Part shown: in pieces, positions 1 to 64,000 of the stretch
Numbering within the stretch: position 1 is the stretch's first letter
Layout: every line of letters begins with the position of its first letter
DNA from: Candidatus Jettenia sp.
GTDB taxonomy: Bacteria > Planctomycetota > Brocadiia > Brocadiales > Brocadiaceae
DNA: 64,000 bases
Direction of reading: 5' to 3'
Assembly: GCA_021650895.1 (NCBI GenBank)
Contig: CP091278.1
Span: 1,269,659-1,333,658 of the forward strand
Notes under the pieces: model-generated
The model's database searches: none
The model's input: only the letters and a program-made list of their open reading frames with translations
What the model was told of the DNA's origin: nothing
Translations under genes and position numbers: made by a program

Positions 1-2
1 TT

Positions 3-398
3 CGGAGAGACCCTAAAGCCCTTTCCAGGGAGCTTAGTTTTCGACTTGCTATCAAACGCTTCGACTATTTTCATGCTGTAATCGGCAAAGATCGTATAAT
101 TTGGCTCTTAAAGTATTTTGGTTCCGGCAGGAAATTTATAAAACTCACACTATCACCCAAAACCTTTCCCGAAAACATGTTCATACCAAGCGTGCGCATA
201 ACCCCGGAAAACATATTTTACCAGAAGATTTTTAGGTCTCCGGTTGCGCCACAGAAAATAATTATCCGCATAATCGGGAGGTTCTATTTGAGGTTTGTTC
301 GATACATGTATCAAGTAATTAGATTTTTTAAAAACCCTAGAGTAGACCGGATCAAGTTTTCTCTGGAATCTTGCTCCAAAGAGACCGATAGCGTGTGA
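3..398 (+). CDS. 3' end of an unrecognised protein (5' truncated)
   Basis: The frame beginning at base 3 is open from the window edge to a TGA at 396-398, giving the last ~131 residues of a protein whose start lies outside the window. The tail is rich in Arg, Lys, Phe and Ile and has no motif I recognise. An internal ATG at 177 is unlikely to be the true start because the open frame extends upstream without interruption. Because a radical SAM protein and a GT2 glycosyltransferase follow on the same strand, it may belong to a surface-polysaccharide or modification cluster; that is inference only. Confidence 0.5.
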   Translation, partial: RRDPKALSRELSFRLAIKRFDYFHAVIGKDRIIWLLKYFGSGRKFIKLTLSPKTFPENMFIPSVRITPENIFYQKIFRSPVAPQKIIIRIIGRFYLRFVRYMYQVIRFFKNPRVDRIKFSLESCSKETDSV

Positions 399-444
399 GC
401 AGTAAAATTCATCAAACCAGCAAGCCGAATAATCATTTATTAAA

Positions 445-1719
445 GTGAGAATTATAGCAATGAAAATGGAAACATCTCTTAAAGAATACTTGATAGACTT
501 CTATCTTCACAAATCTGATGTTTTTTGCATCATGCCATGGGTACATATGCATAGCTGGCCTGATGGCAGAGTACTACCATGCTGTTATGCGAAATGCGAT
601 CAACCCATCGGATATTTGAATAACGGTTTAAAAGTCGTTTGGAATAACGATGCTTACAAGGCCTTTCGGCAAAAAATGCTTAAAAATATTCCAATCCCAG
701 AGTACTGCTATAAATGCTATGAATACGACAAGTCTGGAAACTTTTCTTATCGAAGATATGCAAATAAAAAATTCGGGAAACACTTCTATGAGGCTTTAGA
801 CGAAACGGACGCAGACGGAACCTATAACAAGTTTACGCTTCGCTATTTGGATTTCCGGTTCTCAAACCTATGCAACCATCGCTGCAGATCATGCGGTCAT
901 GGACTTTCAAGTAACTGGTATGACGAGCATGTGAAGATACATGGCGATCCCGGCCTTCCAAAGGTAATCAAATCAAACAATCAAGCGTATCTTAAAGAGG
1001 TATTGGAAATACTTCCGTCTGTAGAAGCTGTATATTTCGCAGGCGGTGAACCATTGATACAAGAGGAGCATTATCTCATACTCAGCAAGCTTAGGGAAAT
1101 AGGGAAAACCGATGTTGATCTTTCGTATAACACAAATTTATCTACTCTCGGTATAAAGAATTATGATGTTTTTGATTTATGGCGTGGATTCAAAAGTCTC
1201 AGAATTGGCGCTAGTTTAGATGGTTCCGGAAGTCGTGGTGAGCTGCTAAGAAAAGGACAAAGTTGGGAAGTTATTGTGAGGAACAGGAAAAAATTAATGG
1301 AGAACCCGCCAGAGGTAGGATATTTTGAATTTGGAGTTTCAGCTACAGTTGGAGCCATGAATGTTCTTCACATTCCGGATTTCCACCGTGAATGGATTGA
1401 TGCGGGTCTTATTCCTCCAAATGCTTTCCTGATCAACCCTATTATGGATCCAAATTTTTTACGGGTGAATATATTACCGAGGGAATATAAAGATCAAGTA
1501 GAGAAAAAATATAAAAAATTTATGAGAGAATGTCTATCGGGATATGCGGAAACATACCAAGAATACGAAGCCTTTCTTAGGTTAATGTGGGAACATGATT
1601 TACAGGAGTATCTGCCTACTTATTTCTGGTGGATAAAAACACTGGACGAAAGTCGCGGTGAAAACTTTGTGCAAGTTTTCCCGGAATGGAAAGAGCTTTT
1701 TCTAAAGTACGCTCAATGA
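445..1719 (+). CDS. Twitch/SPASM-type radical SAM protein
   Basis: Predicted AdoMet-dependent radical enzyme of unknown substrate. The N-terminus has the pattern CIMPWVHMHSWPDG followed by LPCC, CDQ and CYKC (Cys ~28-95), which fits an auxiliary Fe-S (twitch/SPASM) domain placed before the radical SAM core. The core contains the CX3CX2C motif LCNHRCRSC at about residue 145 and the GGEP loop (FAGGEP) about 65 residues later, which binds AdoMet. About 420 residues is normal for this family. The start may be GTG at 445 or ATG at 460; neither has a strong ribosome site. Related proteins often sit in surface-glycan loci, which fits the glycosyltransferase next door. Substrate unknown. Confidence 0.85.
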   Translation: MRIIAMKMETSLKEYLIDFYLHKSDVFCIMPWVHMHSWPDGRVLPCCYAKCDQPIGYLNNGLKVVWNNDAYKAFRQKMLKNIPIPEYCYKCYEYDKSGNFSYRRYANKKFGKHFYEALDETDADGTYNKFTLRYLDFRFSNLCNHRCRSCGHGLSSNWYDEHVKIHGDPGLPKVIKSNNQAYLKEVLEILPSVEAVYFAGGEPLIQEEHYLILSKLREIGKTDVDLSYNTNLSTLGIKNYDVFDLWRGFKSLRIGASLDGSGSRGELLRKGQSWEVIVRNRKKLMENPPEVGYFEFGVSATVGAMNVLHIPDFHREWIDAGLIPPNAFLINPIMDPNFLRVNILPREYKDQVEKKYKKFMRECLSGYAETYQEYEAFLRLMWEHDLQEYLPTYFWWIKTLDESRGENFVQVFPEWKELFLKYAQ

Positions 1720-1875
1720 GTAAAAGTAAGACATAGGTAAAATTTTGTTCTATACGCTTCCCTGCAGCATTATCTTGCTGAATGGTAATCTTGGTACAAT
1801 TAAATACAGCTTTTATCCATTTCGGATGCGTACAAAAAAGCTATGAGATGTAATCATCAGCTTATGGAAGGAAAA

Positions 1876-2988
1876 ATGATCATGGAACCAGATCAATTTG
1901 CTTCAGGCCAGCCTTTGGTGTCGGTCATTATCCCTGCATACAATGCGGAAGCTTTTATTCTGCATACATTAAATTCAGTGATCTCTCAAACTTACAAAAA
2001 TATTGAGGTTATTGTAGTTGATGACGGCTCACATGATAAAACTGCACAAATTGTAGAATCAATTATACAGCACGATGACCGCGTGAAACTTCTGCAACAG
2101 CCGAATTCCGGGGTCTCGGCAGCGCGTAACAGGGCAATTGAAAAATCCCGGGGCGAGTATATAGCACCTATTGATGCTGATGACATTTGGTATCCTCAAA
2201 ACATCGAGAAACAGGTACAGTGCATGTTACACGCAGGACCAAGCATGGGAGTCGTCTATGCCTGGTCAGCGCATATTGATGAAAAAGGCTTACTAACAGG
2301 CGGGCACAATGCTTTCGATTTAGAGGGTGATGTTTTTGAGGCATTAATGTTTAGTAACTTTATTGGCAATGGGAGCGCATCTCTGATTCGTCGCATATGT
2401 TTTAATCGAATTGGAGGGTATAACGCACAAGTTGAGCCTTGTGAGGATCTTGATTTATATCTCCGGATTGCAGAACTTTATCAGTTTCACGTAGTAAAAG
2501 AGTTTCTGGTCGGGTACCGTAAAACTACTGGCAGTAGGTCTTTTAATTGCAGAGGCATGGAAACGTCCCTGCGTATAATACTAAGGAATAGAAAACAGCA
2601 ATATCCTGATATTCCATTGTTCTTTTATCGCTGGTCATGGGGGCATTATTATTTATACCTCAGCAGCCAAAGCAGGTTATCCGGCCACTACTGGATAAGC
2701 ATTCACTACCTGTATAAAGCAGCACGGGCAGATCTTATTTTGCTCTTATATCCGGAATTTTACCGGTACCTGTGCAGATGCGGTTTGCGATTGGTGAAAA
2801 AAGCGGTTATTTTTGCTGCCCGGATACTACACTGCCCTTCAACAACTATTTTTAGAAAGGTAGGTACTACTCATAAAAAATTTACGATTTCTGATATCGA
2901 AATACGAAGTAGTCGCCGGCTACCGTACAGTTTGAATAAATTGCATCGAACTCGACTGCAACGTATTCATCGTTTATTTGCAAAGTGA
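1876..2988 (+). CDS. Family 2 glycosyltransferase
   Basis: Cytoplasmic GT-A-fold enzyme that would transfer a sugar from a nucleotide-sugar donor. The N-terminus shows the GT2 hallmark VSVIIPAYNAE, then VVDDGSHDKT (donor-binding Asp pair) and DADDIWYP (the DXD metal/nucleotide site). The C-terminal ~120 residues are basic and aromatic and may lie at the membrane surface. I chose the ATG at 1876 because GGAAGG lies directly upstream; the frame is also open from an ATG at 1843 without a ribosome site. Acceptor and product cannot be read from sequence. Confidence 0.88.
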   Translation: MIMEPDQFASGQPLVSVIIPAYNAEAFILHTLNSVISQTYKNIEVIVVDDGSHDKTAQIVESIIQHDDRVKLLQQPNSGVSAARNRAIEKSRGEYIAPIDADDIWYPQNIEKQVQCMLHAGPSMGVVYAWSAHIDEKGLLTGGHNAFDLEGDVFEALMFSNFIGNGSASLIRRICFNRIGGYNAQVEPCEDLDLYLRIAELYQFHVVKEFLVGYRKTTGSRSFNCRGMETSLRIILRNRKQQYPDIPLFFYRWSWGHYYLYLSSQSRLSGHYWISIHYLYKAARADLILLLYPEFYRYLCRCGLRLVKKAVIFAARILHCPSTTIFRKVGTTHKKFTISDIEIRSSRRLPYSLNKLHRTRLQRIHRLFAK

Positions 2989-3405
2989 AATCTGTTATGT
3001 GCAAGACTCCATCAGGCTCTCTTTCGCTATGGCCAGAATTTCTTGATTGTGTATTATCTATAATCCTGACAGCCCTTCGGACTTAGATTCTATCATCTTT
3101 CTTTTTCCTTTCTGAAGTTTTTTACCTGGCAGATTCCTGTAACCTGCTCAAAAATCAATGAAAATTTATAGATATTCATAAAAACTTCTTAAATGTCAGA
3201 CACAAGATTTTGGAGACACAAGATTTTGCATCTCTACCTAATCCCATAGGAATGCTATGATTATAGGAAAAAGCAGAAAAAAATCCATTCAACCCCAAAG
3301 GGGTGACATGGGAAACCTGTATTGATACATCATCCCTTCGGGCTTGAATTATCGGTTCTGTTATTTCTCTATATTTTTAATCTTATTCATCGTACAATAC
3401 GTATC
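2989..3405. other. Non-coding gap, little structure
   Basis: Separates the glycosyltransferase from the ABC importer. It holds a short copy of a dispersed repeat near 3288-3350 (CATTCAACCCCAAAGGGGTG, also at about 10170 and 32305). No convincing gene seen; a TTG at 3322 extends the next frame but has no ribosome site. Confidence 0.5.
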
Positions 3406-4755
3406 ATGCAGCTTAAGTTTATATTACCTATATTTACCTTAAAGCGGTTCTTTTTATTCCTGCTGCCTGTTCTCTGTACTTTTTTATGGCTTACAAGTTG
3501 TCGTAAACCACCGGTTAAAACCCTTGTCATCATCTCTCCTCATTGGGATGGTATAAAACGAGAGTTCTCCAGGGCATTTGGCGATTGGCATGAGAAAAAT
3601 TACCATGAAAGAATCGAAATTGACTGGCGCGATGTGGGCGGCACCAGCGATAGTCTGAAGTATGTTATCTCACGTTTTGGCACAGAAGCAAAAGGTATTG
3701 GCATAGATATTTTTTTTGGCGGCGGTATTGACCCCTTCCTTGAACTTACAAGAGAAGGTCTGGCTGAGGTCTATCATCCACCGGAATCGGTTATGACAGG
3801 CATTCCTGCCGAAGTTGCAGGGTTACCGGTTTACGATCCGGAATACCACTGGTTCGGCGCTGCCCTTTCCAGTTTTGGCATTGTGGCAAATGATCGTGTA
3901 CTGAGAGTCGTACATCTGCCCGAGGTAAAGAAATGGGCAGACTTGACAAACCCTTTCCTGCAAACCTGGATTGGAGTCGGAGACCCGCGGAATAGTGGAG
4001 CAGTTCATTTGATGTATGAGATTATTTTACAGGGATATGGCTGGACGAAAGGATGGGAAATTCTGTATCAAATAGCTGGAAATGTACGGTCTTTTGAGAA
4101 AAATTCTTCCATTGTTGCTAAAGAAGCAGCGTATGGAAATATTGCCTATGCGATGACGATTGATTTCTATGGTTTAACTCAAGTCAGTTCAGCCGGAACA
4201 CAGAATATGCATTTCATTCTCCCGGAAGATTACACGATTGTTAGTCCAGACGGGATTTGCATGTTAAAAGGAGCCCCCAATCAAACGTACGCTAAACGTT
4301 TTATAGATTTTGTACTTTCAGAAAACGGGCAAAAACTCTGGATGCTACCTGTCGGACATCCGGAAGGCCCGGCGCATTTTCCGATTGAACGGCTTTGCGT
4401 ACGGCCTGATTTGTATGATCAGGCCTGCGATATTTGGACGATTACCATGAATCCGTTCAAAATTCAAACCACACTCAAATACGATGCAAATATTGCAAGC
4501 AGAAGGTGGAAACTCCTGAATAGTTTAATTGGCGCAACTATGATTGATGTACACCCTGAACTTGTTGCTGCATGGAAAAACTCGAAAGATAATCCCGAAC
4601 GCCGTGCAGAATTTAGTAAAATTTTCTTAACTGAAAATGAAGCACTTGAAATACTCGACACATTTAACGACAAAGATGCTGTCCAATTTCGCAATGCAAA
4701 AAATATCGAGTGGCAACAAATGGCCCAGGCCAAATTCCGAAGATTGGCACGATGA
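3406..4755 (+). CDS. ABC importer solute-binding lipoprotein (Fe3+/organic-ion type)
   Basis: Extracytoplasmic binding protein of an ABC importer. From the ATG at 3406 the protein begins with a short basic stretch, a hydrophobic segment and a lipobox LTSC, so it is probably a lipid-anchored periplasmic protein. The body has the layout of family 1/6 binding proteins: an early KTLVIISPHWDG strand, DIFFGGG, WADLTNP, SGAVHLMYE and a late KRFIDFVLSENGQ segment, seen in iron(III) and 2-aminoethylphosphonate binding proteins. Its stop overlaps the ATPase start (ATGA), so the two are translationally coupled. The ligand is not deducible; iron is the usual guess for this family. Confidence 0.82.
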   Translation: MQLKFILPIFTLKRFFLFLLPVLCTFLWLTSCRKPPVKTLVIISPHWDGIKREFSRAFGDWHEKNYHERIEIDWRDVGGTSDSLKYVISRFGTEAKGIGIDIFFGGGIDPFLELTREGLAEVYHPPESVMTGIPAEVAGLPVYDPEYHWFGAALSSFGIVANDRVLRVVHLPEVKKWADLTNPFLQTWIGVGDPRNSGAVHLMYEIILQGYGWTKGWEILYQIAGNVRSFEKNSSIVAKEAAYGNIAYAMTIDFYGLTQVSSAGTQNMHFILPEDYTIVSPDGICMLKGAPNQTYAKRFIDFVLSENGQKLWMLPVGHPEGPAHFPIERLCVRPDLYDQACDIWTITMNPFKIQTTLKYDANIASRRWKLLNSLIGATMIDVHPELVAAWKNSKDNPERRAEFSKIFLTENEALEILDTFNDKDAVQFRNAKNIEWQQMAQAKFRRLAR

Positions 4756-5801
4756 AAGTATCACTCAACAACGTAACGAAAATATTCGGCTCAACTACCG
4801 CTGTTGATAGCGTAACGATAGAAATTGCAGACGGTGAGCTCTTCTTTCTGCTCGGACCTTCCGGTTGCGGTAAGACTACCATTCTGCGCATTATTGCCGG
4901 ATTTTATCAACCCGATACCGGCGAGCTGAGATTCGACGGGAAAATAGTCAATAACCTCCCTCCCAATCAGCGAAATACCGGCATGGTATTTCAAAACTAT
5001 GCACTGTGGCCTCACCTCACGGTAGCAGAAAATGTTGCGTACGGGCTTGACATACGCCGGATATCAACTCAGGAAAAGAAACGGCGTGTACGGGAAATGC
5101 TGGAAGCTGTCCAAATGGATGATTATGCAGGGCGAATGGCAAATCAGCTATCAGGCGGCCAACAACAACGGGTAGCCCTTGCACGCGCTTTAGTTATTCA
5201 ACCCGATATTATCCTCCTCGATGAACCTCTATCGAACCTCGATGCCAAACTCCGGCTGGAACTCCGGGATGAGATCAAACGTATACATCGCGAATTTAAC
5301 GTTACGATGCTTTATGTAACTCATGATCAAAAGGAGGCTCTTTCTCTCGCCGACCGCCTTGCGATTATGGACAAAGGGAAAATCATACAGGTCGGTAGTC
5401 CTGTAGCTATCTACCGCAGGCCAATAAATTCATTTGTTGGCGCCTTTATCGGAGACATGAATTTTATCGAGGGCAAAATTGCATTGAAACACAGAGGGAT
5501 TACTGAGATTGAAACTCCTTTTGGCATCATCCATAGTTCAATAGAAAACGTATTAAAACCGGGTGAATCAGTCCTCTGCGGTATCCGGCCTGAGGGCATA
5601 CAACTATCCGAACCCGACAGCCAATACCGGGTGAAAATCGAATCAGTTACCTACCTCGGTGAAATGGAACAATACCGTCTTATTCTGCATGATAAACTTA
5701 TCTGGAAAGCAGTTGAAATAAATCCAAAACAGATACGAGAAGAAGGGCAGATGTGTGGAATGAATATATCGCCTGAAGATGTGGTATTATTCAAAAATTA
5801 A
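4752..5801 (+). CDS. ABC importer ATPase (PotA/FbpC-like)
   Basis: Nucleotide-binding subunit that powers the importer. All hallmarks are visible: Walker A GPSGCGKTT (~residue 38), Q-loop VFQNYALWPH, signature LSGGQQQRVALARAL, Walker B IILLDEP, D-loop SNLDAKLR and H-loop VTHDQKEAL. The last ~110 residues form a TOBE-like domain (ESVLCGIRPEGIQL), as in PotA/FbpC/MalK-type subunits that often carry regulatory ligand sites. The ATG at 4752 overlaps the stop of the binding protein by 4 nt. The permease gene follows only after a ~530 bp repeat-filled gap. Confidence 0.93.
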   Translation: MKVSLNNVTKIFGSTTAVDSVTIEIADGELFFLLGPSGCGKTTILRIIAGFYQPDTGELRFDGKIVNNLPPNQRNTGMVFQNYALWPHLTVAENVAYGLDIRRISTQEKKRRVREMLEAVQMDDYAGRMANQLSGGQQQRVALARALVIQPDIILLDEPLSNLDAKLRLELRDEIKRIHREFNVTMLYVTHDQKEALSLADRLAIMDKGKIIQVGSPVAIYRRPINSFVGAFIGDMNFIEGKIALKHRGITEIETPFGIIHSSIENVLKPGESVLCGIRPEGIQLSEPDSQYRVKIESVTYLGEMEQYRLILHDKLIWKAVEINPKQIREEGQMCGMNISPEDVVLFKN

Positions 5802-5805
5802 ATAT

Positions 5806-5879
5806 GTAGGGCAAGGCTTTAGCCTTGCTCCCCTGTCTGAATACGTTCACGGGGATAGCAGCCCTAAAGGGTTGTCCTA
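5806..5879. repeat. GTAGGGCAA-type palindromic repeat (REP-A)
   Basis: Two hairpins (GTAGGGCAAGGCTTTAGCC and a GCCCTAAAGGG half) joined by a short GC-rich bridge. Related copies occur at 20683, 31833, 32572, 35444, 36916 and 49148, in both orientations, always outside recognised genes. Lies between the importer ATPase and permease. Confidence 0.75.
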
Positions 5880-5987
5880 GAGAATGGAATTCCTCTGCGT
5901 TGCATGAGACCTTCAATAATTTATAAAAATACCATATTCGGTAAAATTTCTTTTCAGGTATGGCTCTTATAGGATTGTGGAAATGGG

Positions 5988-6195
5988 TAATCCCCCTTGA
6001 TCCCCCTTTAGAAAAGGGGGAAATGTGATTATTTCTGAGGTAAATTTGAGTAGTGCGATAAGATGAAACAGGGTGGCACGGACAAACCATGTCCCCGTAA
6101 GTCTTGAACGGGGACATGGTTTGTCCGTGTTGTTTGAATACACCTGTGGATACGGAATATACCACACTGACAAACAGAGTTTGTCAGTGCCGCCC
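5988..6195. repeat. Cluster of CCCCCTT/AAGGGGG and GGTGGCACGGACAAAC repeats
   Basis: A CCCCCTTTAGAAAAGGGGG palindrome at about 6000-6021 is followed by a long inverted repeat at 6073-6131 whose arms contain CACGGACAAACCATGTCCCC, and a shorter CTGACAAACAGAGTTTGTCAG hairpin near 6168. Related hairpins recur at about 23650, 32362, 35725 and 56035-56135. Confidence 0.65.
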
Positions 6196-6320
6196 AGGAA
6201 TAGGCTTACAGAGCATAGAAATTTCTCGAGAGACGCCCTCGGCGAGACATATCCTCATGATATTCTAAAGATGTGGGTAATGATAAGTTTAAAAAAGGGA
6301 GAAAAATAAGGAGCTTTATA

Positions 6321-6341
6321 ATGAAAGATAAACATGCTTAA
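6321..6341 (+). other. Six-codon ORF overlapping the permease start
   Basis: The only good ribosome site (AAGGAG at 6308-6313) is spaced for an ATG at 6321, which encodes MKDKHA and stops at 6339-6341. The permease ATG at 6334 lies inside it in another frame. It may be a translational-coupling leader, or mark a small indel near the permease start. Confidence 0.35.
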
Positions 6342-8079
6342 GGCTAAAAGATTATCAATCCGCAGTAGTTTGGTATTCATGCTCATTTTATTATTTTTTG
6401 GCATATTCCTCATTTACCCCCTTGCTCACTTGTTAAAAACAACTTTTGGCGGAACGAGTGAAGGAATGCTTACATATTTCAAGCTTATCGTATCCAGTCC
6501 ACTACAGGTCAGATGTCTATTCAATAGCTTTTTCATCGCAATAGTGATTACCCTCTTGACGACGGTTGTTGCATTACCAATGGCCCATTGGTTTACCCGG
6601 TATGATTTCCCCGCGAAAGGGTGGGTACAGCCGTTCCTGCTTGTCCCTATGATCATGCCCCCCTTTGTTGGTGCAATTGGAATAAAACAGCTCTTTTCAA
6701 GATTCGGCTCCTTGAATTTATTCCTCGACAAAATCGGCCTGGTCCCGTTGCAACACCCCATTGACTGGCTTGGCGGAAGTGGATTTTGGGGAATCATTGT
6801 GTTAGGTACGCTGCACCTGTATCCGATCATGTTCCTGAACCTGCAGGCGGCAATGGCTCATATTGATGTATCATTGCTTGAAGCCGCTGAAGGTCTGGGA
6901 GCCAAGCCATTCCATATACTTCGAACAATAACATTACCACTCATCATGCCCGGATACTTTGCTGGTGCAATTATCGTTTTCATCTGGGCGTTTACCGATT
7001 TAGGAACCCCGTTGATTTTTGGTTTTGATCGTGTTATACCGATGCAGATTTTTAATAACCTTACAGAAATTCATACAAATCCTATGGGGTATGCCCTGGT
7101 AGTATTTACCCTATTTCTTACCGTAAGCTTATTTCTCATATCGAAAGCGTTTATGGGCCGCAAGCGTTATGAAATGGTCTCCGGCAGTCATGGAATGGGT
7201 TCTCAAAAACAGGCTTCAGGAATACAATCGTGCTTAATTCTTGCAATTATTTGTGGAATTAGTCTGTTAGCGTTATTACCTCATATCAGTGTAATTCTGC
7301 AATCACTGTCCGGCCGTTGGTTTTTTACGATACTGCCAGAGGAGTGGACACTGGACAACTATCAATCCGTATTTGCCCACTCACTCACAGTAACCAGTAT
7401 AAAAAACAGCCTGTTTCTTTCCTCAATGTGCGCATTGCTTGACCTTGTACTTGGAATACTTATCGCATATCTGATCGTCCGCAAACAAATCCCCGGAGGA
7501 AATGTACTGGATATACTGGCAATGCTACCTCTCGCACTGCCCGGTCTGGTAATAGCATTTAGCTATGTCGCTTGTTTTCATTTTCCCATGCAGCCTTCTC
7601 AACAGTATCCTTTCTGGTATCATTGGCTTCATCAATTGATGGATCCTACCGTAAATCCAACGCTATTACTTATCATGAGTTACTCAATACGGCGGTTACC
7701 CTATATAGTCCGGATAGCGTATGCGGGTTTTCAGCAAACCAGTATTACCCTGGAAGAAGCCTCCTTTAATCTTGGGGCTACACCATGGCATACCATACGA
7801 AGAATAACGTTACCGCTCATGATAGCCAACGTACTAGCAGGCGCTATTATGACCTTTTCCTTTGCAATGCTGGAAGTAAGCGATAGTCTTATCCTGGCAC
7901 AAAAGGAAAGGTATTTCCCCATCACGAAAGCCATATATACACTCATTGCACTTATCAATCCAAATGCACCATCAATGGCTTGTGCTCTGGGTGTTTTAGG
8001 GATGGTATTGCTGACTGCTGCCCTCTTTATCACCAGTAAAATACTCGGAAAACGAATCGGATCTCTGTTCAGAATTTAA
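6334..8079 (+). CDS. ABC importer permease, fused two-domain (FbpB/AfuB-like)
   Basis: Inner-membrane channel of the importer. It is a tandem fusion of two binding-protein-dependent permease domains with about 12 membrane segments. Each half has an EAA loop that docks on the ATPase: EAAEGLGAKPFHILR near residue 186 and EEASFNLGATPWHTIRR near residue 475. About 580 residues is typical of Fe3+-type permeases, where one polypeptide replaces a heterodimer. It is the likely partner of the binding protein and ATPase upstream, although a ~530 bp repeat block separates them and it could have its own promoter. The AAGGAG upstream better suits an out-of-frame ATG at 6321. Confidence 0.9.
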   Translation: MLKAKRLSIRSSLVFMLILLFFGIFLIYPLAHLLKTTFGGTSEGMLTYFKLIVSSPLQVRCLFNSFFIAIVITLLTTVVALPMAHWFTRYDFPAKGWVQPFLLVPMIMPPFVGAIGIKQLFSRFGSLNLFLDKIGLVPLQHPIDWLGGSGFWGIIVLGTLHLYPIMFLNLQAAMAHIDVSLLEAAEGLGAKPFHILRTITLPLIMPGYFAGAIIVFIWAFTDLGTPLIFGFDRVIPMQIFNNLTEIHTNPMGYALVVFTLFLTVSLFLISKAFMGRKRYEMVSGSHGMGSQKQASGIQSCLILAIICGISLLALLPHISVILQSLSGRWFFTILPEEWTLDNYQSVFAHSLTVTSIKNSLFLSSMCALLDLVLGILIAYLIVRKQIPGGNVLDILAMLPLALPGLVIAFSYVACFHFPMQPSQQYPFWYHWLHQLMDPTVNPTLLLIMSYSIRRLPYIVRIAYAGFQQTSITLEEASFNLGATPWHTIRRITLPLMIANVLAGAIMTFSFAMLEVSDSLILAQKERYFPITKAIYTLIALINPNAPSMACALGVLGMVLLTAALFITSKILGKRIGSLFRI

Positions 8080-8099
8080 AGCATCAGTATAGAGAGAAA

Positions 8100-9881
8100 T
8101 TATTTCAATTTAGCAACACCTATATTGCTATCACCAAGGGAGTTATCACCCCATGCCCCAATAAACCCATTATTCGTCTTTGAAGCATCCTGGGCAATAG
8201 TGATATACTCACCTATACTAAAATCAACACTTGAGACAAATTCGTCTTTGAAACCTGAAGCAAAGCTCCTCTCTGTTACCTTCCTGTTCGTCCATGTTGC
8301 CCCGGCATTTCCGGAAGTAGCTACGGTAACATCTATTAAAAAATTGCGTAAATTATATTTACGATCGTAAAAGAGAACACCTATTTTGCCTGTTTTGTCT
8401 ACAGCAATGGCTGGTATAAATTGATCGGCCTTCTTTGTAATGGGGTCATTATTTACCCTGACAGGGGCTGACCATGTGCTGCCACCGTCTGTGGATTTGC
8501 TAAAAAGAATATCCGCATAACGATACCGAAAGTCGAGACTCAGTGGCTCGTGTCGCGAAAGATTTCGGCCATCATGCCAGATAACGTATACATTACCATT
8601 GGTAGCTGTGCCCGAGGTATCGACTGCCAGACCATGGAGATTAAAAGGAACCTCGATATTTCCCTGAAGTATTGAGAAGGGAGAACTTCCCGCATGGATA
8701 ACAGAAGATACTTCAACTTCGGCCCCAAAGGTATTTCCTCCATTAATGGACTTACGGAGTTTAATACTGCGGGGATTAAGACTTTGATCTCCAAACCTGT
8801 CAAATTCTTCCCATGCCACATAAATTTCCCCGTTCGGCCCTACAGCTACTTGTGAGTTAGTTACCCATCCGGTATCCTCTTCTGTCACTGGTTCCTCCGC
8901 AATTTTTACCGGTTGTGACCAGGAGGCTCCCCCATTGGTTGATTTTACCAATTCTATTCTTATTACTATGTTTGATGCATCACTAAAGTCATATCTGGTA
9001 TAGGCAACATAAATACGAGCGGGCGATCCTGGTTTAACGGCCATCGATGGGTAATCGAAAACAGATCCTTCGCCTTCCCCGGCTTCTCCGGTTGCTGAAA
9101 CAGGAAATCCCCACGTGAATCCTGCACTCGTAGATTTAAAGACAGTAATACCGTTGAGGATTGCAAGACTACTGTCTACTTTGAAGTATCTATCAGCGAT
9201 GCATGCATAATAAAATGTAGAACTGCTCGCAGCCCTTACAACGGGGTCTCCAAAGAGGTCATAGAACGCCATATTCTTCGGAAGCGGATCAGCCAGAAGT
9301 ATCCCCTTATCCGTAAAGGCCGCTCCTGCATTGCTGGATCTCGACCAGCCAAGACGACTAAAACTACCACTTGGGCTTGGGCTTGGAGGGAGGGACTCAT
9401 CGAAATTTGGAAGGATTGTAGCCGCATAGGATCCCGAGTCGCTAAAACCGCATACAGCATTATTTCCCCACCACCCTATACTAGGGTTATATTGTGTAAA
9501 TCCTCCAAAAAGTGATAAGGAATCAGATTTCGCAAACGGATTGTTTCCGGTAAAAGGGGCTGGAGGAGTCAGGGCTTTCTCAATTTCTTTCACTTCATCC
9601 CCTTCCTCCGAAAATCCACCTTGCTCCACAGCTCTCTCCAGGATAGATTTGATACTGCTCCACTGTCCTTCAAAACCGATAATCATTTGATATCCACTCG
9701 AAAGACGATTGACATTTTTCCCCAAACGCTGCTTCAAAAATTTTCCACGTTCAGACAACATCTCAAGCCGTGCGAGAGTATTTTGGGGAGTAGGTTGTGC
9801 TTCCACAGGTATACCCTCCAAAAGTCCCACAATGCATACCACCACGCCCATTATGAGTATCAGCTTTCTCTTTCTTAACAT
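8100..9881 (-). CDS. Secreted BNR/Asp-box beta-propeller protein (sialidase-like fold)
   Basis: Secreted protein with an N-terminal signal peptide (basic MLRKRKL, hydrophobic core, VEAQ cleavage region). From about residue 240 on it carries repeated Asp-box motifs: STSAGFTW, STNGGASW, SINGGNTF, STDGGSTW and SGNAGATW. These mark a sialidase-type beta-propeller. Motifs such as AVDTSGTATNGNVYVIWHDGR fit the same fold. Asp boxes are structural, and I cannot identify the catalytic Arg triad/Tyr-Glu of true sialidases, so enzymatic activity should not be assumed. It converges on the permease gene with only ~20 bp between. Confidence 0.78.
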   Translation of the reverse strand: MLRKRKLILIMGVVVCIVGLLEGIPVEAQPTPQNTLARLEMLSERGKFLKQRLGKNVNRLSSGYQMIIGFEGQWSSIKSILERAVEQGGFSEEGDEVKEIEKALTPPAPFTGNNPFAKSDSLSLFGGFTQYNPSIGWWGNNAVCGFSDSGSYAATILPNFDESLPPSPSPSGSFSRLGWSRSSNAGAAFTDKGILLADPLPKNMAFYDLFGDPVVRAASSSTFYYACIADRYFKVDSSLAILNGITVFKSTSAGFTWGFPVSATGEAGEGEGSVFDYPSMAVKPGSPARIYVAYTRYDFSDASNIVIRIELVKSTNGGASWSQPVKIAEEPVTEEDTGWVTNSQVAVGPNGEIYVAWEEFDRFGDQSLNPRSIKLRKSINGGNTFGAEVEVSSVIHAGSSPFSILQGNIEVPFNLHGLAVDTSGTATNGNVYVIWHDGRNLSRHEPLSLDFRYRYADILFSKSTDGGSTWSAPVRVNNDPITKKADQFIPAIAVDKTGKIGVLFYDRKYNLRNFLIDVTVATSGNAGATWTNRKVTERSFASGFKDEFVSSVDFSIGEYITIAQDASKTNNGFIGAWGDNSLGDSNIGVAKLK

Positions 9882-10519
9882 ATTACCCTTCCCTTCTCTG
9901 AAATATTTACACGAGATCTCCCGTTCACAGAGAACGACATTTTGCTATTACAATGCTCACTCTAAGGAAGTAGAGCAATTTAAGGAATCACTGTATTAAA
10001 ATTTCTGTGGAAAATAGATATATCATTTTTGGATACTCTTAGAGACTATCTGAAAAGATACTTTGGTGGATTCGCTTCGCTTAATCCACTCTACCGATAA
10101 TTCTATAATGAGTAGGTGGATTAAGGCGCTGTATTTTGCGCTGAATTCACCACTTGGGTACTGAACATACCGCATTCAACCCCGAAGGGGTGAAATAATT
10201 ACAGATACAAAAGAAAGAAAAACTTATTTTACGTTGGCCTCAAAAAGCATACCAAAAGAGCGTATCCTATACATCTACAATTGCAACCTATGGATTTCAT
10301 GCAGTTTGATGGAGAGAAGAATTATCATAATAGAGTAACTCGATTATCCTTATAGTCTATAAGGGGAGAGAACGATAAGATTGTTCTTTTGAAGAAAAAA
10401 ATCGTCCTGACAGAAAAAGGCATGAATACATTTTTCATGAAGGAGATTGCAGTGTAACATGCTACACAAGTGTGCCGATACAAAAGTGAGACATACCACA
10501 TTTCCCTATTAGTTCATTC
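9882..10519. other. Non-coding region with palindromes
   Basis: Upstream region of the BNR gene. It contains a palindromic repeat at 10065-10152 (GGTGGATT arms, GGCGCTGTATTTTGCGCTG stem; related copy at about 13615-13652) and a CATTCAACCCCGAAGGGGTG repeat near 10170. No gene recognised. Confidence 0.55.
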
Positions 10520-11238
10520 GTAATTACTCAAAATAAGGTGCAAACCTGACTCGGAAGTTGTCCAAGAGATTATCTTTTCACAGTTATTGCGAGCAAGGCG
10601 AAGAAGAAGAAGTAATCCCCCTTGATCCCCCTTTAAAAAACGTGTCCTTACCCACATCTTTAAATACCACAAAGAACACGAAGTACACGAAGAATAAGAG
10701 AGTTCCAAATCTCAATAAATTCTTTTTATGATCGATCCCTTCTTGAGGCGATGTGAGTGTGAGTGAGAAAACACTGGCACTAAACAAAAAGCAACACACC
10801 CCTACCTCAATTGTAAAGACGCAAAATCCTGCGTCTCTCCATCTTTCGCAAAATCTTGCTTCTCTCCATTCTTCTTTCTTCGTGTACTTCGTGGTTTACC
10901 TTGCTTCTCCCTTCGCTCCCTACCTAACTTGTGGGTAAGGATAAGTTTAGAAAAGGGGGAGACGTATGAATGATTGAGAAAAGGAGGAGGCATGTGAGTA
11001 TTTTGAAAAGGAGGGGTTTGGGAAGCTCTGTCAAATGGGAAATACAGGAATTGTTAATTCTCTTTCATCTTTCTTCAACGAAAGAAATACCCACATTTCC
11101 CCCTTTTCTAAAGGGGGATCAAGGGGGATTAAGATGCTTCTGTCGCTCCTCCTTCGCAATGATACGATACTACCTATTACCCTCTTGGACAGCCCTTATC
11201 CATACTACCCTTGATCCAACAGTATTTTGAGTAACTAC
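10520..11238. repeat. Composite element with GTAATTACTCAAAATA ends
   Basis: The ends are inverted repeats: GTAATTACTCAAAATA at 10520-10535 and the complement of GTAGTTACTCAAAATA at 11223-11238 (15 of 16 bases match). Inside are a full hairpin element (10618-10960) and further CCCCCTTTTCTAAAGGGGG palindromes. A truncated relative with one such end lies at 27627-27832. No protein is encoded, so any movement would need enzymes in trans. Confidence 0.6.
10618..10960. repeat. ~340-bp hairpin element, copy A
   Basis: Long-form copy of a dispersed non-coding element. Its imperfect terminal arms contain CTTATCCTTACCCACA or its complement and run straight into CCCCCTTT/AAAGGGGG palindromes; inner arms hold CACGAAGTACACGAAGAA and its complement, so a transcript could fold end to end. 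Orientation is opposite to copies B, C, D and F. Confidence 0.75.
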
Positions 11239-11440
11239 GTTCATTCAAAGACTAATAGCAGCATTGTATAGAAAAGGTTTTCTCTTCCCTTAAATTCTGC
11301 TTGCATAATTTTCTCGTTGTATGGTTGAATATGGATGTACGCTTTTATCCTTCTCTAACAAATCAGGTGCTGGCTTTGACAGAGCAGATAAACCGCCAGG
11401 ATTCAAAATCACACCTACCTCAAGTCCGGAGATTTCATAT

Positions 11441-12946
11441 ATGCAAAAGAAGCTCGATAGTTTAAAAACCCGATTGGCAGAAATAGACGATCTCAACCAT
11501 GCTGCTGCCTTACTCGGCTGGGACCAACAAACGTATATGCCTCCAGGTGGTGCGGAGGCACGGGCTCAGCAGCTTGCAACCCTGAGCCATATCTCTCATG
11601 AAAAGTTCATTGATAACACTATTGGAGATATCCTCAACGAACTGCAAGAATATGCTGAAGGTCTACCTGATGACTCGGATGATGCAAGTCTCATCCGGGT
11701 AACAAAACGCGATTACGACAAGGCGCGCCGGGTACCATCGGCGCTGATATCGGAAATCGCACAGGCCGGTGCACAGGCCTTTGAGACCTGGAAAGAGGCA
11801 AAAGCCGGATTTAACTTTACCATCTTTGCACCGTTTCTTAAGCGAAATCTCGAATTGAGAAAACGCTATGCCGAATGTTTAGGTTACACCGACCGCATAT
11901 ACGATCCGCTCCTCGATCAATTCGAGCCTGGTATGACAACTGCTCAAGTAGAAACTATCTTTGCAAACATCAAACAAGATCTCGTACCACTGGTGCATGC
12001 CATAACATCAAAATCCACAGTAGTGGACAATTCCTTCCTGCACCAGGAATTCGATGAACAAAAACAATGGGATATCTGCGTTAAAGCTGCCCGATTGATT
12101 GGTTATGTATTTGAGCGTGGACGTCTGGACCGTTCACCACATCCATTCACAACAAGCTTTTCTGTCGATGACGTAAGAATTACAACTCGTTTTTTACGCG
12201 ATTATTTTTCCGCTGCATTTTTTGCAACATTGCATGAGGCAGGCCATGCCCTTTACAATCAAGGCATATCCCGCACACTTGAGCATACCCCCTTAGCAGA
12301 CGGGGCATCGCTCGGTGTTCATGAATCACAATCACGGATGTGGGAAAACCTTGTTGGCCGCAGCCGTGCGTTTTGGAAATTTTTCATGCCACACGTAAAA
12401 GATATCTTTCCTGAAGAGTTCCATAACATACATGCCGAAAATATGTACCGGGCAGTAAACCGCGTCCAGCCTTCGTTCATTCGTGTCGAGGCGGATGAAG
12501 TTACCTATAATTTACATATCATGGTCCGTTTCGAACTGGAAAATGACCTGCTCGAAGATCGCATATCAGTAAATGACTTACCGAATGCGTGGAATGTAAA
12601 GATGCAGGAGTATCTTGGTATAACGCCACCAGATGATGCACGTGGTGTGCTGCAGGATGTTCACTGGTCATCAGGCAGCTTTGGCTATTTTCCCACGTAT
12701 TCGGTCGGCAATATCTTTGCAGCACAACTGTTTGATCAGGTCAAAAAAGATCTCCCCGACATCGAAACATCCTTTGAAAAGGGTGCATTTCAGAAATTAC
12801 TCAATTGGTTACGCCCAAATTTACATGCTCATGGCAGAAAGTTTACCCTCGATGAACTTGCAAGGAGAATTACCGGTGAACCATTACAAACACGCTCCTT
12901 TATTACCTATTTGAAAAACAAATTCGGTGAGATTTATGGGTTATAA
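11441..12946 (+). CDS. M32-family metallocarboxypeptidase (Taq type)
   Basis: Cytoplasmic zinc (or cobalt) carboxypeptidase releasing C-terminal residues from peptides. It matches family M32 over its length (~500 residues): LLGWDQQTYMPPGG near the N-terminus, the zinc motif HEAGHALY (~residue 270), HESQSRMWEN supplying the third ligand, and GYFPTYSVGNIFAAQLF near the C-terminus. I chose the ATG at 11441 because GGAG sits 8 nt upstream and homologues start at the MQKKLDSL-like segment; the open frame extends to 11321 without a good ribosome site. It stands alone between repeat blocks. Confidence 0.93.
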   Translation: MQKKLDSLKTRLAEIDDLNHAAALLGWDQQTYMPPGGAEARAQQLATLSHISHEKFIDNTIGDILNELQEYAEGLPDDSDDASLIRVTKRDYDKARRVPSALISEIAQAGAQAFETWKEAKAGFNFTIFAPFLKRNLELRKRYAECLGYTDRIYDPLLDQFEPGMTTAQVETIFANIKQDLVPLVHAITSKSTVVDNSFLHQEFDEQKQWDICVKAARLIGYVFERGRLDRSPHPFTTSFSVDDVRITTRFLRDYFSAAFFATLHEAGHALYNQGISRTLEHTPLADGASLGVHESQSRMWENLVGRSRAFWKFFMPHVKDIFPEEFHNIHAENMYRAVNRVQPSFIRVEADEVTYNLHIMVRFELENDLLEDRISVNDLPNAWNVKMQEYLGITPPDDARGVLQDVHWSSGSFGYFPTYSVGNIFAAQLFDQVKKDLPDIETSFEKGAFQKLLNWLRPNLHAHGRKFTLDELARRITGEPLQTRSFITYLKNKFGEIYGL

Positions 12947-12998
12947 CAAACCTTTCGTCTCCAAGAAAATAAATCAAGGTATGAGTAGGATGGATTAA

Positions 12999-13614
12999 CA
13001 TATGCATCAAGCTAAGAATAGTGTTCCATAAAAAGGGGTATCACCTTGGAAAAAGAGCAAGGTGTGTTCATATTTCCCTCTAATCCCCCCTAACCCCCCT
13101 TTAAAAAAGGGGGGAAAGAAGGATAAGTTTAAAAAAGGAAGGAAAGAAAGATAAATTTAGAAAAGGGAGGAAAGGAGGATAAGTTTAGGAGGGGGAAAGA
13201 AGGAAGGATTTTCTCTTGAGAAAAGTTTGCCTGATCAACAATATCAAACATTTCCCCCTTTTCTAACTTATCCTTACCCACAAGTTAGGTAGGGAGCGAA
13301 GGGAGAAGCAAGATAAACCACGAAGTACACGAAGAAAGAAGAACGTAGAGAAGCAAGATTTTGCGCCTTTACAATTGAGGTAGGGGTGTGTTGCTTTTTG
13401 TTTAGTGTCAGTGTTTTCTCACTCACACTCACATCGCCTCAAGAAGGGATCGATCATAAAAAGAATTTATTGAGATTTGGAACTCTCTTATTCTTCGTGT
13501 ACTTCGTGCTCTTTGTGGTATTTAAAGATGTGGGGAAGGACACGTTTTCTAAAGGGGGATCAAGGGGGATTATGTTATTCTTCACCGTTTCCACATGTTA
13601 GCTTGGTGCATATG
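12999..13614. repeat. Repeat block bounded by inverted CATATGCATCAAGCTAA
   Basis: Begins CATATGCATCAAGCTAA at 12999 and ends with a one-mismatch complement at 13598-13614. It contains purine-rich tandem segments (GGATAAGTTTAAAAAAGGAAGG types, 13090-13210) and hairpin-element copy B. Other blocks with these ends: 16324-16553, 35834-36168, 37193-37624. Confidence 0.7.
13254..13571. repeat. Hairpin element, copy B (long form)
   Basis: 318 bp from CCCCCTTTTCTAACTTATCC to AAAGGGGGATCAAGGGGG. Includes the central segment TTTGTTTAGTGTCAGTG that is absent from short-form copies C and F. Its left flank of ~50 bp is shared with copy C. Confidence 0.8.
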
Positions 13615-13652
13615 GGGTGGATTAAGGCGTTAGTTTTTACGCCGAATCCACC
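13615..13652. repeat. GGTGGATT palindromic repeat
   Basis: Hairpin with a GGCG-TTAGTTTTTA-CGCC core inside GGTGGATT/AATCCACC arms, immediately after the CATATGCATCAAGCTAA block. Related to 10065-10152. Confidence 0.55.
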
Positions 13653-13749
13653 AATACTATTTCCTAATTAATTTCTCTCTTCCCTCTCTATATTGGCACA
13701 GTTTTTTCTCAATTGCTAAGGAAACTACAATTATTTACCTAAATAAAAT

Positions 13750-14391
13750 ATGAATAAAAATTTAAAGAAAGCCAACAGTATGTATCCTGTTATGTATAGA
13801 TTTTCTTTGTCTCCTAAGTCAATACTGATCGTAGCGTTGTTATTCATAGCTAGCTGTGCGCCGGTTATATCTCAGCAGGTAAGGGAACAAGCAAGACCCG
13901 ATATCACCTTCAAAGAATTGCAGAACACCCCTGAACACTATAAGGGCCAAGTGATTATCTTAAGTGGCTTTATTATAGAAACAAAAAACACAAAAGAAGG
14001 AACCTTACTAGAAATATTACAGGCTCCGGCGGGCTTCCGAGGAGAACCGAAAGATGCTGATAGATCCGAGGGAAGATTTCTGGCACTCAGCGATCATTAT
14101 CTGGATACAAGTATCTATAAGAAAGACCGAAAGGTTACCGTTGCAGGAGAGGTTCAGGGAAAGAGGGTTCAGCCTTTAGAAAAAACGGAATACGTCTATC
14201 CACTACTCCATGTTAAGGAAATACATCTATGGCCGGTTGAAGAGGTACGCCCATATCCATATCCGTACAGTTACTATCCTTTTGATAGATATTACTGGCG
14301 AAGAGATCTTTGGTATTACCGAATACCAAAGCATCGCAAAGATTGTAAAGACCATAAAGGCGGTAGAGGTCATAAACAGCGTAAACGTTGA
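13750..14391 (+). CDS. Slp-family outer-membrane lipoprotein
   Basis: Predicted outer-membrane lipoprotein of the Slp (starvation-inducible) family, function unknown. After a basic and hydrophobic leader comes the lipobox IASC followed by APVISQQVREQA. The family core is recognisable: ITFKELQNTPEHYKGQ, ILSGFIIETKNTKEGT, DRSEGRFLAL, VTVAGEVQGKRVQPL and VKEIHLWP. The C-terminal ~45 residues are unusually rich in Tyr, Pro, Arg and His and extend past the usual ~190-residue family length. Start could be the ATG at 13750 or 13783; neither has a strong ribosome site. A terminator-like hairpin lies ~90 bp downstream. Confidence 0.83.
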   Translation: MNKNLKKANSMYPVMYRFSLSPKSILIVALLFIASCAPVISQQVREQARPDITFKELQNTPEHYKGQVIILSGFIIETKNTKEGTLLEILQAPAGFRGEPKDADRSEGRFLALSDHYLDTSIYKKDRKVTVAGEVQGKRVQPLEKTEYVYPLLHVKEIHLWPVEEVRPYPYPYSYYPFDRYYWRRDLWYYRIPKHRKDCKDHKGGRGHKQRKR

Positions 14392-14478
14392 TTTCCCCCA
14401 GGATAAAGAAAACCCATACATGAGTACATTGTCTCTATAATTTTATCTCCATACTATCTGATAAACCAAGCCCTGTAC

Positions 14479-14510
14479 GGCTCAATCTTTTAGATTGAGC
14501 CAAAACAATA
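14479..14510 (+). terminator. Hairpin downstream of the Slp gene
   Basis: A perfect GGCTCAATC stem with its complement and a TTTTA loop, followed by A-rich rather than T-rich sequence. It is a plausible weak terminator or mRNA-stabilising hairpin. Confidence 0.4.
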
Positions 14511-14566
14511 CCGCTTAGGATCTCTTATGAAAAATCATATTGACATGGTACTAGTCCTGCTTCTAT

Positions 14567-15352
14567 TTAATTTTTCAACATATGGTATTTGCTTTTAAGC
14601 TTTTCACGAGCAGTGTCTTTCGTAAATTTCCAGGTTACCGTTGTGCATTTTCTATTACGATTTTCAGCCCATGCAAGAACCTCTTTTTCTAAGGTCTCCT
14701 TATCGGCAATACGTCGGTCGAGGCATTGCCGAGAAAGAGCAGAAAACTCTATTTCGGCCATATTCAGCCAACTCCCCTTTTTGGGCGTATAGTGTACCTG
14801 AAATTTTTCAGCAAGATCAAAAGCTTCTTCAGGTGGAAATACTTCATAAAAAGAACCAGGTGTATGGGTATTCAAATTGTCTTGAACAAGACGAATACAT
14901 TCTACCCCAGGATAATATACCTGAACGAATTGTTTCACAAATTCGGCATAGTCAACTGCAGTACGCCTTTCTCTTACTTGAACATAACGAAAGCCAGTAT
15001 GGGGTTCAAAAGCGAGTAAAACACAACAACTACCATTGCGCTCGTACTCATAATCTTCCCGTTTGAGTTTTCCCGGCTTCATGGGTATTGGAACAATACT
15101 ATCACCAAGAAGCTGACACGGCCGTTCATCAAAACAGATCAGAGGACGCAAAGGATCATAGGGTTGAGCATACTGATGGAGAACATCTTCCATATGCCAG
15201 ATATAATCGCCCGTTATTTTCCCTATACACCATCGCTTCTTCAGCCACGGTTTCAGTTCGTTTTTTTTAAAGCCTTTCTTACACTTTCTAAACAAAGGGA
15301 TTCTACTACTTTTAACTCTACCAGTTTCTCCCCTATTAACTCCAGTGTCCAT
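14567..15352 (-). CDS. IS630 transposase, downstream frame (DDE catalytic part)
   Basis: Catalytic part of the transposase, in the -1 frame relative to the upstream ORF and overlapping it by 100 nt. DDE residues are visible as ICFDERP, VQDNLNTH and the Glu in NMAEIEFSAL, with the family spacing. The C-terminus (TWKFTKDTAREKLKSKY) is typical and the stop lies inside the terminal repeat, as often in compact IS elements. Translation probably depends on frameshifting at A8, so its first ~28 residues before the slip site are not expected in the fused product. No inactivating change is visible. Confidence 0.88.
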   Translation of the reverse strand: MDTGVNRGETGRVKSSRIPLFRKCKKGFKKNELKPWLKKRWCIGKITGDYIWHMEDVLHQYAQPYDPLRPLICFDERPCQLLGDSIVPIPMKPGKLKREDYEYERNGSCCVLLAFEPHTGFRYVQVRERRTAVDYAEFVKQFVQVYYPGVECIRLVQDNLNTHTPGSFYEVFPPEEAFDLAEKFQVHYTPKKGSWLNMAEIEFSALSRQCLDRRIADKETLEKEVLAWAENRNRKCTTVTWKFTKDTAREKLKSKYHMLKN

Positions 15353-15693
15353 CGTACAGCCCCTTGGGGAGGCTCTGAACAGGCTATCATGGAAACAGCA
15401 GATTCCACCCTCTTATCTACTTTGAGAGGCTGGCCGCTTCGAGGCTTCTCTTGTAGCAATTCCACGATAGTATCAAACTTGCTTTGCGTGAACTTCTTCC
15501 GCATTTTATATATGGCTGTTCTACAAACCCCTAATACACTGATTATTTCGTCATCGATCTTACCCTCATTTGACAGTAATAAAATACGTGCTCGATTTAT
15601 TGCTCTGGCTGATTTTTTCCCTTGTTTTACATACGTTTCTAACTCTTCTCGTTCTCTTTCGCTTAATTGAACATTATATATTTTTTTTGGCAT
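15253..15693 (-). CDS. IS630 transposase, upstream frame (helix-turn-helix part)
   Basis: N-terminal 146 residues of the transposase. It begins MPKKIYNVQLSEREREELE and has the DNA-binding winged/helix-turn-helix signature of IS630/Tc1-like enzymes: ARAINRARILLLSNEG, DDEIISVLGVCRTAIYKMRKKF and EKPRSGQP. The frame stops at 15253, just after a run of eight A residues in the mRNA (template T8 at 15261-15268). A -1 slip there would join it to the catalytic frame, the usual way this family makes a full transposase. A ribosome site (GGAAGGA) precedes the ATG. Confidence 0.88.
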   Translation of the reverse strand: MPKKIYNVQLSEREREELETYVKQGKKSARAINRARILLLSNEGKIDDEIISVLGVCRTAIYKMRKKFTQSKFDTIVELLQEKPRSGQPLKVDKRVESAVSMIACSEPPQGAVRWTLELIGEKLVELKVVESLCLESVRKALKKTN

Positions 15694-15825
15694 AATCGCA
15701 TCCTTCCTTGGAAGAAGTATACCAAAATATATTTATAGGTGCAATTTAAATAGAAGCAGGACTAGTACAGTGTCAATATAATTCATGATAATACAATTTG
15801 TATCGGTTCAACTGCATGGGGCTAT

Positions 15826-15906
15826 GTCATTGCGAGGGTATTGTCCGAAGCAATCCCCTGGATATTTCAAAAGAGATTGCTTCGGGAAAATACCCCTCGC
15901 AATGAC
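15826..15906. repeat. GTCATTGCGAGGG inverted-repeat element
   Basis: 81 bp with near-complementary ends (GTCATTGCGAGGG and CCCTCGCAATGAC) and inner GAAGCAATC / GATTGCTTC arms. A second copy is at 35082-35161. This repeat type is widespread in environmental bacterial genomes. Confidence 0.75.
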
Positions 15907-15978
15907 AAATACGAGAGAGTCTATTATGATAAATTAAGTTGACAATGTACTAGAGTAAATTATATTATTGGTTTTCTT

Positions 15979-16194
15979 GTAACACTTTAGTTTTTTGAAA
16001 AAACACCATGAACAGCTCCGTTGGGAGCGAAATATTTATAGGCAAATCATTCTGCCACAATCAAGCTCCATCGGAGCGGTATGGTATTTCTGTGTTTTAC
16101 ATGCCGCTCCGATGGAGCTAAGGTTTTGTATATCACATGTTTCTATAAATAGTACACCCCTATGGGGTTATTTTTCAAAAAACTAAAGCATTAC
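15979..16194. repeat. 216-bp element with 24-bp terminal inverted repeats
   Basis: The ends match over 24 bp with two mismatches (left GTAACACTTTAGTTTTTTG..., right its complement). The interior is largely a palindrome of AGCTCCATCGGAGCGG and CCGCTCCGATGGAGCT around 16056-16121. No coding capacity; it looks like a miniature inverted-repeat element. Only one copy seen in the window. Confidence 0.6.
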
Positions 16195-16323
16195 GTTTTC
16201 TTTAGCTTTTGTAGTAATACTCTGTAAAGCCTTGATAGCCAGCTATAGATAACTTTATGAGAATTATGGTATATCTTCGTTTCCTGGTTAGAAATTTCAT
16301 TTCCGTAGGACAGGGCTAAAGCC

Positions 16324-16553
16324 CATATGCATCAAGCTAAGAATAGTATTCTATAACCCCCTAGGAAAAGAGCAAGGTGTGTCCATGTTCCCCTCTAATC
16401 CCCCCTAACCCCCCTTTAAAAAAGGGGGGAAAGTAAAGATAAATTTAGAAAAGGGGTAACGAGGGATTTCCCCCTTTTCTAAAGGGGGATCAAGGGGGAT
16501 TATAGGTGGCTTGTTATTCTTCACCATTTACCTATGTTAGCTTGATACATATG
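16324..16553. repeat. Repeat block bounded by inverted CATATGCATCAAGCTAA (230 bp)
   Basis: Same ends as 12999-13614, but without a hairpin-element copy inside. The interior is CCCCCTT and AAGGGGG palindromes with an AAAGAGCAAGGTGTG segment shared with the 12999 block. Confidence 0.7.
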
Positions 16554-16639
16554 CCCCTAACCTCCCTTTAGGAAAGAGGGGAAAGAAGGAAGGATTTTCT
16601 CTTGAGAAAAGTTTGCCTGATCAACAATATCAAACATTT

Positions 16640-16919
16640 CCCCCTTTTTTAAACTTATCTTTACCCACAAGTTAGGTAGAGAGCGAAGGTAGAAGCAAGA
16701 TAAACCACGAAGTACACGAAGAAAGAAGAACGGAGAGAAGCAAGATTTTGCGTCTTTACAATTGAGGTAGGGGTGTGTTGCTTCGCCTCAAGAAGGGATC
16801 GATCATAAAAGGAATTTATTGAGATTTGGAACTCTCTTATTCTTCGTGTACTTCGTGTTCTTTGTGGTATTTAAAGATGCGGGTAAGGACAAGCTTCTAA
16901 AGGGGGACTAAGGGGGATT
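16640..16919. repeat. Hairpin element, copy C (short form)
   Basis: About 280 bp. Same terminal arms as copy B but the central ~43 bp (GTGTCAGTG...CTCACACTC) is missing, the same deletion as copy F. Shares ~50 bp of left flank with copy B. Confidence 0.8.
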
Positions 16920-17031
16920 ATGCATTTCCCCCTTTTTTAAAGGGGGATCAAGGGGGATTTGGGAAGAGACCGTAAATGAGAGAACAATAACCAGGAGTGT
17001 TTCCGTTTAAGTTGTCTATAAGAGTACGGTT

Positions 17032-18303
17032 ATGGAAAAATATCTTATCGCTATTTTTATCCTCTATCTTCTCGTGGTCATTTCAGACCACTGGCTCGAA
17101 TATCTCAATCTCTCCCATCTCAAAAAGTATGGCGCCTCAATCCCTCCGGAATTCGAAGGGTATATAGACCAGGCATTACTGAAAAAGACACAAGACTATG
17201 TTATTGAGAATACAAAATTTGAGGTTGTTTCGTCTACTTTCCATACCATAATCTTCATATTTTTTCTCTTCGGAAATCTGCTGGATATCTACAATTCATG
17301 GATTATCTCTCTGAAATTACCCTTTATCTTATCAGGTTTGATCTTCTTTTTGCTTCTGTTTTATGCTGACGCACTCCTTAAAATTCCCTTCGATCTTTAT
17401 CATACATTTAAAATAGAAAATAACTATGGGTTTACAACTACCACCCGAAGGTTGTGGGTAACCGATCTCATAAAGTCACTGGCAATATCCACGACTCTAA
17501 TGGCTATCATACTATCGGGCGGCCTTCTAATTATTCAGGTAAGTCCCACCTTATGGTGGTTATGGGTATGGTGTCTCTTTCTGGCCCTCAGCATCATAAT
17601 TATGTACATCTTCCCTTACGTAATAGAGCCGCTCTTTAATAAGTTTACCCCTATTGAAGACGAGAAACTTCAGGAGGGTATACGCTCTATCATGCAAAGG
17701 GTTGGTATAAAGGTAAAAAAGGTCTTAAAAATGGATGCATCAAAGAGAACAAAGCACACCAACGCCTACTTTACCGGTATTGGAAAGGTAAAAAGGATTA
17801 TTCTCTACGATACACTCCTGGAGAAGATGGATAATGATGAAACTCTGTCAGTCCTTGCACATGAGGTGGGACACTGGAAAAAACGACATCTTATAAAACA
17901 TCTTATTGCATCAGAATCTATAGCATTAATCGCTCTGTATATATCCTATAAGCTCATGCAAAGTGATTTCCTTATTCATCTCTTTCATATCAAAGATGCT
18001 ACATTCTTTGCAAAGGTTGTTATTCTGGGTTTTTTAGGTTCCCTGGTAGCATTTCCCTTTACGCCGGTATTTCATTTCTTTTCAAGAAGGTATGAAATTG
18101 AAGCCGACCGGTTCTCCTGTGAGTTGACGGGAAACAGCAAGAGTATGATAAGTACCCTCATAAAACTTTCAAAGGATAACCTTTCAAATCTCCACCCTCA
18201 TCCTCTGTATGCCGCTTTTCACTATTCACATCCACCAGTACTGGAAAGAATAAAACGTATTAAGCAGGGGCAGGTTTCAAACCTGCCCCTACAACAACAT
18301 TGA
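17032..18303 (+). CDS. M48 Ste24-type membrane metalloprotease
   Basis: Multi-pass membrane zinc protease related to CAAX prenyl protease Ste24. Several N-terminal hydrophobic segments (residues ~1-20, 62-125, 145-210) precede the family marker FNKFTPIEDEKL, TNAYFTGIGKVKRI and the zinc motif LAHEVGHWKKRH, with the third ligand in YEIEADRFSCEL. C-terminal PLYAAFHYSHPPVLERI is characteristic. Length 423 is typical. The bacterial role is probably membrane protein quality control. The last residues (about GQVSNLPLQQH) are encoded by a GGGGCAGGTTTCAAACCTGCCCC hairpin repeat, so the original C-terminus may have been replaced. Confidence 0.93.
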   Translation: MEKYLIAIFILYLLVVISDHWLEYLNLSHLKKYGASIPPEFEGYIDQALLKKTQDYVIENTKFEVVSSTFHTIIFIFFLFGNLLDIYNSWIISLKLPFILSGLIFFLLLFYADALLKIPFDLYHTFKIENNYGFTTTTRRLWVTDLIKSLAISTTLMAIILSGGLLIIQVSPTLWWLWVWCLFLALSIIIMYIFPYVIEPLFNKFTPIEDEKLQEGIRSIMQRVGIKVKKVLKMDASKRTKHTNAYFTGIGKVKRIILYDTLLEKMDNDETLSVLAHEVGHWKKRHLIKHLIASESIALIALYISYKLMQSDFLIHLFHIKDATFFAKVVILGFLGSLVAFPFTPVFHFFSRRYEIEADRFSCELTGNSKSMISTLIKLSKDNLSNLHPHPLYAAFHYSHPPVLERIKRIKQGQVSNLPLQQH

Positions 18304-18580
18304 AATTCCTATACATTAAGTAAGGCAATTTGGAATATGCCATGTGACATGTCACACTTCTGTAGCGATACACTTTTGTTGCCTGTCACATTGTACTCAT
18401 GTCATTTTTATAATCCCTTTTTTTACCATTGCTGCGAAAATACTATGAAATTTACTCCGACTCTTTTCTTGGTATAATTTTTGATGTTTAATTTTTAGCG
18501 AGTACACTATCAAGGTGATTCGTAATACCAGATGATAGAGTATCTACCATTGCTAGGGTTTTATCTGAAGCAATCTTTTA

Positions 18581-18937
18581 ATCCCCCTTGATCCCCCTTT
18601 TCTAACTTATCCTTACCCACAAGTTAGGTAGGGAGCGAAGGGAGAAGCAAGATAAACCACGAAGTACACGAAGAAAGAAGAACGGAGAGAAGCAAGATTT
18701 TGCGAAAGATGGAGAGACGCAAGATTTTGTGCTTTTACAATTGAGGTAGGGGTGTGTTGCTTTTTGTTTAGTGTCAGTGTTTTCTCACTCACACTCACAT
18801 CGCCTCAAGAAGGGATCGATCATAAAAAGAATTTATTGAGATTTGGAACTCTCTTATTCTTCGTGTACTTCGTGCTCTTTGTGGTATTTAAAGATGTGGG
18901 TAAGGACAAGTTTTTTAAAGGGGGACTAAGGGGGATT
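18581..18937. repeat. Hairpin element, copy D (long form)
   Basis: About 357 bp between ATCCCCCTTGATCCCCC and GGGGGACTAAGGGGG ends. Contains an extra GCGAAAGATGGAGAGACGCAAG segment that copy A also has in reverse, so A and D form one sub-group. Confidence 0.8.
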
Positions 18938-19046
18938 AGAGCAGTTTGTTTGATGTGAGTACCTGTTTTTAAAAGTGAGCGATATTGGGCATCTGGCTTG
19001 TGTTACCAATACATTTCCTAAGCATTAAATCAAAAAGGAGGAAGGA

Positions 19047-20663
19047 ATGAAAAAGATTTATTCGCCCATCATGTTATTCCCTCTGGTAATAAGCATTCTC
19101 TCAGCGGGATGCGGACTGATGGAAATGATGGAAAGAGAAACCGGTACTGTAGAAGAGCCATCTAAAATGACCAAGGAGGAGCGCAAAGCCGATAAAATAG
19201 CTGATAAACTTTGGGAAAAGATACAGAAGGAAAGCTACCGGCAGAATTGGAAGATGTGGCCAGGCAAGGAAGCTTTCTATCCAGGAAAGGAACCACATGG
19301 AACTTTATTAATTACCTATGTAAATGACATCGCTTATGATGCAATAGTAAATAAAAAGGAACGTATGCCTCCGGAAGCAATAATAATTAAAGAAAACTAT
19401 ACGCAAAACAAAGACCTTGCTTCTATCACCGCAATACAAAAGATAGAAGGTTTTAATCCTGATGCCAATGACTGGTATTGGGTCCAATTTGGACCAGGCG
19501 GTGAAGTTATGACCATTGAAGAGTATGGCCAAACTACGAGGTTAGCAGGCAAAATCGATGAATGTATCAATTGCCATAGTGAACAGAGCAGTAACGACTA
19601 CCTTTTTACAGGTTCTTCAGGAGGAACAATGTTTGAGACTAAAAAAACTAAAGCTGAGGAAACTGAAGAAGATGAGGAAGATGAAGAAGATAAGGAAGCC
19701 GAAGAAGCTCATGAAGAAGCAGCAAACGAAAAAGAAATTGCTGAAGGAATTTGGAGTAAGATACAGATTGAAAATTATCGGGAAAATTGGAAGATGTGGC
19801 CAGGAAAAGAGGCTTTTTCACCAGGAGAAGAGCCGCATGGGGCTTTATCAACCACTTACCTGAACGACACTGCTTATGATGCATTGGAAAATAAAGAGAA
19901 ACAATTGCCTCACGGGTCGATACTGGTTAAAGAAGACTACACACCAGCTAAAGAACTTACCGCTATCACGGTAATGAAAAAAATAGAAGAGTATAATCCC
20001 GAAGCAAATGATTGGTACTGGGTTCAATACAGAATGAATGGAGAAGTTGCAACAAAGAAGAAGAATGGCAAAATTATGATACTGGCCGGTAAGGTTAGCG
20101 ATTGCTCCGACTGCCATGCCAGGCGTAACAATAATGATTACATTTTTACCAGTACATTAGGTGAAGAAATACCTGAAGCTGATATTGAGGAAATAAAGGA
20201 AGAAATGCCTACCGATGAGGAAATTGCAGATAAGATCTGGAATACCATGGAGAGTGAAGATTATCAAAAAAGCTGGAAGATGTGGCCAAAGAAAGAAGCT
20301 TTTTATAAAGGGAGGGAACCCCATGGGGCTTTATTAACTACCTATGTAAACGACCCTGCTTATAAGGCAATTGTGAATAAAGAGAAACAGATGCCTGACG
20401 GCGCAATAATTATCAAGGAAAACTATACACCGAATAAAGAGCTTACCTCTATCATGGTAATGAATAAAAGGGAAAATTATGGCAGCGAGGTTAATGATTG
20501 GTATTGGGTGCAGTATGAACCTGATGGAGAAGTTATGACTATGGAAAAGGAAGATGAAACGGTAACACTCGCAGGTAAGGTAGAGGATTGTATTGACTGT
20601 CATGGTAAGAAGATTAACAATGATTACCTCTATACAAGTTCCCTCAGGGAGTTTCAAAGATAA
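19047..20663 (+). CDS. Lipoprotein with three tandem cytochrome-P460-like haem domains
   Basis: Predicted periplasmic haem lipoprotein. A signal peptide ends in a lipobox SAGC. Three homologous ~140-residue modules follow (about residues 45-190, 225-370, 385-535). Each has W-K-MWP-K-EAF-G-EPHG, a MP-(E/D)-(A/G)-II-KE-Y segment, NDWYWVQ and a terminal CxxCH: CINCHSEQ, CSDCHARR and CIDCHGKK. This order matches cytochrome P460/c'-beta proteins, where the haem is covalently bound through CxxCH and, in true P460, cross-linked to a Lys. An acidic Glu/Asp-Lys linker (~residues 195-225) separates modules 1 and 2. A strong AAGGAGG ribosome site precedes the ATG. Hydroxylamine/NO chemistry is the family precedent; activity here is inferred. 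Confidence 0.85.
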   Translation: MKKIYSPIMLFPLVISILSAGCGLMEMMERETGTVEEPSKMTKEERKADKIADKLWEKIQKESYRQNWKMWPGKEAFYPGKEPHGTLLITYVNDIAYDAIVNKKERMPPEAIIIKENYTQNKDLASITAIQKIEGFNPDANDWYWVQFGPGGEVMTIEEYGQTTRLAGKIDECINCHSEQSSNDYLFTGSSGGTMFETKKTKAEETEEDEEDEEDKEAEEAHEEAANEKEIAEGIWSKIQIENYRENWKMWPGKEAFSPGEEPHGALSTTYLNDTAYDALENKEKQLPHGSILVKEDYTPAKELTAITVMKKIEEYNPEANDWYWVQYRMNGEVATKKKNGKIMILAGKVSDCSDCHARRNNNDYIFTSTLGEEIPEADIEEIKEEMPTDEEIADKIWNTMESEDYQKSWKMWPKKEAFYKGREPHGALLTTYVNDPAYKAIVNKEKQMPDGAIIIKENYTPNKELTSIMVMNKRENYGSEVNDWYWVQYEPDGEVMTMEKEDETVTLAGKVEDCIDCHGKKINNDYLYTSSLREFQR

Positions 20664-20682
20664 AGAGAATAATCCGGTAAAT

Positions 20683-20736
20683 GTAGGGCAAGGCTTTAGC
20701 CTTGCCTCCCCACCTGAATACCTGCACCGGGATAGC
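20683..20736. repeat. REP-A repeat, partial
   Basis: Left half of the GTAGGGCAAGGC repeat plus bridge, followed by a GTAGAGACGCAAAATCTTGCG hairpin at about 20764-20790. Lies between convergent genes and may act as a shared 3' hairpin. Confidence 0.65.
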
Positions 20737-20802
20737 TTTTCAGTATCAGATGGACACAAACCTGTAGAGACGCAAAATCTTGCGTCTCCCCGTGTCCCCT
20801 TT

Positions 20803-21156
20803 TCACGCCCCCCATCCAAAATGACTTACGATAACACTCGTAATCCATGAAAAAACCATATAGGTTATCACACCAATAGCAACTGATTTCACAAATCCTA
20901 ACCGGGGCAATAAAAAGATAATACACAGCACATAGATAATCCATGATGGCGTCATCAAAAGGAGACCCTTTGCATAATGTATTGTAGCAGCCTGCCCACC
21001 TCTGTTATAGATTAGGACAGAGGTCAGCAAGGTAATGGCAGGAAAGATCGCCATAAAAGAAGCAAGCAGGCCCCTTCCCTGCGAGCCAATAAATGTCGCT
21101 ATGCTCACAATAGTGCCCCCAAGGATAAAATAGAGTATAAAAATTTTTAGCTGCAT
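20803..21156 (-). CDS. Small four-helix membrane protein, DUF3147/GlpM-like
   Basis: 117 residues with four predicted membrane segments (about 5-22, 32-50, 62-85, 90-112). The N-terminal YFILGGTIVSIATFIGSQGRGLLASFMAIFP pattern resembles DUF3147/GlpM-type proteins, function unknown. Its ATG shares one base with the stop of the metallophosphoesterase (TAATG), so the two are translationally coupled. It ends before a repeat-rich convergent gap. Confidence 0.7.
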   Translation of the reverse strand: MQLKIFILYFILGGTIVSIATFIGSQGRGLLASFMAIFPAITLLTSVLIYNRGGQAATIHYAKGLLLMTPSWIIYVLCIIFLLPRLGFVKSVAIGVITYMVFSWITSVIVSHFGWGA

Positions 21157-22391
21157 TATTTTTGCCAGTGTAACGTAAAATCATCAATTAATTCCAGACG
21201 TTCCTTCACAAATTGCCTTTCAAAGGCACTGTCATCCGGTAATCCCTTCGCTAAATCGTACCGCAGACCAAATACTTTACCCTGCAAAATTACCTTATTG
21301 TTATTATCGGTGCGTACCATAATGTCTATGAAGTGATAAGCCGTTATAAATTCTACACACTGAAAACCATCGAGAGGAATTTGAGAAGCATTACATTCAC
21401 CCATACCTGCCAGAGGAGCGCCGCCGCCACCTGAAATAATATATACAGGCAATTGCACGCCACCTGTTGTATGTATCCTGCAGATTCGCTGGTAATTATG
21501 CTCATGGCCATTGATAATCAGGAGTATGTTATTTGCGCTATCATTAAAAAACCTTACATACCGGTCCCGAAATCTTGATGCTCTGGATTCTTTGTCTATC
21601 AGGTCTGCACAGCCATGAATCCCAAGAGAATATGGCGGATAGTGTTCGAGAATAATTTTAGGACCGCTAAATTGCTTTAATTCATTCAGAAACCATTGGA
21701 ATTGTTCTTCATCATCAGGTAATGAGGAGTTTAAGATAAGAAATTTTATCTCCAATCCATTGGTCTCCCTGATGAAGGAATACCATGATTGATCCTCCGC
21801 CGTACCCTTCAACACCTCTTTTAAGTAAGAGCTATAGGAAGGATGTAATTTATCTCTGATTTCTTCACATAAGACCTCACGGCTCCTCGTCTTTATCCTT
21901 GATTCTACAAGAGAATTGATCTCTTCGAGTAATCTCTTCCATACCTTTTCCAGAGTACCGTCATCCGAAGGATCCGAAGACAGTGAATCTGATTCCTCCT
22001 TTGGTTTATCTGCTATGCCCATTTTTCTTAGCATTTCCTTCACCAGCTCATCTACCCTCTCACTGAACATGAGCTCATGATTACCAATAGCAGGATACAA
22101 CGGGATCGTGGTATCTCCTGTATAATTATTGGTAATTACTTCTAAAAATTTTTCAAACTCATTGTAATAAACCATATCTCCGGAGAACAAAATAAAATCA
22201 GGGTCCATGCTGCGTATCGTCTTTGCTATCGTATTATGTTTTACTTGAGGTTTTCCGATTGCCTTAATTTCTCCACGGGTATCTCCATATGCAATGAAAT
22301 GCAGCGTTTTAGCATAAAGACCCTGGGAAAAAATGCAAAAAAGAAGGAGAAAATTAATAATGAGGAATGTTACGTGGGTTTGTTTACGCAT
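21156..22391 (-). CDS. Secreted calcineurin-like metallophosphoesterase
   Basis: Exported phosphoesterase with a two-metal site. From the ATG at 22391 it begins MRKQTHV with a hydrophobic signal sequence ending SQGLYAK. Motifs in order: YGDTRG (metal ligand Asp), LFSGDMVYYNE, AIGNHEL (the GNHE catalytic signature), EHYPPYS and INGHEHNYQRI, with ISGGGGAPL as a late active-site loop; this resembles purple-acid-phosphatase-like periplasmic enzymes. A ~90-residue insertion (roughly residues 115-210) separates GNHE from the later motifs. I rejected the longer start at 22511 because that region encodes a TPR in another frame. Substrate unknown. Confidence 0.88.
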   Translation of the reverse strand: MRKQTHVTFLIINFLLLFCIFSQGLYAKTLHFIAYGDTRGEIKAIGKPQVKHNTIAKTIRSMDPDFILFSGDMVYYNEFEKFLEVITNNYTGDTTIPLYPAIGNHELMFSERVDELVKEMLRKMGIADKPKEESDSLSSDPSDDGTLEKVWKRLLEEINSLVESRIKTRSREVLCEEIRDKLHPSYSSYLKEVLKGTAEDQSWYSFIRETNGLEIKFLILNSSLPDDEEQFQWFLNELKQFSGPKIILEHYPPYSLGIHGCADLIDKESRASRFRDRYVRFFNDSANNILLIINGHEHNYQRICRIHTTGGVQLPVYIISGGGGAPLAGMGECNASQIPLDGFQCVEFITAYHFIDIMVRTDNNNKVILQGKVFGLRYDLAKGLPDDSAFERQFVKERLELIDDFTLHWQK

Positions 22392-22548
22392 TATAATACC
22401 CCTTATCAAATGCCAGGTTAAATTCCACGGCTTTTTCAAAAGCCGCGGCAGCATCGTTGTATTGCTTCTTTTTATAACAGGCAATCCCCAAATTATAGCA
22501 TGCTTCGACATACTGTTTAGCCTTGCCAGGCAAACCTAAAGATTTGCC
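22384..22548 (-). pseudogene. C-terminal remnant of a TPR protein
   Basis: A frame without a start codon encodes about 54 residues resembling a tetratricopeptide repeat (EACYNLGIACYKKKQYNDA then AFEKAVEFN). Its upstream boundary is a stop inside a GTAGGGCAA-type palindromic repeat, suggesting that repeat insertion or deletion removed the rest of the gene. Its stop overlaps the phosphoesterase ATG by 8 nt, as in a coupled operon, so it was probably an upstream partner of that gene. Confidence 0.6.
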
Positions 22549-22701
22549 CTACGGTGAAATTCCTATACATTTAAGCCTTAAACAGTTTGACTGATTCAAT
22601 CGTCTTTAGCTGAACTAAAACATTCTACCACGCTATTACATGAACCTAAAGAGATATTTTTTCCCATGCTGTGATTTTGATTTAACTTATGAAAAAACCG
22701 T

Positions 22702-22764
22702 ATAAAAAGAAAAGCCTTACCGGGGATATCGGTAAAATATCCCGTCAGTAAGGCTATTTCTTTT
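22702..22764 (-). terminator. Strong intrinsic terminator (both orientations T-rich)
   Basis: Two-part stem: GCCTTAC pairs with GTAAGGC and inside it GGGATAT pairs with ATATCCC. On the minus strand it is followed by TTTTCTTTTT. Sits ~95 bp downstream of the small Cys-rich gene. Confidence 0.7.
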
Positions 22765-22857
22765 TGCTGAAAGATTCTTTTCGGTCTCTTAAAGACTTTT
22801 TTTATGATCAGAGAAAACGACAAAGCCTCTCAGCCTTGTTAAAACTTTTCTTATTCC

Positions 22858-23049
22858 CTACTTCCTCTGTCCCCCGTGGCATTGACATGGACAATCCGGC
22901 ACTATTTTCGATGGTACATGATTACATTTATCGCATACCTTTTCCTTTTCCTCTGCAAGAGCGGTATTAATAAAAGTAGTATTTACCATACCAATACCAG
23001 AAATCAACGCCCCTGCAACAGCAATACTAAGACAAAATTTCTTTAGCAT
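22858..23049 (-). CDS. Small secreted Cys-rich protein
   Basis: 63 residues with a clear signal peptide (MLKKFCLSIAVAGAL..., probable cleavage after TALA) and a ~30-residue mature part containing CDKC and CPCQCH, five Cys and two His that could bind a metal or Fe-S cluster. A strong ribosome site (GAGGAGG) 12-15 nt upstream and a terminator downstream argue that it is a real, independently expressed gene. I do not recognise the family. Confidence 0.7.
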   Translation of the reverse strand: MLKKFCLSIAVAGALISGIGMVNTTFINTALAEEKEKVCDKCNHVPSKIVPDCPCQCHGGQRK

Positions 23050-23729
23050 CTCTTATTCCTCCTCACATGAAGAAGCTTAAGCCAGCCTACCAGGAACATT
23101 CCCGATAAAGATACAGGCTTGATTCGTTACTATTTTAGCAATACGCTTGCCAAAGAATTTTTGTATACAAATTCCTTATATAGTACATCCAATAATCATA
23201 ATGAATATAAAAAACTATAACTTATGACAAAAGGTATCATCTCCTTAATCCTATTTACTTTCCGTTTTCAGAAGAGATTATCTTTCCTGATATGTATAAG
23301 TATCCATACAATCATTCAATGTTATTCTTAAATAATACCGATATAAACCTTTATACAATATTTTATGCGACCACAAAAACATACACAAAGTAAGTAATTC
23401 CATACACCTTGTCCTGCTGGATAAAGGTACACGATACCCAGGTTTATCCAAAGCAATATTTACCTAAGAAGGTATACCCACTTCAAGAACAGCAAAACGA
23501 TTGCCCCCGGCTGCCTTTTATAACGGTATATATTTTGCTCGTCTCATACCTATCTTCATGAGATCTTATATAGCATCAAATAGATGAAACCGGACGGAAC
23601 ATAATGAAACCAAATAAAATGAGTCATGGTTTGATTGTGCTATCACGGATAAACAAGTTTGTCCGTACCACCCTATCAAAAATACGTTCGGTTTCATATC
23701 TTTACTATAAATAAGGAGTTTGAAAGATT
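23050..23729. other. 680-bp intergenic region
   Basis: AT-rich divergent promoter region between the small Cys-rich gene and the SBBP gene. Near 23580-23700 is a ~120 bp inverted-repeat block with GATGAAACCGGACG / CGTTCGGTTTCAT arms enclosing a degenerate ACGGATAAACAAGTTTGTCCGT hairpin. No gene recognised. Confidence 0.5.
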
Positions 23730-26525
23730 ATGAGAAATAGATTACATGGATGTGTTTTTCGGCTCTTTTTATCCATAGCAGCTTTATGCTTATTTTCCGG
23801 GGTATCGATTATTAATTCATCTGCCTTCGGCTCATCTTTAACATCAGCCAATCAAAGTAACAGATATGCTTCTGTGGATGATGCGGCGAAGGTAAAGCCA
23901 GAGGAAGATCATGGTAAACTACCCTTCTGTTTTATTCAGAACAAGGGACAAGTGAATGGGAGTATAAAATTTTATGAAAAGCAAAAAGGGTATAGTATCT
24001 TTTTTACGAAAAGGGGAATTTATGTATCATTCGCAAGCAATCATCGGTTAAGGAATGGGAGACAGGAAACAGAAGGCAGGAGACAAACATTAGGCAGGAG
24101 CCATCTCCTGAAGACGACAGGTAGTGGAGAATCCCATGATGAAAATCCCTCTGTATCCACCAAATCCCCCTTTTTTAATAAACCCACTCACACCCCCTTT
24201 TCTAACAAAACCCCTTACTCCCTCTTTTCTAACAAATCCTCTCACTCCCCCTTTTCTAAAACATTCACACATTTTTCCCCCTTTTCTAAAGGGGGACCAA
24301 GGGGGATTACACAAGGCAATATTCCACAAAACTCCCAGGAAGAAGCCCAAGCAAACAATCCCTGCTTAAAGACAGAAACTATTAAACTCATGCCCCTTGG
24401 CGCCAATAAACACCTTGAGATTATCCCGGAATGTTTACAAGAGGCAAAGGTCAATTATCTTATCGGCACAGACCCGGAAGACTGGAAAACAAATATTCCC
24501 ACCTATCAGGCGATAGTCTACAAAGACATGTATCAGGATATTGATATGAGATTTTACGGGAATAACCACCAGTTGGAGTACGATATCATCATCAAGCCTG
24601 GTGCAAATCCATCACGGATAAAATTTGCTTACAGAGGTATAGAGAATTTAAGGATTAACAAGGAAGGAGACCTGGAGATATACCTTAAAAACGGCAAGAT
24701 AGCACAAAAAAAGCCATATATATATCAGGAAATCAATGGGAAGAGAGTAGAGGTGAAAGGAGGGTTTGCGATTTCAGGCTTAGCGTTTGGAGTTCAAAAC
24801 ACGAGACATACCATACGAGATACGAAACACGAGACACAAAATACGAGGCACTTCGTCTATGGTTTCCGGGTCGCATCCTATGATAAAAGATATCCACTCA
24901 CTATAGACCCTGCCCTCGTATATTCTACCTATCTTGGAGGGAACAATTCCGATGAAGGGTACAAAATCGCCGTAGATTCCCTTGGGAATGCGTATATTAC
25001 CGGAGAGACACGCTCTGATAACTTTCCTGCAATCTCTGCTCTTTATAAAAACAAGATAGGGGATGCACGGTTTTCCGATGTCTTTATCACAAAGCTCAAT
25101 GCCTCAGGCACTCGTATTGTATACTCTACCTATCTGGGAGGAAATGGTGATGATATAGGTAATGGAATCGCTGTGGACTCATCGGGAAATGTCTCTATTA
25201 CCGGATTTACTAATTCAACAAACTTTCCAACCGTCATGGCTCTGTATAAAAATAAAGAAGGGGAATCTGATGCCTTTATTGCAAAGATAAATACCTCGGG
25301 CGATAATCTTGTATACTCTACCTATCTGGGAGGAAGCAGCTCTGACTGGGGACGTGGAATTGCCGTGGATACCTTTGGAAATGCATATGTCACCGGATGG
25401 ACATATTCAAATAACTTTCCAACCGTTTCCACTATCATGGGAAGTAAAGCAGCTGGATACCAGGATGCCTTTATCACAAAAATAAACCCCTCAGGCAGTG
25501 AACTTATGTACTCCCTGTATCTGGGTGGAAATAATTACGATACCGGCAACGGGATTGCCGTGGATACCTTCGGAAATGCATACGTCACCGGGTATACCAA
25601 TTCAACGAACTTTCCCCTAGTCTCCGCTATCCATAAAAGCTACGCAGGGGGATATCACGATGCCTTTATCACAAAGATAAATCCCTCAGGCAATAAACTG
25701 GTATATTCTACCTATCTGGGGGGAAGTGGTGATGATATAGGTTATGAAATCGCTGTAGACATATCCGGAAATGCCTATATCACCGGACTAACATGGTCAA
25801 ACAATTTCCCAACGACTTCGCCTCTCTATAAAAAAATTGCAGGAAATAATGATGCCTTTATCACCAAGCTCAACACCGCAGGCAGCGTTATATACTCTAC
25901 CTATCTGGGAGGAAGTATGTATGAGAGCGGCCATGGGATTGCTGCCGATATCTCCGGGAATGCATATATCACCGGAGTAACCCGTTCCGATGATTTTCCG
26001 GTAACCTCTGCTCTCTATGAAAGGAGTGCAGAAAATAACGATGCCTTCATCGTAAAACTCAATGCCGCAGGAAATAAACTCTTATACTCTCTGTACCTTG
26101 GAGGAGACAATGAGGATGCTGGTTACGGAGTTGCTGTAGATACCGAAGGAAATACCTATGTCGCCGGAAGAACAGAATCAGATAATTTTCCGGTAATCTC
26201 TGCAGTCTATGGGAATAAAACAGGGGATCATGATATCTTCATCACAAAAATTGCCCTGATGAAAGGCAAGATATATGGGTATGTGGCAGATAGTGAAAAT
26301 AGCCCTGTTGGATATGCAAGCATAGTCCTTAAAGGGACAAAAGCTATGTCCAGGTTTATACTCTCCGATGAAAATGGCTCTTTTCAGTTTCGTGATTTAG
26401 ATGCAGATATGTATACTATTTCTGCAATGAAAAAGGGTTATGAGGAAGCCAGGAAGAAAGTAGGAATTGAAGAGGATAAAGTAAAAGTGATTATGCTAAG
26501 AATGAAGAAAAAACAGCAATCGTAA
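23730..26525 (+). CDS. Secreted SBBP beta-propeller repeat protein, repeat-invaded
   Basis: Exported 931-residue protein. Signal peptide at residues 1-35. A DUF7948-like N-terminal module (PFCFIQNKGQVNG ... YGFRVASYDKRYPLTIDPAL) is followed by seven SBBP repeats of ~55-60 residues, each with YSTYLGG, (I/V)AVD-GN-Y-TG and NFP motifs. A C-terminal carboxypeptidase-regulatory-like beta-sandwich begins about residue 848 (GKIYGYVADSENSPVGYAS). The N-module is interrupted in frame by ~60 residues from about 136 encoded by CCCCCTTTTCTAA tandem/palindromic repeats (24140-24310), and again near residues 353-370 by an ACGAGACA-type repeat. An adhesive or cell-surface role is inferred. Confidence 0.83.
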   Translation: MRNRLHGCVFRLFLSIAALCLFSGVSIINSSAFGSSLTSANQSNRYASVDDAAKVKPEEDHGKLPFCFIQNKGQVNGSIKFYEKQKGYSIFFTKRGIYVSFASNHRLRNGRQETEGRRQTLGRSHLLKTTGSGESHDENPSVSTKSPFFNKPTHTPFSNKTPYSLFSNKSSHSPFSKTFTHFSPFSKGGPRGITQGNIPQNSQEEAQANNPCLKTETIKLMPLGANKHLEIIPECLQEAKVNYLIGTDPEDWKTNIPTYQAIVYKDMYQDIDMRFYGNNHQLEYDIIIKPGANPSRIKFAYRGIENLRINKEGDLEIYLKNGKIAQKKPYIYQEINGKRVEVKGGFAISGLAFGVQNTRHTIRDTKHETQNTRHFVYGFRVASYDKRYPLTIDPALVYSTYLGGNNSDEGYKIAVDSLGNAYITGETRSDNFPAISALYKNKIGDARFSDVFITKLNASGTRIVYSTYLGGNGDDIGNGIAVDSSGNVSITGFTNSTNFPTVMALYKNKEGESDAFIAKINTSGDNLVYSTYLGGSSSDWGRGIAVDTFGNAYVTGWTYSNNFPTVSTIMGSKAAGYQDAFITKINPSGSELMYSLYLGGNNYDTGNGIAVDTFGNAYVTGYTNSTNFPLVSAIHKSYAGGYHDAFITKINPSGNKLVYSTYLGGSGDDIGYEIAVDISGNAYITGLTWSNNFPTTSPLYKKIAGNNDAFITKLNTAGSVIYSTYLGGSMYESGHGIAADISGNAYITGVTRSDDFPVTSALYERSAENNDAFIVKLNAAGNKLLYSLYLGGDNEDAGYGVAVDTEGNTYVAGRTESDNFPVISAVYGNKTGDHDIFITKIALMKGKIYGYVADSENSPVGYASIVLKGTKAMSRFILSDENGSFQFRDLDADMYTISAMKKGYEEARKKVGIEEDKVKVIMLRMKKKQQS
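24152..24308. repeat. In-frame array of CCCCCTTTTCTAA repeats inside the SBBP gene
   Basis: Four to five ~29-bp units of the type CCCCCTTTTCTAACAAAnCC end in a full CCCCCTTTTCTAAAGGGGG palindrome and AAGGGGGATT. They are translated as repeated Pro-Phe-(Ser/Leu)-(Asn/Ser)-Lys. Same family as the intergenic repeats. Confidence 0.8.
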
Positions 26526-26545
26526 GTTTTTTGGAGAAGAGAAGC

Positions 26546-27325
26546 ATGCGTGCAATTTGGACGGGAATCATGAGTTTTGGACTTGTCAATATTCCCATTC
26601 GGCTTTACAGCGCTACAGGAGAAAGAAGGCTTAAGTTTCATTACCTTCATAAAAAAGATCTGTCACCCATCAGACATGCCCGTATTTGCCGGGAAGACGG
26701 ACAAGAGGTCCCCTATGAGGATATTGTAAGAGGCTATGAATATCAAAAAGGTGATTATATTATCTTAACAGATGAGGATTTTAAGAAAGCAAGCCTCCGA
26801 AAAACAGGGACTATTGATATTATAGAATTTGCAAAAGAGGAAGAAATTGATAGTAAGTATTTCGAGAAACCGTATTACCTGGAACCAGACCGTGGAGCAG
26901 AGAAAGCTTATGCGTTGCTTCGTGAAGCCTTACAACATTCTAAAAAAGTAGGGATAGCCAGGTTTATTCTGAAAAATCGGGAACATCTCGGCATTATCAA
27001 ACCTGAGGGAGATGTGATAGTTCTTAACCAGCTCAGATTTAAAAACGAGCTACACGATGCCGGAGATCTGAAACTACCTCCTTCTAAAGCTGGGAAAAAT
27101 AAAGAAATAGAATTGGCGCTTGCATTTATTGATCAGCTTACAGAACCATTTAAACCGGAAAAGTACCACGATACCTACAGCGAGGAACTCGAAGAGGTCA
27201 TTGCAGAGCGGATACATGGCAAGACCCCTGCTCCGGAAAAAGAAAAACCGGTACCAACACCTGCCACCGATTTGATGTCTATCCTGCGGGAGAGTCTGAA
27301 GCGAGCCAGGCAAAGGGCATCATAA
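26546..27325 (+). CDS. ku: Ku, non-homologous end-joining DNA-end-binding protein
   Basis: Bacterial Ku homodimer subunit that encircles broken DNA ends and recruits ligase D. The family core is clear: MRAIWTGIMSFGLVNIPIRLY, then LHKKDLSPIRHARIC, EVPYEDIVRGYEY, IDIIEFAKEEEID, YFEKPYYLEPD, and GIARFILKNREHLGII. A Lys/Arg/Pro-rich C-terminal tail (KTPAPEKEKPVPTPATDL...) extends past the core, as in other bacterial Ku proteins. ATG at 26546 has GGAG 12 nt upstream. No ligD lies nearby in the window. Confidence 0.95.
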   Translation: MRAIWTGIMSFGLVNIPIRLYSATGERRLKFHYLHKKDLSPIRHARICREDGQEVPYEDIVRGYEYQKGDYIILTDEDFKKASLRKTGTIDIIEFAKEEEIDSKYFEKPYYLEPDRGAEKAYALLREALQHSKKVGIARFILKNREHLGIIKPEGDVIVLNQLRFKNELHDAGDLKLPPSKAGKNKEIELALAFIDQLTEPFKPEKYHDTYSEELEEVIAERIHGKTPAPEKEKPVPTPATDLMSILRESLKRARQRAS

Positions 27326-27626
27326 AGATTATCGTATTACGGGAAAAGATCGCCTCGGACTAAACAGCATTGCAATGATTACTTTCCCTATTGGGACTAT
27401 CCAAATCGGAAAGAAAGGAAACGTGTTTTTTGTCATTCCCCTGTTTTACTTGTCATTCCCGAATGTCTTTATCGGGAATCCAGTGCCTTTTCCTTGCGGG
27501 TTCAATTTTGTAAATTAAACCCCTATATTTTGCATGGCCGATAGCTCATAGCGTTTTCATGGTTAAACACATAGGGAAATATTCCAAATTGAGGGTTCAG
27601 GTTATAAACCTGAACCCGCCCAGGGG
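27326..27626. other. Short non-coding gap with hairpins
   Basis: Contains a CATTCCCGAATGTCTTTATCGGG-type repeat around 27450 and a GGGTTCAGGTTATAAACCTGAACCC hairpin at about 27592-27618. No gene seen. Confidence 0.45.
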
Positions 27627-27832
27627 ATTTGGAACTCTCTTATTCTTCGTGTACTTCGTGTTCTTTGTGGTATTTAAAGATGTGGGTAAGGACAAGTTTT
27701 CTAAAGGGGGATCAAGGGGGATTACTTCTTCTTTGCTTTGCTCTGGGCTTTGGCTTGCTCACAATAATTGTGAAAAGATAATCTTTTTGGACAACTCCCG
27801 AGTCAGGTTTGCACCTTATTTTGAGTAATTAC
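27627..27832. repeat. Truncated hairpin element (copy E) with GTAATTACTC end
   Basis: 27627-27722 is the right third of the hairpin element (TTGGAACTCTCTTATTCTTCG to GGGGGATT). It continues into a ~110 bp segment ending TATTTTGAGTAATTAC that matches the left end of the 10520 composite in reverse. The left part is missing. Confidence 0.7.
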
Positions 27833-27857
27833 ATGATTATAACCCACACCTTCAGGT

Positions 27858-30800
27858 TTAAGAAACTGGTTTAAATGCTGGTAAAAATACGCTAACCTTG
27901 GTAAACTTCCCTTCAACACTATCAATGATAAGCCAACCCTCATGGTCTCTGATAATACCATAACTGATGCTTAACCCCAGTCCTGTTCCCTTACCTCGGG
28001 GCTTTGTGGTATAAAACGGTTCCACTACTTTATCTCGTATCCTGGCAGGTATACCCGTGCCATGATCGTAGAAGGTAATCTTTACCGCCGGACGGTTATC
28101 TATCGTTGCTTCTTCCCCGATAATCTCAAGGATTTTATTATCATGCGCCTCTGGATATTTTTGGTTTAAGGCATATCGCGCATTACTGATAGCATTCAGA
28201 AAAACTTGTTGTATCTGCTGAGGGTGCGCAATGATTTGAGGCAATTTTGGAGAAACGTCTAACTTTATCATAATACCCTCTTTTCGCAATTGCGCCTCTG
28301 TCAGAACAAGCGTATTTGTTATTATTTCATGAACACTGACAATGCTTTTTTTCTCCTTCGCATCACTCTGTCTTGCAAAGGAAAGAAGACTACCTGCTAT
28401 GCTAGCAATACGATTGGCTTCTTTGACAATCCGGCCGGCAATATCCCTTTCCTTACTTCCTTCGCTGCTTTTATTCAATAATATCTGGGCACAGTTAATA
28501 ACACCGTTTATAGGGTTATTGATCTCGTGGGCTACACCCGCTGCCAATTCACCTAATGATGCCAGATGCCTGGACCGTTCAGTCTCTCTTTGTAAGGTTA
28601 TCTTTTCCGTGATATCCAGAAATGCGCCTAAGATGCCAAGAACATTACCCTTCTCATCTTTTATCGGAGTTCTCACCATACGGACAATCAATGTCTTTCC
28701 ATCTTTCACATATTCTTCTTCCCTATCATCTGTTTGCCCTGATTCCATAATCTGCTTATCTTCAACTCTGTATTTCTCGGCAAGTTCTTTGGAGAAAAAA
28801 TCATAATCGGTCTTTCCCGTGATCTCATCCGGTCTGATGTGAAAATCTCTTGCTAAATTCTCATTACAAGATACAAACCTGAGATCTTTATCTTTAAAAA
28901 ATATTCTTTGAGGAAGATTTTCAATAAGAAGCCGATATTTACTTTCGCTTGCACGCAACACATCTTCAGCACGTTTGCGTTCGGTAATATCACGAGCAAT
29001 ACCCAAAATCCCGATTACTGATCCTTTCCGGATTTGTGGAGTTACTTTAAATTCTCCAACCAGATAATTACCGGACTTGCTCAGAATACGCAATTCAAAA
29101 ACCGGAGGTATTTCCTTCTGATGAACACGTTGCAATAACTTCAGTGCTATAGACCTGTCATCAGGATGAACCAGAGGAATAAACTGCTTATGCAGCCATT
29201 CTGTATGTGACCAACCCGTAATAGTCTCAAAAGCAGTATTGAGCGAGACAATAGTCCCGTCTACGGTAAGCGTGAAGATTACATCCAGGGCATTTTCAAC
29301 AAGATTTCTGTATCGTTCTTCCGATTCATGCAATGACTCATCCGCCAGCTTATGCTCAGCCATTTCTTTCTGGAGTTTTTCATTTACCATGATAAGCTCT
29401 GCTGTCCTTTTTGTCACTCGTTCCTCGAGAGACTTATTGAGCGCCTTCAATTCCTCCTCTATCTTTTTAAGCTCAGTAACATCCTGAATTGTTCCGTTCA
29501 TCTGAATTGGCTTTCCCGTAGTATCATAGATAACTTCCCCCTGGCAGTGAGCAAAACGTACCGTACCATCGGGCAAAGATATTCGATGGTCAATGATGAA
29601 GGGTTTTCCCTCATATAAGGCCTCATGAATAGACTTTTTCACATATTCTTTATCACCAGGATGAATAGCATTCAGAAATATCTCATAGCTTGTATTAGAT
29701 GTTTGCGGAGATAAACCAAAGATCCGATAGACCTCATCAGACCAATACAATGTATTCTTCTCTCTATCCCATTCCCAGTTTCCCACATGAGCAATCCGTT
29801 GGGCATTGGAAAGACTGGCCTCGCTCTTGCGGAGTGCCGCTTCCGCCCGTCTCTGTTCGGTAACATCTCTGGCTGTGCCAAGAACTCCTGTGATATTCCC
29901 CTTTTCATCCCGTAGAGGAAAATTTTTATATTCACAAACCCTTCCCGTATCTCTGAAAGAAAGTTCAAATTGAAGGCTTTCTCCCTTTACGGTTCTTGTA
30001 TAGACATCTATTGCTTTTTTCAGGTTTTCTTCATCAAAGAGAGACGCAAATGGCTTTCCAAAAAATTCTTCAGGTTTGTGGCCCGTTAATATTCCGAATA
30101 TCTTATTTACAAAGAGAATATTTCCTTTGGTATCACAAATATACGCAAGGTCCCGTATCTCAGAAAATAATATCTCATATTTTTTCAACCGTCTCTCTGT
30201 CTGCTTACGATTTTCGATTTCTCTCCGAAGTTCCTCATTGCCCTTCGCGAGCGACATTGTCCGATCATTCACCTGTTGTTCAAGGGATTCGTTCAGCGCC
30301 CTCAGTTCATCCGCCATCCGCTTGTGTTCGGCAATCTTCCCGGCAAGTTCCTCTGCCATAGCATTAAAGCTTGTGGCCAAAACACCAAACTCATCTTTGC
30401 GATTCAGTTTTACCCGGAAATTCAATTCCCCCCATGCGAATTTTTCTGCTGCATCCGTTAAATCCTTAACTGGCCTTGATGTTGAAACAGCAAAGATAGC
30501 CCCCATGCTGGTGGCTGCGGCAACACTTATCATTCCCATAAACAAGATAATAAAACCAAACCTTTTTAATGAAGCAAAGGCCTCTGCCTTATCCATCTCT
30601 GCCAAAAGTATCCAGCCATATTCTGGTATATCTAATGCGGCGCCAACAGCGGGTATTCCTCTATAGTCTCTGTATATACCAACATACTCTTTCTTACCCC
30701 CGATAATCTGGCGGACTGGCTCTGTATCCACCGTCTGCCTGAGAGGTGCATTGTCAATAAATCTTGATTCCGTGAGCATCATCTTGTCTCTATTAACCAG

Positions 30801-31442
30801 GTATAGTTCAACAGTCTCTCCCATTCCGGCATGGTCGGTCGTAATCTCGTTCAGCATGGTAAGGCTGTAGGTACAAATAATGGAGCCAAGCGGCTCAGCA
30901 CTATATTCAGAGATAATTGGCGCAGAAATACATACGCAATCTTTATCAAAGTAAGAAAAGTAATGCGGCTGGTCGACGTATGCAGTAGCATTGTGGCCTA
31001 TATCTTGTGGAAATATACCCTTATGAGAAATATCTTTGCCAGGCAATCTCTCACTCGTGGATGTTGCAACCTTACCATGTTCATCGAGAAGAATTATTGC
31101 GATAAGCTGACGGCAGAGCGGAAGTTTATTTTCTATGAGGTATCTCTGTAAGGAAGCTACTTCAGGCTGTTCGAAAGTCCCTTCACGAACAATAGTCTCA
31201 AAGGTGCTTTTGATAAACATGTCCGTGCTGAAATCTATGACACGCGTCTTTTTTATCTCCATAAGAGACAAAAAATGAAGTCTTTTTGATTCTACAAGGC
31301 CTTTTAGCTTCTCCAGAATTTGATATTTAAGTGTATTTCTGATAGAGAAGTAGCAGGTAGTTGCAATTACGATAATAGGAATAAGAGAAATACACAATAC
31401 AAATACGAGCAACTTTTTCTTAATCGATAGGAATAATCTCAT
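27858..31442 (-). CDS. Membrane sensor histidine kinase: Cache-HAMP-4xPAS-HisKA-HATPase
   Basis: Large inner-membrane sensor kinase (~1,194 residues). Order: TM1 near the N-terminus (MRLFLSIKKKLLVFVLCISL), periplasmic dCache-like domain (~40-290), TM2 (~300-325), HAMP (RPVKDLTDAAEKFAWGEL), coiled coil, four PAS domains (~430-550, 555-675, 720-835, 845-970), HisKA with phospho-His in AGVAHEINNP, and an HATPase with DHGTGIP and GTGLGLSISYG. No receiver domain. ATG at 31442 chosen from alignment with the kinase at 60286-63758, which starts MNLFRSIKSK. No response-regulator gene is adjacent, so its partner is elsewhere. A hexanucleotide repeat lies ~210 bp upstream. Confidence 0.93.
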   Translation of the reverse strand: MRLFLSIKKKLLVFVLCISLIPIIVIATTCYFSIRNTLKYQILEKLKGLVESKRLHFLSLMEIKKTRVIDFSTDMFIKSTFETIVREGTFEQPEVASLQRYLIENKLPLCRQLIAIILLDEHGKVATSTSERLPGKDISHKGIFPQDIGHNATAYVDQPHYFSYFDKDCVCISAPIISEYSAEPLGSIICTYSLTMLNEITTDHAGMGETVELYLVNRDKMMLTESRFIDNAPLRQTVDTEPVRQIIGGKKEYVGIYRDYRGIPAVGAALDIPEYGWILLAEMDKAEAFASLKRFGFIILFMGMISVAAATSMGAIFAVSTSRPVKDLTDAAEKFAWGELNFRVKLNRKDEFGVLATSFNAMAEELAGKIAEHKRMADELRALNESLEQQVNDRTMSLAKGNEELRREIENRKQTERRLKKYEILFSEIRDLAYICDTKGNILFVNKIFGILTGHKPEEFFGKPFASLFDEENLKKAIDVYTRTVKGESLQFELSFRDTGRVCEYKNFPLRDEKGNITGVLGTARDVTEQRRAEAALRKSEASLSNAQRIAHVGNWEWDREKNTLYWSDEVYRIFGLSPQTSNTSYEIFLNAIHPGDKEYVKKSIHEALYEGKPFIIDHRISLPDGTVRFAHCQGEVIYDTTGKPIQMNGTIQDVTELKKIEEELKALNKSLEERVTKRTAELIMVNEKLQKEMAEHKLADESLHESEERYRNLVENALDVIFTLTVDGTIVSLNTAFETITGWSHTEWLHKQFIPLVHPDDRSIALKLLQRVHQKEIPPVFELRILSKSGNYLVGEFKVTPQIRKGSVIGILGIARDITERKRAEDVLRASESKYRLLIENLPQRIFFKDKDLRFVSCNENLARDFHIRPDEITGKTDYDFFSKELAEKYRVEDKQIMESGQTDDREEEYVKDGKTLIVRMVRTPIKDEKGNVLGILGAFLDITEKITLQRETERSRHLASLGELAAGVAHEINNPINGVINCAQILLNKSSEGSKERDIAGRIVKEANRIASIAGSLLSFARQSDAKEKKSIVSVHEIITNTLVLTEAQLRKEGIMIKLDVSPKLPQIIAHPQQIQQVFLNAISNARYALNQKYPEAHDNKILEIIGEEATIDNRPAVKITFYDHGTGIPARIRDKVVEPFYTTKPRGKGTGLGLSISYGIIRDHEGWLIIDSVEGKFTKVSVFLPAFKPVS

Positions 31443-31649
31443 TTTATAGATCCTTAAGATCAAGCTATCCAAATGTTAAAGTAGGGAAAATATTCCTAAT
31501 CCTCGAAGATTATATCTGGCACAAATAACGAATAAATATAATAGTTTAGTATGGTAAATTTTAATTTTAGTAATAAACAACTTCTTTACATTTTAAGAAT
31601 GAGCAATCTTGATACCTTATATTAGTAATTAAAAGGTTTTATTTTTAGG

Positions 31650-31679
31650 AAGTATAAGTATAAGTATAAGTATAAGTAT
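31650..31679. repeat. Hexanucleotide tandem repeat (AAGTAT)5
   Basis: Five perfect AAGTAT units plus a sixth degenerate unit (AAGTGT), ~208 bp upstream of the ATG of the minus-strand sensor kinase. In the promoter region, unit-number change could alter spacing; no promoter elements are verified. Confidence 0.85.
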
Positions 31680-32782
31680 AAGTGTAATTTACATAAATAC
31701 TAAAAATAAACCAGAGGTAAAACTCATGAGCATTACATTAGGCCTTCGGCAACTTTTAAATCGTAAAGACATGTAGTGGCAAGGCACGCCTTGCCACTAC
31801 AGAATCGCTTTGAAATTCCTATACATAAAAATGTAGGGCAAGGCTTCAGCCTTGCCTCCCCCGCCTGAATATGCCCACGGGAATAGCAAGCCTAAAGAGC
31901 CTGTGCAAAAAGGTATATTTTCAGGGTAAAGAATATAAGAATAGAGGAAGGCAGATACGCCAAGTTAAAACCTGCTGGCTTATCCTCAAACTCTTCCCAT
32001 GTTCATGAGAGTATGGTTTGAGAGAGAAACCCTGTTTCCTGAACTAAAGAGTACATAAGCCTAAGAAAGGCTTCTCAAAAATAGAATTTATTGATAAAGA
32101 TAAATCCCTAAATAGAGTTTTAGGAAAGAGATGAAACAAAAGAAATAAAAACGTACAAAAATGAGCAACAATGCACATTTATGTGCAAAAAAGCTGATTA
32201 ATGTGCAAGAAAAGATGGGAACAACAAACGATTTAACTAACATGCAACTGACATTCAAGAGGTTTTCACGAATATCTATAGTACTCTCTGTACAAAACCG
32301 AACATACCGCATTCAACCTCGAAGGGGTGAAATGATTATAGATACTTAAGCAGTATTTGGGGTGGCACGGACAAACTTGTTTGTCCGTGTTCAACTTCTT
32401 AAGTTAATGCATATGCCCTCGGGGTCGAAGGGCTTTTTTCTGCTTTTTCTATAAATATGACATCCTTACGGGATTGGGGGCAGGAAAACGAAAGGAGAGA
32501 CGCAAGATTTTGCGTCTCTACCATTGCAACATCGTGTATCTCTGCGTTTAACGTTGAGAAATTTCAATTCCGTAGGGCAACCCTTTAGGGTTGCTATCCC
32601 CGTGCATGTTCGGACGGGGGAAGCAAGGCTAAAGCCTTGCCCTACATCGACTCTGTTTTTTCATGAGGAGAGACGGTAAGATTTTACGTCTCTCCTGCCA
32701 ATGGTAGCCTCATGGATGATTCATGTAAATACCGAGTAACAAAACAATGATCAGGGGTGTTTCTCTTTAAAATATCTATAAC
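31680..32782. other. Repeat-rich intergenic region between two kinase genes
   Basis: Holds REP-A copies (31833-31900 and, inverted, 32572-32644), a GGTGGCACGGACAAACTTGTTTGTCCGTG hairpin at about 32362-32390, a CATTCAACCTCGAAGGGGTG repeat near 32306, and a GAGACGCAAGATTTTGCGTCTC hairpin near 32497. The ~300 bp at 32050-32350 has no recognisable gene. Confidence 0.6.
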
Positions 32783-34891
32783 TTAGCTTGAATACCGGGG
32801 CAGCATTATGATAATTTTGGTATATTCGCCCTCTCTGCTATCAATCATAAGCTTACCACCATGATTCTTGATAATAGTATGACTAATACTTAATCCTAAC
32901 CCAATCCCCTTATTACTATATTTTGTTGTAAAAAAAGGATTGATTACTTTATCTCTCATTTCAACAGGGATACCGGTGCCGTGATCATAAAAAATGATCT
33001 TTACATAGGCATTATTATTCATCGTTGTTTCTTCCCCTGAAATCTCAAAGATTTTATTATCGTGCATTTCGGGATATTTCTGATTCAGGGCATATCGGGC
33101 ATTGTTTATGATACTTAAAAATACCTGCTGAATTTGCTGTGGATGCGCAAGGATTTCGGGTAATTTTCGGGAAATATCTAACTTCATCGTAATACCTTCT
33201 TTTCGTAATTGCGATTCTATCAGAGTAAGCGTATCAGACAATATTCCATGCATATTAATAATATTCTTTTTTTCACTATCGGGTCGGGTAAAAGACAGGA
33301 GACTATGTACGATATTGGCTATACGATCTCCCTCCTTGATAATTCGTCTGGCAAGGTCTTTTTCCTTACTTCCTTCACTACTTTTATTCAATAATATCTG
33401 GGCACAGTTAATAACGCCGGTTATGGGATTATTAATCTCATGACCTACGCCCGCTGCCAGTTCACCTAATGATGCCAGATGCCTGGACCGTTCAGCCTCT
33501 CTTTGTAAGATCACCTTCTCAGTAATATCCCAAAATATGCCTAAAATACCAATAACAGTGCCTTTTTCATCCTTTATAGGAGTTCTTACTATACGGATAA
33601 TTAATTCCTGTCCATCTTTACTATACTCCTCTTCTCTTTCATCTGTTTGCCCTGATTCCATAATCTGCTTATCCTCGGCTCTGTATTTCTCGGCAAGTTC
33701 CCTGGGGAAAAAATCATAATCAGTCTTTCCCGTGATCTCATCCGGCCTGATGTGAAAATCTGCTGCTAAATTTCTATTGCAGGATACATACACTAAACTC
33801 TTGTCTTTATAAAATATCCTTTGTGGCAGATTCTCAAGGAGGAGCCGATACTTGCTTTCACTGATACGCAGGGCATCCTCAACCATTTTCCGATGGATAA
33901 CAACACTTAATTGAGTAGCAACCGAAGAAATAAGCCTGGTCAACCGTTCATCTTCATCCCGTTGTTCTTGCATAAAGAATGTCAGTACGGCAATAACTTC
34001 ATCATTCGTTACGACAGGAATACCCATTGCTGCTTTAAAGCCAAATTTCTTGCAAAACTCTGCATGAGGAAAGTTTCTCCTTACCATAGACTCGATCATC
34101 CATTCAGGCTTCTTTAAAGACCATACACGGCCCGGAAGACCACAGTCTGGCGAAAAGGTAAGCATTTTACTGTCTTGTTTAATTTCTTCCATTTTTTTAG
34201 GATCTCTATGCCATGCTACACAATATTCGAGGTATTTACCATCGGGGGAAATAAGCCATGCCTCACCATAAACCCAACCGGTAGCCTCGCATACTTTACG
34301 CAGTACAATGCCAAGTGTAGAAGAGAAATCTTCTGCCTCGACAATTGCAAAGGTCATTGTTTGCAGCAGCTTAATCTCTTCTTCCATCTCTTTATGCTCA
34401 GCGACTTTCATACGAAGCTCTGTGTTTGCCTTTGCCAGCGCCGACGTCCGCTCCGCTACACGACATTCAAGAGATTCGTTAAACGCTCTTAGTTCTTCTT
34501 CAACCCTCTTGCGTTCAATCGCATACCGTATGGAGCGCACCAGCAATTTGTAATTCACTTCCTCCTTAATAAGATAGTCCTGCGCCCCCTCCTGTACCAC
34601 CTTAGTACCTATTACTTCATCAATAAACCCTGTCAATACTACAATGGGTAATTTTGGTGACTGTGTACGGACCTGACGAAGTACGTGAAGGCCTCCATTA
34701 TCTGGTACGTTGAGGTCCAGAAGTAACACATCAAATCGTTTTTCTTTCAGATACTCCAGTCCTAATAAAAACTGACTGGCGTGTTCCAGCTCAAATTTGA
34801 CAGTATTATCTTCTTTCAGTATCTCCTGTATCAATCTGACTTCGTCTGAATTATCATCTATAAGCAAAACCCTGATGCGTTTCTTGTTCAT
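32783..34891 (-). CDS. Hybrid response regulator-GAF-PAS-histidine kinase
   Basis: Soluble 702-residue signalling protein. An N-terminal receiver domain (~6-125) has VLLIDDNSDE, phospho-Asp in LLLDLNVPD and the TG / KEE switch residues. A coiled coil, a GAF domain (~195-340, ATGWVYGEAWLISPDG...GIPVVTNDEVIAVL) and a PAS domain (~350-475) follow, then HisKA (AAGVGHEINNP) and HATPase (DHGTGIP, GIGLGLSIS). The receiver-first order means it is itself a phosphorylation target and then a kinase, so it could be a relay below one of the membrane kinases. No membrane segments. ATG preceded by AGGAGAGGCGAA. The PAS-HisKA-ATPase half is a close paralogue of the neighbouring kinase. Confidence 0.92.
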   Translation of the reverse strand: MNKKRIRVLLIDDNSDEVRLIQEILKEDNTVKFELEHASQFLLGLEYLKEKRFDVLLLDLNVPDNGGLHVLRQVRTQSPKLPIVVLTGFIDEVIGTKVVQEGAQDYLIKEEVNYKLLVRSIRYAIERKRVEEELRAFNESLECRVAERTSALAKANTELRMKVAEHKEMEEEIKLLQTMTFAIVEAEDFSSTLGIVLRKVCEATGWVYGEAWLISPDGKYLEYCVAWHRDPKKMEEIKQDSKMLTFSPDCGLPGRVWSLKKPEWMIESMVRRNFPHAEFCKKFGFKAAMGIPVVTNDEVIAVLTFFMQEQRDEDERLTRLISSVATQLSVVIHRKMVEDALRISESKYRLLLENLPQRIFYKDKSLVYVSCNRNLAADFHIRPDEITGKTDYDFFPRELAEKYRAEDKQIMESGQTDEREEEYSKDGQELIIRIVRTPIKDEKGTVIGILGIFWDITEKVILQREAERSRHLASLGELAAGVGHEINNPITGVINCAQILLNKSSEGSKEKDLARRIIKEGDRIANIVHSLLSFTRPDSEKKNIINMHGILSDTLTLIESQLRKEGITMKLDISRKLPEILAHPQQIQQVFLSIINNARYALNQKYPEMHDNKIFEISGEETTMNNNAYVKIIFYDHGTGIPVEMRDKVINPFFTTKYSNKGIGLGLSISHTIIKNHGGKLMIDSREGEYTKIIIMLPRYSS

Positions 34892-35081
34892 TTCGCCTCT
34901 CCTGAGTCACCATTATCAAAGATAAGATTTTAAAAATAGTAGAGAAAATACCTATAATACTCCTGGATACAATAATTCCGCCATACCTATAGCATCCAAG
35001 AGATGAAACTGAACAGAATGTGTCAAAAGTTGAGTCCTTGGTTGTATGCTGATGTATGGAACGTATGAAACCCTTAAACAT

Positions 35082-35161
35082 GTCATTGCAAGGGGTTTTC
35101 CTGAAGCAATCTCTTCTGGAACATGCAAAGGGATTGCTTCGGACAATACCCTCGCAATGAC
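35082..35161. repeat. GTCATTGCGAGGG-type inverted-repeat element, second copy
   Basis: 80 bp; ends GTCATTGCAAGGGG and CCCTCGCAATGAC, with inner GAAGCAATC/GATTGCTTC arms. Matches 15826-15906 in the same structure. Confidence 0.75.
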
Positions 35162-35443
35162 CATTGGGCCAGCAGGGTAGTCTTTCCTCTGTTGATGATA
35201 TGTTCGATTTCATCCTTGGAATACTATATTTGTAATCGATATTGCAGAAGTAAAGGTTTAAAATTCTTTGTAAATATAAAACTTTCGTAGTATATTTCAA
35301 GATAAATTCATAATTTATCAATGTGAAATGAGAAAATTCTGTAAATTTGAAAGATTTTTAGAAAAAAACTATAGATAAATTCATCAGAATTATGGTATAT
35401 CCTGGTTTACAATCTCATGGAATGTAGAGGAATTTCAATTTTG

Positions 35444-35517
35444 TAGGGCAACCCTTTAGGGTTGCCATCCCCGTGCACATATTCAGGCGGGAAGGCAAGG
35501 CTGAAGCCTTGCCCTAC
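35444..35517. repeat. REP-A repeat, inverted copy
   Basis: GTAGGGCAACCCTTTAGGG half, bridge CCGTGCACATATTCAGG, then GGCAAGGCTGAAGCCTTGCCC. A GGTGGCACGGACAAAC hairpin follows at about 35725. Confidence 0.75.
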
Positions 35518-35833
35518 GTCTTACGAAGAGATAAAAGTCGTCCAAGGCCTAATTTAACGTAAATAGTAAAAGAATAACAACGGAGCATTTCTCCTTAAGG
35601 TATCTATATGTTATTATAGAAAGCTTACAGAAGGAACGGTCCGCCGGGTCGTCTCTATCTTTCTATCCATGCTACCCGGATGGAAGGGTTGTAAGGACAT
35701 AAGCGTTACCTTAAGCAGTATTTTGGGTGGCACGGACAAACTTGTTTGTCCGTGTTCAACCTGAGAGATGCAGTTATAGTCACAAGGTAAGATTTATTTT
35801 ACTTCTTAAGGTAACGCATATGGGGTGTAAGGG

Positions 35834-36168
35834 CATATGCATCAAGCTAACATGTGGAAACGGTGAAGAATAACATAATCCCCCTTAATCCCCCTTTAGA
35901 AAAGGGGGAGATGCATAGTCCTCCTTCGTCCCCCTTTAAAAAAGGGGGAAATGCATAATTCCCCTTAGTCCCTCTTTAGAAAAGGGGGAAATGCATAACC
36001 CCCCTAACCCCTCTTTAGAAAAGGGAGAAATCCATCGTTTCCTCCTTTTCTAAACTTATCCTTCTTTCCCCCCTTTTCTAAAGGGGGGTTAGGGGGGATT
36101 ACCATTGCTCTTTTCCTAAGGGGATACCTCCCTTTTTATGGAATACGATTCTTAGCTTGATGCATATG
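35834..36168. repeat. Repeat block with inverted CATATGCATCAAGCTAA ends and 18-bp direct flanks
   Basis: 335 bp with perfect 17-bp inverted ends. It is flanked by an identical 18-bp direct repeat (GCATATGGGGTGTAAGGG at 35816-35833 and 36162-36179, the latter overlapping the right end). The interior is a tandem array of four ~40-bp palindromic units (about 35878-36035), each CCCCCTTTAGAAAAGGGGG-like followed by AAATGCATAA, then a final CCCCCCTTTTCTAAAGGGGGG palindrome. Confidence 0.75.
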
Positions 36169-36218
36169 GGGTGTAAGGGAGCAGAATATCCAGAAACATA
36201 AAATGGTGTTAAACTCTT

Positions 36219-36872
36219 ATGCAAGCGATACTATTTGACATGGATGGAGTACTTGTTGACTCTATGCCTTATCACGCAGAAGCCTGGGATATGATACTAA
36301 AGACTGTTGGTATCAATATTGAGAAAAAATTGATTTACGAGCTTGAAGGTGCAAATTCCCGACAGGTGATTGATACCATATTCAGACAGTTCGGCCGCAT
36401 CCCTACCGATGAAGAAATACAAGAAATTACCCGTAAAAAGTTAGAGATATTTGAGCGGATAGCACAGGTGAAACCCTTCGATGGTATACAGGAGTTCCTT
36501 GAGATAGTAAAATCAAAGTATAAGCTGGCCGTCGTTTCAGGTTCTCACCGTCAGACGGTAAAGAAAACAATAGACACCTTCTTCCCGGATACTTTTGAGG
36601 TGGTTATTGATGGGGAAGAAACCAAAATAAGTAAACCATCGCCAGAACCTTATCTTATTGCCGTCCGGAGACTTCACATACCGAAGGATCATTGCCTTGT
36701 TGTCGAAAATGCCCCTCTTGGCATACGGTCGGCAAAGAGTGCAGGCCTGCGATGTATTGCTATTACCACCTACCTTGGCAGAGAATATCTGAAAGAGGCG
36801 GATTGGATTGCAGATAATCACCGGGAGATGATAGCATATATCCAGAGAGGAACGGCAAACTTTTCCCTCTGA
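36219..36872 (+). CDS. HAD-superfamily phosphatase/phosphomutase (beta-PGM-like)
   Basis: Cytoplasmic HAD hydrolase of subfamily IA with a cap-1 helical domain. Motif I FDMDGVLVDS gives the nucleophile Asp and the acid/base Asp, motif II is VVSGSH, the motif III Lys is in KISKPSPEPY, and motif IV is VVENAPLGI. The arrangement and 217-residue length fit beta-phosphoglucomutase or sugar-phosphate phosphatases; substrate is not readable. A long non-coding repeat block lies on each side, so it is probably monocistronic. Confidence 0.88.
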   Translation: MQAILFDMDGVLVDSMPYHAEAWDMILKTVGINIEKKLIYELEGANSRQVIDTIFRQFGRIPTDEEIQEITRKKLEIFERIAQVKPFDGIQEFLEIVKSKYKLAVVSGSHRQTVKKTIDTFFPDTFEVVIDGEETKISKPSPEPYLIAVRRLHIPKDHCLVVENAPLGIRSAKSAGLRCIAITTYLGREYLKEADWIADNHREMIAYIQRGTANFSL

Positions 36873-36915
36873 AAAGCTTATCTTTACTCAACCTGATGTA
36901 CAGGAATGCAGTTAC

Positions 36916-36990
36916 GTGGAGTAACCTTTTAGGGTTACCATCCCTGATCACTCATTCAAGCGGGGAAGCAAGGCTAAAGCCTCGCCCTAC
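36916..36990. repeat. REP-A repeat, diverged
   Basis: Starts GTGGAGTAACCTTTTAGGG and ends AAGGCTAAAGCCTCGCCCTAC; ~45 bp downstream of the HAD gene, so it could serve as the mRNA 3' end. Confidence 0.65.
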
Positions 36991-37012
36991 ATTATTCTAC
37001 ATTATTAATGTA

Positions 37013-37190
37013 TAGGAAATTCAAAATTTTTCATGATACTGTTAACACACCCCTAACCCGATTGTAGAGACACAAGATTTTGCGAAAGAAGTAGAGATGC
37101 AAGATTTTGCGTCTTTCCAGGGGAATGAACCCACCCCTAACCCCTCCCAGGAGGGGAATAAAAAAATCCCCCCTCGGGAGGGGATTGAGA
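37013..37190. repeat. Composite repeat, inverted partner of 47212-47383
   Basis: Begins with an AAATT-TTTTTCATGATACTGTTAACAC segment, then CACACCCCTAAC, a GAGACACAAGATTTTGCG hairpin, GGGAATGAACCCACCCC and a CCCCTCCCAGGAGGGG palindrome. The same modules occur in reverse order upstream of cbiQ. Confidence 0.65.
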
Positions 37191-37192
37191 GG

Positions 37193-37624
37193 CATATGCA
37201 TCAGGCTAAAATGTGGAAACGGCAAAGGATAACAAACCACCCGTAATCCCCCTTAGTCCCCCTTTAGAAAACTAATCCTTACCCACAAGTTAGGTAGGGA
37301 GCGAAGGTAGAAGCAAGGTAAACCACGAAGTACACGAAGAAAGAAGAACGCAGAGAAGCAAGATTTTGCGCCTTTACAATTGAGGTAGGGGTGTGTTGCT
37401 TCGCCTCAAGAAGGGATCGATCATAAAAAGAATTTATTGAGATTTAGAACTCTCTTATTCTTCGTGTACTTCGTGTTCTTTGTGGTATTTAAAGATGTGG
37501 GTAAGGACAAGTTTTTTAAAGGGGGGTTAGGGGGGATTAGAGGGGAACATAGATACACATTGCTCTTTTTCCAGGGGGATACTTCCTTCTTTTATGGAAC
37601 ACTATTCTTAGCTTGATGCATATA
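37193..37624. repeat. CATATGCATCAAGCTAA-bounded block containing hairpin element F
   Basis: Left end CATATGCATCAGGCTAA (one mismatch), right end TTAGCTTGATGCATATA (one mismatch). Holds hairpin element F and internal AGGGGGGATT palindromes. Confidence 0.65.
37245..37538. repeat. Hairpin element, copy F (short form)
   Basis: About 294 bp with the same internal deletion as copy C (GTGTGTTGCTTCGCCTCAAG junction). The palindrome at its right end is AAAGGGGGGTTAGGGGGG. Confidence 0.8.
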
Positions 37625-37628
37625 GGAT

Positions 37629-37856
37629 TTAGGGGTGGATAAAAAAGGAAATTCGTTGGGTTTTGCCTTTTAAAACCCAACCTAATTTAATGCAATAGAT
37701 TACCTTTCCATCTTTTAATCTGTATGTTATCCCCAGGCGGGTGCCTTCTCCCTGTACACTCTTATCGGTAACTTTTTCAACCTTTACCTGCTTTCCCTTT
37801 TTCGTAACAATCTCTATCTGACCATTGTCATTTTCCTAACCATCGTAATCTCTGTC
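37629..37856 (-). pseudogene. Decayed coding fragment
   Basis: One minus-strand frame reads as plausible protein (QIEIVTKKGKQVKVEKVTDK, then GTRLGITYRLKDGKVIYCIKL) but is broken by an in-frame TAG near 37838 and has no start codon. It lies just downstream of tonB and ends in a repeat block. Family not recognised. Confidence 0.4.
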
Positions 37857-37918
37857 TATTGTTTAATATTGAGCTACACAGTTACATAGTATATCCCCTT
37901 ATATTCAAGGATAGTCTA

Positions 37919-38710
37919 TCAGTTAGATCTTCTTCCTGATTCTTCCAGGCGAAATCTGACAGGGATTGCCACCATGGATTTAACAGGTGAGTTTCCTATC
38001 CGTTCAGGTTGGAATCTCCAATGCCTCACTGCCTTTAAAGCCGCCTGATCAAGCAGTTGATAGCCACTACTCTGTTCAACTTCAACCTTAACCGGCATAC
38101 CTTTTTGGTCTACCTCAACCCTGAGTATCACGAGTCCTTCCTGACGCATTTGTTTTGCAAGCTGTGGGTATTCTGGAGGTCGATTCTGGAAATAACCGGG
38201 TTTGCTTTTCGTTCTGATCGTTCCTTGAGAAGGACGCGGCATAGTCTTAGCTGTTTCTTGCTGTTTTTCTGTTGCAGACGTAATGGATTGAGCTGCATCT
38301 ACGTTTGGTTGGGGCAGTGTTACTTGTTCTTCCTGCGGTATAATCTTAACGGATTCCTGTTGTTCTTCCGTTGTAGGCGTAATAGGTTTAACCGTATCTA
38401 CCTCTGGTTGGACCGGTATCACTGGTTCTTCATGCAGCACAGTCTTAATAAGTTCCTGTTGCTTTTCCGCCGCAGATGTAATGGGTTGAACTGACTCAGT
38501 ATCTGATTGTGACACGGCAGTAACCAGATCAACGTCTATGCTCACAGTGTCAGATTGAACGCTGTACTGAACAGGCCTAGTAAAATACTTTCCGCCAATA
38601 AAAAACAAAACACCATGAATGGATAATGCAAGTATAAATCCTTTAATCATGCCATGGTTGCCGGGTTTAATCTTGCGGTAGTGGTAGTTATCGAATCTAT
38701 CTATTGTCAT
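37919..38710 (-). CDS. tonB: TonB-family energy transducer
   Basis: Periplasm-spanning protein that couples ExbBD proton flow to outer-membrane receptors. One N-terminal membrane anchor (~residues 22-42, GFILALSIHGVLFFIGG), then a long Pro/Gln/Glu-rich spacer with three ~33-residue repeats (each with an ITS/ITP-AEKQQE core), and a C-terminal TonB domain (YPQLAKQMRQEGLVILRVEVD ... SSGYQLLDQAALKAVRHWRFQP). ATG at 38710 follows the exbD stop by two bases and has AGGGAGA upstream, so I did not use the longer frame from 38746. Last gene of the receptor-exbB-exbD-tonB operon. Confidence 0.92.
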   Translation of the reverse strand: MTIDRFDNYHYRKIKPGNHGMIKGFILALSIHGVLFFIGGKYFTRPVQYSVQSDTVSIDVDLVTAVSQSDTESVQPITSAAEKQQELIKTVLHEEPVIPVQPEVDTVKPITPTTEEQQESVKIIPQEEQVTLPQPNVDAAQSITSATEKQQETAKTMPRPSQGTIRTKSKPGYFQNRPPEYPQLAKQMRQEGLVILRVEVDQKGMPVKVEVEQSSGYQLLDQAALKAVRHWRFQPERIGNSPVKSMVAIPVRFRLEESGRRSN

Positions 38711-38711
38711 T

Positions 38712-39128
38712 TTACAAAGGGTCTCCCTGCTTTGTCTGAATGGCAACTTTCGTGATTCCTGAAGACCTTACCTCGTCAAGTATTTGAACTGCATTACCAA
38801 AATAGGCTTCCTTGTCCCCATTAATAAAAACCCTCATGTCTGGGTTTTCTGTCTTTAATTGTTTCAAGCGCTGGGGTAAAAGTCCTGGAGCCAGTTTCTC
38901 TTGATTCAGGTATATATCTCCTGACTTGGCAACGGTAATGGTTACTGCCATTTCTCGCTCCTGGGAGGTGCCCGTAGCAGCGGAAGGCAAATTCACACTA
39001 ATGCCCTGATTCTTGACCATTGAAAGAGAAACCATTACAAAAGTCGCCAAAAGAAAAAATATAACATCAATAAGCGGAATAATCTCTATCCTTGCCTTCC
39101 GCCTGGTTGTTGGTAGTGGTATCTTCAT
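38712..39128 (-). CDS. exbD: ExbD/TolR biopolymer transport protein
   Basis: 138 residues with a single N-terminal membrane helix carrying the family Asp (IIPLIDVIFFLLATFVM), which participates in proton conduction, then a periplasmic domain (VNLPSAATG, GDIYLNQEKL, VFINGDKEAYFGN). Its ATG overlaps the exbB stop by 4 nt (ATGA) and its stop abuts tonB, showing tight coupling. Confidence 0.94.
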   Translation of the reverse strand: MKIPLPTTRRKARIEIIPLIDVIFFLLATFVMVSLSMVKNQGISVNLPSAATGTSQEREMAVTITVAKSGDIYLNQEKLAPGLLPQRLKQLKTENPDMRVFINGDKEAYFGNAVQILDEVRSSGITKVAIQTKQGDPL

Positions 39129-39733
39129 AAGCTTTTGTCCTGCTTTAATAACAAAAGTTCGAGATGCGTGGTGGCATCCTCAATTTCATGCCTGGCTTCT
39201 TCAAGGCGTGCATTGAGATAGTTAAAAGGAATAAGCGCAATAATGGCGGTGATTAGGCCGTATGCGGTGGCAATTAAGGCCTCGGCAATACCGCCCGTGA
39301 TGACCGTAGGAGCCTCAAGTTCACTGCCACCCAAAAGGCCAAAGGCTTGTATCATGCCGATCACTGTACCAAAAAGACCCAGAAGCGGCGCAAGGGTAAT
39401 AATGGTATCTAGCACCGGAAGCCCCCGGTTAAAACGCTTAAGTTCCTTATTTGCAGCCTGCAAAAGAGCGTTTGAGAATGCTTTGTGACGGTGGCGAAGA
39501 CCGTAAACAAGAGTAACGGCAACAAAATCTTTGCATCCTTCTCCTGCTTGTATCGCTGCTTCAATTTTTCCTTTCTCAACTTCAGAAAATATTTTTCCTA
39601 CCGTTTTCGGATACCTTGATCTTTTTTCACGGATAAGAAATGCAATCCGCTCTATAATTACGGTCAGGGCTGCCAAAGACGCAACGAGGATAGGCCACAT
39701 GACAGGCCCTCCTCTTAAAAATAAATGAAACAT
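39125..39733 (-). CDS. exbB: ExbB/TolQ/MotA-type proton channel
   Basis: Inner-membrane proton-channel subunit, 202 residues with three membrane helices (about 8-28, 110-135, 153-178). Conserved features are LDTIITLAPLLGLFGTVIGMI and ITGGIAEALIATAYGL, the ExbB/TolQ pore signatures. ATG is preceded by AAAGGAG and follows the receptor stop by ~20 bp. Confidence 0.94.
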   Translation of the reverse strand: MFHLFLRGGPVMWPILVASLAALTVIIERIAFLIREKRSRYPKTVGKIFSEVEKGKIEAAIQAGEGCKDFVAVTLVYGLRHRHKAFSNALLQAANKELKRFNRGLPVLDTIITLAPLLGLFGTVIGMIQAFGLLGGSELEAPTVITGGIAEALIATAYGLITAIIALIPFNYLNARLEEARHEIEDATTHLELLLLKQDKSL

Positions 39734-39752
39734 TTTTTACTCCTTTTGAAAA

Positions 39753-42098
39753 TTAGAACCGGAAAGTCAGCGCGGCACGAACCGCAATGGGTTCAACCGA
39801 TTTAAAGTGAATGTCATTCTGTGGAGCATCCTCCTCTTTCAAACGCGATGGATAATAATAATCAATCTCATGATCCCTGTTGTCGAGGAGATTGAAACCC
39901 TCGACACTAAGAGTCCAATTTTTGTTGAAGTTGTAGCCCACTTTCGCACTCAGCATACTAGTGGAGCCGGAGCGGATACTATTGTCTTCCGTAAGGGGAC
40001 GAGGACCGAAATAACGTAACCGTAGTTCACTGAAAAGGCCACGCTCGCCTGGTTGATGGAACGCAATTCCTGTAGATATAACACTGTCAATTGCACCAGG
40101 GACGTATCTGCCCTGCACTCCTTCACCTTCGACAGTTTCACGAAACTCAGCATGTGAGAGCGAGAAGTCGGCATCCAGGGAGAGCCATTTGGTAGGTGTG
40201 TAATAATTTGTCCACTCAACACCATAACGCCTGGTCGGAGCGCTGGCTTCGGTGCTACCAGCATCTCCGGAAAAGATTAGCTCCGAATCTATGTCCAGCA
40301 ACCACAACGCCAACGTGCTTTGCAATCCCTTAACAATGGTCGTGCGTACACCGATTTCCGCCCCTTTTGTACGCACCAACGGATCTGCTGGTTCCACAGG
40401 ATCTCCTGTCTTTGGATCAACATGTTGTGTCACACCACGACCAGAATTGCTGTGGAAACCGAAGCCACCGCTCAGGTAGTACTCCGTTTTGGCCCACGGA
40501 CCAAAGATAAGCGACCCTTTGGGACTGACGATGGCATCATCTCGTGTGCCGGAGTTGGCAGACAAATCACTATCCACATCGAAGGAGTAATAATCCATTC
40601 GCAATCCAAAAACCGTACGGAATTTGTCCGCCCATTGAACCTTATTCTCGACATAGGGGGAAACACTCACCTCCCACACATCATCCTCACGGGTTGTGTG
40701 TGAGATCGTATTACCATCATAATCAACTTTATCTGTACGTCGTCGGTCTACAGTTTGAAACAAGCCGTTTGTAACCGAATCACTGCGTATTTGCAGGCCA
40801 ACGGTGTTTTCCATATCGTGGCTAAACACTTCGCTGTACCAGGTTTGGCTGGCCTTTGTCCCGCCGACCCACCGCCTATCTAGTTGCTCAAACTGGTCAC
40901 CCTGGGGACTGTCAAGAAAATACGTGAAATTGGAAAACAAATTAAGATCATAGTAAAATCCATAGAGCAGTACCTTGGTGGAAGAGTCTGCATCGGCACG
41001 ATGCCACTCAGCGGAAAGACTGTGACGCTGCGAGTCGCCGCCGTCGTTTGAACCCAGAGAATCGAAACGGTCAAAGCCAGGAACCACATCCAGGGCACGC
41101 TGGGCAATTTGGTCGGTCGCGTTCCAGTCCCCGGCATACGACATAGATGTTATGCTATAACCCCACTCTGGTGTGCCCTGACTGTAGCTCAATACACCAT
41201 TTATCCTCTTGTAATCGTCCGGCTCGGTCCAGGGGCCGTCATTATGGAATAATTCAACGGCATAAAGGATATTTCCACTTCCAACAGGATGTGATGAGGC
41301 ATACAGGCCTCGCGCATATCCGAAGCTGCCGCTCTCCACCTGCGCTATACTTTGTGGAAGAAAACTGACATATTGAATATCGGCTGCGCCTGCGGAGGAA
41401 AAATCGCCAAGGTCGGCAAAGTAAACCCCTTTTCGGAAATCCACACGCTCGATCAGTTCAGGGATCATGAAATTCAAATCAGTATAGCCCTGACCATGCC
41501 CATGAGTGGGCAGATTTACCGGAACGCCGTTGACCGATGTGGCAAAGTCTGTTCCGTGGTCAAGATTAAATCCGCGCAGAAAGAACTGATTCGCTTTACC
41601 AGCACCACTGTGCTGGGTGACGATAACGCCGGGAACCGTCTCCAGCACTTCACCGGGGCGCGATAAGGTGCGCCATTCCAACTCGTCTTTATCCACCGTA
41701 CCCTGAGATGCTGCGCCTGCGATACCGAGCAAACTGTCCGCATGGCCGTAAACTAACACTTCCGGCAAAAGAAGCACATCGGTTGAGGAAGACGTTGCAT
41801 TCGTGGAATCTTGAATGGTCTCCGGTGAATCACTTGTATTATTACCACTTTCTTCTGATTGATTGAAAGAATTTACATCTGCTACATTTGCTGTCGAAGA
41901 ACTAGCTTCAACTTGCTCTCCAGTTACATCCTGCCCTGCTGACTGTTTTAACATTTCCTCGCTGTGCTCTGCTTCCTTTTCTTTCAAAAGAGGTTTCGAT
42001 GGAGCATGTGCTGCTATTTCTCCAGTCGATGAGATTTTACAATAAAAATTAAGCGCTAAAGTAATTACCAACAAAATGAAGAAATACTTCATTTGCAT
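39753..42098 (-). CDS. TonB-dependent outer-membrane receptor (probable corrinoid/cobalt)
   Basis: 781-residue outer-membrane receptor. Signal sequence, then a Ser/Thr/Glu-rich stretch (~35-115), a TonB-box-like LLPEVLVYGHAD, a plug domain (~130-240: RPGEVLETVPGVIV, NQFFLRGFNLDHGTDF, SVNGVPVNLPTHGHGQGY) and a beta-barrel ending in the usual terminal Phe (AALTFRF). The nearest signal upstream is a cobalamin riboswitch (42144-42300), which strongly suggests corrinoid, cobinamide or cobalt-complex uptake. AAAGGA precedes ATG. The gene heads the operon that also encodes ExbB, ExbD and TonB, so the locus supplies its own energising system. Confidence 0.9.
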   Translation of the reverse strand: MQMKYFFILLVITLALNFYCKISSTGEIAAHAPSKPLLKEKEAEHSEEMLKQSAGQDVTGEQVEASSSTANVADVNSFNQSEESGNNTSDSPETIQDSTNATSSSTDVLLLPEVLVYGHADSLLGIAGAASQGTVDKDELEWRTLSRPGEVLETVPGVIVTQHSGAGKANQFFLRGFNLDHGTDFATSVNGVPVNLPTHGHGQGYTDLNFMIPELIERVDFRKGVYFADLGDFSSAGAADIQYVSFLPQSIAQVESGSFGYARGLYASSHPVGSGNILYAVELFHNDGPWTEPDDYKRINGVLSYSQGTPEWGYSITSMSYAGDWNATDQIAQRALDVVPGFDRFDSLGSNDGGDSQRHSLSAEWHRADADSSTKVLLYGFYYDLNLFSNFTYFLDSPQGDQFEQLDRRWVGGTKASQTWYSEVFSHDMENTVGLQIRSDSVTNGLFQTVDRRRTDKVDYDGNTISHTTREDDVWEVSVSPYVENKVQWADKFRTVFGLRMDYYSFDVDSDLSANSGTRDDAIVSPKGSLIFGPWAKTEYYLSGGFGFHSNSGRGVTQHVDPKTGDPVEPADPLVRTKGAEIGVRTTIVKGLQSTLALWLLDIDSELIFSGDAGSTEASAPTRRYGVEWTNYYTPTKWLSLDADFSLSHAEFRETVEGEGVQGRYVPGAIDSVISTGIAFHQPGERGLFSELRLRYFGPRPLTEDNSIRSGSTSMLSAKVGYNFNKNWTLSVEGFNLLDNRDHEIDYYYPSRLKEEDAPQNDIHFKSVEPIAVRAALTFRF

Positions 42099-42143
42099 CT
42101 ATCCTTTCCCCTCGAAAGTAAGAACCAACAAAATCGGTTTAAA

Positions 42144-42300
42144 TAGGTATCCTGGCTTCCGGGTCTTCCTACTTTCTGCGCCTTCCCAGAAAGCCGTTTA
42201 ATCAGTTTAAACCGTTTAAACGGCTTTCCAGTGGCACGTTTGCAGATTTCGTCACCGGCTACAGTTGCGGGGGCAGCTCCTTTTTATGGGATTCCCTTGT
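42144..42300 (-). promoter_or_regulatory. Cobalamin riboswitch 1 (proximal to the receptor)
   Basis: Minus-strand sequence carries the AdoCbl/Cbl aptamer landmarks in order: AGCTGCCCCCGCAACTGTA, GCCGGTGACGAAAT, GTGCCACTGG, a GGCTTTCTGGGAAGG-type arm and AGCCAGGATACC. It ends ~45 nt before the receptor ATG with its ribosome site. I see no terminator in between, so translational control is more likely. Confidence 0.92.
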
Positions 42301-42384
42301 ATTCGAACTACCATTAAATAAGCTTAACTACTGATGGATACGGATAAGGTCAGTGGCCTCATCAATTTTAAAACTCACTTTTAT

Positions 42385-42428
42385 TGAAATAAAAAAACCC
42401 GTTCCTTCGTATAAGAAGAAACGGGTTC
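42385..42428 (-). terminator. Intrinsic terminator between the tandem riboswitches
   Basis: On the minus strand AACCCGTTTCTTC pairs with GAAGGAACGGGTT, followed by a run of seven T residues. It lies ~60 nt after aptamer 2, the position of a riboswitch expression platform. An upstream CTTCGTA (about 42460) could pair with TACGAAG of the terminator as an antiterminator. Confidence 0.75.
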
Positions 42429-42489
42429 AAATGACCAATCGCAACGCTTCACCTCCTTTACTACGAAGAAGTTTCTCAGCAAAACATGA

Positions 42490-42640
42490 CAGGCAGGTCT
42501 TCTGACTAGCGGATCATCCTACTCGTTGCGCCTTCCCGGAAGGCCGTTTAATCAGTATAAACCGTTTAAACGGCTTTCCAGTGGCTCTTGCAACATTCGT
42601 CACCGAATACAGCGGCGGTACCGTTCCCTTTTCTCCCATT
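42490..42640 (-). promoter_or_regulatory. Cobalamin riboswitch 2 (distal, with terminator)
   Basis: Second aptamer with the same landmarks: GTACCGCCGCTGTATTCGGTGACGAA (landmarks CGCTGTA and CGGTGACGAA), GAGCCACTGG, and AGTCAGAAGACCTGCC. It starts ~240 nt downstream of cobQ. Between it and riboswitch 1 lie a perfect AAAGGAGGTGA ribosome-site-like sequence and the terminator. Confidence 0.92.
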
Positions 42641-42882
42641 TGAAACCACAGATTACGCAGATCACACAGATAAAAAATGATCAATTTATGTAGTCGTTCA
42701 AAAGGGGAGCTGGGATTCCCTTTTTATCCCGATGGATATATCGGAATACCTGTATGTATCATTTATATGAATGTTATACGCTACACAGCATGCTCCTTTC
42801 GGAGTCGTGTAATCACTGAATATTTGTTGGTAATAAAACTTTCTAAAATTACACTCAATATTGAACAATTCTCACATATAAT

Positions 42883-44418
42883 TTATGATAAATTTAACAT
42901 ATCGTATATTACATCCATATGTATATTCCTGCGGACAATATCGGCTAATTCGTTGTATCGATACTCTTTTATATTTTTAAAATTTACCTGACGGCCATTT
43001 GATGATGTTAAGCCTCTTTTCCATCTCAGATAATCAATAAGCCCGGACCGGAACGCATCATTATCAAAGATACCGTGGATATAGGTACCTATTACATTGC
43101 CATCGGCAGAAATACATCCATCCCATACGTCTACATCCTCTCCTGCCCGTTCAGTAATCTTTGCAAAATATCTAACAGGATTATGGCTATTATAGGTTGT
43201 CTCTCCCATATGGATCTCATACCCTGTTAATGCATTATCTACAGGGAAGAATCCTTCATGTTTTGCTATATGAGCCTTCACCTGATAGGTATGCTTTTCC
43301 CTGGCAAAGGTGGTTATCGTATTTAACAAACCTAAACCCTGTATACTATCCCTGGATGACTCTACATGGTATGGATCACGAATTTGCCCTCCCAGCATCT
43401 GATACCCACCACAAATACCCATTATCATTGTCCCATATTTTGATAGTTTGATAATCTCTTCAGAAATACCTCTTTCCCGCAGAAATAGTAAATCCTCTAT
43501 GGTGTTCTTTGTACCTGGAATAATAAGCAAGTCTGGCTTGCCAATATCGTTTGCTCTATCTGCAAATCTCAATCTCACATCCTTCTCATGGGTAAATATA
43601 TTGAAATCTGTGAAATTTGATATGCGGGGCAGTTTGATTACTGCAATATCAATATCATAATGCTTTTTATTGATATCATTACCGTTGTTATACTCAAGCG
43701 ATACGGAATCTTCGTCATCTATACTCAGATTATGGATATAAGGAATTACACCAACAACGGGCTTATTGATACGGCTTTCAAGCATATCGAGTCCGGGCTT
43801 TAATATGCCCTTGTCTCCCCGGAATTTGTTAAAAACAACACCTTTCACGAAATTTCTCTCACCCGCAGTCAATAATTCCAATGTCCCGACAATCCATGCG
43901 AAAGCGCCGCCCCGGTCAATATCTGTTACCAGTAATACAGGGGCTGATGCCATCCGTGCCATACCCATATTCACAATGTCGCCGTCCTTCAGATTTATTT
44001 CGGCAGGGCTTCCCGCTCCTTCAATAATAATAATATCGAATTCAGTTTTTAAGGTATCATAGGCTTCTTGTACGATTGAAATAAATTCATTCTTTTTTTG
44101 ATAATATTCCTTAGCTGTCATATTTCCTACCGGCTTACCCATAATAATGACCTGGGAACCACAGTCCCCGGTAGGTTTCAGGAGTATCGGGTTCATCTCC
44201 ACCCTGGGGGCAACACCTGCTGCCTCTGCTTGTGCTACCTGCGCCCTTCCCATTTCTTTCCCATCTTTCGTTACAAATGAGTTTAAGGCCATATTCTGGG
44301 CTTTAAACGGCGCAACCCGATACCCATCTTGTTTCAGGATACGGCACAGAGCGCATGCGAGAATACTCTTGCCCACATGGGAACCTGTACCCTGTACCAT
44401 GATGGATTTATTTTTCAT
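42883..44418 (-). CDS. cobQ: Cobyric acid synthase
   Basis: Amidates four carboxyl side chains of adenosylcobyrinic acid a,c-diamide using Gln and ATP. The N-terminal dethiobiotin-synthetase-like ATPase has VQGTGSHVGKS (P-loop), FKAQNMALNS and IIIEGAGSPAEINL. The C-terminal class I glutamine amidotransferase domain has the nucleophile region MIMGICGGYQMLG and catalytic His in IHGIFDN. 511 residues is normal. Its ATG overlaps the cobD-like gene by 11 nt. Part of the B12-controlled operon headed by cbiM. Confidence 0.95.
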   Translation of the reverse strand: MKNKSIMVQGTGSHVGKSILACALCRILKQDGYRVAPFKAQNMALNSFVTKDGKEMGRAQVAQAEAAGVAPRVEMNPILLKPTGDCGSQVIIMGKPVGNMTAKEYYQKKNEFISIVQEAYDTLKTEFDIIIIEGAGSPAEINLKDGDIVNMGMARMASAPVLLVTDIDRGGAFAWIVGTLELLTAGERNFVKGVVFNKFRGDKGILKPGLDMLESRINKPVVGVIPYIHNLSIDDEDSVSLEYNNGNDINKKHYDIDIAVIKLPRISNFTDFNIFTHEKDVRLRFADRANDIGKPDLLIIPGTKNTIEDLLFLRERGISEEIIKLSKYGTMIMGICGGYQMLGGQIRDPYHVESSRDSIQGLGLLNTITTFAREKHTYQVKAHIAKHEGFFPVDNALTGYEIHMGETTYNSHNPVRYFAKITERAGEDVDVWDGCISADGNVIGTYIHGIFDNDAFRSGLIDYLRWKRGLTSSNGRQVNFKNIKEYRYNELADIVRRNIHMDVIYDMLNLS

Positions 44419-45505
44419 ATACGTTTTTCATTGCCGTAATGAGCCGCTCATTTTCTTCTCTTGTCCTTACTGCCACCCGAAAATACTTATCGCTGAGTCC
44501 CGTAAAGTTAGAGCAATCGCGAATGGCAATGCCGTACTCTAATAATTGTTCGCGCAACAGAGAAGAGGTCATATCCCTTCTCTTAATCTTAACAAGGATA
44601 TAATTAGCCGTGGGTTCATACGGCACAAGCCCATGGATACCCGTCAATTCGTTCAATAAAAATACCCGTTCTTTCAGCATAAATTCCCTGCTTCTGGAAA
44701 TGAATGCTTCATCTTCCAGAGCAGCCAGAGCAGCGCATTGGGCAAGGGCATTTACCGACCACGGCTCCTTGTATTTCATCATCTGTTTCACCAAATCCGC
44801 ATGGGCAACCAAATACCCAATTCTTAGGCCAGGGAAACCGTAGAATTTTGTAAGCGATCTGACCACTATCAAATTACGCAGCGTGCCTGCCTCGTGGATA
44901 ACATGGTATCTTTCAGGCTCATCAACAAAATCTATAAACGCCTCATCTATAACAAATGTTATATCGTGATGCTGCCTTATCATATCCAGAAGAACAGTCT
45001 TTTCTATCAATTGTCCTGTAGGATTATTGGGATTACACAAAAAGACTATCCCTGCATTGTTATCGCGAAGAAAATACTCCTGGTGATATTCAAAGCGAAA
45101 ATTATCCTTTTCCTTCAATACATGATGAGTTACTTCCGTGTGGCTGCACTGTAATGCCTCGGCAAACTCGCTAAAGGTAGGTTGAAAAACAATCCCCCGT
45201 GCTGGTTGTAATGAGCGGGGAATGAGGTAAAATAATTCCGTAGAACCGTTCCCTACAATAACCTCATCAGCAAGATGTCCGATCTTCCGGGCAATATATT
45301 CCCGTAAGCTGGAACAGTCAATATCAGGATAATGTACGATATCATCAAAATTTTCCCCTATGACCTTTCGAACATTTTCCGGATATCCAAGAGGATTAAT
45401 ACTTGCACTAAAGTCGAGGATACCATGGTTTCTCCTCTGTACGCTAACGTTGCCGTTCACGTAATCCGTAATAGGTTTTATATCTCCGCCGTGACCTTTA
45501 AACAT
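44408..45505 (-). CDS. cobD: PLP-dependent threonine-phosphate decarboxylase-like enzyme
   Basis: Fold-type I aminotransferase-family enzyme expected to make (R)-1-aminopropan-2-ol O-phosphate, the nucleotide-loop linker of B12. Visible: HGGDI near the start, DFSASINPLG, IVGNGSTELFYL, CNPNNPTG, FVIDEAFIDF, PLP Lys region SLTKFYGFPGLRIGY and FRVAVRTREEN. HGGD and INPLG distinguish CobD/CobC from histidinol-phosphate aminotransferase. ATG at 45505 has AAAGGAA upstream; the frame extends to 45544, inside cbiO. The gene sits between cbiO and cobQ. Confidence 0.88.
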   Translation of the reverse strand: MFKGHGGDIKPITDYVNGNVSVQRRNHGILDFSASINPLGYPENVRKVIGENFDDIVHYPDIDCSSLREYIARKIGHLADEVIVGNGSTELFYLIPRSLQPARGIVFQPTFSEFAEALQCSHTEVTHHVLKEKDNFRFEYHQEYFLRDNNAGIVFLCNPNNPTGQLIEKTVLLDMIRQHHDITFVIDEAFIDFVDEPERYHVIHEAGTLRNLIVVRSLTKFYGFPGLRIGYLVAHADLVKQMMKYKEPWSVNALAQCAALAALEDEAFISRSREFMLKERVFLLNELTGIHGLVPYEPTANYILVKIKRRDMTSSLLREQLLEYGIAIRDCSNFTGLSDKYFRVAVRTREENERLITAMKNVYEK

Positions 45506-45513
45506 AATTCCTT

Positions 45514-46367
45514 TCAGGAAGATGTCGTATGAGAATTCATACATAACTTATATATCAAAAATTTTCTCGCCTCTCCTATTGTAAGTGGTAAGCTGCTCAT
45601 GGAGACATTATTTTCGTCTCTTAAAAGCTGCATTAACTGCGCAATTTGAGGCAGTTCCAGACAAGCCGCTTTTATCTCATCGGTATTTGAAAACACCTGT
45701 TCAGGAGTACCCACTCTGAGCACGTTACCTTGGCGCATAATTGCTAACCTGTCCATATACACCGGTACTAAATCGACGGTATTTGTTGCCATAATGATTG
45801 TAATGCCATGCTTCCTGTTCAACTCTTTCAGCAAAGTCATAATAGAAGTCACACCGGCGGGGTCAAGCCCACAAGTAGGCTCATCCAGAACAAGTATCTC
45901 CGGTCTCATTGCAAGTACCCCGGCAATACAAATCCGCTTCTTTTGCCCGAAACTTAAGGCATCGATTGCTCTGTCTGCATATGGCGCCATACCTACCAGT
46001 GACAATGCTTCATCTACCCTGTGAGTAATCTCATTTTTTGAGAGACCCAGATTCATCGGTCCAAATGCTACGTCATCCCATACTGATGGAGCAAACAATT
46101 GATCATTTGGGTCCTGAATACGATACCTACTCGTTGAAATATTTCTCTGGATGAATAGTGAGCCAAAGGCTTTTGCTCAAGCAGTATCTCTCCTGACCGG
46201 GGTTTTAAGAGACCATTGAGATGTTTTAACAAGGTTGTTTTTCCCGATCCATTCGGTCCCAGTACAGCTAAAAATTCTCCTTTCACAATATCCATACAAG
46301 CACCCTGTAATGCCTGTGTTCCATCATGATAGTGATATCGTATATCCCTGATTTGCATTATTACCAT
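45514..46367 (-). CDS. cbiO: Cobalt ECF transporter ATPase, frameshifted in this sequence
   Basis: ATP-binding subunit of the CbiMNQO cobalt importer. The sequence is split into two frames. The first carries Walker A LGPNGSGKTTLLK and ends MINCLLHQYGMT. The second carries APSVWDDVAFGP, signature ALSFGQKKRICIAGVLA, Walker B ILVLDEPTCGLDP and a D-loop; the usual H-loop His appears as Asn (MATNTVD). One C is missing at the Q-loop near 46115: restoring it gives VFQDPNDQLFAPSVWDDV, the family consensus. Either a sequencing indel or a recent mutation. Overlaps cbiQ at its start (possible ATGs at 46367 and 46358). Confidence 0.88.
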
Positions 46368-47149
46368 ACGGGTATAGTCCCTGCGTAAACAAGAAGAGGT
46401 GCAAGAAAAAGTATTCCTGTCGTAAAGAGATATTCTCTTTTTCTCCACGGTGATAAGTTCAACATCAACATACCATCTCCTTTATAACCCCTTACCTGCA
46501 TAGCCTCATAGGTTCGTTCTGATCTTTCAAAGGCGCGGATAATAAGCATGCCTCCCAATATTCCAAACGATTGTATCGTCTTCTTCCACGATGCATGACC
46601 TAGCCGCGATTTTTGAGCAATCCATATCGTGACAACTTCATCCAGAAACAGGAAAATATAACGGTACATAAAAGACAATAATTCAATAACGGTACTGGGT
46701 ATACGAAACCATTTCAGACCAGTACACAGCTGACGTATTGTTGTAGTAAAAGAAAGGAGCATTACGAGTGAAACACCACCAAGCACCTTGGAACAGATAT
46801 GGATCCCACTCCGCAACCCTTCTTCTTTCAAAGCCACTTTGTACCCGATGAATGAAAAGGACATCCACACCCTCTCGCCCTCATGCAAGCCCTTCATAAG
46901 CAGAATGAAAATCGCCAATGACATTGGCAGGAGTAAGTTCCGAAGCATTACGGGAAAAGGAACTTTTATGGAAAGGATCAAAACAAACGATGTGAAAAGA
47001 AAAAATAATGGGACAGAGATATTCTTTGCCAATACATTTATTGAAAGTAATGAAATGATATACAACAACTTTACGCGTATATCAACCCTTGTTAACCAAT
47101 TATTTTTGCGTGCGTATACTTCAGAAAAGGTATGGTGTAAAAATCCCAT
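46361..47149 (-). CDS. cbiQ: Cobalt ECF transporter T component
   Basis: Integral membrane subunit linking the ATPase to CbiM. From the ATG at 47149 (263 residues) it has ~5 membrane segments and the coupling motifs ERSERTYEAMQVRGY and SRLGHASWKK, with VDIRVKLLYIISLLSIN at the N-terminus. I rejected the longer frame to 47302 because its first ~50 residues are encoded by CCCCTCCCAGGAGGGG repeats. GGAG lies ~10 nt upstream of this ATG. It overlaps cbiO by a few bases. Confidence 0.9.
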   Translation of the reverse strand: MGFLHHTFSEVYARKNNWLTRVDIRVKLLYIISLLSINVLAKNISVPLFFLFTSFVLILSIKVPFPVMLRNLLLPMSLAIFILLMKGLHEGERVWMSFSFIGYKVALKEEGLRSGIHICSKVLGGVSLVMLLSFTTTIRQLCTGLKWFRIPSTVIELLSFMYRYIFLFLDEVVTIWIAQKSRLGHASWKKTIQSFGILGGMLIIRAFERSERTYEAMQVRGYKGDGMLMLNLSPWRKREYLFTTGILFLAPLLVYAGTIPVW

Positions 47150-47211
47150 CAGCCTACGGCTCCAGTAAATTAAGTTGGGTTTTAAAAGACAAAATCCAAT
47201 GATATTTCTTT

Positions 47212-47383
47212 TACCCACCCCTAACCCCTCCCAGGAGGGGACTTTTTTTATTCCCCTCTTGGGAGGGGTTAGGGGTGGGTTCATTCCCCTGTAGAGACGC
47301 AAAATCTTGCATCTCTACAATTGGAGTTAGGGGTGTGTTAACGGTATCATGAAAAACTTTGAATTTCCTAAATATTAAATATT
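47212..47383. repeat. Composite repeat upstream of cbiQ
   Basis: CCCCTCCCAGGAGGGG palindromes, a GTAGAGACGCAAAATCTTGC hairpin and GGTATCATGAAAAACTTTGAA end. It is the inverted counterpart of 37013-37190. Its insertion separates cbiN-like from cbiQ by ~265 bp within an otherwise tight operon. Confidence 0.65.
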
Positions 47384-47414
47384 CAATTACATAAAACGGA
47401 AGATATTCTTTACA

Positions 47415-47741
47415 TTACTTCTCATAAAAAAGCCTGCGTACATTAAAACCGATAATAAATCCACCGATCACTCCGGAAATAGTAAATACAAAAAGGAGCA
47501 AATCACCTTTATCGGTATTGATATAAGGGTCGCGGGGAGGATGACCGTACTTCGTTGCATATTTACCCACGATACTTACATCAATACCCGTCCAGACCTC
47601 TTCTTCTGCTTGTGTTGGAGTTGCCCCTCCATCTGTTTTTTCCTGACGTTCCTCTGCAAATACTACCCTGGATAACGGTATCCAGAGTATAAAAACAAGA
47701 AAGAGGCTTATTATCTTATACCTGAATCGGTTTTGTATCAT
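47415..47741 (-). CDS. Small membrane protein, CbiN-like
   Basis: 108 residues: signal/membrane segment at the N-terminus, a ~45-residue periplasmic part (WTGIDVSIVGKYATKYGHPP) and a C-terminal membrane helix (LLLFVFTISGVIGGFIIGFN). That two-helix layout and the position directly after cbiM (26-nt overlap) match the CbiN subunit, although sequence resemblance to classical CbiN is weak. It could be a different accessory membrane subunit of nickel/cobalt ECF systems. Confidence 0.65.
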   Translation of the reverse strand: MIQNRFRYKIISLFLVFILWIPLSRVVFAEERQEKTDGGATPTQAEEEVWTGIDVSIVGKYATKYGHPPRDPYINTDKGDLLLFVFTISGVIGGFIIGFNVRRLFYEK

Positions 47742-48411
47742 CCTTGATTATCCCAAGACTTAACAAAATACCCGGTCTTCTTTTATAAATAAAGACCAAC
47801 ACAAACCCCACCACAATACCTTCAACAATACAAAGAACCCCTTGCGAGGTCATCATAAACATCCCAAAAATCTCTGCAACCGCTCTAAAAAATGATCCCC
47901 CTTTATAAATCACAAGCAATCCCAATTCAAGAGAAGTACCGAAATACGTAAATAGATCGGAAATTACTCCGGCCAGAAACCCGCACCAAAACAAACTCAA
48001 CCCGCATCGCTGCGCTATTTTAAATGCAAAGTAACCGGAAAAAGAGCCTAGAATACCCATAGAAAAGACATTTCCACCGAGGGTTGTTAATCCGCCATGA
48101 GCAAGAAATAAGGCTTGAATAAGTAACGCAATAGCTGCTATAAAAACACTCACAAAAGGTCCTAATAACACCGCACTCATACCAGTGCCACAAGGATGAG
48201 ATGTCGCCATTCCATTCAGGGCAATTACCGGAATGGGAAAGCATGAGAAGACAAATACAGCCGCTCCCAGCATGCCCACCAAAGGCAGATACCCAGGTAC
48301 TGTTTTTTTCTTTCGTTTTACCTGATATATTCCAACTCCCACAAAAGGGGTTGATACAGCAAACCATGTAAAAACCCATTGGGGAGGCAAAATTCCCTCT
48401 GTTATATGCAT
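47716..48411 (-). CDS. cbiM: Cobalt ECF transporter substrate-binding membrane protein
   Basis: Integral membrane protein that captures Co2+. The ATG at 48411 gives the diagnostic N-terminus MHITEGILPPQW, whose His2 and amino terminus are the metal ligands in NikM/CbiM structures. Other family motifs: MATSHPCGTGMSAVLLGP, HGGLTTLGGNVFSMGI. About six or seven membrane segments, 231 residues. Ribosome site AAAAGG upstream. It heads the operon controlled by riboswitch 3. Confidence 0.94.
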   Translation of the reverse strand: MHITEGILPPQWVFTWFAVSTPFVGVGIYQVKRKKKTVPGYLPLVGMLGAAVFVFSCFPIPVIALNGMATSHPCGTGMSAVLLGPFVSVFIAAIALLIQALFLAHGGLTTLGGNVFSMGILGSFSGYFAFKIAQRCGLSLFWCGFLAGVISDLFTYFGTSLELGLLVIYKGGSFFRAVAEIFGMFMMTSQGVLCIVEGIVVGFVLVFIYKRRPGILLSLGIIKDDTKPIQV

Positions 48412-48444
48412 AGCGTATACCTTTTCCAAATACAAAAATTACTC

Positions 48445-48505
48445 CGTATAAAAACAAAAAACCCATATCCTCTCGGAGAAGATATGGGTTTTTTGTTTTT
48501 ATACG
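48445..48505 (-). terminator. Perfect 25-bp hairpin before cbiM
   Basis: Arms CGTATAAAAACAAAAAACCC.. (48445-48469) and its exact complement (48481-48505), 11-nt loop. GC core with flanking A/T runs makes it a terminator in either direction. It lies between riboswitch 3 and cbiM, so it may be the transcriptional expression platform. Confidence 0.75.
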
Positions 48506-48675
48506 CATGGGCAGCTCAAAACGCCCATAAGACATACAATGAGAAACCACAAACTGCGCAGATAACACAAAAAATAACCTGTTTCAAATTCTTAGTCAGC
48601 CATGCAATCTGGAATTTACAGCTACTCTCATACCCTTCACCTTCTTTACCATCGAAGACTACGTGAAGCAATTAC

Positions 48676-48825
48676 AGGCAGGTCTTCTGGCTCCCGGATC
48701 ATCCTACTCATCACTCCTTCCCATCCTATTTGACCTAGGGCAGTGGCACTGTGATTTTCGTTCCCGGCTACAGCGGCGGGTCCGCTCCTCATCCCATTTC
48801 ATGAAACAGGACATGGATTCCCTTT
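48676..48825 (-). promoter_or_regulatory. Cobalamin riboswitch 3, upstream of cbiM
   Basis: Minus strand shows GCGGACCCGCCGCTGTAGCC, GGGAACGAAAATCACAG, GTGCCACTG and GAGCCAGAAGACCTGCC, the ordered cobalamin aptamer landmarks. The cbiM ATG is ~265 nt downstream, with the perfect hairpin in between. Expected effect: B12 represses cobalt uptake and corrin assembly genes. Confidence 0.92.
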
Positions 48826-49421
48826 TGCTTATCCACATACTTGTGGAGAATAACCTGTAATTATGTAATTAGATTTATCATAAAAAGAACATCGTATAAT
48901 ACGTTGTGCAATTCTACTTTAGGTATTTGATATTTGTCAATCAAAATAATTCTTATTGGCGGGAGAAGCATGAAAGCAACAACGGAATACCTATTTATTT
49001 TTCCTTTGATTCTCTAGGATAAGAAGTATAAAATACTGCCTAAAAAATGGGTATTCTAAGGTTTAAAGTGAGAATTTTATATCATTAATTTTTTGACCAT
49101 TTTCTCATGCAGATACCTTTGGCATCATCATGAAAAACAGTGTCGATGTAGGACAAGGCCTTAGCCTTGCTTCCCGCCTGAATATGTGCACGGGGATAGC
49201 AACCCTGAAGGGTTGCCCTACAGAATTGAAGTACAACTCCCTTTGTCTCTTTTATTGAGGGAGGTTTTTTTCCATTACCGATACCATGTGATTTGCGGAA
49301 CTACCACAAAAATTCCTATACCTGTACAATGAATTTAATATCTTCGGCGAATTTTTATTCTTTCACTGATTCAATCGTTTCCGATTGAATCAAAATTTTT
49401 AGTTAGAGGAAACATACTATT
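48826..49421. other. Divergent promoter region with REP-A copy
   Basis: Between the B12 operon and mltA. Contains a REP-A repeat (49148-49221) and a hairpin GATTCAATCG / CGATTGAATC at about 49375-49396 followed by AAAATTTTT, close to the mltA start. The rest is AT-rich with no gene seen. Confidence 0.55.
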
Positions 49422-50570
49422 ATGAGATCAAAAAGGTATATTTTTAAAGGTTTGCTGTCATTGATACTTTTATTCACAATTTTGGGATCAGGTTGTGCAA
49501 TGTTTAAGAAGAGACCCCATCTTGTGCCCAGAGAATCCGGCGATACACTGGTAGAGATTACCGATCCAAAATTCCTCCCTAATTTTAGGGATGATTACAG
49601 CAGACATACTCTTTTAAATTCAATAGATAATAGCCTGAACTACTTTCAGAAGGTTAAGTTCAATCCTCATGGTTTCCGTATGGCAGAATTCTCAAATCAA
49701 AATCTGGAAGACACCCTAAGACTTTTTCGGGAAGGCCTTGTTAACAGTCGAAATACAGAAGATCTTAACGAATTTATCATCAAAAACTTCAGGGTCTTTC
49801 AGGCTATAGGGGAAAAATATGAGGGTCAGGTACATTTTACTGGTTATGGAACTCCTATTTATGATGGAAATCTTACACCAACAGAAGAATTTCGTTACCC
49901 CCTGTATAAAGTTCCGGCCGATTTCAGAAAACCGTACTATACACGACGTGAAATTGAGGAACGAAATCTCTTACGAGGAAATGAAATTGCCTACCTGAAG
50001 TCAAAACTCGATGTCTACCTTATTCAAGTGCAGGGTTCAGGACAAATCAAACTCCCATCAGGAGAAAAGATCTATGTAGGATACGGAGCCGATTCCGGCC
50101 ACAAATATACCAGTCTTGGACGTCTCCTCGTTATGGATGGAAAAATTCCGGAAGAGGATTTGACCCTTTCTAATCTTATACAATACTTTGAGCAACATCC
50201 CGATGAGTTGGATTCCTATCTTAAGAAAAACGATCGTTATATTTTTTTTAAAGTGGTAAACTACGCCGTTCCTTACGGTTCCATAGGAGTGCCTGTCACC
50301 CCTATGAGGAGTATTGCTACAGATAAGACAGTTTTCCCTGCGGGGGGACTGGCCTTTGCTGTTATCGAACCAAAAAAATCGAAAGGATTCTGGCAGTTTC
50401 GGAAGAAAAAAGGACCTGCAAAATCCTTCTTCGTTTTGGATCAGGATACAGGAAGTGCAATTCAGACTGCCGCCAGAGCCGATGTTTACTTTGGAATCGG
50501 CAACCAGGCGATGTCTGAAGCAGGAGATTTAAATTCTTATGGCCAGCTCTATTACCTTTTAAGACGGTAG
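49422..50570 (+). CDS. mltA: Membrane-bound lytic murein transglycosylase A
   Basis: Lipoprotein enzyme cleaving peptidoglycan glycan strands to 1,6-anhydro products. A signal peptide ends at the lipobox GSGC. The MltA domain (~110-270) includes FTGYGTPIYDG, YLIQVQGSGQI and VGYGADSGHKYTSLG. The C-terminal 3D domain has VPMTPMRSIATDK-like and PAGGLAFAV, and ends ARADVYFGIGNQA, where the Asp matches the catalytic residue. 382 residues is normal. GAGGAAA lies upstream of ATG. Confidence 0.94.
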   Translation: MRSKRYIFKGLLSLILLFTILGSGCAMFKKRPHLVPRESGDTLVEITDPKFLPNFRDDYSRHTLLNSIDNSLNYFQKVKFNPHGFRMAEFSNQNLEDTLRLFREGLVNSRNTEDLNEFIIKNFRVFQAIGEKYEGQVHFTGYGTPIYDGNLTPTEEFRYPLYKVPADFRKPYYTRREIEERNLLRGNEIAYLKSKLDVYLIQVQGSGQIKLPSGEKIYVGYGADSGHKYTSLGRLLVMDGKIPEEDLTLSNLIQYFEQHPDELDSYLKKNDRYIFFKVVNYAVPYGSIGVPVTPMRSIATDKTVFPAGGLAFAVIEPKKSKGFWQFRKKKGPAKSFFVLDQDTGSAIQTAARADVYFGIGNQAMSEAGDLNSYGQLYYLLRR

Positions 50571-50669
50571 ATTTCTTTGCTTGACATAAATCATAGGTAT
50601 TCGCTATAATTTCAATTTAGATTATGATTATAATTTAGCATTGAAACCCCTAACACAAGGAGGATCTTT

Positions 50670-51467
50670 TTGGACAAAGTACTAAATAAAGAGATAAAAC
50701 AAATCATCGATACCTATCCGGAAGTAGGTCGTATTCTCGATGAATACGGTATCGGTTGTGTTCCCTGCTCAGTGGGAAGCTGTCTTCTCAAAGATGTAGT
50801 TGGAATTCACAATCTTGATCCTCAGCAAGAAGCTACGTTGATGTACAGAATAGAAAAAGCCATCTATCCGGAGCGGAATGTTCCCGAACCGAAGGTAGAT
50901 CTGACAAAAAAATCAGCCCCAAAGAAAATCAGCTATTCACCACCGGTCAAAAAACTTGTGGATGAACATGTACTCATTAAGCGGCTCCTTGCTTTAATTC
51001 CCTCTATTGTAGAGTATGTTGAAACAAGCATCAAGGTAGATAAGGATTTGGTTTTAAAATGTGTAGACTTTATCCGTACGTATGCTGATAAATATCATCA
51101 TATGAAAGAAGAGGATATCCTGTTTAAATACGTCGATGATAAAGCAGAAATTATCCAGGTTATGTTTAAAGATCACGATATAGGAAGAGGCCATATACGG
51201 CAAGTTGTTGAAGGTGCTGAAAAGGGCAATAAGGCTCAGATTAAAGAACATATCCTTGCTTATAGAGACTTATTGACACAACATATTAAAAAGGAAGACG
51301 AGATTCTTTATCCGTGGATCGATCGCCAGCTATCCGTAACGCAAGTTGGTGAAATGTTCCGAAAGTGTAATGAAGCAGATGCCTCAGTGGGAGATGAACT
51401 GCCGAGGAAATATGAGAGGTTTATTGTTGAATTAGAAGAAAAATTTTTACAGGAGGTTACAAAATGA
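50670..51467 (+). CDS. Hemerythrin-domain protein with DUF1858/DUF438-like N-terminus
   Basis: Probable cytoplasmic di-iron protein. The N-terminal ~60 residues (TYPEVGRILDEYGIGCVPCSVGSC) resemble DUF1858-type modules with closely spaced Cys. The C-terminal hemerythrin four-helix bundle supplies His/Glu ligands in VDEHVLIKRLL, YHHMKEEDILF, DHDIGRGH and HIKKEDEILYPW. The start is TTG at 50670: AAGGAGG lies at 50657-50663 with ideal spacing and there is no nearer ATG. It overlaps the next gene by 4 nt. O2/NO sensing or iron-centre repair is the family precedent; role here inferred. Confidence 0.85.
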   Translation: MDKVLNKEIKQIIDTYPEVGRILDEYGIGCVPCSVGSCLLKDVVGIHNLDPQQEATLMYRIEKAIYPERNVPEPKVDLTKKSAPKKISYSPPVKKLVDEHVLIKRLLALIPSIVEYVETSIKVDKDLVLKCVDFIRTYADKYHHMKEEDILFKYVDDKAEIIQVMFKDHDIGRGHIRQVVEGAEKGNKAQIKEHILAYRDLLTQHIKKEDEILYPWIDRQLSVTQVGEMFRKCNEADASVGDELPRKYERFIVELEEKFLQEVTK

Positions 51468-51925
51468 GTGGATGTCCAGGGTCAAGAACAATTGATTTTA
51501 GCGAGAAAACAAATCAAGAGGGTAACGATTCAGGAAAACGCCCTTCTCAATTAAGGCAGTGGCCGATACAGATGCATTTAGTTTCTCCTCAAGCGCCTTA
51601 TTTTCAGGGAAAAGATGTGTTGCTGGCAGCAGACTGTACAGCTTTTGCGCTCGGCGATTTCCATAAGGATTACCTGAAAGGGAAAAGCATAGGAATCGCC
51701 TGTCCAAAACTTGATTCAGATCAGGAGGTTTACGTTGAAAAGATAAAGTCATTGATTGATGATGCAAAAATCAATACCTTGACCGTTATCATTATGCAGG
51801 TACCCTGTTGTTTCGGACTTGCTCAAATTGCGAAGGAAGGAGCTGAAAAAGCTTCCCGTAAGATCCCCGTTAAACAGGTTGTTGTCGGCCTGGAAGGGAA
51901 TATCTTATCCGAAGAATGGATTTAA
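51464..51925 (+). CDS. Small Fe-S/ferredoxin-like protein paired with hemerythrin
   Basis: 153 residues; the start overlaps the hemerythrin gene (ATGA). The N-terminus MSGCPGSR, the segment LRQWPIQMHLVSPQAPYF, then LLAADCTAFALGDFH, IACPKLD and MQVPCCFGL match a family annotated as 4Fe-4S ferredoxin-like proteins of anaerobes that lack a classical CX2CX2C cluster site. Conserved Cys (SGCP, ADC, ACP, PCC) could hold an Fe-S cluster. Tight coupling suggests joint function with the di-iron protein, for example redox stress. A terminator follows. Confidence 0.75.
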   Translation: MSGCPGSRTIDFSEKTNQEGNDSGKRPSQLRQWPIQMHLVSPQAPYFQGKDVLLAADCTAFALGDFHKDYLKGKSIGIACPKLDSDQEVYVEKIKSLIDDAKINTLTVIIMQVPCCFGLAQIAKEGAEKASRKIPVKQVVVGLEGNILSEEWI

Positions 51926-51954
51926 AAGTTTTTTTAAACCTTGCAGGAATAAAA

Positions 51955-52001
51955 TAAAAAATTCCCTGGAAAAAGGATAATTATCCAGGGAATTTTTTTA
52001 T
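51955..52001. terminator. Bidirectional intrinsic terminator
   Basis: AAAAAATTCCCTGG pairs with CCAGGGAATTTTTTT around a ~15-nt loop. It serves the hemerythrin/Fe-S operon on the plus strand and the convergent unknown gene cluster on the minus strand. Confidence 0.85.
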
Positions 52002-52052
52002 TTCTGGTTGTACAAAACATCGGTTAAAAACCTTCGATGCAATAACTCAAAA

Positions 52053-52595
52053 TTACATGAGGTTAAAGATAATACGTTGCGCCCTTGTGCTTTCTCCGCG
52101 TTTTAGATCTACAATGATTTCCTTGCCGCTGCCGGTAAATTCATACACCAATTTCCCTCCTTTTTCCTCTGAATGACTGGAAAACAGAGTTCTTCCCGAA
52201 ACAGATTCTCCGTCAAAGCTAGCAGCAATGATTTTTAACGGTAGGCAACAAGCCGCTTGAAAAATGAAGCAATTGTCAGATATTAAAAGTTTAGTGTAGT
52301 GTGGCTTTCGGAAACCTTTTTGTCTCATACTGGAACGTAAAGTTTCAGAAGATTGCGATACCGCCGCATTCATAGGCTGCGTTTCAATCATATACTTCTC
52401 TTTCGCTTCAATGATATTTTCCGGACAGGAATCTACCTTTACACCGGCAAACTCAAGCACCATCATCGCATCTTCCAAATCCTGCAAAACGTTTTCACCC
52501 GATATGCTGCTCCCTGACCTGGTTCTTTGATTCAGTGCTTTTGGCGCGGTGGAGTCGGCTAGAGGAAGCCTTTCATACTCGTATACTATAGTCAT
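52053..52595 (-). CDS. Unrecognised 180-residue protein
   Basis: No signal peptide or membrane helix. The N-terminal third looks helical (VLQDLEDAMMVLEFAGVKVD), the C-terminal part strand-rich (KLVYEFTGSGKEIIVDLKRGE), with a CC pair in FQAACCLPLKI. ATG is preceded by GAAGGT. It is the last gene of the minus-strand cluster, 54 nt after the large gene, and ends at the shared terminator. Function unknown; likely partner of the ~849-residue protein upstream. Confidence 0.6.
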   Translation of the reverse strand: MTIVYEYERLPLADSTAPKALNQRTRSGSSISGENVLQDLEDAMMVLEFAGVKVDSCPENIIEAKEKYMIETQPMNAAVSQSSETLRSSMRQKGFRKPHYTKLLISDNCFIFQAACCLPLKIIAASFDGESVSGRTLFSSHSEEKGGKLVYEFTGSGKEIIVDLKRGESTRAQRIIFNLM

Positions 52596-52649
52596 TACCT
52601 TCTTATCTCCGAAAATTGAAAAGCAGAAATTGCATAAAAATTGTTTCTT

Positions 52650-55197
52650 TTAGGTTTGAGAGAGGGGTAAACCCTTTTCCTGGTTTTGATATTTTTTGAC
52701 AATAGTCTTCTTTTCAATTTCTTTTATTAAATCTTCAATATCCTCTTTTTTCGGTTCCTTGAATGCCTCACCTACCTGATAATGAAATATCGTATCGACA
52801 CTTTCCTGAAACATACGCTCTGTCGATTTATCCATATCTATTAACCTTACATCAATATTACTGAGTAAATACGTTATCTGATCAAACAAGACACTGGTTG
52901 CTACACCTGATTGAATAAACGAATGCCGATGTAAATTACTTTCAATATCATGCATAAATCCGTACATTTGGGTAATTTGGTTCTGTAGGAGAAGAATAGC
53001 TTTTTCCAGATTTTTCCGTATCAGTTGAGAATTTTTTAAATAATTGATATGAATATCAGGCTCCTTTGATATCCTTTTACCACTACTTCTGGTATGGGAA
53101 GAAATGCAGAAATCAATCTCTTTTGCCTCACCGATTAAACAATCAAAATCTTCTTCTAACATCTTAAATTCTGATATGTTTTTATAGTAGCAGGTATCTT
53201 TCAATTTTTCATGAAACTTTACGATCTGCAGGAGAAATTCGTCCAGTTCTTTTGCGCTATAAGAAAAGAATTCTGCTTCATTTTTAAAGGTATCGATCTT
53301 TTTAATTTGGACTCCTTTTCGATAATATTTTGGATACCCATTTTGATATCGATAATAGTTTTAAAGGTAGGATTTTGATTCAGTTTCGATAGAACGGTAT
53401 AGACAGTAGTGTCCTTTTCCGTGTTCCATTTACTTTTATTGATAATACCATCTTCCAGAGATTGTATCTTATGTAAAATTTCAGGATAGGTATTTTCTTT
53501 AAGCGGCTTATCAAAAAGAAGCTTTTGTAAATCCATGAGTATTCCAGAAATCAATTCTTGTTTCTGTGCAGACTCTAAAATCCCCAGAGTGTTTAAATCT
53601 TTGCAAAGGATTTCAAATTTATTGGATTTAGCGAAAATAGCCTTAAAGGGGTCTTGTATATCCTTTTTATTTTCTATATTCTTAATAAGCTCTTTTAATC
53701 GGTCCAGGGTATCCGATAAATTCGTTAATTGTGGCACTCTTTTACGCGCTTCTAAAAAGGCATCTTCGCCATTACTCATTTTTAATTTCGATATTTTTCC
53801 CAAATCCTCATGAAATTTCATGATAAGTTTTTGAACATCTTCTTCCTGCTGAGTCTTAAAAGCCTGATCCTGGCGAAAAACAGGTTTTTTGGAGATATCG
53901 ATCTGTACGGAAAAAATTGACTCAACATATTTTTTTATCCTGGCAGCAAACCTCTTTGATGATCTTCCTGCAATATCAATCACATTCTGAGCGCCATCAT
54001 CATGGGCATGGGTATTCCCTATGGTTAAAAAGTCTAAATACGCCAGCAGCTTACTAAAGGAGTTCAATAACTCCTGATAATCATTCTGTAACTTCGGATG
54101 GTTAGCAACGGCAGGAAGCTTTTTTAATTCGTTATAATTTGCCGTTAAATCATACTGTTCGCTACGAAAATCCGATTTATGCTTGAATAATTTTTTTGTT
54201 AATTTCGCAATAAACTTTTCAATACATTGGGCATAGGTTAAAAAAAGATTGTATTCTTCCAAAAATTTAAATTGGCTGTTTAATTTCTGGGCTGCGGAAT
54301 AGATATAACCAGCATATGCCGGAATCGCCTTCCAGTTGTTATTCTCTATAATATGCTCCAGCCTCATTAAGTCTAAGAATAAACTTTCATTCGATAACAG
54401 TGGATTGTCTGCCGATGCTATATAATTAAAAATATCGGCAAAAAAACCCAATTCATCAATCTTTTCTTCTACCACCCTAAGATCGTTCTCCTGCGAGCTA
54501 AAGATCCTCAACTTTAAATAATGCTGTTCCAAATCTAATTTGAGGATTAAAGAGAGAAAAGAAAGGTTTGTATAAATTTCTTTAAGACCTGTAGTGGTAA
54601 AGACTCTGTTTTTCGTTTCAATTTTATTGAACCGAAGCTCATGCCCTATTTTTTCAGATGTTAGAGGTAATCCGTTTAAAATTAAATAATCATTTAATCT
54701 GCCGGTATATTTCTCATAGGACTCGGCATACGTGATGTAGTTATAGTGAATATAATCCGGTGTAAAGTTATCAAGCTGATTTTGTTCTGTCTCATCGATA
54801 ATCAAGAGATTGCTTGCGCCTCTGGCAATCCCTTTTTTACAGTGCAATACAATATGAGGTTTCATCAGGTACTGTATCAGCGCTTCAACCTCACTTACCG
54901 TGGCAGTCATATTCGCTTCCACGAGACCATGTTCTCTCTGAGTATAAAGGCTATCAATTTTTCCTTTACCGAACAAACGTTTAGAAACAATCCTAAGGGT
55001 CTTTTCAAAAGAGCTATCAATAACCCGTCCTTTAAATTTGATGGTAAAAGATTTTACCGGTTCCCGAACTACCTTTTCTGTTATTCTCTCTTTAATTTTA
55101 GCTATCTGAGAACGTATAATTTCCGAGGTGTGGTACTTTTCTTGAGTAACTCATACAAATAGTTTTCTTTTGTTAAAGTTTCTATTTTCATGCTCAT
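52650..55197 (-). CDS. Large unknown helical protein (~849 residues), two frameshifts in this copy
   Basis: Reads as three frames that join into one protein if one A is restored at each of two sites: near 55141 (giving ELLKEKYHTSEIIRSQIAK) and at the A5 run 53299-53303 (giving KLKKIDTFKNEAEFFSYSAK). The joined protein runs from MSMKIETLTKENY to EKGLPLSQT without internal stops. It is largely helical with charged, coiled-coil-like segments, no signal peptide and no clear membrane helix. A 585-residue middle part begins MFGKGKIDSL and includes GNTHAHDDGAQNVIDIAGR. The shorter starts at 54976 and 53204 (TTG) are artefacts of the breaks. No family recognised. Confidence 0.72.
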
Positions 55198-55258
55198 AAT
55201 GTAATAAAATTCTCCAAAACTGTCAAAAAAAATATCCAACTCTATACTTCTGCCGTTA

Positions 55259-55915
55259 CTAATTACTCACGACCCGTTCCCCGGATGTAATTAACTTCTG
55301 GGCAAGTTTAAAGACAATCTTTTCTATCGCATCCTCCACAGCAGGTCCGTACTTTGGTCCATCGGTTTTCCACCATCCCCCTTCCGTTTCGTAATCAATT
55401 AAATCTAAATATTTCCCTTCTGCACGTAACTCTTCATGAAATATTTCCTGTAAATCTTTATCGAAGAACGATGCCTGAATCGATAGATAATGATTCCCGA
55501 TAGCTCGCCAAACTGATTCTTCAACGATCAATTCCAACTCAGATGCCTTTAACTGCAACATCAAAACAGCTTCCAATCCGACCCTTTCCATTTGTTCACG
55601 ATTCGGTAGCTCGTCCAAAACAGTAACTTTATCAAACACCCTCATCATCATGTCTTCTACACTCCTGGCAAATGGTTCACCGATAGGGAATATATAATGA
55701 TGTTTCCCTACAACCATACTTGTTTGCCACTCTTCCTGGTTGAGATAACGTAATGACGGTTCAATAAAGAGCCCTGCATGGAAAGGGAGCGAATGGATTT
55801 CTTTTAAACGCTTATCAAGCACAGGCTTGATTGAAATTTTCTTTCCAGGATTATTTTCACAATCCACAACAAAGAGAAGTATAAAAATAAATAAAGGTAC
55901 CTTTTGTAACCTCAT
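55259..55915 (-). CDS. Unknown lipoprotein
   Basis: From the ATG at 55915 the protein has a signal peptide with a lipobox-like VVDC, then ~200 mature residues (LPFHAGLFIEPSLRYLN, HHYIFPIGEPFARSVEDMM, AVLMLQLKASELELIVEESVW, GPAVEDAIEKIVFKLAQKL). The layout resembles periplasmic auxiliary lipoproteins with an alternating strand-helix fold, but I cannot name the family. Its ribosome site and ATG lie exactly at the GGGGGATT end of a dispersed palindromic repeat. It is ~60 nt upstream of the large unknown gene and probably in the same transcript. Confidence 0.7.
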   Translation of the reverse strand: MRLQKVPLFIFILLFVVDCENNPGKKISIKPVLDKRLKEIHSLPFHAGLFIEPSLRYLNQEEWQTSMVVGKHHYIFPIGEPFARSVEDMMMRVFDKVTVLDELPNREQMERVGLEAVLMLQLKASELELIVEESVWRAIGNHYLSIQASFFDKDLQEIFHEELRAEGKYLDLIDYETEGGWWKTDGPKYGPAVEDAIEKIVFKLAQKLITSGERVVSN

Positions 55916-56538
55916 AATCCCCCTTGGTTCCCCTTTAGAAGACTTATCCTTACCCACATCTTTAGAATACCATGAGGAGATGTCTCGTCGGGGGCGCCTC
56001 TAGAGAAATTTTTATTCTCTTTAAGCCTATTCCCGGGTGGCACGGACAAACGAAGTTTGTCCGTGCTTATTTACCTGCGTACATGGATATGGATTACAAA
56101 ACACTGACAAACAAAGTTTGTCAGTGCCACCCCAGGTACCGGCTTACAGAGTATGAAAAATTCTCTCCTTATACCTACCATGTCTCAAATGATTCTCGAT
56201 ACTAAATTGAGGTTTTGGGATGACCTCTAGTCTTATCGCAATACTCAAATTTACCTTTCTGACTTATGGGTAATGATAAGTTTAAAAAAGGGGGAAATGG
56301 AAAAAATCTTGCCTGTATTCAAAGTATTCTAAAATACTCTCTAACTTCCTATCTCCCATAAAATTATCGAATTCCTCCCTTTTCTAAAGGGGGGACCAAA
56401 GGGGATTACTTCTTCCCACAATCCTCTAAAAACCCTATATGTACAGAAAATTTTGCAGATATGATAGAGAAGGCATCGAAGACCTAATTTATTTTGTCGT
56501 CTATATCTATCAGAAAAACGCCTAATTAACGTCCTGTG
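55916..56538. other. Repeat-rich intergenic region
   Basis: Contains a partial hairpin-element arm (55918-55971, CTTATCCTTACCCACATCTTT), two GGTGGCACGGACAAAC/CTGACAAACAAAGTTTGTCAG hairpins (about 56035-56067 and 56101-56135) and an AGGGGGAAATGG / CTCCCTTTTCTAAAGGGGGG pair around 56290-56405. No gene recognised. Confidence 0.55.
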
Positions 56539-57288
56539 TTAAACAGCTAATGTTACAAGCAAGCCGACATGATCTGAAGGTCTCTTCCCACCGGTATCAT
56601 AATTATTCGCAACAATCTCAACAGCCGTAATTCGCTGCTTTAAACTATTATTAGCCCATGCATAATCAATGCGTTTTGTTAGATGGTCAGATTCGAAAGT
56701 ATAGCCATTATCCTGAGGACAAAGCTCTGCCCAGGTATCAGCCCAACCTTCTTTACAAAACCGATTCATTATATCCGTATCAGGCGTTGTATTGAAATCA
56801 CCTACTAACAGGGCGTATCCGGTAAAAGAATTTATGTAAGGAAGAGTCTCATACGCATTATCAGATGCTTGTTGATAAACCCATGAGAAATGTGCATTAA
56901 AGAGGTAAAACGGTCCCGTTTTTAAATTCAGTACGGCTGTAAGTACCACACGTTGATTGACATCTTCAAGACCCGGACGCAAGGTTAATTTGAGACAACT
57001 CGTTTCGATTATGTTAAGACGAGAGAGAAAAGCTGACCCTCCTGAATTTCCATTCTCATCATGCATTGCTGGTTGAAAAATGACATAGCGGTATTCAGGT
57101 ATCAATTCGGCAATCTGTGTAGCCTGATCCACACCATTATTCACACCGAACTCTTTCCGAACTGCCTGGAGGGCGATTATATCTGGACTTGCGTCCTGAA
57201 TGGCGTTTCGGATAAGTATTTTACGAGTAGACCAAGGACCGTGTTTGGTACTATAAGAATTAATATTGAACGTCATAACTTTAAGCAT
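56539..57288 (-). CDS. Endonuclease/exonuclease/phosphatase-family protein, atypical active site
   Basis: 249-residue EEP-fold protein (DNase I/sphingomyelinase/AP endonuclease relatives). Motifs: VMTFNINSYS (metal Asn), DIIALQAVRKE, FNAHFSW (His), LLVGDFNTTPD, KRIDYAWAN and the catalytic SDHVGLLV. The second motif normally reads ALQEV with a metal-binding Glu; here it is Ala (codon GCA), so activity may be lost or altered. No signal peptide. It is followed by ~20 bp then a non-coding block. Which substrate it would use cannot be told. Confidence 0.85.
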   Translation of the reverse strand: MLKVMTFNINSYSTKHGPWSTRKILIRNAIQDASPDIIALQAVRKEFGVNNGVDQATQIAELIPEYRYVIFQPAMHDENGNSGGSAFLSRLNIIETSCLKLTLRPGLEDVNQRVVLTAVLNLKTGPFYLFNAHFSWVYQQASDNAYETLPYINSFTGYALLVGDFNTTPDTDIMNRFCKEGWADTWAELCPQDNGYTFESDHLTKRIDYAWANNSLKQRITAVEIVANNYDTGGKRPSDHVGLLVTLAV

Positions 57289-57778
57289 AGCATACCTTTT
57301 TTCTGGTAATTATAATTATGTTAAAAGCAGACTCTTATAGTTATCGTAATCAACGATTGAGAAAAATATATATCGTAGAGACGCAAGATTTTGCGTCTCT
57401 ACCTATGGGTTTTGTGTGTCTGACATACCTTGATGGTATATTCGGTCTCATACAGGGGTACTATAAACCATTTATAAGCAAACTTTTGCAAGAAGTACAG
57501 ACCTTCTCTGCAGATTGTCCCGATGCATCTGTTCTCCTTCAACTCTCACATGGTACTATCCCACCTGTTAGACGTCTAAAAAGATATCTTTATTATTATA
57601 TCTAATATAAAATAAGTTCCTTGTAGTGTCAATATGTTAAGTAATATTGCGGCGGGTAATTTTTATTCCTGTAATGCACAATGTAACGGATACATGATTC
57701 CTGCTTAAAACATACAGGGACAGTAATTTATGCATTCCATTCATTCTTATGTAAACAATAATCTGCAACATTTTACCC
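57289..57778. other. 490-bp non-coding gap
   Basis: Holds a GTAGAGACGCAAGATTTTGCG hairpin at 57376-57402. A plus-strand frame of 95 codons (57318-57605) crosses it and its second half reads like protein (FGLIQGYYKPFISKLLQEVQ), so a decayed gene is possible. No ribosome site; not called. Confidence 0.4.
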
Positions 57779-58945
57779 TTGCATTGGCCGTTTGCTTGGC
57801 CTTACAATAGTTTGGCAGGAAAAATTTTGAGCTATGGTGAGCCGAAACTCCGGATAATTTGTTTTTCAGGGAGAAAGATTATTAATACAAAAGATATTCA
57901 CTTTTCACGAAGAAATTTTTTGAAACATTCTGCTCTTGGTATCGCTGGGTTTGGCCTAGGAATTAAAGGTTTTGAGGGTCTGCAATGGGCAATCGGAGCA
58001 GATAATCAGCCGTCTATTAGCGAGAAAAGCAAGGTAATTGCAATCAAAAGCGATGGAATTATGAGGAATGGAAAACCTGAACCAGAGGCTGTCCAAAGGA
58101 TGATGAATGAAGGGATGTTTACGCTTACGGGTAAAAAAACGACTGCCGAAGCGTGGCGAACATTCTTTACTCCCGATGATGTTGTAGGCATCAAGATTAA
58201 TCCGATCGGTGGAATAAAACTCTCTACACGACCTGAGGTTGTAAATGCAATTATTCTTGGTCTCAAAGCTGCCGGAGTAAAGGAAAATAATATCATTATA
58301 TGGGATCGCTTTAGCTACCATTTGATCACGGCAGGTTATCCCTTGAACAAAGGAAGCAGCGGGGTTCGCTGCTATGGCACTGAGCCAACAACCGGGTATG
58401 ATAAGGAGATATATTATGAATCATTTGATGATGATTACAAGTTACGCCAGGATGATGGAGCACGATCGCTCTTCAGTACAATCGTTACTCAGCATGTTAC
58501 TGCTATTGTTAATGTTCCGGTCATGAAGGATCATGGAATTGCAGGAGTAACCGTATGCCTTAAGAACTTGGCCTTCGGCGCTATTAATAACACCCCAAGG
58601 TTTCATCCATCACCCTATTTCTGCGACCCAGCTTCAGCAGAGGTCTGCGCACATCCGGCGTTGAAAGATAAGATACGTTTACATATCGTCGATGCATTAC
58701 AGGCTTGTTTTGAGGGAGGTCCAGCAAGTATGAAGACATGGACGATGTGGAATGAGGAACGGCTCTTCTTCGGAACCGACCCGGTAGCAATCGATAGAAT
58801 AGGCCTTGAGATTATAGATAAAAAACGTAAAGCAAATAATTATATGCCGGTATCTCAAAAGGCTAAACATATTGCAACTGCAGGCAGGATAGGATTGGGC
58901 GTTTATGATATAAATGCTATTGAGTTGGTAGAGCTTAATGTATAG
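57779..58945 (+). CDS. Tat-exported DUF362 protein
   Basis: DUF362 family, often iron-sulphur-related exported proteins of unknown reaction. A twin-arginine signal is clear (SRRNFLKHSALGIAGFGLGIKGF), so the mature protein is exported folded, possibly with cofactor. Family segments are DDVVGIKINPIGG, NVPVMKDHGIAGVTVCLKNLAFGAINN, VDALQACFEGGPA and GTDPVAIDRIGLEII. The start is uncertain: there is no ATG. Candidates are TTG at 57779 (no good ribosome site) and, closer to the Tat motif, ATT at 57878 preceded by GGGAG. No adjacent partner gene on this strand except the glycosidase ~85 bp downstream. Confidence 0.85.
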   Translation: MHWPFAWPYNSLAGKILSYGEPKLRIICFSGRKIINTKDIHFSRRNFLKHSALGIAGFGLGIKGFEGLQWAIGADNQPSISEKSKVIAIKSDGIMRNGKPEPEAVQRMMNEGMFTLTGKKTTAEAWRTFFTPDDVVGIKINPIGGIKLSTRPEVVNAIILGLKAAGVKENNIIIWDRFSYHLITAGYPLNKGSSGVRCYGTEPTTGYDKEIYYESFDDDYKLRQDDGARSLFSTIVTQHVTAIVNVPVMKDHGIAGVTVCLKNLAFGAINNTPRFHPSPYFCDPASAEVCAHPALKDKIRLHIVDALQACFEGGPASMKTWTMWNEERLFFGTDPVAIDRIGLEIIDKKRKANNYMPVSQKAKHIATAGRIGLGVYDINAIELVELNV

Positions 58946-59028
58946 GAATATATTATCCCGGATAACATTCTTTTCCTTACGTAATTGAAATTCTTCTATG
59001 TTAACATATATGAATCCTGTGGAATAAG

Positions 59029-60225
59029 ATGAATAACCAGGTATCCCTTACAGCTTTTGAAGAGAATCTTATTCAGGAGTGCTATTCTCGTTCACTGCAG
59101 TTACTAAAAAACAATTCAACCTCTGCTGGTATTATTGCCTGTGCAAAATCCAGGAAGGCCGTGGACAGATCATATGCCAGCATCTTTGGGCGTGATGCAG
59201 CTATCTGCTCTCTGGGTATGATTGCATCAAAAGACCCGGAGCTTGTACATAACGCGAAGATAAGCATCCTTACCCTGGCGCAGTACCAGGCACCTAATGG
59301 ACAAATTCCAAAGTATGTAAAACCTGAACTCAAAGAGGTAGATTTCTGGTATTCAGGATGCATTGATGCCACGCTCTGGTGGCTCATTGCAGTAAACTTT
59401 TACGCCCGCACTTTCCCGGAAGAGCAGTTTACAGAGCAGTTGCGCACGACAATAGATCATGCCCTCAATTGGCTTTTTTGCCAGGAACATCAGGGACTAT
59501 TTCTGTTGCAACAGAACGAAGCAAGTGATTGGGCTGATATTATGCCAAGATCTGGCTTTGTACTTTACTCGAATGCCCTGTGGTACCATGTGAAAAAACT
59601 CTACAAGATCTCTACTGCTGATAAAACAAGACATTCCTTTAAAACCGTATTCTTCCCCTTCGATAAAGCGGTTCCGGAACACCGGCGGGCGCGCATCCTG
59701 GCTCACTATATCAGGAACAAGGTAAAATGCAGCAATGTTTATCTCAGTTTTGTAAATTTCTCCTTTTGGGGAGAAGAGATAGATGTATTCGGTAATATCC
59801 TGAGCGCCATCTTTGGGCTGGCTTACGCCTCCAAAGCATCACGCATAGCGGATACTATACTCAGCTTAAAGGCTCACAGGCCTTATCCCATAAGGGTAGT
59901 TCATACCCCCATACAGGAAAAAAGTCAGTTATGGCGCCCTTACATGCAACGGCACAAACAGAATCTTCCGTATCAGTACCATAACGGTGGTATATGGCCG
60001 TTCGTCGGTGGCTTCTGGATAATACTACTTATGAAGCTGGGAAGAAAAGGGCTTGCATGGAATGAACTGAGATGTCTTGCCGAGGCAAATAAAATCAATA
60101 ATTGGGAGTTCAATGAATGGTTCCACGGGAAGACAGGAGAACCTATGGGCATGGCGGGTCAATCCTGGAACGCAGCTATGTTCATGCTGGCATTTCATGC
60201 CTTACAAGATAGTATTCATTTTTAA
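59029..60225 (+). CDS. (Alpha/alpha)6-barrel glycoside hydrolase
   Basis: 398-residue cytoplasmic protein with the repeated-helix pattern of clan GH-G/L-like (alpha/alpha)6 glycosidases, similar to amylo-alpha-1,6-glucosidases and GH100 invertases. Segments: FGRDAAICSLGMIA, YSGCIDATLWWLIAV, ASDWADIMPRSGFVLYSN (likely catalytic Asp region), PYQYHNGGIWPFVGGFW and FHGKTGEPMGMAGQSWNAAMF (likely general-base Glu region). Which sugar linkage it acts on cannot be decided from sequence. ATG at 59029 has GGAATAAG just upstream. Confidence 0.78.
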   Translation: MNNQVSLTAFEENLIQECYSRSLQLLKNNSTSAGIIACAKSRKAVDRSYASIFGRDAAICSLGMIASKDPELVHNAKISILTLAQYQAPNGQIPKYVKPELKEVDFWYSGCIDATLWWLIAVNFYARTFPEEQFTEQLRTTIDHALNWLFCQEHQGLFLLQQNEASDWADIMPRSGFVLYSNALWYHVKKLYKISTADKTRHSFKTVFFPFDKAVPEHRRARILAHYIRNKVKCSNVYLSFVNFSFWGEEIDVFGNILSAIFGLAYASKASRIADTILSLKAHRPYPIRVVHTPIQEKSQLWRPYMQRHKQNLPYQYHNGGIWPFVGGFWIILLMKLGRKGLAWNELRCLAEANKINNWEFNEWFHGKTGEPMGMAGQSWNAAMFMLAFHALQDSIHF

Positions 60226-60285
60226 TTTATTTTGTGTTGTTTTGGGATATAGTGCACACCGTGCCAATTTTTTATTTTTGTGTCC

Positions 60286-63200
60286 TCATGCTGTTTTTGA
60301 TTGTGCCGGTAGGATAATAATAAGCTTGGTATATTCTCCTTCAACACTCTTAATGAAGAGCTTACCACCGTGATCTTTCACAATACCATGACTGATGCTC
60401 AAGCCTAATCCAGTCCCTTTACCTGTAGGTTTTGTGGTAAAAAAGGGGTTCATTACTTTATCCCGTATGCGAGCCGGTATACCAGTGCCGTGATCGCAGA
60501 TGGTGATCTTTATGTATGGACAATGATCTATTGTTATCTCTTCTCCTGAAATCTCAAGGATTTTATTACTATGGGTGCTAGGATACTTCTGATTCAGGGC
60601 ATACCGTGCATTGTTAATAACATTCACGAATACTTGTTGAATGAGTTGCCGGTTCGCAACAATTTCTGGCAGTTTTTGGGGCACATCCAGCGTTAGCATG
60701 ATACCTTCCTTTCGCAATTGTGCACCTGTCAGTGCTAGCGTATCAGATAGTATTTCATGTATGTTAACAATGTTCTTTTCCTCTTTACTACCAGGTCTTG
60801 AAAATAAGAGAAGGCTGTGGACGATCTTCGCTATCCGATCACCTTCCTTCAGAATACGGGTAGCAAGATCTCTTTCTCTGCTTTCCTCCTGACTTTTATT
60901 AAACAAAATCTGTGCACAGTTAATAACACCTGTGACGGGGTTATTGATTTCATGGGCGATGCCTGCCGCCAGTTCGCCTAATGATGCTAGATATTTAGAA
61001 CGCTCTACTTCCTTCTGCAAAACTATCTTCTCAGTAATATCTAAGTAAGAGCTTAATATGCCAATAGTATGGCCTTCTTCATCCTTTACGGGGACTTTAA
61101 TCATATGTATGAAGGATTCTTTATCATTTATGAGATATTCTTGATCTCTATCTATTTTTTGCCCCGATTCTATAACTTTTCTATCATTATCCCGATATTT
61201 ATCAGCAAGTTCTTTCGGAAAGAAATTGTAATCAGTCTTTCCAGAGATTTCTTCTGCTTTAATATGAAGATCTTTGGCAAAATTTTCGTTGCAGGATATA
61301 TAGATTGAGTTTTTATCTTTATAAAATACTCTCTGAGGAAGGTTCTCAAGAAGTAGACGGTATTTACTTTCAGATTTCATAAGTATATCTGCTGTTTGTT
61401 TATGCTTATCGATCTCAGTCTGTAGTTCTCTGTTTACTTTTGCCAGGTCTAATGTCCTCTCTGCTATACGCTCTTCAAGAGATTCATTGAGCGTTCTCAG
61501 CTCCTGTTCTATTTGTTTCAGCTTAGTAATATCCATCCCGTATAAGTTCACATAATCAGTAGTAGTAGTAGTTACAGGCACAACGGTAAAAGAAAATATT
61601 TTGCCTCTCTGCTCGACTTCAACACCCCTTATTGATTTCGTATGCAAAGCTTCCTTGATTATTTGAAATATAAAATCCGGTACCTGTTTACCCATTTCAC
61701 ATTTCCAATCACGCAGAAAGGGACTACTCGATAGATTTGCATAAAGGAGAGTACCATCTTTTGCAACACGTAATACAGGATTTGGATTCTCCGAAGAAAA
61801 CCTTGCTACACTTTTTACTTCATCCTCTATATGCTTTTGTTGGGTAATATCAGTCCAAAATCCAACAATCTCCTGTGGTTTGCCATGAGAATCATACGTT
61901 ACCTTCATTTCATCATGTATCCAGCGATATATCCCATCTTTATGTTTAAAGCGGTAGACAAGGATATGTGACCCCTTTTCAATACCATATTTCATTTCAT
62001 CTAAGACATGGAAAATATCTTCTGGATGTATGTGGTCAATCCTAAATGAAGGGTTCTCAACAAATTCATTCGGCTCATATCCTATCATCCTTTTACTATT
62101 ACTACTCATAAATGTAACACCATAATTGTCGAACGGTTTAGAACTATAGATAACCGCAGGACTATTCGTAAGGAGGTATTCCAACCGGGATTGGATTTCG
62201 ATAAGTTTCTTTTTTATCATCTTTCGCTCAGTAATATCCTGAGTTGTTCCGCTTATCTGAATCGGCTTACCGGTATGATCAAAAACGACCTCAGCCTGTG
62301 TATGAATACTACGTTCAGAACCATCTGGCAGAACTATGCGTACATCAATACAGCAAGGCTTTCCCTCATAAAGGGCATTGTTAACAGATTTTTTTAAGAA
62401 TTCTCTATCATCGGGATGAATGCGTTCCAAAATGGCCTCATAGGTTGCATCAAATGACTGCGGTGTTACACCAAAGATGCGATAGTGTTCATCTGACCAG
62501 TGTATTTTATTTTTTATTATGTCCCAATCCCAGCTTCCCAAATGGGCAATCCGTTGTGCATTAACAAGACTGGCCTCACTTTTTCTCAGCGCATCCAGTA
62601 GAGATTTTTGTCTTTTCATTTCATCCTTAAGATGCTCAGCCATGATATTAAATCTGCTTGCCAGGATACCCATCTCATCCTTACCCGTTATCTTTATTCG
62701 ATACTCTAACTCTCCTTGTGAAAATCTCCCTGTTGCATGTATTAATTCCTCAATAGACCTGGTCATCGAAATGGCATAGATAATTCCAAAGATAATCACC
62801 GTGCCAGCCATACCTATCCAGAGAATTGATACAATGATACTGATCGTTTTTATTGGTGCAAATACTTCTGACTCATCCATCTCTGCCAAAAGTGTCCAGC
62901 CATATTCAGGCATATACATGGAAGCACCAACAACAGACACCCCCCGATAGCCTTTATAAATACCAACCATCTCCTCACCACTCTTGATACTCTTACGAAT
63001 AGGCTCAGTATCTATTCTCTGTTTGAGTGATGCATTCTCCATAAACCTTGATTCAGTAAGCATTGTCTTATCCCTGGTAACCAGGTATACCTCGCCAGTT
63101 TTTCCTAATCCAACACGGTTGGTTGTAATCTCGTTTAAGACTTCAAGGGAATAGGCAATGATCAAGGCACCAAGAGGTTCATCATGATGTTTACGGTAAA

Positions 63201-63758
63201 TGGGCGCAGAGACAAAGAAGCAATTTTTAGGTAGGTAGGTAGGTAGGTAGGTAGGTAGGTAGGTAGGTAGGTAGGTGTGGGCTGACCAACGTATGATTCT
63301 CCGTAGTTCTTCTTCATCCCTTGCACAAAGGCATCCTGATCGGACATATCCTTACCAAACAATCTTTCATTCGTGGACGAAATAACCCTGCCATACCTAT
63401 CCACAATAAATACAGCAACAAAATGCCTGTGCAGGGGCATTTTACTCTCAGAGAGATGTCTATCTAAACCAAGTATCATTCTTCGATCAGTATCTCCTCC
63501 ACGAACAATTGTCTTAACCTTCATTCTTATATACCCATCAGTGCTAAAGTCTGCTGCACGTGCCTTTGCTCTCTCCATAGAAACAAGGATGTGCTGTTCT
63601 CTTGATTCTGCAACGGCCTTCAACTTCTCGGTAACTTGATACGTGAGAATACTTTTTACATGAAGGTAGTATATCGAGGTAATGATAGCAATAGGTATGA
63701 GAGAGATAGAAAGGCTGAATACGATTAATTTACTCTTTATTGATCGAAATAGATTCAT
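60286..63758 (-). CDS. Membrane sensor histidine kinase (Cache-HAMP-4xPAS-HisKA-HATPase), out of frame at a TAGG tandem repeat
   Basis: ~1,157-residue paralogue of the kinase at 27858-31442. The first frame starts MNLFRSIKSKLIVFS (TM1) and encodes half of the periplasmic Cache domain, then reads (TYLP)n through the TAGG repeat and stops at 63162. The second frame resumes directly after the repeat (PKNCFFVSAPIYRKHHDEP) with the rest of the Cache domain, TM2, HAMP, four PAS domains, HisKA (AAGIAHEINNP) and HATPase (DHGTGIP, GTGLGLSISHG). One more TAGG unit (13) or two fewer (10) would join the frames; 12 does not. So the gene is OFF here by repeat count, or the count is a sequencing error. Confidence 0.9.
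63228..63275. repeat. Tetranucleotide tandem repeat (TAGG)12 in a coding region
   Basis: Twelve perfect TAGG units, 48 bp, in the sensor-domain codons of the minus-strand kinase, replacing the segment that reads HYFSYFDKD in the paralogue. Pure short-unit repeats of this length are prone to slipped-strand change. Confidence 0.95.
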
Positions 63759-64000
63759 TTTAAAAACCTTATAAGATGGTAATGTTTTTGGAATGTATAC
63801 TTGGAGTGTTTTAGGAACTGGGTTTTGTGCTGATTTTTCACTATTCTATACTCATCGTCTGCACTATTGCACAGAAAAAAGTATACCCAATTTAAGTATT
63901 ACTTTCTAAAATGATTATATTATACGGAATAATTCCGTTGTAGTAAAATTCAAATATAACACTTCGTTCAATGATATTCGTAATATGCATCTTGCAGGCA
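63759..64000. other. Upstream region of the repeat-containing kinase
   Basis: AT-rich, presumably holds the minus-strand promoter of the kinase. A TAAGG precedes the ATG. No gene or strong hairpin seen. Confidence 0.5.

Follow-up and report, generated by a model that had tools for sequence, protein, structure and literature searches.

A lipoprotein of an anammox bacterium with three cytochrome P460-like modules and a predicted haem pocket unlike those of the known classes

Among the closest described relatives of the protein analysed here are the cytochromes P460 of Nitrosomonas europaea and Methylococcus capsulatus (2je3, 6hiu), which consist of one domain with a CxxCH haem c, a lysine at the haem cross-link position, a distal Glu or Asp, and Phe or Arg as capping residue. 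A 2025 review distinguishes three features of the pocket, namely the cross-link lysine (Lys70 in N. europaea P460, Ne; Lys78 in M. capsulatus P460, Mc; Lys106 in NsP460 of Nitrosomonas sp. AL212), the distal carboxylate (Ne Glu96, Mc Asp102) and the capping residue, which is Phe or Arg in the structurally characterised members (PMC11928373). NsP460 (6amg) is inactive with hydroxylamine despite its cross-link, and has Ala in place of the distal carboxylate (PMC11928373). The cytochromes c'-beta (Thermus, Tt, 7ead; M. capsulatus, 6hih) lack both the lysine and the distal acid and have a Phe cap; gas binding has been proposed for them, and more generally diatomic gases are the proposed ligands of superfamily pockets that lack the acid (PMC11928373). 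Tandem, fused or planctomycete members of the superfamily are not mentioned in that review, and a description of multi-domain P460 proteins was not found in the open-access literature.

A three-module protein of this kind is encoded in a 64,000-nucleotide stretch (the window) of the 3.82-Mb single-contig genome of a Candidatus Jettenia bacterium, for which the nearest named record is Candidatus Jettenia ecosi, the basis of its assignment to the genus. Hydrazine synthase alpha (HZS_alpha, 102 bits) is found at two places in this genome, which marks the host as an anammox bacterium and bears out its earlier description as a nitrogen-cycling organism. The gene is preceded by a strong ribosome-binding site, aaggaggaaggaATG, and its reading frame is exactly that given in the first-pass annotation, which had proposed one lipoprotein with three P460-like modules on a single chain; the lipobox and the three PF16694 matches (Table 1) confirm this proposal. 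Orthologues with 91-96% identity are present in two further Jettenia genomes, and comparison of the window gene with its Jettenia relatives points to purifying selection over every module (dN/dS 0.05-0.20). A chance ORF, a frameshift and an assembly artefact were rejected on the basis of this conservation and of the dN/dS values. Scans for promoters and terminators gave nothing above chance. In genome G002 the triple-module gene occurs at two places on one contig (C4, 4311 and 1207076; L007, L030), near both ends, possibly because of an unresolved overlap of the contig ends.

Table 1. Features of the three-module gene and its synteny anchor (window positions)
Feature	Position	Strand	Basis
Three-module P460-fold lipoprotein gene, 538 aa	19047..20663	+	ORF; PF16694 8.8e-33; present in three Jettenia genomes; dN/dS about 0.1
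Lipoprotein signal peptide, ending in lipobox LSAGC (residues 18-22, Cys22)	19047..19112	+	by inspection
Module 1, aa 68-190	19248..19616	+	HMM 209 bits; PF16694 38.8 bits alone
Lys115, cross-link position, module 1	19389..19391	+	profile alignment to 8gar, 6hiu, 7ead
CINCH haem-c motif, module 1	19563..19577	+	sequence
Linker 1, acidic, length differs between Jettenia genomes	19617..19787	+	sequence, alignment
Module 2, aa 248-372	19788..20162	+	HMM 198 bits; PF16694 47.7 bits alone
Lys295, cross-link position, module 2	19929..19931	+	profile alignment and census
CSDCH haem-c motif, module 2	20103..20117	+	sequence
Linker 2, acidic	20163..20273	+	sequence
Module 3, aa 410-534	20274..20648	+	HMM 209 bits; PF16694 49.2 bits alone; AF2 model
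Lys457, cross-link position, module 3	20415..20417	+	profile alignment and census
CIDCH haem-c motif, module 3	20589..20603	+	sequence
M48 (CAAX-type) peptidase, synteny anchor beside the P460 gene, not part of the protein	17032..18303	+	PF16491/PF01435

When each third of the protein was scored alone against PF16694 (Cytochrome_P460), all three exceeded the Pfam cut-off of 27 bits (38.8-49.2 bits). The modules are 52-58% identical to one another and are joined by acidic linkers whose lengths, on alignment, differ among Jettenia genomes. Each has CxxCH near the C-terminus of the domain, as in the P460/c'-beta superfamily, and each contains NDWYWVQ, both of which had been noticed at first reading. 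An AF2 model of module 3, built from a 17-sequence alignment (mean pLDDT 79.9), matched P460 and c'-beta structures with Z scores of 7.6-10.8, against 4.6 for the next fold; the top match (Z 10.8) was among the cytochromes c'-beta, with others within about 1 of it. Module 3 is thereby predicted to adopt the five-stranded beta fold of the superfamily, and modules 1 and 2 probably share it, judging from their sequences. The full-length chain, modelled by AF2 from a single sequence, reached a pLDDT of 35. Searches of PDB sequences with the full protein, with module 3 or with the first profile placed repeat proteins (WD40, Kelch-like designs) at the top; once the strand behind these matches had been masked, the profile recovered P460 and c'-beta structures.

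The masked module profile was aligned to the solved structures 8gar, 6hiu and 7ead, with the N. europaea P460 sequence taken from the match to 2je2. The module lysine (K115, K295, K457) aligns with Mc Lys78, Ne Lys70 and Tt Phe61, so all three modules have the residue that characterises P460 in the strict sense and depart from c'-beta, which lacks it. The first-pass annotation had placed this lysine in a segment MP-x-x-II-KE-Y common to the modules; the lysine holds in all three (IIIK, ILVK and IIIK), but the full motif does not, as module 2 reads LPHGSILVKEDY. The His of an EPHG motif aligns with the capping Ne Phe41 (mature position 40 by our own count) and with Tt Phe29, which by alignment gives each module a His cap in place of the Phe or Arg of c'-beta. 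The Leu four residues past this His aligns with Ne Arg44, a site that is Leu or Ser in the modules. The Thr of ITVMxK aligns with Tt Gly82, and the carboxylate-site residue, which lies four before a conserved Lys in the Ne (Glu96), Mc (Asp102) and Tt (Gly82) proteins, is by the same count Thr, Thr and Met in modules 1, 2 and 3. The modules are therefore predicted to have a pocket unlike those of the known classes, in which the lysine would be combined with a His cap and with Thr (Met in module 3) for the distal carboxylate. The Jettenia protein thus differs from the N. europaea and M. capsulatus enzymes in its three domains, its lipid anchor, its His cap and its Thr or Met for the acid; NsP460 likewise has the lysine without the carboxylate, but is a single domain with Ala and Phe in the pocket where the Jettenia modules have Thr and His.

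These residues bear directly on the suggestion that three cross-linked P460 haems oxidise hydroxylamine (or hydrazine), with the hydroxylamine leaking from anammox metabolism. The lysine in all three Jettenia modules and the nitrogen-cycling host are in keeping with such an oxidase, as is the retention of the lysine by every one of the 40 single or last modules in a census of 56 modules, drawn from Brocadiales and from one further planctomycete. However, the carboxylate site is acidic in 0 of the 56 (52 Thr, 3 Met, 1 Ile), and inner modules of relatives have lost the lysine. Hydroxylamine oxidation, which the first-pass annotation had connected with the modules, becomes distinctly improbable since cross-linked P460s without the distal carboxylate, such as the AL212 protein with its Ala, do not carry it out (PMC11928373).

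The lysine at the cross-link position was found in 30/30 single modules and 10/10 C-terminal modules, but in only 8/16 inner ones (Fisher p 9e-6, with relatedness ignored), and at least three losses are seen on the module tree; the Jettenia triple retains it throughout, inner modules included. Loss confined to inner modules of some relatives (e.g. in Kuenenia) is the one point at which the lysine-free state of c'-beta recurs in these proteins. Pure c'-beta gas binders lack a P460-type haem, and the presence of the lysine in every single or last module suggests that such a haem matters, which counts against a pure gas binder. A planctomycete that does not belong to the anammox order (L066) has a single module with the His/Lys/Thr combination, implying that the subfamily either predates the anammox lineages or has undergone transfer. 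A P460-like module of another genome (G280, L057) has Tyr at the lysine position (TLVYEEI) in a by-eye alignment. Other genomes of the anammox order (L047, L048, L049, L050, L051) encode a second, distinct lipoprotein, about 330 aa long and with two PF16694 domains, which reads as a tandem cytochrome c'-beta because, aligned by eye, it has a hydrophobic residue for the lysine and, at the carboxylate site, Ala or Gly; a lipoprotein of this type is absent from the window's genome.

The capping position divides the census differently. His is found there in 26/26 modules of multi-module proteins and in 11/27 readable single modules, while Pro replaces it in 14 single modules that retain the lysine and Thr; one widespread single-module clade has Pro. 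A second P460-fold protein of the same genome (L077, 7417-7917; G000:C1:2249509-2249910) is a secreted single module with Pro for the His cap; by eye, its gene adjoins gyrase-A-like and Fur-like genes, a neighbourhood also found in G002 and G012. The capping His could in principle act as sixth ligand, producing bis-His low-spin haems, and the modules would then serve outside the membrane to store electrons or hand them on. The constancy of His in multi-module proteins and the flexible chain with three haems would suit that role, which we nonetheless consider unlikely: single modules with Pro at the cap still have the lysine and Thr, the haems of separate beads may lie too far apart, and the distal site is open or water-ligated in solved relatives (PMC11928373). 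Least probable among the alternatives, in our estimation, is a peroxidase-like lipoprotein or one that detoxifies peroxide, in which the distal His would play the general-base part that it has in peroxidases, or else a sensor of redox state or NO. The pocket is suitably polar in its His and Thr, but an anammox host is an anaerobe, and the chain has no signalling domain. A polar Arg cap accompanies peroxidase-like activity in Nitrosomonas c'-beta, but known activity of this sort goes with a missing lysine cross-link (Lys70Ala NeP460 gains it; PMC11928373), and the lysine is conserved here.

The explanation that we favour, tentatively and at somewhat under an even chance, is that the protein is an exported haem-c lipoprotein with NO or a different small molecule as its ligand, and not a hydroxylamine oxidase. 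NO is an intermediate of anammox metabolism and acid-less pockets are the proposed gas binders, which together make NO the best guess. A nitrogen-metabolism gene was not found next to the P460 locus, so the choice of NO comes entirely from the biology of the host, and the preference among ligands is not readable from the pocket because the distal His is foreign to the known gas-binding c'-beta proteins. The lipid-anchored, exported chain would hold its three domains on flexible acidic linkers, with one c-haem per module and the His of the observed CxxCH as the presumed proximal ligand. By the structure-activity rule such modules would not oxidise hydroxylamine; they might instead bind NO or a similar small ligand reversibly at the membrane, buffering or scavenging it, with three copies giving a higher binding capacity per lipid anchor. 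A haem-lysine cross-link is not assured in the modules: its formation in NeP460 requires peroxide and suffers when Arg44 is missing, and the present host is an anaerobe whose modules have Leu or Ser at the Arg44 site.

A broader proposal, which we regard as possible although the balance lies against it, is that Lys/His/Thr marks out a third class of pocket within the P460 superfamily, carried on anammox lipoproteins of one to three beads. After duplication the C-terminal module would retain a haem capable of the cross-link while inner modules would be free to turn into ordinary c-haem, and haems of both the P460 and the c'-beta type would then occur together on some chains. The known range of the fold would be extended by a conserved anammox branch that pairs tandem modules with a His/Thr pocket, and such a branch is relevant to the handling of free NO in anammox cells. 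A further question that it raises is whether the peroxide-dependent cross-link can form in an anaerobe; relatives whose chains combine modules with and without the lysine are a natural experiment on the purpose of the cross-link.

The trimeric arrangement had been called unusual at first reading. Single-module forms are indeed commoner, but the arrangement is not peculiar to this host, and two- or three-module relatives occur in several anammox genera. Three-module proteins were found in six sampled Brocadiaceae genomes (three of Jettenia, two of Kuenenia including the Candidatus Kuenenia hertensis record, and G022 of another genus) and two-module proteins in four. These tandem relatives belong to the same subfamily, and a lipobox-like motif precedes the first module in all multi-module relatives of the census; they differ from the Jettenia protein in the loss of the lysine from some inner modules and in their gene neighbourhoods, the Kuenenia and G022 triples sharing one that is different from that of Jettenia. 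The M48 gene of the window, upstream of the triple, is 75% identical to that of G005, a genome of a related genus in which a single-module P460 gene directly follows, and an Slp lipoprotein gene lies near the locus in both. The module tree places the Jettenia modules with the singles of G005, at weak support (84/84). Clade tests, named after the tree had been seen, did not reject the Jettenia modules as one clade (p-AU 0.48), rejected a clade of the first modules of all triples (p-AU 0.018) and were borderline for the last modules (p-AU 0.057). Together with the G005 synteny, these results favour, without proving, a separate amplification within the gene in Jettenia, and disfavour one common origin for all three-module proteins. 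To the extent that a modestly resolved tree can tell, duplication inside a single-module gene, within the anammox family, is the probable source of the Jettenia triple, and the same tree suggests that the other Brocadiaceae tandem proteins were amplified separately.

An IS630-like ORF pair, encoding a DDE_3 transposase and an HTH protein, lies on the minus strand of the window (14567-15693), in the interval that separates the Slp lipoprotein gene from the M48 gene. This interval measures about 2.6 kb in the window, whereas in Candidatus Jettenia ecosi (L036) it is about 430 bp long, and the pair therefore looks recently inserted.
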